The notes below the pieces were generated by a model, which was given only the letters and a program-made list of their open reading frames with translations, had not been told where the DNA came from and searched no databases. DNA of 24,935 nt from a virus. Within the stretch, counting starts at the first letter, position 1. Each line of letters starts with the position of its first letter. A program made the translations under genes and the position numbers. Positions 1-24,935 of this stretch are shown in pieces. The stretch spans positions 1 to 24,935 of the IMG/VR virus record IMGVR_UViG_3300043446_002305, one strand, 5' to 3'.

Positions 1-76
1 CTTGGGTAACAGCACCGCCGAGACCGGAGGTGTAACCGATAGCTTTGCCAGCAGTGGCTTCAAAAACGGATGCCAT
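1..76 (-). CDS. Head decoration-like structural protein (5' part only)
   Basis: The gene starts at an ATG ending at 76 and runs leftward off the window, so only about 25 residues are visible. They begin MASVFEATAGKAIGY and then TSGLGGAVTQ. This alanine/glycine-rich opening resembles small decoration or head-accessory proteins that follow the major capsid gene in cyanophages, but the resemblance is from memory. It lies directly downstream of the capsid gene on the same strand. It has the clearest Shine-Dalgarno in the window, which supports the start and suggests high expression. The identity of the full product is not determined here. Confidence 0.6.
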   Translation of the reverse strand, partial: MASVFEATAGKAIGYTSGLGGAVTQ

Positions 77-84
77 GGTTAGTT

Positions 85-90
85 CCTCCT
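85..90 (-). promoter_or_regulatory. Strong Shine-Dalgarno (AGGAGG) of the decoration-like gene
   Basis: On the minus strand AGGAGG is followed by 8 nt and then ATG at 76. This is the ideal spacing. It contrasts with most early genes, whose starts lack any purine-rich site, and it fixes the start of the partial gene at the left edge. Confidence 0.85.
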
Positions 91-91
91 A

Positions 92-1114
92 TCAATCGAA
101 GTTGGAGGTGATGGTGGCACGCACGATTCCAATGTTCTTGGTTTCGTACACCTTGCTCCAGTTGCCCACGGTTGCGAGCTGAGCACGGGTGGGGTTCGTG
201 GTGGTCACGGCCCACTTAGCACCAACGGGGTGGTAGATGTAGTGCATGTCCAGCGACATGGCATCCGACTTAGCGAGGATGTCGCGGTCGGTTTCAGTAC
301 GCATGGCAGCCTGCTCACCGGAGGCGATAGCGCCAGCAGTGAAGAAATAGCAGGCATAGTTGCCGGCGCTGTTGGTGATGTCGTCGGACACGATCACGCG
401 CAGACCCATGTAGGTCGGAACGCTCACATCGCCGTACGAAGCAGCCACAGAACCGCCAATGGCGTTGATGGTGCTAGCACCGGTGGCAGGAGTGCTCAGG
501 CGGGCTTCCGTATTGGTCACATAGTCAATCGCCTTGCGCTCCACGAGGTCGTAGTAGCAAGCCGAGTGCATGGCCACGGCGGTCAGCTTGTCGCCTTGAT
601 CGCCCAGAATTGCGCGGGCCTTAGCTACCTGACGGGGACCGAGGGCAGTTGCGCCGCTGGTGTCAAAACGCAGAGCGTCAAAGGCGGGGGTATCAGAGCC
701 GGTGAGGCTACCGAACACACCTTCAAGGCACTTGTAGAGGTCAGCCTGCTGCTGGTTAGCAACGTACTCACCAACTTTGGCGCCAATGGCGGCCATGGGG
801 TCGGAGCCAGCAGCCAGAGCAGCCAGATCGCGGGCCTCAAAGGCACGACCACGGTGCAGGATCACGCCAACTTGCTTGTCAGCACTGATCTTGCCGGGGG
901 TCAGGCTGGTGGAGTCGCTAAGAACTTCCAGATCGCCGGACAGGTTGGCCTTCCAGAAAGGCACGTTAACAAAGTCACCACCCTCGGTTGCATTCAGTTC
1001 CGCCATGGGCTGCACAACGCCGCTGGCAAGAAACTGGTTCCGCTGAGTCGATTGCTCGATCACATACGGAGTAAAAATCTCGGGGATGATGACATCAGAG
1101 CGAAGAGTCGCCAT
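92..1114 (-). CDS. Major capsid (coat) protein, HK97-like fold probable
   Basis: A 340-residue protein opening MATLRSDVIIPEIFTPYVIE, typical of phage coat proteins whose N-terminus says where the protein binds and is followed by a loop region (GGDFVNVPFW near residue 46) and an F-E-A-R-D stretch near residue 92. The C-terminal third has the alternating beta pattern and YYHPVGAKW-like segment (HYIYHPVGAKW) of coat proteins. It forms the capsid shell. It follows the scaffold gene and precedes the decoration-like gene, the usual head-gene order. The start is ATG with a weak GGA upstream. I infer the HK97 fold from context and length; no catalytic residues are expected. Confidence 0.88.
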   Translation of the reverse strand: MATLRSDVIIPEIFTPYVIEQSTQRNQFLASGVVQPMAELNATEGGDFVNVPFWKANLSGDLEVLSDSTSLTPGKISADKQVGVILHRGRAFEARDLAALAAGSDPMAAIGAKVGEYVANQQQADLYKCLEGVFGSLTGSDTPAFDALRFDTSGATALGPRQVAKARAILGDQGDKLTAVAMHSACYYDLVERKAIDYVTNTEARLSTPATGASTINAIGGSVAASYGDVSVPTYMGLRVIVSDDITNSAGNYACYFFTAGAIASGEQAAMRTETDRDILAKSDAMSLDMHYIYHPVGAKWAVTTTNPTRAQLATVGNWSKVYETKNIGIVRATITSNFD

Positions 1115-1196
1115 GATGAATCCTCAGGGAATTTGTTGGTTGCGGGCGTAACCCAATGACGGAGTGGCGTAACCAATCGCGTCTAGCAGTTACATA

Positions 1197-1892
1197 TTAA
1201 GCATTGTTTGCCGCTGCCTTCAAGCGTTCGTACAGATCGCGGTCAGTTCGGTAAAGGCGTGATTGCTCGGTGAGGTTGAAATATTCCCGCGTGAACGGGT
1301 TTTTGGTGCCTGCCGGAACATCGGACGACACAGGCTTGGTGCCAACGGGAGCGCCAGAACCCTTGACGTTCGGAGCCCTGAACAGGTAACCGCGCTCAGC
1401 CTTCAGGCGTTCAACCCATTGATCCATGGGCACTTCGTTGTAGCCATCAACGGCCACGGGGTTACCGTTTTCGTCCAGCTTCAGTTGATCACGGACCAGA
1501 CGAAGAGCATCGTGCGGGTTGTGAGCACCCTGTTCAGCAAGGATGGCAACAACGCGATTGTCCAACTGATTGACGGTCAGTTTTGATTCCAGTTCGGCAA
1601 TGCGTTTCTTGTAACCTTCCTCCCGCTCTTGGAATTGTTGAGCGTACTGTTTCAGGGCTTCGTCGTACTTACCCTTTGATTCCAGTTCCTCTTGTTCCTT
1701 TTTTCGCTTGAACTCCAGAAGTTCCTGAATATCAACGCCATCGGGAACGGCAACTGATTTTTCCTTCTGTTCTTTGAGCTTGCCAATCAGTTCAAAGTTT
1801 TTACGCTCCAACGCTTCAATACTGCGCTTGAGCTTTTCCGATTCGTTATCGGTTGCAGTGGGCGTAGCTTCCTGCAGTTGTTCGTCAGACAT
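1197..1892 (-). CDS. Capsid assembly scaffolding protein
   Basis: A 231-residue, highly charged protein. Residues 15-115 are predicted coiled coil, rich in E, K, Q and L (LKRSIEALERKNFELIGKLK, then EEREEGYKKRIAELESKL-like heptads). A middle section with AILAEQGAHNPHDALRLV resembles the conserved core of phage scaffold/GP20-type proteins, and the C-terminus is basic and polar. Such proteins template the procapsid and are lost on maturation. It sits immediately upstream of the major capsid gene with an 82-nt gap, which fits. Start ATG, no clear Shine-Dalgarno. No protease gene is seen nearby. Confidence 0.82.
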   Translation of the reverse strand: MSDEQLQEATPTATDNESEKLKRSIEALERKNFELIGKLKEQKEKSVAVPDGVDIQELLEFKRKKEQEELESKGKYDEALKQYAQQFQEREEGYKKRIAELESKLTVNQLDNRVVAILAEQGAHNPHDALRLVRDQLKLDENGNPVAVDGYNEVPMDQWVERLKAERGYLFRAPNVKGSGAPVGTKPVSSDVPAGTKNPFTREYFNLTEQSRLYRTDRDLYERLKAAANNA

Positions 1893-1949
1893 TGTGACCC
1901 GTAGGGTTTACCGCCAAAGTGTATAGGCAAGCCAGCCCAAAGGCACGTC

Positions 1950-2144
1950 ATGTCACGGCGGGAATGGAACACGCCAGTTCGTGAGCCTTGGTGTCCAGTG
2001 ATTTATTGGCTGCTCAAGGCGATTGACCTACACACCCAGCGGTATCTGGAGACTGGGGAACGGTGGCATGTTGACGCGGCCAACGACCTGCGCCGTTATG
2101 TCTCAGAGCTAAAGGATCGAATCCACCGCGATGAAGGTCGGTAG
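1950..2144 (+). CDS. Small cyanophage-type protein, opposite strand to its neighbours
   Basis: A 64-residue plus-strand gene inside the minus-strand head module, in the gap between the scaffold gene and the next minus-strand gene, overlapping neither. The sequence has a hydrophobic YWLLKAIDLHTQRYLETGE segment followed by an amphipathic helix (LRRYVSELKDRIHRDEGR). This composition is protein-like, and I recall similar short proteins in cyanophages, but no function is known to me. It exactly fills the only gap between the head genes. No promoter or Shine-Dalgarno is evident. Confidence 0.68.
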   Translation: MSRREWNTPVREPWCPVIYWLLKAIDLHTQRYLETGERWHVDAANDLRRYVSELKDRIHRDEGR

Positions 2145-2145
2145 A

Positions 2146-2433
2146 TCACCATTTTTCCTTGTCAGCCCAGTACGCCGCTGACATTTTGCCTTTGGCAATA
2201 TTGGCCGCATGGCGTGCCTTGAATGATGCCCTTCTGGCCTTGTCTGCTGCTGACTCTCCTTTTCGTGGTGGTGAGCCAGATACACCCTGCTGACCGAACC
2301 TGATCAGCTTGACCTGATCGCCTTCCTTAGCCAAGACCGCGTGCGATTTGGTCGGGTGGTTTGGCGTGCGCTTCGGCTTGTTGTAGCCGTCGAACTTTTC
2401 GCCTCGGTATTCAATCGCCATCTTCCCCATCAT
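2146..2433 (-). CDS. Small basic phage protein of unknown function
   Basis: A 95-residue basic protein with the stretch NKPKRTPNHPTKSHAVLAKE, then VKLIRFGQQGVSGSPPRKGE, and a C-terminal half rich in R, K and A ending MSAAYWADKEKW. This pattern (KLIRFGQQG, RRASFKARHAANI, GKMSAAYWADK) is a recognisable family in marine phages. I know no experimental function. A nucleic-acid or virion association is only inferred from charge. ATGATG occurs at 2433/2430 and an in-frame ATG at 2421, so the start could be 4 codons later. It overlaps the next upstream gene by 23 nt. Confidence 0.78.
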   Translation of the reverse strand: MMGKMAIEYRGEKFDGYNKPKRTPNHPTKSHAVLAKEGDQVKLIRFGQQGVSGSPPRKGESAADKARRASFKARHAANIAKGKMSAAYWADKEKW

Positions 2434-2590
2434 CCGTGCAGGTGATCACCTCAACGCCCTCAGCCAATCTGCCCATCAATGCACCGAGAATTTCGGGATT
2501 GTTGGGCGTCGGGAAAATAAACCGGCCTTCAATCATGCCGTCAGCACACTTGAGGTAAGTGCAACTGCCTTCCCAGATTCTGCCGTTCAT
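2411..2590 (-). CDS. Small hypothetical protein (59 aa)
   Basis: This reads MNGRIWEGSCTYLKCADG and ends TCTDDGEDGD, with two Cys in the first half and an acidic tail. The start ATG at 2590 overlaps the stop of the upstream gene as ATGA, and its 3' end overlaps the downstream gene by 23 nt. This tight chaining supports it as a real gene. I do not recognise the family. Confidence 0.65.
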   Translation of the reverse strand: MNGRIWEGSCTYLKCADGMIEGRFIFPTPNNPEILGALMGRLAEGVEVITCTDDGEDGD

Positions 2591-2754
2591 TTTTTCGGCT
2601 TGCGTTTTTTGGCGGTTTTAGCCGCTGCCTTGAATGCGCCTTTATCCGGGTAGTCAGCCTCACCGGGACGGGCCTTGCGTTCCTTGGCGCCTTCCTCAAT
2701 CCGCTTCCGCTTGGCGGCGATGTTGGCGTAAAGGCCTGGCTTTTTGGTTGCCAT
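2587..2754 (-). CDS. Tiny lysine/arginine-rich phage protein (55 aa)
   Basis: The protein begins MATKKPGLYANIAAKRKRIE and contains ARPGEADYPDKGAFKAAAKT, ending in a run of K and R. The 'GLYANIxAKRKRI...G' opening belongs to a family of short basic proteins common in phages and often placed near head genes. Role unknown; DNA or RNA binding is plausible from charge alone. The start overlaps the preceding stop as TAATG, and its own stop overlaps the next start as ATGA, consistent with translational coupling. Confidence 0.72.
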   Translation of the reverse strand: MATKKPGLYANIAAKRKRIEEGAKERKARPGEADYPDKGAFKAAAKTAKKRKPKK

Positions 2755-2942
2755 TACTTTTTGCCTTTGGGTTGCTTGCGGGCCTTACCGGCTTCGCTCA
2801 GAGCAATAGCAATGGCCTGTTTACGGCTTTTGACCACGGGGCCCTTGCCCTTTCCGGGCTTGCCGCTGTGCAGTTCGCCGGCTTTGTACTCCTTCATCAC
2901 CTTGCCGATCTTCTTTTCGGCTTTGGTCGGTTTCTTGGCCAT
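2754..2942 (-). CDS. DUF6496-like small basic protein (62 aa)
   Basis: A 62-residue protein with the family-typical core KVMKEYKAGELHSGK, then VKSRKQAIAIALSEAGKA. This core (a lysine-rich helix followed by KSRKQAIAIALSEAG) is seen in many phage and bacterial proteins annotated DUF6496; function unknown. Start ATG at 2942. The stop overlaps the start of the next gene (TAATG). Its coding region is also overlapped in another frame by the 3' half of the upstream gene. Confidence 0.78.
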   Translation of the reverse strand: MAKKPTKAEKKIGKVMKEYKAGELHSGKPGKGKGPVVKSRKQAIAIALSEAGKARKQPKGKK

Positions 2943-3111
2943 GGGGAAGCGGCAGATGACTCAAGTTTAGGCCCGACTTATCAACCCAGCCAATATTGCC
3001 GTTATCCAGCTTCTGAAGTCTGGCTTCAATGATTGCCTCGCCGTGCTCAACCTCAACCCAATCGGAATAAACGCGACCGTCTAGGTAATACCTAATCTTT
3101 GGGAGGTCCAT
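2821..3111 (-). CDS. Small hypothetical protein with a long overlapping tail
   Basis: The start ATG at 3111 lies inside the end of the minor head gene (20-nt overlap). The first ~60 residues (MDLPKIRYYLDGRVYSDWVE... NGNIGWVDKSGLN) look like a genuine small phage protein. The last ~35 residues are read from the DUF6496-like gene in a different frame and are charged and of low complexity, so they may be an unplanned extension after loss of an earlier stop. Function unknown. Confidence 0.6.
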   Translation of the reverse strand: MDLPKIRYYLDGRVYSDWVEVEHGEAIIEARLQKLDNGNIGWVDKSGLNLSHLPLPHGQETDQSRKEDRQGDEGVQSRRTAQRQARKGQGPRGQKP

Positions 3112-4405
3112 ACCGCTGCTGCAACTGAGCCAGCGTAACTTCACTGCCGTCTTCGCGCACCATCCGAGCCAATGCCTCTTGTGGCCCGTATTTATTGGCA
3201 AGTTTGTCGAAATAGGGCACGCGACTTTTACCCAATGTGTCTTCCTTGATCTGTGCAGGTTGTTTCTGAAGCCATTGGCCAAAGGTCACATTGCCTTGAA
3301 CTTGACCCGTTGAACTAGCGCGAACAGAAGGGCCAGTACCCCATTCAGGCGGGTCAATTCCCAAACCCTTGTAATCAATAATTGCAATCGTTGTGCAGCG
3401 GCAGTTGAAGTGCACTGGCGGGGTTGGACCCTTGCCGTACTTGTATTCTTTGCCGTCAAGGTTGCGGCAGATCGGGCAAGTTCTGGACTCCAACGCAGCA
3501 AGCCAACGGTATTTTTTCGTGATGTCTTCATTGGCCTCGTAAACCTGCTGGCTGGCGGCATTGGAAACCTGCTGAACGCTTGTGCGAACGACGGTCATAA
3601 TCTGATGGTCGGCCATCTTGGTTAGTTCACCGCCGGCTAAGGCCTGTTGCTTTGCAGTGCGTGCCAGCTCGCCAAATTCAAGGCTGCCAACAAGACGGCG
3701 GGCAATCTGCGCCGTAGGTTCACCCGTCAAGATGCCTGTTCGCACAATGGCGTTGAACCGCTGGGCTTGGGATTCGGCTAGGCCGCGAAATGCCTTGGCC
3801 ACTACATCACCGTTGGGCAGCGTGATGGCAGCACCTTGGCCAGCGGTCAGATTGAAACCACCAGTGCCCGGCAGCGTGAAGTTCAGATCGGTCGGGTCAA
3901 CAGTTGCGACGGTCGCGGCAAAGTTTGGGGCAACCTGAACCGTATTGACCTGAGCTACGGCGTTGATCTGTGACGGCAGTAATTGGCGCTCGTCAACAAC
4001 ACCGCCGGTTAGTGCCAGTTTGATTTGATCCGTGACAAATTCTGTCTGCAGTTCAGCTAAACCCTGTAGCTCGCCGGCTACATATGCCGTGCTGCGATTA
4101 GTCCATCCGTCTAGTGATTCCCGCAGTTGAGCAAGGATTACGCGCAGCCGTTGTGCCTGAACTGATGCAGGGCTAACGATGCCACCACCCGCCGTAGGGG
4201 CGCCAATATCAATACGTCGTAAGTCATCAATGGCGCTAAGGATGATGCTGTTGTAATCACGAACAACTTGGCCAGCGACAGCATTACTGAAGCGGTTTAG
4301 GTCAATGGCGTTGCGGTAGATATTGGCAACAGGATCTTTGCGGTTGATACGCCGCTTGAATTGCTCAATATTGAGCAGGCGGGGTGTAACGCCTGATTGG
4401 GTCAT
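3092..4405 (-). CDS. Minor head / head morphogenesis protein (Mu gpF / SPP1 gp7-like)
   Basis: A 437-residue protein. The diagnostic part is near residues 300-342: RWLAALESRTCPICRNLDGK followed by PPVHFNCRCTTIAII, giving Cys310, Cys313, His332, Cys335 and Cys337. This Cys/His cluster is the hallmark of the phage head morphogenesis domain of Mu gpF/SPP1 gp7 proteins, which enter the procapsid with the portal and help DNA packaging or ejection. The N-terminal two thirds are helical and variable. The start ATG overlaps the portal stop (TAATG), as expected for the portal-minor head gene pair. Confidence 0.88.
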   Translation of the reverse strand: MTQSGVTPRLLNIEQFKRRINRKDPVANIYRNAIDLNRFSNAVAGQVVRDYNSIILSAIDDLRRIDIGAPTAGGGIVSPASVQAQRLRVILAQLRESLDGWTNRSTAYVAGELQGLAELQTEFVTDQIKLALTGGVVDERQLLPSQINAVAQVNTVQVAPNFAATVATVDPTDLNFTLPGTGGFNLTAGQGAAITLPNGDVVAKAFRGLAESQAQRFNAIVRTGILTGEPTAQIARRLVGSLEFGELARTAKQQALAGGELTKMADHQIMTVVRTSVQQVSNAASQQVYEANEDITKKYRWLAALESRTCPICRNLDGKEYKYGKGPTPPVHFNCRCTTIAIIDYKGLGIDPPEWGTGPSVRASSTGQVQGNVTFGQWLQKQPAQIKEDTLGKSRVPYFDKLANKYGPQEALARMVREDGSEVTLAQLQQRYGPPKD

Positions 4406-5895
4406 TACTCAGGCATCACGACGGGTTCTTGATTGTCTTCCTGAATCATCTCCTCTCCGGTGATGTCTTCACTGCCAAGGTTTTCAGGGCCGCCCATTTC
4501 AATCAATCCGCCGGTTTGGGTTGCTTCCAGCTCCTCCTCAACGTCGAAGTCATCGCCTAGCACTTCGCCTTCGGCCAGTTGATCCAACAGCGTTTTCTGG
4601 CTGATCACGCCAGCGGTATAGGTCTGCAACAGGGCAAGGATTTCGGCAGGCTCAAGGCGTGCGGCGATGAAGTCACGATTAACGAAACTGCTGCCAGATT
4701 GCGGCAGGCCAAGGAAGTCAGCGTGATACCGCAGGCAGTTGTCGATTAGATCCTGCACCTGTTGAGCAATGACCATCATGGTGCTGTCGCCTTGGCTGCG
4801 GTCAATCCGCTTGGCCTCGGCAGTTTCGGCACTCAGCTTTTGGCCCAGCACAGCAGACAGACCCAGTTCGTTGATCTGCGCCGCGATCTGCTCAAGGCGA
4901 CGGAACTGAGCCTCAAAGCTACGGCCACCCGGTTCGATGTACTCGGCGCGACCCTCGGCAGGAAGGGCAAGGGCCTCAGACGGGCCGGCACTGATTTCTT
5001 CGGCGGAACTGGGGAAACCAAACAACGCCAGCATCGGCACGGCGCTGATGTGCAGCATATTGTCCAGATCGCTTTGGATCTGGTAGGTCTTCAGGTTCAG
5101 CTCTGCGATGTCTTCCAGTGGCGGGCGGGATTCCAGCAGGCCAGCACGGTTGCTGTAGGCGACGGCAAAGGGGATGTAATCAAGGCTGGTGGTGCCGGAG
5201 GCAACTTCGGCAAATGCGCCCTTGGTGTCGTCTTGGCGGAAGACTTGATAGGAGCCTGGACGCAGGACACGAACCTGCTCAACGTACTTTTCGCCAAATT
5301 CACCGTCGGGCACCACTACCCGCTCCATCAGGCGCAGCATGGTTAGACGCTGGGCGCCGTTGCTGACCTCAGAGCGCCAACCAAGGATGTCACGCGGGGT
5401 GTAAGTGACCCAGTAGGGACGAAGATTGGCAGCGTCGGTGATGTTCTGTAGTTCGTCTTCAGAGTCAGAAGGGAAATCAACTAAAACACCGGCGTGACCG
5501 TAGCGGACCATTTTTCGGGCCAGCTCGTAGACAAAAATATTCAGGTCATTGCCTTGGAGGTCTACATCAAACAGTTGTTCGCGCAGGACATCAGGCACAT
5601 CGTCAAGACGGACTGGCTTGCGGGTCAACATGCCGGCCAGCATCCGCTCAAGGCGCTGGTAATACGGCGGGCAAACTGAACGGGCCAAACGGTTGTCGTA
5701 GGACTCGTCTTGTTCGCGGGGTTCCTGCGGCAGGTAACGGCGATGCTTACGCCGCATTCCGTAGGTGCCTTCCAGCAGGTCTTCAATCAATATCCAGTGT
5801 GCTTCCTGTGCAGCCCAAGCACCGTTGGGGTCTTGCACCTGCGTTGCTGTGCGCGTCAGCAGCCGGTCGTAATGCCGAAAACCGGTGTAGGTCAT
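4405..5895 (-). CDS. Portal protein (DUF4055-like)
   Basis: A 496-residue protein with the N-terminal layout of the DUF4055 portal-like family: WILIEDLLEGTYGMR, RYLPQEPRE, then a YDNRLARSVCPPYYQRLERM stretch and LAGMLTRKP. The centre has a helix rich in glutamine and alanine that fits a portal stem, and the C-terminus is acidic. The portal forms the dodecameric ring at one capsid vertex through which DNA passes. Size, position between the terminase and minor head genes, and family pattern agree. Start ATG at 5895. A 6-codon mini-ORF (MARRKE) overlaps the start as ATGA, which may be chance. Confidence 0.86.
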   Translation of the reverse strand: MTYTGFRHYDRLLTRTATQVQDPNGAWAAQEAHWILIEDLLEGTYGMRRKHRRYLPQEPREQDESYDNRLARSVCPPYYQRLERMLAGMLTRKPVRLDDVPDVLREQLFDVDLQGNDLNIFVYELARKMVRYGHAGVLVDFPSDSEDELQNITDAANLRPYWVTYTPRDILGWRSEVSNGAQRLTMLRLMERVVVPDGEFGEKYVEQVRVLRPGSYQVFRQDDTKGAFAEVASGTTSLDYIPFAVAYSNRAGLLESRPPLEDIAELNLKTYQIQSDLDNMLHISAVPMLALFGFPSSAEEISAGPSEALALPAEGRAEYIEPGGRSFEAQFRRLEQIAAQINELGLSAVLGQKLSAETAEAKRIDRSQGDSTMMVIAQQVQDLIDNCLRYHADFLGLPQSGSSFVNRDFIAARLEPAEILALLQTYTAGVISQKTLLDQLAEGEVLGDDFDVEEELEATQTGGLIEMGGPENLGSEDITGEEMIQEDNQEPVVMPE

Positions 5896-6018
5896 TCTTT
5901 GCGCCTAGCCATACACAAATTCTATGGCTCTAGGTTAGTTGTAAATAATGGCTGGGCCTCCGATACCGCCACACACGGTGTCCAGCCTTACGGACAGAAC
6001 CGACCCAGCGATAGCAGT

Positions 6019-6207
6019 TTATTCGCCTTCGTCAGCGCGGCTGATTTCATCTTCTAGGGCCTCGGCAGCTTCGTCAAAGCCTTCGTCGTAGAGCCACTGT
6101 TGAATGGCGGTGAGCATGGCGGAAGCGGCCTCGTTGAACTCGTAACAGGCGTCGTCAACGGTTGAATCGAAGGCGGCTTCAAGATCGCGCCAAAGGGGTG
6201 CAGACAT
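6019..6207 (-). CDS. Small acidic protein (62 aa), unknown function
   Basis: A 62-residue acidic, alanine-rich helical protein (MSAPLWRDLEAAFDSTVDDA, then FDEAAEALEDEISRADEGE). It lies between the terminator at about 6250 and the portal gene on the same strand. The leader just before the ATG is C/A-rich with no Shine-Dalgarno. Charge and size resemble small phage inhibitors or DNA mimics, but nothing specific supports that. Family not recognised. Confidence 0.68.
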   Translation of the reverse strand: MSAPLWRDLEAAFDSTVDDACYEFNEAASAMLTAIQQWLYDEGFDEAAEALEDEISRADEGE

Positions 6208-6241
6208 TGTGATGTTGCGGCGGCTTCAGGGTAGCGGCAAA

Positions 6242-6263
6242 AGAAAAAGCCCCCGAAGGGGCT
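6242..6263 (-). terminator. Rho-independent terminator, minus strand
   Basis: On the minus strand the hairpin AGCCCC-TTCG-GGGGCT is followed directly by TTTTTC. It has a 6-bp stem, a UUCG tetraloop and a T-run, all the marks of an intrinsic terminator. It sits 7 nt past the stop of the 79-aa gene at 6270-6509 and would end that transcript. Confidence 0.88.
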
Positions 6264-6269
6264 GGGTGA

Positions 6270-6509
6270 TCAATAGTTGGCAGCAAGGCCGGTTGCAAGG
6301 TGCTTGAAGAAATGATGGAAGTCACCATTCAAAAAATCAAGACGCTGCAAGGTGCTGATGATTTGTTCGCGTTCGCGGCCTTGGGTGCGGTGAATGGCTT
6401 CAATAACCACGTCGGTGGTGATGATGTGGCTATCGCCGGTGACGGGGCTAATGACCTCGTAAGTACGAATCTCGAAGTCTTTTTCAGCGAAAAAAGTGGC
6501 GAGGCTCAT
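6270..6509 (-). CDS. Small hypothetical protein (79 aa) with its own promoter and terminator
   Basis: A 79-residue protein (MSLATFFAEKDFEIRTYEVI...; C-terminal FLNGDFHHFFKHLATGLAAN). No family is recognised. It lies in the late-strand module but has a private promoter (6546-6575), a 5' leader hairpin (6525-6536) and a terminator (6242-6263), so it is expressed as its own unit or together with the upstream 60-aa gene. Promoter type and leader match those of the plus-strand early operons, so early expression is inferred. Confidence 0.72.
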   Translation of the reverse strand: MSLATFFAEKDFEIRTYEVISPVTGDSHIITTDVVIEAIHRTQGREREQIISTLQRLDFLNGDFHHFFKHLATGLAANY

Positions 6510-6524
6510 GGTCTTGTGCGTGGT

Positions 6525-6536
6525 GGGGTCGCCCCC
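6525..6536 (-). promoter_or_regulatory. 5'-leader hairpin with GCGA tetraloop (site 1)
   Basis: On the minus strand this reads GGGG-GCGA-CCCC, beginning 9 nt after the CATAAT -10 element, so it would lie at or near the 5' end of the mRNA. The leader between it and the ATG is C/A-rich with no Shine-Dalgarno. It matches site 2 (6791-6802) with a compensatory stem change. Confidence 0.6.
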
Positions 6537-6545
6537 TGTCCCTTA

Positions 6546-6575
6546 ATTATGGGGTATACCCCTGCCGTCTGACAA
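6546..6575 (-). promoter_or_regulatory. Promoter of the 79-aa gene, with perfect palindrome GGGGTATACCCC
   Basis: On the minus strand: TTGTCA (6575-6570), 18-nt spacer, CATAAT (6551-6546). The 12-bp perfect palindrome GGGGTATACCCC at 6551-6562 lies in the spacer against the -10. A repressor or activator bound there would cover the promoter. The same motif recurs at three other promoters in the window. Confidence 0.6.
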
Positions 6576-6592
6576 GCGCCCCAGTGGTCAGT

Positions 6593-6775
6593 TCACAAAT
6601 TGTTGTGCGCCCATTCCAGCAGCTCTTGCCTGACCCAAAGGCCATGGGGCCAGCCGGATTCGTCTTTGGATAGATGCGGCGCGTATTCCGGCAGCTCGCT
6701 GTCGCGGATCACCTCAAGCCAGCCGCCACGATGAAGCAGTACAGCGCCGACGGCTTTGACCGTGCGGTATTTCAT
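6593..6775 (-). CDS. Small hypothetical protein (60 aa) with its own promoter
   Basis: The protein begins MKYRTVKAVGAVLLHRGGWL and ends ELLEWAHNNL. A longer reading from a GTG at 6829 is open, but those codons overlap a near-perfect promoter, so I choose the ATG at 6775. Family unknown; a short beta-rich domain is likely. It is monocistronic or reads into the 79-aa gene downstream, whose promoter and leader look like a duplicate of this one. Confidence 0.72.
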   Translation of the reverse strand: MKYRTVKAVGAVLLHRGGWLEVIRDSELPEYAPHLSKDESGWPHGLWVRQELLEWAHNNL

Positions 6776-6790
6776 GGTTGTCGGGGTGGT

Positions 6791-6802
6791 GGGATCGCTC
6801 CC
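6791..6802 (-). promoter_or_regulatory. 5'-leader hairpin with GCGA tetraloop (site 2)
   Basis: On the minus strand this reads GGGA-GCGA-TCCC, starting 8 nt after the -10. The loop is identical to site 1; the closing pair is A-T instead of G-C, so pairing is kept despite the base change. Confidence 0.6.
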
Positions 6803-6810
6803 GTAAAAGG

Positions 6811-6839
6811 AGTATACCCCATAACGCACCGCTTGTCAA
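6811..6839 (-). promoter_or_regulatory. Near-consensus sigma70 promoter of the 60-aa gene
   Basis: On the minus strand: TTGACA (6839-6834), exactly 17 nt, TATACT (6816-6811). The -10 is the core of the near-palindrome GGGGTATACTCC (6809-6820). The -35 overlaps the stop codon of the large terminase gene. Confidence 0.85.
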
Positions 6840-8176
6840 TACAGCCTGATGCCAGTGCCACGGCCCGCGTTCGCCTGAAGCGGGTTGAACTCACGCCACA
6901 CCACGTACCCCAAGGCGTCAACCATGTGGTCATGCCCCGCCTCTTTGTCCGGCTCGCCCTTCTCCGTCCAGCTCTGCAGCTCTAGGCATTCGATCAGCCG
7001 CGTGCAGCCCTGCGCCACCGTCAACCGCACCTCGCCCTTCCCGTTTTCCAGCAGTGCCTGAACGGCGGCCACACGGTCACGAACGGCAGGGTTAGACCGC
7101 CCAGATTGATTGCTAAACCCGTAGGACTCCAAAATCTGAATGTCAGTGCGGGTGGCGTTGGTGGAGCGATTGCCGCCTGAGGCATCAGGGTAAACGTAAA
7201 CACGATGATGCGGATAGCGACGCTTAATTTCTTGCGCCAATGCATCAGTGTCATGTGCGCCGCTGATTTCATCAACAATCGTGAGCCTGTTGCCATTCCT
7301 AACACCAATCACAGCAGACATATTGGCAACGTTGAAGTCAACGCCCACACGCAATGGTTCGTTACTGAAGTCATTAACGGTCGCCACTACATGCTTTGCA
7401 CGATCAAACCTGTCGTACACCTGGCCGGTATTTAGGTTCACCCATTGGCCTTCAAGGTATGACTTAATTAGTTGCGGCGGATAGTTCGCCATCAGGCTGT
7501 CAACAAACCCGTCGGGCAGATATGGGTTATCCATGGTGCGAGCACGGATCAGGGCCGTGTCCTCACCGGCGTTACGGTCGAACGTATCGAATGCCCAGCC
7601 GTAACCCTCGGGCGTGGTGGCGGCGTAAAACTGCTGCACATTGCCAGCACGAAGACGGGCCAGAGCCATGCGTGTTGCCTGCTCTGCTACCCGCTTGTTT
7701 GCCGTATCAGCCTCGTCAAAGCCAATGGCGCAGAGGTTCTGCCCACGAATGCGGTTCCATGTTTCCATCGTCCGCAGAAGGATGGTGTGGCTGCCCTCAG
7801 CGAAATGCAGGGTGTATTCCGGCAGCGGGCTGACGCGGAAGTCAAAGGGGATTTCCCACTCTTCCAGCAGGTCGTCCATGGTGCGCTGGAGGATGTCACG
7901 CAACATTGGGGCAACAGGCTCAAACAGGGCGCTGACGTGGCCGATGTTCAGGGCTGCCATGTGAACAGCCTTGGCAACGAGGCCATGGGTCTTGCCAGCA
8001 CCGAACCCGCAGACGAGGGCGAGCTTGCGGTGCTCAGTGTCATCACAGAAGGCCAGTTGATGCGGCAGCAGCGTTTGCCGAATGCGATCTAAGGCCTGTT
8101 GGGCTGTTGGTCCTGAGGCTTGGCTTAACGGTGGATCAAGGAGGAAACCACCGGGAGCGTTGGCGAGGAGGCTCAA
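6836..8176 (-). CDS. terL: Terminase large subunit (packaging ATPase and nuclease)
   Basis: A 446-residue protein. ATPase motifs: Walker A GFGAGKT at residues 57-63, Walker B AIGFDEAD near 150-157, and a coupling motif AATTPEG near 185. Nuclease domain: Asp280 in RVGVDFNVANMSA, Asp331 in YPDASGGNRS, and Asp420 in DHMVDALGY, fitting the RNase H-like site. It cuts concatemeric DNA and pumps it into the procapsid through the portal. The start codon appears to be TTG, overlapping the stop of the small terminase gene as TTGA, which couples the two. Length is near the usual 430-500. Confidence 0.95.
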   Translation of the reverse strand: MSLLANAPGGFLLDPPLSQASGPTAQQALDRIRQTLLPHQLAFCDDTEHRKLALVCGFGAGKTHGLVAKAVHMAALNIGHVSALFEPVAPMLRDILQRTMDDLLEEWEIPFDFRVSPLPEYTLHFAEGSHTILLRTMETWNRIRGQNLCAIGFDEADTANKRVAEQATRMALARLRAGNVQQFYAATTPEGYGWAFDTFDRNAGEDTALIRARTMDNPYLPDGFVDSLMANYPPQLIKSYLEGQWVNLNTGQVYDRFDRAKHVVATVNDFSNEPLRVGVDFNVANMSAVIGVRNGNRLTIVDEISGAHDTDALAQEIKRRYPHHRVYVYPDASGGNRSTNATRTDIQILESYGFSNQSGRSNPAVRDRVAAVQALLENGKGEVRLTVAQGCTRLIECLELQSWTEKGEPDKEAGHDHMVDALGYVVWREFNPLQANAGRGTGIRLY

Positions 8177-8490
8177 ATTTCAAGGCCGATCAATTTGGCT
8201 TGAAGCTGGATGGCATTGAGGGCGACTTGGGTTTGACCACGCTTGTAAGCGGACTGTTCGTAGGTACGAGCACGGCCTAGGGCTTCGGCAATCCACGAGG
8301 GTCTGGTCATGGCCGCGTCTTCCTCTAAGCGGATTCGTGCGCGTTGGATGTAATCATCAACTTGACGCGGAGTGATATTCCACTGTTTAGACCCGAATTG
8401 AACAATCTGACCACGCGATTGTCCTTCGGTCAAAAGACCGTAAACAGTGTCAACGCGGAAGTTGACTTCGGCAGCAGTTGAGCGTGCCAA
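8173..8490 (-). CDS. terS: Terminase small subunit-like DNA-recognition protein
   Basis: A 105-residue protein if it starts at the TTG at 8490 (ARSTAAEVNFRVDTVYGLLT). A longer reading from a GTG at 8568 is open, but its first 26 residues do not resemble the family. The N-terminal HTH-like region (FRVDTVYGLL... QIVQFGSKQWNITPRQVDDY) and the C-terminal helices (EALGRARTYEQSAYKRGQTQ, then LNAIQLQAKLIGLEI) match small terminase-like proteins in which the HTH is followed by a helical oligomerisation part. It recognises the packaging site and recruits TerL, encoded immediately downstream with a 4-nt overlap. The unusual TTG start is the least certain part. Confidence 0.8.
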   Translation of the reverse strand: MARSTAAEVNFRVDTVYGLLTEGQSRGQIVQFGSKQWNITPRQVDDYIQRARIRLEEDAAMTRPSWIAEALGRARTYEQSAYKRGQTQVALNAIQLQAKLIGLEI

Positions 8491-8619
8491 GTTTGAACAA
8501 AAAGTGATACGAACAGGATAAACCCAAAGCGAAGAGAATGGAAGGTTTGGCGTCTCATCTTGTGACACTTGGGACGGATTCGGGGGTCTGAAGACTTTCT
8601 GGAGGATGGCGCGAAGGGC

Positions 8620-8647
8620 TTGTCAGCCCCGGAAATCTGGCTAATCT
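8620..8647 (+). promoter_or_regulatory. Early promoter of the replication operon
   Basis: TTGTCA (8620-8625), 16-nt spacer, TAATCT (8642-8647), in the 221-nt divergent region between the small terminase gene and the first plus-strand early gene. The hairpin at 8655-8669 begins 7 nt after the -10, as in the other early promoters. I see no convincing minus-strand promoter in the same region for the terminase genes. Confidence 0.55.
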
Positions 8648-8654
8648 TGTGCCC

Positions 8655-8669
8655 GCTAGCTTTGCTAGC
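8655..8669 (+). promoter_or_regulatory. Inverted repeat GCTAGC-TTT-GCTAGC at the 5' end of the early leader
   Basis: A perfect 6-bp inverted repeat with a 3-nt centre. It lies 7 nt after the proposed -10, so as RNA it would be a 5'-terminal hairpin, and as DNA a possible operator. The leader that follows ends in a C/A-rich stretch (CTAACCGCAAACA) before the ATG at 8712, without a Shine-Dalgarno. Confidence 0.5.
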
Positions 8670-8711
8670 AATTCCTTGCTCTCTGAAATTTTCTGCTACT
8701 AACCGCAAACA

Positions 8712-9311
8712 ATGGCTAAGGGTGTTTTTCTCCGATTACCGGATGATTTGGTTTATGACTTGGAGCGTTACAAGCCCAGAACCATGTCGCTGACTGGGTT
8801 TTGTGCCTATTTGATCGAGCTAGGGGTTGACAGGGACGTTACGCTGGCGGAGCGACCGAAGGGAAGCGAAGCCTCTTCTTCTTATTCTTCTTCTTCTATT
8901 AAAGAATTATCTTCTAATAATATTATTAGTACGGCTGTTAATTCTGCTAACGAAAAGCCGAAAAAGTCCAAGTCCCGTAAAAAACCGGAATATTCCGAGG
9001 AGTTCAACGAGTTCTGGAAGCTGTATCAGTCAGCCCCTGATCGCGTCTCATCTCAGACGAAACCCAAGGCCTACGACGAGTGGAAAGGCATTGTGGCGTT
9101 GGAAGGCCCGGAGACCCTCCTGAGAGCCGCTACAAGGGCGATTGAGGAGCAGAAGCGGAAGATGGCAGCCGGCGAGTTTGTGGGCAGCCTTCCTGACCTG
9201 TTTCGCTGGCTCCGCGACGGCAAGTACGAGGTCTATCTGGAGGAGCACCAGACGCAGAAGGCTGGGCGGACGTGGAGCGCCGATCTTGGCTGCTGGATTG
9301 AAAACGACTAA
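8712..9311 (+). CDS. Replication initiator / helicase-loader-like protein with RHH-like N-terminus
   Basis: A 199-residue protein. Residues 3-40 (FLRLPDDLVYDLERYK... GFCAYLIELGVD) look like a ribbon-helix-helix DNA-binding unit. Residues 48-75 are a Ser-rich linker and 78-92 a lysine-rich stretch. Residues 95-185 (FNEFWKLYQSAP, KPKAYDEWKGI, LPDLFRWLRDGKYEVY) resemble the C-terminal module of phage O/DnaT-type replication proteins, where a W-L...GK/R...W ending follows repeated helices. That module usually contacts the replicative helicase. It is the first gene of the early operon, and its linker is encoded by an AT-rich stretch containing a 16-bp palindrome, echoing lambda O with its internal origin. 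The function is inferred. Confidence 0.62.
   Translation: MAKGVFLRLPDDLVYDLERYKPRTMSLTGFCAYLIELGVDRDVTLAERPKGSEASSSYSSSSIKELSSNNIISTAVNSANEKPKKSKSRKKPEYSEEFNEFWKLYQSAPDRVSSQTKPKAYDEWKGIVALEGPETLLRAATRAIEEQKRKMAAGEFVGSLPDLFRWLRDGKYEVYLEEHQTQKAGRTWSADLGCWIEND
8870..8945 (+). other. Candidate replication origin: AT-rich tract with 16-bp palindrome inside a coding region
   Basis: Within the 199-aa gene, about 75 nt are strongly AT-rich against a ~53% G+C background: pyrimidine repeats (TCT/TTC), then a perfect palindrome CTAATAATATTATTAG at 8914-8929. The stretch encodes a Ser/Asn/Ile-rich linker, so protein constraint is low. Location inside a replication-protein gene parallels the lambda-type origin. 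I see no clear iterons, so the call is tentative. Confidence 0.4.
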
Positions 9312-9342
9312 CCCACTCCCCTGTCAATCACCCCAAATCACC

Positions 9343-9630
9343 ATGAAGCTGTATTCACCTGACGCCAAGGGCAAATACGTCTGGCAAGTGGCCGACGCCA
9401 AGACCCGCGCCGTGTCGTACACGGTCACCAGCAGCCGAACCCCGCCCGGCGATTCCTGCTACGGGCACCCGATGGGCAAGTACGACGACAGCGGGCTGTA
9501 TTGGACCTTTTGCCCGAACGCCGGCGCTGACGACCCGAAGAGCCCGCAGGCGGCCCGCTACGTGCTGCACCCCATGGCCGCCGCTGAACGCGACCGTGCT
9601 GACCGTGAGCGGCTCTGGCGGGAAATCTGA
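9343..9630 (+). CDS. Hypothetical early protein (95 aa)
   Basis: The protein begins MKLYSPDAKGKYVWQVADAK and contains YTVTSSRTPPGDSCYGHPMG and a charged C-terminal helix (AAERDRADRERLWREI). The leader before the ATG is C/A-rich (CAATCACCCCAAATCACC) without a Shine-Dalgarno, the style of this operon. Short beta-strands with W and Y suggest a small beta domain; family unknown. The stop overlaps a GTG/ATG in TGATGTG that could start the next gene. Confidence 0.65.
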   Translation: MKLYSPDAKGKYVWQVADAKTRAVSYTVTSSRTPPGDSCYGHPMGKYDDSGLYWTFCPNAGADDPKSPQAARYVLHPMAAAERDRADRERLWREI

Positions 9631-9730
9631 TGTGCCAGAAATCAAAGCGTCTCCGCAACGTCGTGACGGTGTAGACGATCTGTACGGTGATGAGCACGCA
9701 GAAATTTCTGCGGTCAACAAACCCACTGCC

Positions 9731-10321
9731 ATGACAATCACTCTTCCCCGCCGGGAAAAGCCCGCCGCCAAGGTGGGCCCGCGTCTTGAAATCTCCCCTC
9801 TGGAGTTAAAGGACTGGCTCAAGCTGGAACACGGCCTGAGCAAACTGCTCACCGAAGCCGAATCCTGGGAACCGTTCGCTTGGAAGGGCAATGACCTTTC
9901 CGCCCCGCTTCGCGCCTTGTACGTTGCCGAATCCCGTGGTTTGCTCTCACGCCGCGCTGACCGCTCCGTAGAGGTTGCCATTGCCGACATCACGGCGGAC
10001 ATCAACGGTTACCTGATGTCTTTCGGTAAAACCCCAATCACCGAAAACACCGTTCTGAACAACTTGCGTCTTGCTTCGCAGTATGTATCTGCAGCCGTTG
10101 GTGTTTCGATCATTCCCGACCGCGCATCAATGAGCGTTCGCCTTGTTGATCAATACGAAACCATTGCCAACATTGAGCGTTATTTCGAACAGATGAAGCC
10201 AAAGCTCAAGAAATTGAGCCATCAGCTTGACCACGCTGTTTCCTGCGGTTACGACATCGGCCACGTTCTTTCTGCTTCGGAAGAGAGCACCGGCTTGAAA
10301 GTGCTGCGGGCTGTTGCCTGA
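9731..10321 (+). CDS. Hypothetical early protein (196 aa)
   Basis: I choose the ATG at 9731 (MTITLPRREKPAAKVGPRLE), whose leader ACAAACCCACTGCC matches other starts here. An in-frame GTG at 9632, next to the preceding stop, would add 33 residues that are also plausible. The protein is mostly helical: an acidic helix (ELKDWLKLEHGLSKLLTEAE), a centre with VEVAIADITADINGYLMSFG, and a C-terminal helix pair (YFEQMKPKLKKLSHQLDHAV). No catalytic motif or known family is recognised. It sits between the replication-like gene and a ParB-like DNA-binding protein, so a role in DNA metabolism is possible. Confidence 0.68.
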   Translation: MTITLPRREKPAAKVGPRLEISPLELKDWLKLEHGLSKLLTEAESWEPFAWKGNDLSAPLRALYVAESRGLLSRRADRSVEVAIADITADINGYLMSFGKTPITENTVLNNLRLASQYVSAAVGVSIIPDRASMSVRLVDQYETIANIERYFEQMKPKLKKLSHQLDHAVSCGYDIGHVLSASEESTGLKVLRAVA

Positions 10322-10329
10322 TTTGTCCC

Positions 10330-10349
10330 GGCCCTCTTCACCGGGGGCC
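10330..10349 (+). promoter_or_regulatory. Weak leader hairpin before the ParB-like gene
   Basis: GGCCC (10330-10334) and GGGCC (10345-10349) flank a 10-nt loop, 16 nt before the ATG at 10366. A weak attenuator, RNA-processing structure or leader hairpin is possible. No convincing -10 lies upstream and there is no T-run. Confidence 0.25.
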
Positions 10350-10365
10350 ATTTCTTGTTCCCACC

Positions 10366-11373
10366 ATGACAACCGCAATTATTCCCGAGGTGCTAGACAC
10401 CTCAACCCAAATCCTTGAAGCCTCGCCAATGACCGACTCGGAAGAGAAGGAATTGGTGATTGTCAAAACGGCAATTCAAACTGCCTACGCCGACAAACTT
10501 GAGCGTGACCTGGCGATTGGCGCGGGCCTCCTGCAAATTTTCCGCCGCAAACTCTATAGGGGCAAACAGGGCGGGCGTACTTGGGAACAGTGGCTGGCCG
10601 AAGAGTCGGCTGAACTGACGGCTGGGCAGGGATCGCTTGGTGCAGACACCGCTCAACGCTTGCGCGGCTTCTATCAGTTCCGTTGCGAAGTATTGCAGTC
10701 CGCCGCCCGTGGGCGGGAGAACCTTCCTTTGCCAACGGCGGCAAGACAAGTTCGCCCCTTGCTTGGTCAGCTCGATAGCCACCCAGAGGCCGCCATTGAA
10801 ATGTGGAAGGCAGCCGTAGCCGATGCAAAAGGCAAGGTGCCAACCTTTGATCAGGTCAATCGCGCTGCTCTGGCGTACAAGGCCAACGAACAAAATCAGG
10901 CCCGTCGTCTAACAGAGGCACAGCGAATTTCCCAGCGCAAAGCCGTATTGGCTTCCGTCGAATCACGGGTAACCGAAGAAAACGAAGAGCCTGCGGAGCC
11001 GTTTACTTTTTCGCTGCCACGGCCTACAGCAACTATCCCACAAATTCCGGCCTGGGAACTGGAAAAAGACGACAGCAGCATTGATGCAGTGTCCGAGTGC
11101 AAGCGAATTACGCACGCGCTAAATGATGCATTCAAGGCTATTGCGACGCTGCGCGGGATTCTCTATAGCCAGATCAATCGTCACGGCGATGAATATCTGC
11201 AGTTTCTTCGTCAAGTTGACGCTGGTGTTTACAGCCTCAGCAACATTGATGATCAGATTGAGCAGATAGGCGACGACGTTGACTTTGTGCTGGGCTTGCT
11301 GAAAACAAGCATCGGCCCTGGCGAACTTGCCAAGGCAACAGTTGACGTTGGTTCGTTTCCTATCCGTGCATAA
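10366..11373 (+). CDS. ParB-like DNA-binding protein
   Basis: A 335-residue protein. Residues 121-167 (LPTAARQVRPLLGQL..., AIEMWKAAVADAKGKVPTFD) match the segment 'xRQVRPL...W..AV..A.GK.pt...V' found after the HTH in many ParB/KorB-like and plasmid or phage DNA-binding proteins. Upstream (residues 48-112) is a conserved-looking helical block with GAGLLQIFRRKLYRGK and TWEQWLAEES. No ParB nuclease N-domain (GxxR) is seen, so this looks like the DNA-binding half alone. The C-terminal third is helical and acidic with possible coiled coil (LSNIDDQIEQIGDDVDFVL). The leader is C/A-rich. It may act as regulator or in replication; the role is inferred. Confidence 0.6.
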   Translation: MTTAIIPEVLDTSTQILEASPMTDSEEKELVIVKTAIQTAYADKLERDLAIGAGLLQIFRRKLYRGKQGGRTWEQWLAEESAELTAGQGSLGADTAQRLRGFYQFRCEVLQSAARGRENLPLPTAARQVRPLLGQLDSHPEAAIEMWKAAVADAKGKVPTFDQVNRAALAYKANEQNQARRLTEAQRISQRKAVLASVESRVTEENEEPAEPFTFSLPRPTATIPQIPAWELEKDDSSIDAVSECKRITHALNDAFKAIATLRGILYSQINRHGDEYLQFLRQVDAGVYSLSNIDDQIEQIGDDVDFVLGLLKTSIGPGELAKATVDVGSFPIRA

Positions 11374-11396
11374 AAAAGGGGGGCGAATTTCGCCCC
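11374..11396 (-). terminator. GC hairpin with adjacent A-run: minus-strand terminator or 5'-leader element
   Basis: GGGGCGA (11380-11386) and TCGCCCC (11390-11396) pair with a 3-nt loop. AAAAAA (11372-11377) precedes it. On the minus strand this is hairpin plus T-run, the form of an intrinsic terminator, yet no minus-strand gene lies nearby to need it. On the plus strand there is no T-run. A weak CATAAA -10 (11369-11374) would place the hairpin at a transcript 5' end for the gene at 11450. Strand and role are therefore uncertain. Confidence 0.45.
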
Positions 11397-11449
11397 TCGT
11401 CAGGGTTCCCACTGCTGACACCACCATTCTGCCCCACCGCTAATGCCCT

Positions 11450-11929
11450 GTGAACAATTCCACCAAAATCCGCTTACGCAACGCGATTGTTGATGCGTTG
11501 AGCGATGGCGACGATCTTGCGGCTCACGAAATGTTGAGCTTCATTGTCGGCCAACCTCATAAAGAGGAAAAAGTAGCAACAGTCCGTCAACTGGCGTTAC
11601 CCGCTGGGAAAGTTATTGTTGATGGTCCTGCGCGTGATTATCACTATTGGGTGAGATTTGTGCGCGAAAACTTTATTCCGTTCATGCAGGCCAACGGACG
11701 CAGCCAATTCACGAGTTACGAGTTACTTAGCTGGCTCGATAATTTTGGTGGACTTGAACTGACTGCCGGCGATACTGAACAGCACAGCAGCGGAAGAGAG
11801 GTGTGGCGCAGCCAAGTTTGCAACGCACTGTCAACACTTAAAACGATGGGTATTTTGGACGCCCCGCCGTTTGCGAAGGACTATACGATCAAGGCAATTA
11901 AAGAGGCTGCATATGAAACCAGCGTTTGA
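11450..11929 (+). CDS. Hypothetical early protein, winged-helix-like C-terminus (159 aa)
   Basis: The start is probably GTG at 11450 (MNNSTKIRLRNAIVDALSDG), after a C/A-rich leader. The N-terminus is a helical pair. The C-terminal half (FTSYELLSWLDNFGGLEL... WRSQVCNALSTLKTMGILDA) has the spacing of a winged helix: helix, turn, recognition-like helix, then short strands. No family recognised; DNA binding is inferred weakly. The 3' end overlaps the next gene by 17 nt. Confidence 0.6.
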   Translation: MNNSTKIRLRNAIVDALSDGDDLAAHEMLSFIVGQPHKEEKVATVRQLALPAGKVIVDGPARDYHYWVRFVRENFIPFMQANGRSQFTSYELLSWLDNFGGLELTAGDTEQHSSGREVWRSQVCNALSTLKTMGILDAPPFAKDYTIKAIKEAAYETSV

Positions 11930-12353
11930 GCTGGCGGAGGTCCGGCGTCTGCTCCGTCGTGGGGTGGACGCTGGCCACTGGAGCCTTCAAGATCTTGACA
12001 TCCCATCGCGGGGCTGGGTCATCACAATGGAGGATGCCAAGCGCATTCCCGGTTTTACACCGCCCACGTACCGCAACCTTCTCAGAGATGAGCCCACACC
12101 AACAGAGCGCGTCGAAATCGTCAGCCCCAGAGACTTCGCGGTGGTTGAAGCCGCTGCCGATCCTATTCAACGAGGAAGCGCACCGGTATTACCACGAGCC
12201 GAGTGGGAAGTGGCTGAACCATTCGGTGACGCAGGTTTGCAAGGGTCGGAAGGATCCGTGGGCGATGAAGCGGATTATGGAGACAAAGCATATTTGGGAG
12301 CCTCGGGGGAAAACGGTGCATTCAGCCCTAGAGACGTTTTTGACGACTGGTGA
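11913..12353 (+). CDS. Small hypothetical protein overlapping the exonuclease gene
   Basis: The start ATG at 11913 lies inside the end of the previous gene. The first ~75 residues (MKPAFELAEVRRLLRRGVDA, SLQDLDIPSRGWVIT, FTPPTYRNLLRDE) read as a real small protein. From about 12140 the frame continues open for ~70 residues over the start of the exonuclease, where it is glycine/acid-rich and looks like an out-of-frame reading. Either the gene truly overlaps or an insertion/deletion broke an earlier join with the exonuclease. Function unknown. Confidence 0.5.
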   Translation: MKPAFELAEVRRLLRRGVDAGHWSLQDLDIPSRGWVITMEDAKRIPGFTPPTYRNLLRDEPTPTERVEIVSPRDFAVVEAAADPIQRGSAPVLPRAEWEVAEPFGDAGLQGSEGSVGDEADYGDKAYLGASGENGAFSPRDVFDDW

Positions 12354-12768
12354 CGCTGGCGATTATCCGGCGGAATACAGCGAATGGATTGAGCCGTTGT
12401 TGGAGCATTCCGTTTGGCAGACCTACGAGGCCATTGCCTGTGAATACAGGTTGTGTGATGTGGAGCGCAGCATTGCCGGGAGCTTTGATTGCCTGCTGCG
12501 GCGGAAGGATGATCACACGCAGTTGGTGTTGGTAGATCTGAAGACGCAGAGCAAAGCGGATTCCAGCCCGTACGACGTAAGCCCGCAACTTGGCGGGTAT
12601 TTGGGGATGCTGAGCCTGCATTGGCCAAAACTGTACGTACAGAAGGCTGGGGTGCTCTGGTCAAGGCCTGGGGCAACGACGCTGCAGAGGGTTGATGTGG
12701 ATGAGGCTGTTATTGAATGGCAGGGCGCCAGAGATGCGTTCCTAATGCTGAACCAGCCGGAGTTCTGA
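12088..12768 (+). CDS. PD-(D/E)XK exonuclease (RecB/Cas4-like)
   Basis: A 226-residue protein from ATG 12088. The opening (PILFNEEAHRYYHEPSGKWL, then SVTQV) is the conserved N-terminus of phage RecB-family exonucleases. Nuclease motifs: H78 (KTVHSALE), E119 (CEYRL), D134 (GSFD), D150-x-K152 (LVDLKT), and a QxxxY-type motif Q167-Y171 (QLGGY). These give a metal-dependent 5'-3' or DNA-end nuclease, usually paired with an annealing protein; the likely partner is the DUF1071-like protein at 14771. The start is less sure because the upstream frame also stays open through this region. Confidence 0.82.
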   Translation: MSPHQQSASKSSAPETSRWLKPLPILFNEEAHRYYHEPSGKWLNHSVTQVCKGRKDPWAMKRIMETKHIWEPRGKTVHSALETFLTTGDAGDYPAEYSEWIEPLLEHSVWQTYEAIACEYRLCDVERSIAGSFDCLLRRKDDHTQLVLVDLKTQSKADSSPYDVSPQLGGYLGMLSLHWPKLYVQKAGVLWSRPGATTLQRVDVDEAVIEWQGARDAFLMLNQPEF

Positions 12769-12860
12769 TGACGGAGCCTGTTTGGTCTGTTGGGGTGCCA
12801 CTGGCCGTTGGGTTGCTGGGCGTGATGGTGCTGTTGGCATGGGTCGGGACACAGGATTGA
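12768..12860 (+). CDS. 30-aa single-span membrane protein
   Basis: MTEPVWSVGV, then a hydrophobic stretch (PLAVGLLGVMVLLAWV), then GTQD: one transmembrane helix. The start overlaps the exonuclease stop as ATGA, so it should be translated by coupling. Its stop overlaps the -35 of the next promoter. It is too short to detect by ordinary gene finding. Membrane role unknown. Confidence 0.6.
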   Translation: MTEPVWSVGVPLAVGLLGVMVLLAWVGTQD

Positions 12861-12886
12861 CAGCCCCTTGCCCTTAGGGGTATACT
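12857..12886 (+). promoter_or_regulatory. Early promoter with GGGGTATACTCC element (operon from 12910)
   Basis: TTGACA (12857-12862), 18-nt spacer, TATACT (12881-12886). The -10 is inside GGGGTATACTCC (12877-12888), the same element found in inverted orientation at 6809-6820. Confidence 0.82.
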
Positions 12887-12892
12887 CCTTTT

Positions 12893-12902
12893 GCAGCGAT
12901 GC
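12893..12902 (+). promoter_or_regulatory. 5'-leader hairpin with GCGA tetraloop (site 3)
   Basis: GCA-GCGA-TGC begins 6 nt after the -10. It is the shortest stem of the set but has the same GCGA loop as sites 1, 2 and 5. The start codon follows 7 nt later, after CCCACGC. Confidence 0.5.
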
Positions 12903-12909
12903 CCCACGC

Positions 12910-13218
12910 ATGACCGACCACGCACAACTTCTGTTTGACATCGCCAGCGTCAAGCTGGAAATTGCCTATCAAGAGGAAAAGTTAAAGGCGTTGATGGACA
13001 GCCTGACCACGCTCTACGCCTCCGGCGATTTGGACGCCATCAAAGACGATGACGGCAACCTAGTTGGCGAGGGCGTCAAGGTCACCCGTTGCACCCGTAC
13101 AAGCTGGCAGTACAGCAAGGCAGTAAAGGAGCTGCAGCAGTTGGAGCAGTTTGAAGGGGTGGCTACAAAGAAAGAAACAGAATACTGGAGGATTTCGCTG
13201 CCAAAGGCAGAGTTCTGA
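12910..13218 (+). CDS. Small early protein with coiled-coil N-terminus (102 aa)
   Basis: The protein is MTDHAQLLFDIASVKLEIAY followed by a charged helix (QEEKLKALMDSLTTLY), then a beta-rich part (GVKVTRCTRTSWQYSKAVKE) and KKETEYWRISLPKAEF. The pattern 'W.YSKAVKELQQLE...G.A..K...YW.I' recurs in phage early proteins I have seen, without known function. First gene after a strong promoter; start ATG at 12910 is preferred because the longer in-frame reading would run into the promoter. It overlaps the next gene as ATGA. Confidence 0.75.
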   Translation: MTDHAQLLFDIASVKLEIAYQEEKLKALMDSLTTLYASGDLDAIKDDDGNLVGEGVKVTRCTRTSWQYSKAVKELQQLEQFEGVATKKETEYWRISLPKAEF

Positions 13219-13439
13219 TGGCCGACCATCCCGTAGACCGCCGGATTGACGCCATCCTCGCCAAGTACGACCTACGGGACAAAGCTCAATACATCAGCGC
13301 CGTTTCTGAGTTGACCAGCTATTTAATCACTCTGAAAAGACGCGATACGGTCAACAGCCTGTATTACCAACGCATCAACGACAAGATTCACCTTGAACGC
13401 TGTCTGAAGAACTCACCAGATGACCAACAACCCACATGA
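13218..13439 (+). CDS. Small hypothetical protein (73 aa)
   Basis: The protein begins MADHPVDRRIDAILAKYDLR and ends NSPDDQQPT. It is mostly helical, with a basic middle (ITLKRRDTVNSLYYQRINDK). The start overlaps the previous stop as ATGA and the 3' end overlaps the next gene by 20 nt. Family unknown; tight coupling supports it. Confidence 0.72.
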   Translation: MADHPVDRRIDAILAKYDLRDKAQYISAVSELTSYLITLKRRDTVNSLYYQRINDKIHLERCLKNSPDDQQPT

Positions 13440-13560
13440 ACTGACATTGTTCACACGCTTTTTGTTGTGGATGCTATCAACGCGGCCTGATGTTGTTCGA
13501 GTCAATGTTGGCAGTCCGGTCAATTATTTAGAACGCTGCTATAGCACCTCGGGCCGATGA
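13420..13560 (+). CDS. 46-aa hypothetical protein in an overlap chain
   Basis: MTNNPHELTLFTRFLLWMLS is followed by TRPDVVRVNVGSPVNYLERC and YSTSGR. The start lies within the previous gene and the stop overlaps the RusA-like start as ATGA, so it fills the only gap in a run of coupled genes. A short hydrophobic helix (FTRFLLWML) is present but is not a full membrane span. Confidence 0.65.
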   Translation: MTNNPHELTLFTRFLLWMLSTRPDVVRVNVGSPVNYLERCYSTSGR

Positions 13561-13967
13561 AGTTTGCTGTACAGGGTATTGAGCCCGCACCGCAGGGAAG
13601 CAAGCGCCATGTTGGCAATGGCCGCATGATCGAAGCTTCTAAAAAGGTCAAGCCTTGGCGGTTTGCTGTAAGTCAAGCTGCACTTGAAACTGGTTGGCGA
13701 CTGGTTGATCGACCCGTGATGGTACAGATTACGTTCATGTTCAGCAGGCCGAAATCGCATTACAACAGCAAAGGCCAGCTAAAGCAGACGGCGCCGCTCT
13801 ACAAACAGACCAAGCCTGATCTTGATAAGCTGTGCCGTTCAACCTTAGATGGCCTCACAAATGTCCTGTTAAAAGACGATTCGCAGGTTGTTAATTTGAT
13901 CTGCACGAAAATTTACGCCAACGAAGGCGAACTGCCAGGAGCACTAATCACCATCAATCCACTGTGA
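13557..13967 (+). CDS. rusA: RusA-like Holliday junction resolvase
   Basis: A 136-residue protein with RusA architecture: N-terminal beta strand and PQGSKRHVG turn (residues 10-20), the acidic site KPDLDKL (Asp88 and Asp90) and a downstream LKDDSQVV (Asp107/108) pair. Length and spacing match the ~120-aa family, dimeric endonucleases that cut four-way junctions formed during phage recombination and replication. It sits in a coupled gene chain, in the same early region as the exonuclease and the annealing protein. ATGA overlap upstream, GTGA overlap downstream. Confidence 0.9.
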   Translation: MKFAVQGIEPAPQGSKRHVGNGRMIEASKKVKPWRFAVSQAALETGWRLVDRPVMVQITFMFSRPKSHYNSKGQLKQTAPLYKQTKPDLDKLCRSTLDGLTNVLLKDDSQVVNLICTKIYANEGELPGALITINPL

Positions 13968-14704
13968 AGGGTTCAAAGTATCTGCGCCAATGCGTCATCT
14001 GTCAGACCGTTTTCAACATCCCACTTCTGAGGGGCAATGTTAAAAGTCCACGCAAAACATGCAGCCTGATTTGCCACCGCAGATTGGTTGGGCAAACAGC
14101 AAAGAAATGGACAAAGGCCGAGGTTGAAATCATTGAGCACCTGAGCCTTTCGCTTCCGCCAAGGATGTTGTATATGACCTATTGCAACATGGCGGCAAAG
14201 GCTGGCTTGCCGAAAAGAAGTGAAGCGTCATTACGGGCGAAGATGCAATCAATGGGCATTCCGTTGATGCCAGAAATTGATTGGTACACGCTGCATCAGT
14301 TAGCCGACTTGTTCGGTGCAACGCGGCACGCAATGTTCAAGATGGTGAAGCAAGGGCTAAAGGCCAAAAAAGAATCGAATCATCGAAACCAGCCGTATTT
14401 TGTAAGCCGCGTTGAGCTAAAGCGATTTGCACGGAAAAATCCGGGGCTATTTAGGGAATTCAAGCGCGATGGCCTGTTTGTTGTATTGGAAAACAAGGAG
14501 CTGATTGATTTGATCATGGAGCAGCCCATACAGCGCAAGCCAAACCGCTACAACCCAACCAAGGTGAAGTGCGTTGAAACTGGAAACGTATACCCAAGTT
14601 GTCGGGCGGCGGCGCGGATATTCTTTGTTGATCCATCAGCCATTCACGGGGCGGCCAGAAAGGGACATAGAGTTGCTGGGTATCACTGGGTTGCATTGCG
14701 CTGA
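13964..14704 (+). CDS. DNA-binding protein: Cys cluster, HTH and NUMOD1-like C-terminus
   Basis: A 246-residue protein from a GTG at 13964. N-terminus: a Cys cluster Cys10-x2-Cys13 and Cys33-x3-Cys37-His38, probably zinc-binding. Middle: an HTH-like segment near residue 105 (WYTLHQLADLFGATRHAMFK, then VELKRFARKNPGLF) of the excisionase/MerR sort. C-terminus: VKCVETGNVYPSCRAAARIF, DPSAIHGAARKGHRVAGYHW, matching NUMOD1/IENR1-type DNA-binding modules that usually accompany homing endonucleases. No HNH or GIY-YIG nuclease motif is present. It may be a transcription factor or a remnant of an endonuclease. It ends just before the promoter at 14691. Confidence 0.7.
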   Translation: MKGSKYLRQCVICQTVFNIPLLRGNVKSPRKTCSLICHRRLVGQTAKKWTKAEVEIIEHLSLSLPPRMLYMTYCNMAAKAGLPKRSEASLRAKMQSMGIPLMPEIDWYTLHQLADLFGATRHAMFKMVKQGLKAKKESNHRNQPYFVSRVELKRFARKNPGLFREFKRDGLFVVLENKELIDLIMEQPIQRKPNRYNPTKVKCVETGNVYPSCRAAARIFFVDPSAIHGAARKGHRVAGYHWVALR

Positions 14705-14719
14705 ATTTAGGGGTATACT
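14691..14719 (+). promoter_or_regulatory. Early promoter with GGGGTATACTCC element (operon from 14771)
   Basis: TTGCAT (14691-14696), exactly 17 nt, TATACT (14714-14719), with the -10 inside GGGGTATACTCC (14710-14721). It overlaps the end of the upstream gene. Confidence 0.78.
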
Positions 14720-14725
14720 CCGTCT

Positions 14726-14738
14726 GGGTCCGAAGCCC
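14726..14738 (+). promoter_or_regulatory. 5'-leader hairpin (site 4)
   Basis: GGGT-CCGAA-GCCC begins 6 nt after the -10, pairing with one U-G wobble and a 5-nt loop. The stem-loop position matches sites 1-3 and 5, but the loop lacks GCGA. The remaining leader is long and C/A-rich (CCGACAACCGCACACAACCCC). Confidence 0.45.
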
Positions 14739-14770
14739 CGTCCTCAATCCGACAACCGCACACAACCCCT

Positions 14771-15481
14771 ATGACCGAATACCCCAACCTTGGGGCTGTC
14801 ATCACGCAGGCTGACGTATCAACCAAAGGCACTGGCTCCTACGCCGCTGATTACGTCAACTGGTGCCGTGTTACCCACCTGCTGCATGACAATGCTCCCG
14901 GATGGCAATTTGCTCTCAAAGCTCACGAGGAGACCGGCCACGTTTGGAAGGCTCCCGACGGAACCGCTTATGTGGTCGGGTGCTTTGAGCACATCAACGG
15001 ATCCGATACGCCGCCCTTCCCGCAGGCGATTATGGATAACCGCAATAACGCCATCCTTTTTGAAAAGGTCACGGCCCGCGATCTCACAGACGCGCATCGT
15101 CGCTGTCTCTGCACTGCTGCTGCTGCTCAGTTTGGCTTGGCTTGGCAGCTCTGGGCGCGAGAGCCAGTAGAAAACCCACATCGGGAGGAAGCTGGTAAAC
15201 CCGCCTTACAACAAGACACTCCGAAAGAACCGTCCCAAGTGCGGGACACTCAGCCCAAGGCCAAAGCCAAGGCCGAACCTAAGCCCGAATCAAAGGTCGT
15301 CTTTCTGACCGATGAACAGGTGGAAGAGGTCAAGGCTGCCGTTAAGGCATACGAGAAACGTGATGAACTGATTACTGCCTTCAAAAAGCATTTCAAGATC
15401 ATCGCTCCGCGTATCGCTGATCGTATTCAATTCCCTGAACACAAGGAATTTATTGACACCTACATCGCGCAGAACCCATGA
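14771..15481 (+). CDS. Single-strand annealing protein (DUF1071/Sak-type)
   Basis: A 236-residue protein. The region YAADYVNWCRVTHLLHD (residues 24-40), then AIMDNRNNAI (87-96), and DAHRRCLCTAAAAQFGLAWQ (107-126) with LWARE matches the DUF1071 annealing family (Y-x-W-A-W...MD.RNKAI...R.L..A.A.FGLG..L). It binds ssDNA and anneals complementary strands, the partner for a 5'-3' exonuclease. Residues ~150-190 are a low-complexity KAKAEPKPE linker and the C-terminus is helical and charged. It heads its own operon with a strong promoter. Confidence is good but not certain, since the family is divergent. Confidence 0.72.
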   Translation: MTEYPNLGAVITQADVSTKGTGSYAADYVNWCRVTHLLHDNAPGWQFALKAHEETGHVWKAPDGTAYVVGCFEHINGSDTPPFPQAIMDNRNNAILFEKVTARDLTDAHRRCLCTAAAAQFGLAWQLWAREPVENPHREEAGKPALQQDTPKEPSQVRDTQPKAKAKAEPKPESKVVFLTDEQVEEVKAAVKAYEKRDELITAFKKHFKIIAPRIADRIQFPEHKEFIDTYIAQNP

Positions 15482-15660
15482 GGGCGCCCAAGCCCAAATC
15501 ACCCACTGAAATCAACCGGAAGAAAAACCGCTTTGTTGTAGCGGCCAAACTTTCGGCTGATCTCCACCGCCAGCTTCGGTCGTACTGCACCAAATCAGGG
15601 CAGAACATTAACCAAGCTCTTCGCCACATCATCACTACCTTTTTCGCCACCCATGGTTGA
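15478..15660 (+). CDS. RHH-like small protein (60 aa)
   Basis: A basic start (MRAPKPKSPTEINRKKNRFV) is followed by VAAKLSADLHRQLRSYCTKS and GQNINQALRHIITTFF, fitting a ribbon-helix-helix fold: a strand, then two helices with an N-I-N-x-A-L centre. Such proteins are dimeric DNA-binding repressors. The start overlaps the preceding stop as ATGA. It is a candidate binder of the promoter palindromes, but this is untested. Confidence 0.68.
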   Translation: MRAPKPKSPTEINRKKNRFVVAAKLSADLHRQLRSYCTKSGQNINQALRHIITTFFATHG

Positions 15661-15934
15661 CTATCCCAAAAACGAGTTCACCCTTTGGTTTAACTGTATG
15701 CCCGATCAGAAAAAAGATGGGCACTACTGGGCAGCCGCTGAAATTCCCGTGGAGGAACTTGAGAAGCTCTACAACTGGGCGCTCAAGCAAGACCCTGTGC
15801 AGAACCAACGCGGTGAAGCCTGCGTGAAGCTCCGCGCCAATCTGATGCCTCGCACTGCTGAATCCTCTGGCCGTGAATACCTGAAACTGGCCATCAGCGA
15901 ACAGCGCCCCAAAGCCGAAACTGATCTCTTCTGA
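15653..15934 (+). CDS. Hypothetical early protein (93 aa), possible ssDNA-binding-like tail
   Basis: The protein begins MVDYPKNEFTLWFNCMPDQK and contains RGEACVKLRANLMPR and EYLKLAISEQRPKAETDLF. Small mixed alpha/beta protein; the short acidic-plus-hydrophobic end (ETDLF) recalls the tip of SSB C-terminal tails, but no OB-fold signature is clear to me. It sits downstream of the annealing protein. It overlaps the RHH gene by 8 nt. Confidence 0.65.
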   Translation: MVDYPKNEFTLWFNCMPDQKKDGHYWAAAEIPVEELEKLYNWALKQDPVQNQRGEACVKLRANLMPRTAESSGREYLKLAISEQRPKAETDLF

Positions 15935-15943
15935 TTTATCACC

Positions 15944-16288
15944 ATGATCATCCTTACTGACGCCCAACTCGTTGAACTGACCAATCGGATCAATCAGATT
16001 CGTACCATCATTGACACCGCTCAGGTCATTAAAGCTTCCGCTGCACAGCCCAAAACCGTTACCGAGGCCGGCACCCAAACGCCTAAGCCAGTGGTTAGCA
16101 AGCAACGGCGAAAAGCTCGCACCCGTCGCGTCATGCTCAACGCCGCTCAGGTTGTAGAGATCAAACGGCGTCTGGCCGCTGGCAACGAATCAGCCGCAAA
16201 GATTGCTCGGGATTACGGCGTTCACGTCACCACGGTCAACCTGATCAAATATGGGAAGACGTGGAAGGAGGTTCAGGTTCCGGCCTGA
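15944..16288 (+). CDS. HTH protein with a shared DNA-binding module (114 aa)
   Basis: The N-terminus is a coiled helix (MIILTDAQLVELTNRINQIR), the centre a basic Ala/Pro-rich linker (KQRRKARTRRV), and the C-terminus an HTH (LNAAQVVEIKRRLAAGNESA, KIARDYGVHVTTVNLIKYGK, TWKEV). This C-terminal unit aligns by eye with the N-terminal HTH of the protein at 17254 (A-x-YGV...I-x-LI-x-x-G...W...V), a Hin/resolvase-type HTH. A transcription factor or DNA-binding role is inferred. Its 3' end overlaps the opposite-strand gene by 16 nt. Confidence 0.7.
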   Translation: MIILTDAQLVELTNRINQIRTIIDTAQVIKASAAQPKTVTEAGTQTPKPVVSKQRRKARTRRVMLNAAQVVEIKRRLAAGNESAAKIARDYGVHVTTVNLIKYGKTWKEVQVPA

Positions 16289-16500
16289 CGGTCACGCTGC
16301 ATCAGTTGCAGTTCTAGGGCTGCAATTCTGTTGGTGGCTTGCTGCAGCAGCGTTTGCTGCATGTTCCACGCTCTGAATAACTGAGCGGCAATGGGTCCGG
16401 CGTTTGGAGTGCTCTCTAGGCGTCGGGCCTCTTTTTCGACGTTGAACGCCGACGAGGGATCAGGTTTTAACAGCATCCACTCCCAGGCGTTGTCGTCCAT
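16273..16500 (-). CDS. Lone minus-strand small protein in the early region (75 aa)
   Basis: The protein begins MDDNAWEWMLLKPDPSSAFN and has a helical C-terminus with a coiled-coil look (QQTLLQQATNRIAALELQLM, QRDRQAGT). The start ATG at 16500 fits a plausible minus-strand promoter. The reading frame is open farther upstream to 16827 but that part overlaps the plus-strand leader and small-protein region and looks non-coding. It is transcribed against its neighbours and divergent from the unit at 16648. Function unknown. Confidence 0.55.
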   Translation of the reverse strand: MDDNAWEWMLLKPDPSSAFNVEKEARRLESTPNAGPIAAQLFRAWNMQQTLLQQATNRIAALELQLMQRDRQAGT

Positions 16501-16511
16501 TGGATTGGCGC

Positions 16512-16541
16512 ATAGCACATTAACGCTAGGCGTCGCGTCAA
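16512..16541 (-). promoter_or_regulatory. Possible promoter of the lone minus-strand gene
   Basis: On the minus strand: TTGACG (16541-16536), 18-nt spacer, TGCTAT (16517-16512), with the ATG 11 nt downstream. No leader hairpin is seen, unlike the other early promoters. The -10 is weak. Confidence 0.3.
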
Positions 16542-16573
16542 GGCTAAAAATTGCGACAAGGCGAATTTCCCCC

Positions 16574-16601
16574 TTGCAACCGCTTGCACATCCGTTATCT
16601 T
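16574..16601 (+). promoter_or_regulatory. Early promoter of the operon from 16648
   Basis: TTGCAA (16574-16579), 16-nt spacer, TATCTT (16596-16601). It lacks the GGGGTATACYCC element but has the downstream hairpin at the same distance (7 nt) as the others. Confidence 0.6.
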
Positions 16602-16608
16602 TGACGCA

Positions 16609-16622
16609 CCGGGGCGACCCGG
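16609..16622 (+). promoter_or_regulatory. 5'-leader hairpin with GCGA tetraloop (site 5, longest stem)
   Basis: CCGGG-GCGA-CCCGG: a 5-bp perfect stem with the GCGA loop shared with sites 1-3, starting 7 nt after the -10. The following leader is C/A-rich (CCAACCGACACACCACACAC) up to the ATG at 16648. Confidence 0.62.
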
Positions 16623-16647
16623 CCAACCGACACACCACACACCAGCC

Positions 16648-16782
16648 ATGAAGGATCGCATTTGCAGCATCTTTGTGTTTCTGCTGCCCGCTGCAATCTT
16701 TGCTGTCATCATCCATGACGGCCTCACACTCCAAACCGCTCAACACAGCGGAACCCAGCAACTCCAAACCAACCAACAATGA
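16648..16782 (+). CDS. 44-aa single-span membrane protein
   Basis: The protein starts MKDRICSIFVFLLPAAIFAV with IIHDG after it: one transmembrane helix near residues 5-22, then a Gln/Thr-rich tail (LQTAQHSGTQQLQTNQQ). It is the first gene of its operon and its stop overlaps the next start as ATGA. It could also be a signal-peptide-bearing peptide. Role unknown. Confidence 0.62.
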   Translation: MKDRICSIFVFLLPAAIFAVIIHDGLTLQTAQHSGTQQLQTNQQ

Positions 16783-17078
16783 GTCTTGTCGTCTTAACTG
16801 CTCAGTGCTCTGGCATTGTCGTTTCAACCATTCCGACCGGCCAAAAGACCTACAAAATGTCGCCCAATGGTCGCGGCGTCCGCGCTGAAAGAACCCTTTG
16901 GAAATTCAACGCTGGTATGCCCTGTTACGTCCGTGGTTGGCCTGCCTACGAAGCCACGATTGTTGACAGAGTTGAAGGCTGCACTTGGCCAACTTACCTA
17001 GTTCAAGCCTTTGACACTGGAGCTGTCTATCAAATTTCACAGCTTTATTTGTCCAAGCGACCCATTGAAAACCGATGA
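16779..17078 (+). CDS. Hypothetical small beta protein (99 aa), possible SH3-like
   Basis: N-terminal part MSLVVLTAQCSGIVVSTIPT, then RGVRAERTLWKFNAGMP and CYVRGWPAYEATIVDRVEGC, then YLVQAFDTGAVYQISQLYLS. The alternating beta pattern with V-R-G...A-T-I-V-D and a C-terminal Y-x-V-x-A is SH3-barrel-like. Function unknown. ATGA overlaps on both sides. Confidence 0.68.
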   Translation: MSLVVLTAQCSGIVVSTIPTGQKTYKMSPNGRGVRAERTLWKFNAGMPCYVRGWPAYEATIVDRVEGCTWPTYLVQAFDTGAVYQISQLYLSKRPIENR

Positions 17079-17254
17079 TCAAACTACGCCGCTTCTATTT
17101 TGAAATCCCAGAGGTCAACATCTACAACTGGGTAGATGCCTATGGCCCAACGGAAGCAAAGCAAATTGCCTTTGACGAATGGGGGCCTTACTACCGCTTC
17201 ATCAAATGGCGGCAACCAATGGAAGCCAAAGAGGTCAAACTTCCTGTCTTTTAA
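17075..17254 (+). CDS. Small hypothetical protein (59 aa)
   Basis: MIKLRRFYFEIPEVNIYNWV is followed by DAYGPTEAKQIAFDEW and RFIKWRQPMEAKEVKLP. Rich in aromatic and charged residues, a small alpha/beta fold. The start overlaps the previous stop (ATGA) and its stop overlaps the next start (TAATG), so it is part of a coupled run. Family unknown. Confidence 0.68.
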   Translation: MIKLRRFYFEIPEVNIYNWVDAYGPTEAKQIAFDEWGPYYRFIKWRQPMEAKEVKLPVF

Positions 17255-17613
17255 TGGCGCGAGTTAGGCAGACAAAGTTAACGCCTGCTGCTGTAACCCA
17301 TATTTTGCTGTCTACGGAGCCAAATTCCGTTATGGCCGCACAATACGGAGTAACACGGCAGGCGATTTCCTTGATTCGCAATGGCCGGAGCTGGGCTGAT
17401 GTCGCACCGGAACTTCCCCGAATTCCTGTTCGCGTCAAACAATCAATCCGCAAGGATTACATCAAACAATCCCAACACTGTTTTAACTGCTTTGAATACC
17501 AACAAGGTGAATGCGCCTTTGGCTTTCCTGAGGCCATAGATGAACCAACATTTGCCGCCATCTGCGATCTCTACAAACGAGATCCAAGCCGTTCTACAGC
17601 AGTGTCTAGCTGA
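17254..17613 (+). CDS. HTH plus Cys-FPEA module protein (119 aa)
   Basis: N-terminus (residues 8-50) is an HTH closely like that of the protein at 15944: KLTPAAVTHILLSTEP, then MAAQYGVTRQAISLIRNG and RSWADV. C-terminus: Cys76-x2-Cys79-x7-Cys87 followed by F-x-FPEA and Cys104-x-LY, probably a zinc site. The same Cys-FPEA pattern recurs in the protein at 18410. A DNA-binding regulator is inferred. The start at 17254 overlaps the previous stop (TAATG), which argues against the longer in-frame reading. Confidence 0.72.
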   Translation: MARVRQTKLTPAAVTHILLSTEPNSVMAAQYGVTRQAISLIRNGRSWADVAPELPRIPVRVKQSIRKDYIKQSQHCFNCFEYQQGECAFGFPEAIDEPTFAAICDLYKRDPSRSTAVSS

Positions 17614-17737
17614 ATACTGGGCGCCACGGTTCAACGAACTAACCATTGACCATTGCGCCCGTATGTACGCTGCACTGCAGCCGTTTATTCGCTATCAACA
17701 AGGCAACTGCCCGATAGCCAATGACCCCGCCAATTAA
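17540..17737 (+). CDS. Small hypothetical protein (65 aa)
   Basis: The protein begins MNQHLPPSAISTNEIQAVLQ and contains FNELTIDHCARMYAALQPFI. Its start lies 74 nt inside the preceding gene, which is a fairly long overlap and lowers confidence; it overlaps the next gene by 17 nt. Helical, no recognised family. Confidence 0.55.
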   Translation: MNQHLPPSAISTNEIQAVLQQCLAEYWAPRFNELTIDHCARMYAALQPFIRYQQGNCPIANDPAN

Positions 17738-17921
17738 GGCAACCCGTGAGTTCTACGACAGCCCAAGGCATTACTGCTACGGAGCTGATTGGGTCGGTTA
17801 CGGTGTTATGTCTGCCTTTCAGCCTTGGTGCTGGGATGGCACCGCCGTTTGGTACGGCCCTCTTTGTGACACCAGATCAGAAGCCCTTGCAATCGCCAAA
17901 AATCATGCTGACGCCTGTTGA
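17721..17921 (+). CDS. Small Tyr/Trp-rich protein (66 aa)
   Basis: MTPPIKATREFYDSPRHYCY is followed by GADWVGYGVMSAFQPWCWDG and TAVWYGPLCDTRSEALAIAK. The aromatic, Cys-containing composition suggests a small compact domain. It overlaps the genes on both sides by 17 nt. Function unknown. Confidence 0.62.
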   Translation: MTPPIKATREFYDSPRHYCYGADWVGYGVMSAFQPWCWDGTAVWYGPLCDTRSEALAIAKNHADAC

Positions 17922-18168
17922 ACTTGACCAGCGCCGTGCTGACTTCATGGAAATGCTGCACCAGCACTACCAAACCGAAAATTTGTTCACTGGACTTTGG
18001 GAACGTTTTGCCTATGACTCCGCCGTCAATCTTCGTGACCTGGATTACAACGTTTTGCGCTCTGACCTCATTCGTGCTTTTGGCAGTGCTGACAGTGAGC
18101 TGGCTGGCCGGTACGCTGATACTGCTATCGCCATTTTGATTAACCACATCCTTCCGCAACGGGGCTAA
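17905..18168 (+). CDS. Small helical protein (87 aa)
   Basis: I take ATG 17905 (MLTPVELDQRRADFMEMLHQ); the longer in-frame reading lies over the preceding gene. The protein is helical with a charged centre (FAYDSAVNLRDLDYNVLRSD) and a hydrophobic end (YADTAIAILINHILPQRG). Family not recognised. Confidence 0.68.
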   Translation: MLTPVELDQRRADFMEMLHQHYQTENLFTGLWERFAYDSAVNLRDLDYNVLRSDLIRAFGSADSELAGRYADTAIAILINHILPQRG

Positions 18169-18171
18169 GCC

Positions 18172-18408
18172 ATGGCAACAAAAGTTCCATTCCTCAACTG
18201 GTTTGAAAACTGGTGCTTCTACTACTTGGCACGTAGCCCTCGTGTTGGCACTATTCAAGTACGTTGGCGTTATACACCAGCTACATTTATCGTGCGCGAT
18301 CTGAATGATCCTTGCGTTGAAAAAGTGGGTGACGAGGAAATGACGCCGGCCTCATTTGACCTAGAGCGTATCTTCCATATGCCGTCTTACGGCGAAGCGG
18401 ACGAGTGA
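18172..18408 (+). CDS. Small hypothetical protein (78 aa)
   Basis: The protein begins MATKVPFLNWFENWCFYYLA and contains GTIQVRWRYTPATFIVRDLN and ERIFHMPSYGEADE. The N-terminus is aromatic and mildly hydrophobic, not a clear membrane span. A gap of 3 nt separates it from the preceding gene; no Shine-Dalgarno. Function unknown. Confidence 0.65.
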   Translation: MATKVPFLNWFENWCFYYLARSPRVGTIQVRWRYTPATFIVRDLNDPCVEKVGDEEMTPASFDLERIFHMPSYGEADE

Positions 18409-18409
18409 C

Positions 18410-18796
18410 GTGATTAACCTTTTCAACGGCAGGGTTGTTTTAGAACGGCGAACGCTTGTTGAAAATTGGCGTGCAAAAGTAAAACTCCCAAAACAGGGTG
18501 GAGCGCAAATAACGATTGACCTACAGACGACCGACTTAAAACTGGCCTTCGTCCGCGCTCAGAATATTTACAGATGCCTTAGAAAAGGCGAACCTTTGGC
18601 GGAATTAGACCCACCACCAACCAATCACCTTTCATGCTGGGATTGCGCTCACTGGTCTGTGTTGCGCGTGAACAATGGAGGCAATGGCTGTGAGTTCCAA
18701 TTCCCCGAGGCGCGCCAGACTGCATATGGCAAATTCGCATCTCAATGCCACCTTTACGACGATGGAACCCAGAATTCTGAGCAGGACCGACTTTGA
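18410..18796 (+). CDS. Arm-domain-like plus Cys-FPEA module protein (128 aa)
   Basis: Start GTG 18410. Residues 18-58 (WRAKVKLPKQGGAQITIDLQ, then TTDLKLAFVRAQNIYRCLR) recall the N-terminal 'arm' or AP2-like unit of tyrosine integrases (W.....G...I.L.T.D...A...A). The C-terminus has Cys76-x2-Cys79-x14-Cys94, then F-x-FPEA, and Cys113-x-LY, the same module as in the protein at 17254, fused to a different DNA-binding part. It lies in a small-gene operon. Function unknown; nucleic-acid binding inferred. Confidence 0.68.
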   Translation: MINLFNGRVVLERRTLVENWRAKVKLPKQGGAQITIDLQTTDLKLAFVRAQNIYRCLRKGEPLAELDPPPTNHLSCWDCAHWSVLRVNNGGNGCEFQFPEARQTAYGKFASQCHLYDDGTQNSEQDRL

Positions 18797-18947
18797 GGAC
18801 GGTAGCTACATCGAAACGCTAGAGCCAGTTCAAGGCGGTGAAATGTATTACCGCAGTTGTTACAAGGGAATGTGTAGATATTCCAGCGATCTTTGGCAGG
18901 CACAAATTTATTGCCACCAGATGACCAGTCCTAGTCTTCCCGAGTAA
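18762..18947 (+). CDS. Small hypothetical protein at the end of the early operon (61 aa)
   Basis: The protein is MEPRILSRTDFEDGSYIETL, then EPVQGGEMYYRSCYKGMCRY, then SSDLWQAQIYCHQM. Three Cys and many Tyr. Its start lies 35 nt inside the previous gene and its end overlaps the opposite-strand HNH gene by 17 nt. It reads like a real small protein, but support is only context. Confidence 0.58.
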   Translation: MEPRILSRTDFEDGSYIETLEPVQGGEMYYRSCYKGMCRYSSDLWQAQIYCHQMTSPSLPE

Positions 18948-19323
18948 TCCAATCCATAATTCTGGCTTCACCTATTTCTGACCAAAAAGGCAAACTTCTA
19001 TACCAAACTCGCCAATCTTTGTGCCCCTTAGACATATTGCAGCCGAAACAACACGCGACAAGATTGTTTAATTCACTGTTGCCACCTTTTGCTTTCGGCA
19101 CAACATGATCAAGTGTTGGCGATCTGCCTAGGGGTTCAAAACAATAGGCGCAATGGTAATTGAAGTGATTTAGAACAGCATCGCGGAACCTTCGTTTTGC
19201 TTCGTGCTTTGGTACAAGCTCTGAACCGTCGATGTGCTCAACCACCAGGCAACAGCTTGGTTCCTTAAACGGTAGCCACTGAAACTGAAATGTCTTACTA
19301 CGTGAAACTGCCTGACGGCACAC
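18931..19323 (-). CDS. HNH homing endonuclease
   Basis: A 130-residue protein, with the HNH core in the C-terminal half: HCAYC, then LDHVVPKAKGG (the DH motif), NLVACCFGCNMSKG (the second Cys pair and N/SKG). Upstream, VEHIDGSELVPKHEAKRRFR is a conserved part of a cyanophage HNH family I recognise. It would cut DNA at a defined site. The start is unclear: GTG at 19323 keeps the family-like WLPF segment, but its first codons overlap the opposite-strand gene at 19290; a GTG at 19245 is an alternative. It is convergent to the early operon and looks like a stand-alone selfish gene. Confidence 0.85.
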   Translation of the reverse strand: MCRQAVSRSKTFQFQWLPFKEPSCCLVVEHIDGSELVPKHEAKRRFRDAVLNHFNYHCAYCFEPLGRSPTLDHVVPKAKGGNSELNNLVACCFGCNMSKGHKDWRVWYRSLPFWSEIGEARIMDWITRED

Positions 19324-19460
19324 GGGTTGGCCCGTTCAAAACAACAGCAGCCGCCCATCACTGGTGTGAACAACGCTATGTGATGGAGTTTTCATTGCAT
19401 CTGCTGCAAGACCCACATATTCCTTGCTTCATGCGGCACGAACAAGGGCCAGACCATTAG
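19290..19460 (+). CDS. Small hypothetical protein (56 aa)
   Basis: The protein is MSYYVKLPDGTRVGPFKTTA, then AAHHWCEQRY, then SLHLLQDPHIPCFM. The opening 'YYVKLPDGTRVGPF' is a natural strand-turn-strand protein pattern. The first 34 nt overlap the N-terminal coding region of the HNH gene on the other strand. Family unknown. It is the last plus-strand gene before the terminator. Confidence 0.6.
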   Translation: MSYYVKLPDGTRVGPFKTTAAAHHWCEQRYVMEFSLHLLQDPHIPCFMRHEQGPDH

Positions 19461-19463
19461 GCA

Positions 19464-19498
19464 ATAAAAAACCGCCTGCTCCGACAACAAGCGGTTTA
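19464..19498 (-). terminator. Rho-independent terminator, minus strand, after dCTP deaminase
   Basis: Minus strand: AAACCGC (19497-19491), a loop of 15 nt, GCGGTTT (19475-19469), then TTTATT. A stem of 7 bp with a T-rich tail. It would end the lysis/dcd transcript 39 nt past the deaminase stop. On the plus strand there is no T-run, so it acts poorly for the convergent operon. Confidence 0.72.
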
Positions 19499-19536
19499 GG
19501 GTCTCGTCCCGATTAATGCTAACTGGACTAAGTGGG

Positions 19537-20070
19537 CTAACCGTTAAGCGTTTCCCAAGACGGCATTACAGTTTCGTGTCCGTTGTAATGTCCAACTTCG
19601 GCGTAGGAGCGGTCAGGGTCGTCAGAAAGTGGCATGAAGACCATTTGACCAATCAACAGTCCGGGCCAAATACCCACACGATGCTTTTGCCGCACATTTT
19701 TAAGCTCCAGAGTTAGACGGCTGCCGTGCCATCCCGGATCACAGAAGCCTGCAAGCATATGTTGAATGCCACTCCTCGCACGGCTTGATTTCAATACAAA
19801 CTGAGCCGCAATCGCTGGGCTATCAGGCAGGTTAAAAATCTCCTGCGTTTCGGCCAAGATGAATTCACCCGGCTTCAGCCAATACGGGTCTTCCTTGCTG
19901 TGCGTCTGAATGCTGTGCCTAATCAGCTCTGGCGTCTCCGCCACCTCAATCATGATGTTGTTGCCCAAGGCCACGTCGTAACTGGCTGGGTTCAACCGCT
20001 CGGGATCAAAGGGTTGAATGAGGGCTTTTTCTTGGCAAAGGGCGCGGATTTCTGAATCAGGCAGCAGCAT
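19537..20070 (-). CDS. dcd: dCTP deaminase
   Basis: A 177-residue protein matching dCTP deaminase: RLNPASYDVALGN (residues 25-37), then KSSRARSG (94-101), GFCDPGWHGSRLTLELKN (108-125) with the catalytic-position Glu122, and WPGLLIGQMVF (135-145). It converts dCTP to dUTP, feeding dTMP synthesis in a phage that must raise its thymidine pool. Length is close to the usual 180-195. It follows the endolysin gene by 6 nt in the same operon and precedes a terminator. No dUTPase is seen, so host dUTPase or a bifunctional activity would be needed; that is inference. Confidence 0.88.
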   Translation of the reverse strand: MLLPDSEIRALCQEKALIQPFDPERLNPASYDVALGNNIMIEVAETPELIRHSIQTHSKEDPYWLKPGEFILAETQEIFNLPDSPAIAAQFVLKSSRARSGIQHMLAGFCDPGWHGSRLTLELKNVRQKHRVGIWPGLLIGQMVFMPLSDDPDRSYAEVGHYNGHETVMPSWETLNG

Positions 20071-20076
20071 CAGGCA

Positions 20077-21129
20077 TCAATAATCCCAACGCACCCTAGG
20101 ACGATCTGGACGGATTCCGAGGTGCACGAAACCTTTTTGAGCGCCGTAACCGAGTGAATACGGCCAATGAGCATCGCACCAAGCCTGTACGGCGTAGATG
20201 TCAGCACCAGCGATATAAAAATCAATCGCGCCAGTATCGGGTGCGTCGTAAAGATGTTCTGACCGTGCTGAGCCGCCAACGGAAGCATTGATTTTGGGCG
20301 GGCGATAGCCGCTCGTAACTACAACAGGTTTATTGCTAAAGGCGGCGCGCACACGCTCGGCAAACTGGCAAAGAACCATTGCCGTATCACACTGAAATTG
20401 CTTATTAAAACGCCTTGCCTCTTCGTTTAAAGCCAGCTCGCCATATTTAATGTTGGGAGTAACGCCAAAGCTAAACGGCTTGTCAGGCGTAAATTTCACA
20501 TCCGTCGTCAACGGTTTAGCCCCGCCAATAAACAAATCAAGCTCATCGCGCCGGCGACGAACTAAACCCTCAAGCACTTTGCCATCGCCTTTGTTCCAGC
20601 GCGGCAACTCTTCCATGGCCACCTTCTGCGGATCTTCACCATTGTTCAGCCTGCGCCGCAATGTGCTTTCCATCAGCGCACCAGCGCCAACATTGAACAC
20701 AAAGCTGATCAGGGCACAACGTTGATTATTGGTCAGCGGTACACGAATTTGAGTATCAACAGCACGGGCAAACTTTTCAAGGTCAGACAGCAGCAAAGCC
20801 TCTGCATCGGCCTCGGTAATCTTCATGCCAAGCTTCACATTTGGCCCCGTGTGGCCATAACCAATCGTTGGTACGCCGGCAGGGCAGATGTAGGCATCCA
20901 GCCGCAACCCCTCCCACTTTTTAATCAGATCAACCGCCGGTTGTAGATCGCGCTCTGGCTGTTTACCGCCTTGGCTCCAAGTCTTAAACCAAGCCTGATC
21001 CCTGCTCAAAATGTTTGAGTTGGCCTTGTTAATAGCCTCTTCCAGCTCTGACACAGCCGCCATCTGATGCGGCAGACCAGAACGGTAAAAGCGAAACAGG
21101 TCAATCAGCTTGATTTTGTTCTGGCTCAT
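20077..21129 (-). CDS. Two-domain endolysin: GH24 lysozyme plus M15-type peptidase
   Basis: A 350-residue protein. Residues 65-205: T4-lysozyme-type domain with catalytic Glu73 (KKWEGLRLDAY) and Thr88 in PTIGYGHT; the middle triad position is Cys82 (ICPAG), a common variant for Asp. Residues 225-350: peptidase M15-like (D-Ala-D-Ala carboxypeptidase) domain with SGYRPPKIN, then His292 (SEHLYD), Asp303 (GAIDFY) and His336 (FVHLG), the zinc ligands. It would cut both the glycan strand and the peptide stem of peptidoglycan. The N-terminal 60 residues are helical. It overlaps the holin-like gene upstream (ATGA), a lysis cassette arrangement. Confidence 0.92.
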   Translation of the reverse strand: MSQNKIKLIDLFRFYRSGLPHQMAAVSELEEAINKANSNILSRDQAWFKTWSQGGKQPERDLQPAVDLIKKWEGLRLDAYICPAGVPTIGYGHTGPNVKLGMKITEADAEALLLSDLEKFARAVDTQIRVPLTNNQRCALISFVFNVGAGALMESTLRRRLNNGEDPQKVAMEELPRWNKGDGKVLEGLVRRRRDELDLFIGGAKPLTTDVKFTPDKPFSFGVTPNIKYGELALNEEARRFNKQFQCDTAMVLCQFAERVRAAFSNKPVVVTSGYRPPKINASVGGSARSEHLYDAPDTGAIDFYIAGADIYAVQAWCDAHWPYSLGYGAQKGFVHLGIRPDRPRVRWDY

Positions 21130-21266
21130 CGCTTGGGAAACAGGGTGCGTGCAACCATCAGTACCAGTTGAATAATGCCATTGGCCTTGATTTTCGGGTA
21201 GAGGCTCAGGGCTTCAGAAATTGCCGCAACAGCAATAGCAATCACGGCGGCAGTGGTCGGTTCCAT
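21126..21266 (-). CDS. Small holin-like membrane protein (46 aa)
   Basis: The ATG at 21266 gives MEPTTAAVIAIAVAAISEAL, then SLYPKIKANGIIQLVLMVAR, then TLFPKR. Two hydrophobic segments (residues 4-18 and 31-42) separated by a short charged part are seen in cyanophage holin-like proteins. A longer reading from a TTG at 21314 is open but overlaps the gene upstream by 17 nt. Its stop overlaps the endolysin start (ATGA), supporting a lysis role. Confidence 0.65.
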   Translation of the reverse strand: MEPTTAAVIAIAVAAISEALSLYPKIKANGIIQLVLMVARTLFPKR

Positions 21267-21297
21267 AAAGGCAATGCTTTCAGCTAAGTCTATGCCG

Positions 21298-21549
21298 TTA
21301 TCGGCCCCTGCCAATGGTCATCTCAATTTGCCTAACCCGCCCTTCAAGATCAGCCAGCCGTTCCTTTGAATCGTTCTTCAATTCCTGAATGTCAGCGGCA
21401 ACGGTGCTAACCGATTGATCCAACTTGGCCACCTGCATAAACAAACCACCCAAACCCACAACAGCAGCCGTCAATAAGGCCGGTACAGCTTGGTTAAACG
21501 GATTCGATGGCGGCAATGGCGCTACGTGCGATTCCTCGTGCCCTTCCAT
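21298..21549 (-). CDS. Small membrane protein with coiled coil, lysis-associated
   Basis: An 83-residue protein: hydrophilic N-terminus (MEGHEESHVAPLPPSNPF), one transmembrane helix near residues 22-40 (VPALLTAAVVGLGGLFMQVA), then a charged coiled-coil helix (VSTVAADIQELKNDSKERLA, DLEGRVRQIEM). This layout resembles hemolysin XhlA or spanin-like accessory proteins. It lies next to the holin and endolysin genes, so a lysis function is inferred. Confidence 0.65.
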   Translation of the reverse strand: MEGHEESHVAPLPPSNPFNQAVPALLTAAVVGLGGLFMQVAKLDQSVSTVAADIQELKNDSKERLADLEGRVRQIEMTIGRGR

Positions 21550-21579
21550 TGAAAGACGTGCGCCAACCCTGTAATTAGC

Positions 21580-21729
21580 CTAGCGTCCGCTCCAATCTTG
21601 CTTTTCGAATGGATCAGGTTTGCCCTGCAAAATAACTAACGCCCGACGGTAATAGTGATTGTCTGTTTTACCGGCAGCCTCAAGTGCCTGTTTAATTTTT
21701 AGCCAGTTGTCGCGGGTTTGTTGATCCAA
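21580..21729 (-). CDS. 49-aa hypothetical protein with a TTG start
   Basis: The protein is MDQQTRDNWLKIKQALEAAG (TTG start), then KTDNHYYRRALVILQGKPDP, then FEKQDWSGR. The pattern 'W.KIK.ALEAAGKTD..YYRRAL.IL.GKPDP' looks like a small cyanophage protein I have seen, with no known function. No ATG or GTG is available in the frame; a TTG right after the stop of the upstream gene (TGAaTTG) allows re-initiation. Confidence 0.55.
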   Translation of the reverse strand: MDQQTRDNWLKIKQALEAAGKTDNHYYRRALVILQGKPDPFEKQDWSGR

Positions 21730-21730
21730 T

Positions 21731-21985
21731 TCACTCAGCCTTTCGGCTAAGACTAATCAGCGTTGTCAAAACTGACATCATTACGGTGATGGTTCTGGCA
21801 TCAACATCGTTACAGCCCATTGGTGTTGGGTCGATTGATTTTCCTTGCGGTGTACCAACCCAAGCCGCATACCAAGGCCAAATGCGCGGCAACACGACAA
21901 AACGACAACTGCCCCACTGTGCAGCAGAAACGATGACAATAGAAGCCGACACCCCAACGATTGATCGCCATAGCCAAGCTGGCAT
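21731..21985 (-). CDS. Small membrane protein (84 aa)
   Basis: The protein starts MPAWLWRSIVGVSASIVIVS, followed by AAQWGSCRF: a transmembrane helix near residues 6-23. It continues with VVLPRIWPWYAAWVG and a second hydrophobic part near the end (ITVMMSVLTTLISLSRKAE). A holin-like role is possible from the neighbouring lysis genes, but this is inference. The ATG overlaps the stop of the upstream gene as TGATG. Confidence 0.6.
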   Translation of the reverse strand: MPAWLWRSIVGVSASIVIVSAAQWGSCRFVVLPRIWPWYAAWVGTPQGKSIDPTPMGCNDVDARTITVMMSVLTTLISLSRKAE

Positions 21986-22122
21986 CAGCCTTTACCTTGA
22001 CCGCGCATTTTTTTACGCCCGTGGTTAGGCAGGCTGTGTTGGCCTTGACCCTGCCGAGTGCGCTTTGGCTTGCCGGGGACGTGCTGAACACGGGCGGTGC
22101 CAACTTTAGATTTAACGGCCAA
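21985..22122 (-). CDS. Short basic cyanophage-type protein (45 aa)
   Basis: MAVKSKVGTARVQHVPGKPK is followed by RTRQGQGQHSLPNHGRKKMR and GQGKG. It is strongly basic, with the 'VQHxPGKPKRTRQGxG...RKKxRGQGK' pattern that I associate with short cyanophage proteins of unknown role. The start is TTG at 22122 because no ATG or GTG follows the preceding in-frame stop. It overlaps the next gene by TGATG. Confidence 0.68.
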   Translation of the reverse strand: MAVKSKVGTARVQHVPGKPKRTRQGQGQHSLPNHGRKKMRGQGKG

Positions 22123-22154
22123 GGTGGAAAAAATTGCTCACCGCCAATTTAACG

Positions 22155-23048
22155 TCAAAGCACTGGCATTTCATACTCCGTGGTATTGGCTGCATAGTGC
22201 TTCCAGATCACCTGAGCCGTATTGCCAGCCCACGTTGCAGCCTGCGTAACGGGAATACCCGCCTCAAGCCAGCGACTAATCGCTACGTGCCGCAAATCGT
22301 AGGGCCGATACTTTTTCTGAATAAAGCCGGCTTCGTGTAACTGTTGCATTCGTTTGGCGAAAAAACTCTGGAATGCAAGCCGATTCCACGGAAACACATA
22401 TTCCGAATCCTGCGGCAACGCCTCCAATATTTCCTTGGCCCGAGCATTCAGTGGAACCCACCGCTTTTTGTTCGTCTTGGTGCTGTCTTTGTGGCCGTGG
22501 GTCAACGTGAAATTGCTATGCACCAATACCCGGTCTTCCTGAATGTCGCTCCATTTCATCGCCCGCACTTCGCCCGTTCGCATAGCCGTCTGCAGCATGA
22601 ACTCGGCAAACAATGACCAGTTGACCTTCTTATAAGCCAGCTTGCTTTCCAAAGCGACAAGCACCAGTGGAATTTCATTGCGCGGGATCACCACAATTTC
22701 GTGGTCACGTTGCGGTGCCTTTGGCATTCGGAAATTTGCCACCGGATTCTTCGGCAGCAAGGCCACATCTTCGGCAGCGGCCCATCTGTACAGACTGCGC
22801 GTATACATGCAGACCCGGCGGGCTGACGGCACGGGTTGCTGCTGCAACAGCCAAGTCAAGACCTTACGGCCTTCCTTAAAATTCTGAACAGGACAACGCC
22901 CAAGCCATTTCGTGACCTGCCTGTAGTCGCTGGTCAGACTGGTGGGGCAAAGGGCAACGCTGCGCTCGTCCACGAATAACTGCCAAGCCTCTGACAGTGT
23001 GTAATCGCAGGCGGGCGCAGGGGTTTCTACGCGATAGGATGGGTCCAT
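22155..23048 (-). CDS. int: Tyrosine recombinase / integrase
   Basis: A 297-residue protein. N-terminal core-binding domain (residues 15-110). Catalytic domain: Arg157 in TAMRTGEVRAMKW, Lys191 in DSTKTNKKRW, Arg253 in YRPYDLRHVAISRW, and Tyr285 in WKHYAAN. Two usual His positions differ: Tyr250 replaces the first His of HxxR, and Asn276 (AGN) lies where LGH is typical. It would join phage and host att sites. The gene lies in the late-strand cluster between lysis and fibre genes. Start ATG 23048. Confidence 0.9.
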   Translation of the reverse strand: MDPSYRVETPAPACDYTLSEAWQLFVDERSVALCPTSLTSDYRQVTKWLGRCPVQNFKEGRKVLTWLLQQQPVPSARRVCMYTRSLYRWAAAEDVALLPKNPVANFRMPKAPQRDHEIVVIPRNEIPLVLVALESKLAYKKVNWSLFAEFMLQTAMRTGEVRAMKWSDIQEDRVLVHSNFTLTHGHKDSTKTNKKRWVPLNARAKEILEALPQDSEYVFPWNRLAFQSFFAKRMQQLHEAGFIQKKYRPYDLRHVAISRWLEAGIPVTQAATWAGNTAQVIWKHYAANTTEYEMPVL

Positions 23049-23111
23049 CGGTCCAAGTCGGTGGGTCGATCAAGGGTCAGGGTGTTGGCGCACCGCTGAT
23101 CCAACCCATTC

Positions 23112-23136
23112 CTAGCACACTACGGTGCTCAGCTAG
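23112..23136. repeat. Inverted repeat next to the integrase gene
   Basis: AGCAC (23114-23118) pairs with GTGCT (23125-23129), and an outer CTAGC (23112-23116) pairs with GCTAG (23132-23136). It overlaps the stop of the 109-aa gene and lies 64 nt upstream of the integrase start. No T-run, so not a clear terminator. An att or operator role is possible but not supported by sequence. Confidence 0.35.
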
Positions 23137-23458
23137 CCCAAGGAACGCCAGCAGCCTTAGTGGGCGCCCGCTGCTCATCCAACTGGCCCTGCAGGGCGGC
23201 CAACACGCCTTGAACCTTTTCTTCACCAAGGGCTTCCTTGACCCACTGCACGATTTGCTCTTCTTGGAGATCGGCAAACGGAATCAGGTTTTCGGGACGC
23301 TCAAAACCGATTGAGCCGTACGCACCAGAGGAATAGGTTCCGTCTTCGGCGCTGACCGTGTAGTGAGCCACAAAAACGAAGCCATCGGCGGTTTCCCGCT
23401 CAAGGTTGGCAATCTTCCAAGTGAAGACGGTGGTGGGCGTAGCGGCGGCTTTAGCCAT
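23129..23458 (-). CDS. DUF7936-like phage protein (109 aa)
   Basis: The protein contains FTWKIANLERETADGFVFVA, then HYTVSAEDGTYSSGAYGSIG, then FERPENLIPFADL and QWVKEALGEEK, ending RAPTKAAGVPWAS. This W-x-I-x-N-L-E-R-E...G-FV-x-A-H-YT-V...G-x-YGS-x-G-F pattern recurs in cyanophage and pelagiphage genomes, usually next to tail fibre genes. Function unknown. The leader is C/A-rich with no Shine-Dalgarno. Confidence 0.78.
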   Translation of the reverse strand: MAKAAATPTTVFTWKIANLERETADGFVFVAHYTVSAEDGTYSSGAYGSIGFERPENLIPFADLQEEQIVQWVKEALGEEKVQGVLAALQGQLDEQRAPTKAAGVPWAS

Positions 23459-23516
23459 GGTGAGAGCTGGTTCTGCCGGAGTTTACTGGGGTTGCAGCCT
23501 GTTGGGAATGGCCGGT

Positions 23517-23681
23517 TTACTCGTCCTCGTTTTCTTCCAGCTCAAGCCAGCTCGGGTAAACCAAGGCGAAACACTCTGGACATTCGACAAAATCCTCTTG
23601 GATTTCCTCCTTACGCTGTTCGATACGCTCTCGGCGTTCGGGATTGAAGTCTTTGGTGAGTTCTGAAAAAGAGCGCATCAT
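23517..23681 (-). CDS. Small protein with antitoxin-like helix and CPEC motif (54 aa)
   Basis: MMRSFSELTKDFNPERRERI, then EQRKEEIQEDFVECPECFAL, then VYPSWLELEENEDE. The opening 'SFSELTKDFNPERRERIEQR' recalls the N-terminal helix of XRE-family antitoxins. The C-terminus holds Cys-x2-Cys (CPEC) in an acidic tail. ATGATG gives two near-equal starts (23681 and 23678). Too short to be an intact HigA. Role unknown. Confidence 0.6.
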   Translation of the reverse strand: MMRSFSELTKDFNPERRERIEQRKEEIQEDFVECPECFALVYPSWLELEENEDE

Positions 23682-23707
23682 TGTGCCAAGGTGAGATGTG
23701 AGTAGGA

Positions 23708-24935
23708 CTACGCGCCCTTGAGAGCTGCTACTTCAGCTTCCAGGGTTTCGATCCGAAGCTGCGCCTCTTGCAGAGCCTTGATCGCCATCCACATCATCTG
23801 TTGATCCTTGACACCGAGTTTCTCAGGCTGATCCTCAGTAGCCTCTTGGAAGACGGTGATCACTTCCGGGCAGCTCTCGGCAACCTGCTGGGCAATGACA
23901 CCCATGTTCAGGTCAGCCCCGTCGGGCTGGTCCTTGTAACGGAAGTTGACGATTTCCCATTCCTTTAGGCAGTCCCATGTGCCTGCGGCAGGAGCGATGT
24001 CTTTCTTGGCATTGATGTCGGAGAGGTTGACGTTGTTGGCGCTGTAATTAGCAAGGCCACCGTTTGAGCGAATTGATGCTCTAGTCGTGCCGCCACTTGC
24101 ATTATCAAAACACAGAAGAAACTCGTTAGATGTGCCGTTTGGTGATACTCCTGTGTAATTGATTAAAAGGCCAGATGGTGATGCATTGCTGTTGTTTATC
24201 CTGGTTATGTAGTTGCCAGCAGAGCCAGTGACATTAAATTGCTCTGAGCTAACGGCGCTAGACGTGCCAACTAACAAGCGTCCCGAGCTGTCGATGCGGG
24301 CGCGTTCGAGCGCAACGTTTGTAGCTGTAGTTTTAAAAGAAAGATAGCTTGGAGTTTGTCCTCCAGACTGATTGCCATCCGCACGACATTCAATAGCCGC
24401 ACAGTCTTGCAGGTTTCCACTAGTCGGTTGACTTCCATAAAAATGAATTTTTCCGATAATCGTATCGCCAGTCCGGGCCGTAGCCGCTGGCCCGTAATTG
24501 GCAAATTGCAGCCACATTCCGTGTTCGTTTGCCGTGCCGCTGTTTGCTTTAGATAGCCAAAGTTTTTGTTCTGCGGAAGTACTGGAAATCTCTGTTAATG
24601 CCTGAGGCGTCTGAGTGCCAATCCCTACCGACCCTGAGTTATTGATCGTAACTCTTGCATTTCCTCCGGTATAAAAGACTTGGCTGCCAGCGCCAGAGGG
24701 CGAGTAATAGACAAGATCTTCACCGGAATCGTATTGAATGTAAGCAGATGCAGAACCTGCTTTGTAGAACTTAAGGGTTCCAGCTCCAGCTTCTGCTTTA
24801 TCGAGGATGATGTCGGGGTTTCCGGATCCGTTGCCAAGATGCAATAAACCTGCAGGACTAGAAGTCCCCAGACCTAAGCGCTTCTGGGCAGCGTCATAAA
24901 CCAGCCCATCGGTGTTGGCGACGATGCCACCATCA
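23708..24935 (-). CDS. Tail fibre with C-terminal S74-type chaperone domain (5' end outside window)
   Basis: The frame is open to the right edge of the window, so the N-terminal part of the gene is missing. The visible ~408 residues hold repetitive beta structure rich in S, T, G and N (residues with SGSVGIGTQTP and SSGRLLVGTSS), typical of fibre trunk repeats. The C-terminus holds an endosialidase-type chaperone: LSDINAKKDIAP with the Ser and Lys expected of the S74 self-cleaving site, then FRYKDQPDGADLNMGVIAQQ and a final coiled-coil (QEAQLRIETLEAEVAALKGA). The chaperone folds the trimer and then cleaves itself off. It binds the host. Confidence 0.86.
   Translation of the reverse strand, partial: DGGIVANTDGLVYDAAQKRLGLGTSSPAGLLHLGNGSGNPDIILDKAEAGAGTLKFYKAGSASAYIQYDSGEDLVYYSPSGAGSQVFYTGGNARVTINNSGSVGIGTQTPQALTEISSTSAEQKLWLSKANSGTANEHGMWLQFANYGPAATARTGDTIIGKIHFYGSQPTSGNLQDCAAIECRADGNQSGGQTPSYLSFKTTATNVALERARIDSSGRLLVGTSSAVSSEQFNVTGSAGNYITRINNSNASPSGLLINYTGVSPNGTSNEFLLCFDNASGGTTRASIRSNGGLANYSANNVNLSDINAKKDIAPAAGTWDCLKEWEIVNFRYKDQPDGADLNMGVIAQQVAESCPEVITVFQEATEDQPEKLGVKDQQMMWMAIKALQEAQLRIETLEAEVAALKGA

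Follow-up and report, generated by a model that had tools for sequence, protein, structure and literature searches.

Phage late regulators such as lambda Q, RinA and ArpU are encoded at the end of the early operon, and the two small proteins described here, A and B, have a similar genome position, with no sequence relationship seen. Other described systems resemble their individual parts. The HTH of A is related to that of phage HNH endonucleases (phrog_59), but A is without an HNH nuclease motif. The N-terminal domain of B has a predicted βββα topology like that of AP2 and integrase arm-type domains, without a match to their sequence families. The C-terminal module that A and B share has its cysteines in the same order as HiPIPs and HiPIP-like subunits (PF01355; MASS-β/γ, BSS-β, HPAD-γ), with aromatic residues after the second and fourth cysteines, but it differs from them in the lack of profile similarity, in having no G-[YW]-C before the last cysteine and FPE(A) after the third, and in being fused to DNA-binding parts and found in phages only. 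HiPIP-fold [4Fe-4S] subunits follow the pattern C-x2-C-xn-C-xn-C with a lone fourth cysteine (for example, Cys32/35/51/86 of MASS-β) and may share no sequence similarity (PMC12358834).

Some module proteins, L107 and S-LBS1 A39 among them, carry the NrdR N-terminal zinc ribbon (PF22811) at their own N-terminus; this ribbon is a separate CxxC...CxxC domain, distinct from the FPEA module, and A and B are without it. Gene A39 of Synechococcus phage S-LBS1 (ATS93211, hypothetical) combines an A-type HTH with the module at 30% identity to A, from which it differs in the extra N-terminal zinc ribbon; no B partner was found for it.

The locus and its conserved neighbourhood

The window, by which we mean the whole stretch of DNA analysed, is 24,935 bases long and comes from an IMG/VR record. 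By the closest relatives of its terminase and capsid it belongs to a cyanosiphovirus, Cyanophage KBS-S-2A being the closest match for both (59% and 76% identity, respectively). A rightward operon begins at 8712, carries RusA-like and Sak-like recombination genes, and has A, B and F2 as its last genes; the leftward genes comprise terminase, portal and capsid on one side, and endolysin, dCTP deaminase and HNH on the other. A and B thus close what looks like an early operon, opposite the late genes. The features referred to below are the following.

15944–16288, + strand: upstream HTH protein without the module, its HTH related to that of A (relatives retrieved by the A N-terminal profile)
17254–17613, + strand: protein A (119 aa), in which an HTH is followed by a C-terminal Cys4-FPEA module (38 aligned relatives)
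17284–17409, + strand: HTH of A, residues 11–52 (AF2, phrog_59, HTH_3)
17479–17574, + strand: Cys4-FPEA module of A (C76–Y107)
17746–18168, + strand: F3, ORF lying between A and B (kept at 31 of the 40 loci compared)
18172–18408, + strand: F4, ORF of 78 aa immediately preceding B (kept at 31 of the 40 loci compared)
18410–18796, + strand: protein B (128 aa, starting with GTG), in which a predicted βββα arm is followed by a C-terminal Cys4-FPEA module (32 aligned relatives)
18410–18589, + strand: βββα (AP2/integrase-arm-like) domain of B, residues 1–60 (AF2 pLDDT about 77–87)
18635–18757, + strand: Cys4-FPEA module of B (C76–Y116)
18763–18947, + strand: F2, downstream of B and overlapping it, closing the rightward operon, start codon presumed (kept at 32 of the 40 loci compared)
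18931–19323, − strand: F1, small HNH endonuclease whose gene converges on the end of the operon (PF14279, 5.3e-10; phrog_2214, 1.3e-23)
22155–23048: integrase gene

A and the ORF before it overlap at the latter's stop (TAATG, 17252–17256), and B starts just after the stop of the ORF before it; given these junctions and a gene order conserved in dozens of contigs, both genes look real. An HTH-type and an arm-type module protein occur together in 29 of the 50 viral records searched whole, always in the same order, on one strand and 1.1–1.7 kb apart. F3, F4, F2 and the convergent HNH gene are likewise kept across phage groups, and the HNH gene also stands convergent beside A in several phages in which A but no B was found (L086, L089, L090 and L095). 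At five loci where B was found and A was not (L100, L105, L108, L113 and L122), a short HTH-only ORF lies upstream of B. These phages also keep the HTH protein of 15944–16288, at a distance of roughly 1 kb upstream of A.

A cysteine module common to two otherwise different proteins

The earlier note had reported a C-terminal motif, C-x2-C-x7/14-C-x-F-x-FPEA-x9/11-C-x-L-Y, in both proteins, and the translations of 17254–17613 and 18410–18796 reproduce it exactly in sequence, position and spacing. In A it reads CFNC-FEYQQGE(7)-C-AFG-FPEA-IDEPTFAAI(9)-C-DLY (C76, C79, C87, F91–A94 and C104), and in B CWDC-AHWSVLRVNNGGNG(14)-C-EFQ-FPEA-RQTAYGKFASQ(11)-C-HLY (C76, C79, C94, F98–A101 and C113). The direct BLASTP match between A and B is marginal (E=0.002 over 23 residues). 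Whole-protein profiles of the two families (38 A-type and 32 B-type relatives) match each other in the module region and nowhere else (97.8%, E=1e-12), and a profile–profile comparison of the cut-out modules reaches 98.5% (E=2.5e-15). On this profile evidence the two modules are homologous and the N-terminal parts unrelated, which agrees with the note's view of one module in two otherwise unrelated proteins.

All 38 A-type and all 32 B-type aligned sequences keep the four cysteines and FPE without exception, but they had been selected with a cysteine pattern. When relatives of B were found by their N-terminus alone, 53 of 54 distinct sequences had the full module and the 54th was cut by a contig end, a result that speaks to the ORFs rather than to sampling, as the search ran on fetched viral loci, some of them fetched by module patterns. 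Variation of the cysteines among homologues, named in the note as the outcome that would undo its proposal, was thus not what these relatives revealed. The corresponding search with the N-terminus of A recovered the module in 49 of 85 cases and also brings in other HTH proteins, the ORFs without the module being the protein at 15944–16288 and its relatives, the HNH endonucleases L052 and L053, and HTH-only ORFs.

No family match over the module was obtained in Pfam, NCBIfam, PHROG or PDB, in keeping with the note, which did not recognise a named domain and took a hit to a known zinc-finger family as refuting its proposal, and the assignment of the module to any known zinc-finger, PHROG, NCBIfam or PDB family is therefore rejected. 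Nothing convincing came from named zinc-finger profiles over the module, where zf-RING_UBOX scored 0.051 in two of the 32 B-type members. The module is a real, unnamed domain. AF2 models it with low confidence in both A and B (pLDDT about 40–60), which we count against the explanation favoured below; Foldseek searches with the two models gave E above 0.3 throughout, and fold searches were informative for the N-termini only.

The N-terminal parts of A and B

For A, AF2 predicts confident helices at residues 11–42 (pLDDT about 83), and the HTH profile matches together with the tri-helical fold place it among HTH proteins. The more specific label of a resolvase-like HTH is refined, the nearest family being the HTH of phage HNH endonucleases: phrog_59 is matched by 28 of the 38 A relatives, and the HTH of A is 47% identical to L052, an HNH endonuclease with a related HTH. 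Pfam HTH_3 is matched by 10 of the 38 (best 7.4e-5).

The N-terminus of B, which had been described as an integrase-arm-like unit, is predicted to be a βββα domain, with AP2 domains among its best structural neighbours: the VIA rows include 6sy0 (Z 4.9) and 1gcc (Z 4.6), both AP2 and both weak. No sequence-family profile matched this domain, and with Z below 5 an AP2-like identity for the modelled fold is a weak lead only.

Distribution and architectures of the module

Two pattern scans of viral contigs gave at least 199 readable places and at least 144 distinct ORFs; among the matches listed, the fourth cysteine lies in range at all but two of the 199 places. The module is found at the C-terminus behind an HTH, behind a zinc ribbon plus HTH, behind a zinc ribbon alone, in short CxxC-CxxC proteins and behind a βββα arm, front-end classes that are approximate, having been assigned through simple regular expressions and visual inspection. 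A domain left blank in current libraries is hereby defined in well over a hundred viral proteins, and the short motif C-x2-C-x6-14-C-x3-FP[ED]...C can serve to find candidate DNA-binding regulators in uncultured cyanophages. One large class (L325, L387, L389, L391 and others) consists of proteins of roughly 90 aa with CxxC-CxxC and the module ending LCSAREVDSLLE; tblastn found no isolate relative of this class.

The NrdR-type zinc ribbon PF22811 is matched above cut-off by L107 (2.4e-11) and below it by S-LBS1 A39 (4.7e-4). A zinc ribbon is encoded by a gene of its own near A and B in one phage group, whereas a second group has a related ribbon joined to the HTH-module protein. Since the stand-alone and fused ribbons are related (best BLAST 7e-8, profile 6.9e-8), the ribbon and the HTH-module parts may well work together.

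Seven query proteins searched by tblastn against 50,697 phage records located the module in Synechococcus phage S-LBS1 only, and the other matches that were opened had no module; S-SRP02, with its NrdR annotation, and S-CRES2, with a zinc ribbon, were rejected as carriers, as both have the ribbon only. S-LBS1 and Synechococcus TCC793 form a cultured phage–host pair in which metal content and function become testable.

Searching 84,980 bacterial and archaeal species for CS[FY]GFPEA yielded 18 stretches with no relative among them, and C-x2-C-x7-C-x3-FPEA in genome collections yielded 116, of which the readable ones were judged by sequence to be chance occurrences, mostly short frames without the remaining motif, some with a later cysteine. 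Profile searches of 386 cyanobacterial genomes returned partial or unrelated matches only. With no genuine copy for the motifs tried or in these genomes, a cellular origin of the module is rejected, and the module appears to be restricted to viruses within the particular motifs and the 386 cyanobacterial genomes searched.

Another unannotated four-cysteine motif, CxxC..GEC..AP..WCGE[WF], is present in S-H1 (L270) and in viral contigs (L273–L280), standing at the end of a longer frame in L273–L279. A relationship between the FPEA module and the S-H1 form, CDSC..GEC..AP..WCGEW, was not supported (hhalign 18.6%).

The putative metal site

The invariance of the four cysteines argues for a metal site, and the module very probably binds a metal. 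The ligand pattern fits both zinc, which the note had suggested, and an iron–sulphur centre; we take zinc to be only slightly the likelier of the two.

The strongest alternative to the explanation favoured below takes the module to be a HiPIP-like [4Fe-4S] mini-domain and A and B to be redox-responsive regulators. It would account for the ligand order, which in the module is C-x2-C-xn-C-xn-C with an isolated fourth cysteine, and for the aromatic residues three positions after the second and fourth cysteines in every A- and B-family module and in 7 of 7 HiPIPs examined, although for the latter position the search patterns already demanded a hydrophobic or aromatic residue. Several other module classes, however, have no aromatic residue there (LCSAREVD, for example), the modules do not match PF01355 in Pfam at E up to 10, and hhalign against HiPIPs gives only 12.5% over 11 columns. 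The PROSITE-like HiPIP signature C-x(6,9)-[LIVM]-x3-G-[YW]-C-x2-[FYW] is absent from all 70 modules; of eight control sequences, which included one non-HiPIP protein, it is present in four. With profile and signature both lacking, HiPIP membership by sequence is rejected, and we consider a HiPIP-like module possible but rather unlikely. The bolder proposal that a virus-restricted HiPIP-like [4Fe-4S] tail, placed on many DNA-binding heads, lets cyanophages time the early-to-late switch by redox sensing is improbable; if true, cyanophages would read the redox state of their photosynthetic host through this tail.

Possible roles of A and B

The explanation that we favour, held tentatively and as a whole falling somewhat short of probable, is that the module serves phage DNA-binding regulators as a docking tail, one that binds metal through its four cysteines (Cys4) and is restricted to viruses. 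A and B would be small DNA-binding regulators produced from the end of the cyanosiphovirus early operon, each reading DNA with a different N-terminal part, an HTH in A and a βββα arm in B. The module would most likely fold around one metal centre, either zinc or a HiPIP-like [4Fe-4S] cluster, and would act as a shared docking or oligomerization element, joining A to B or linking the two to a common partner, for instance RNA polymerase; this docking would switch transcription between early and late. The note's proposal that the module recruits one target to different DNA may hold in this setting. Its strong parts are that the searches made placed the module in viral proteins only, that the front ends are of nucleic-acid-binding types and that the two-protein cassette is conserved, whereas the docking role and late-gene control are what we infer, the latter by analogy with other late regulators from genome position. 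We count in favour of a regulatory role the homology of the modules, the invariance of their cysteines, the A–B pairing, the swapping of front ends and the location at the early/late junction, and we count against it the HNH-endonuclease type of A's HTH together with the adjoining HNH gene.

Sigma factors provide a further comparison. Sigma-70 region 2 was detected in none of 29 metagenomic module-bearing records but in 3 of 5 related isolates that lack the module (Fisher p=0.006). We count this contrast in favour of a regulatory role, but it was conceived after the neighbourhood was seen and involves few, related and possibly incomplete records. The isolates with a sigma factor and no module are KBS-S-2A, S-CBS1 and S-CBS3; S-LBS1 has both. 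S-H1 and MED4-184 have neither, which counts against a regulatory role. In KBS-S-2A the sigma factor adjoins an HNH gene of the same type as that of the window.

A and B may instead target the host, for takeover or anti-defence, with the module as the part that binds a host protein. Small size, early expression position and viral restriction in the searches made would suit such a role, but the recognisable front ends of module proteins are of nucleic-acid-binding types, and we regard it as improbable. Scarcely different in probability is a split homing or packaging endonuclease, in which A and B would recognise DNA and the convergent HNH protein would cut it. The relationship of A's HTH to the HTH tails of the HNH endonucleases L052 and L053 points this way, as does the presence of the HNH gene at 35 of the 40 loci compared, several of which yielded A but no B; against it, the same HNH type occurs without A or B in KBS-S-2A, S-CBS1 and S-CBS3, and in the window it lies on the strand opposite to A and B, alongside the late genes. 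That B is an excisionase or integration accessory protein, as its arm-like N-terminus and the integrase gene of the window might suggest, is very improbable, and an integrase partnership is rejected, since a tyrosine integrase is present in no more than 8 of the 29 IMG/VR records tested, several of those without one are 38–49 kb long, and the module of B is also found on HTH proteins.

Searching upstream of terS for an operator turned up a promoter-like element that is conserved but shows no connection to A or B. The element, a TTGNCA-N15/16-gcTAnnnT-like sequence in the divergent region between terS and the early gene (8569–8711), is shared by the majority of 19 related phages; the window's copy of this region also holds the inverted repeat GCTAGC-TTT-GCTAGC. 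Within the rightward operon, a promoter-like TTGACA-N18-TATACT with 11 of 12 matches is located at 12857–12886.
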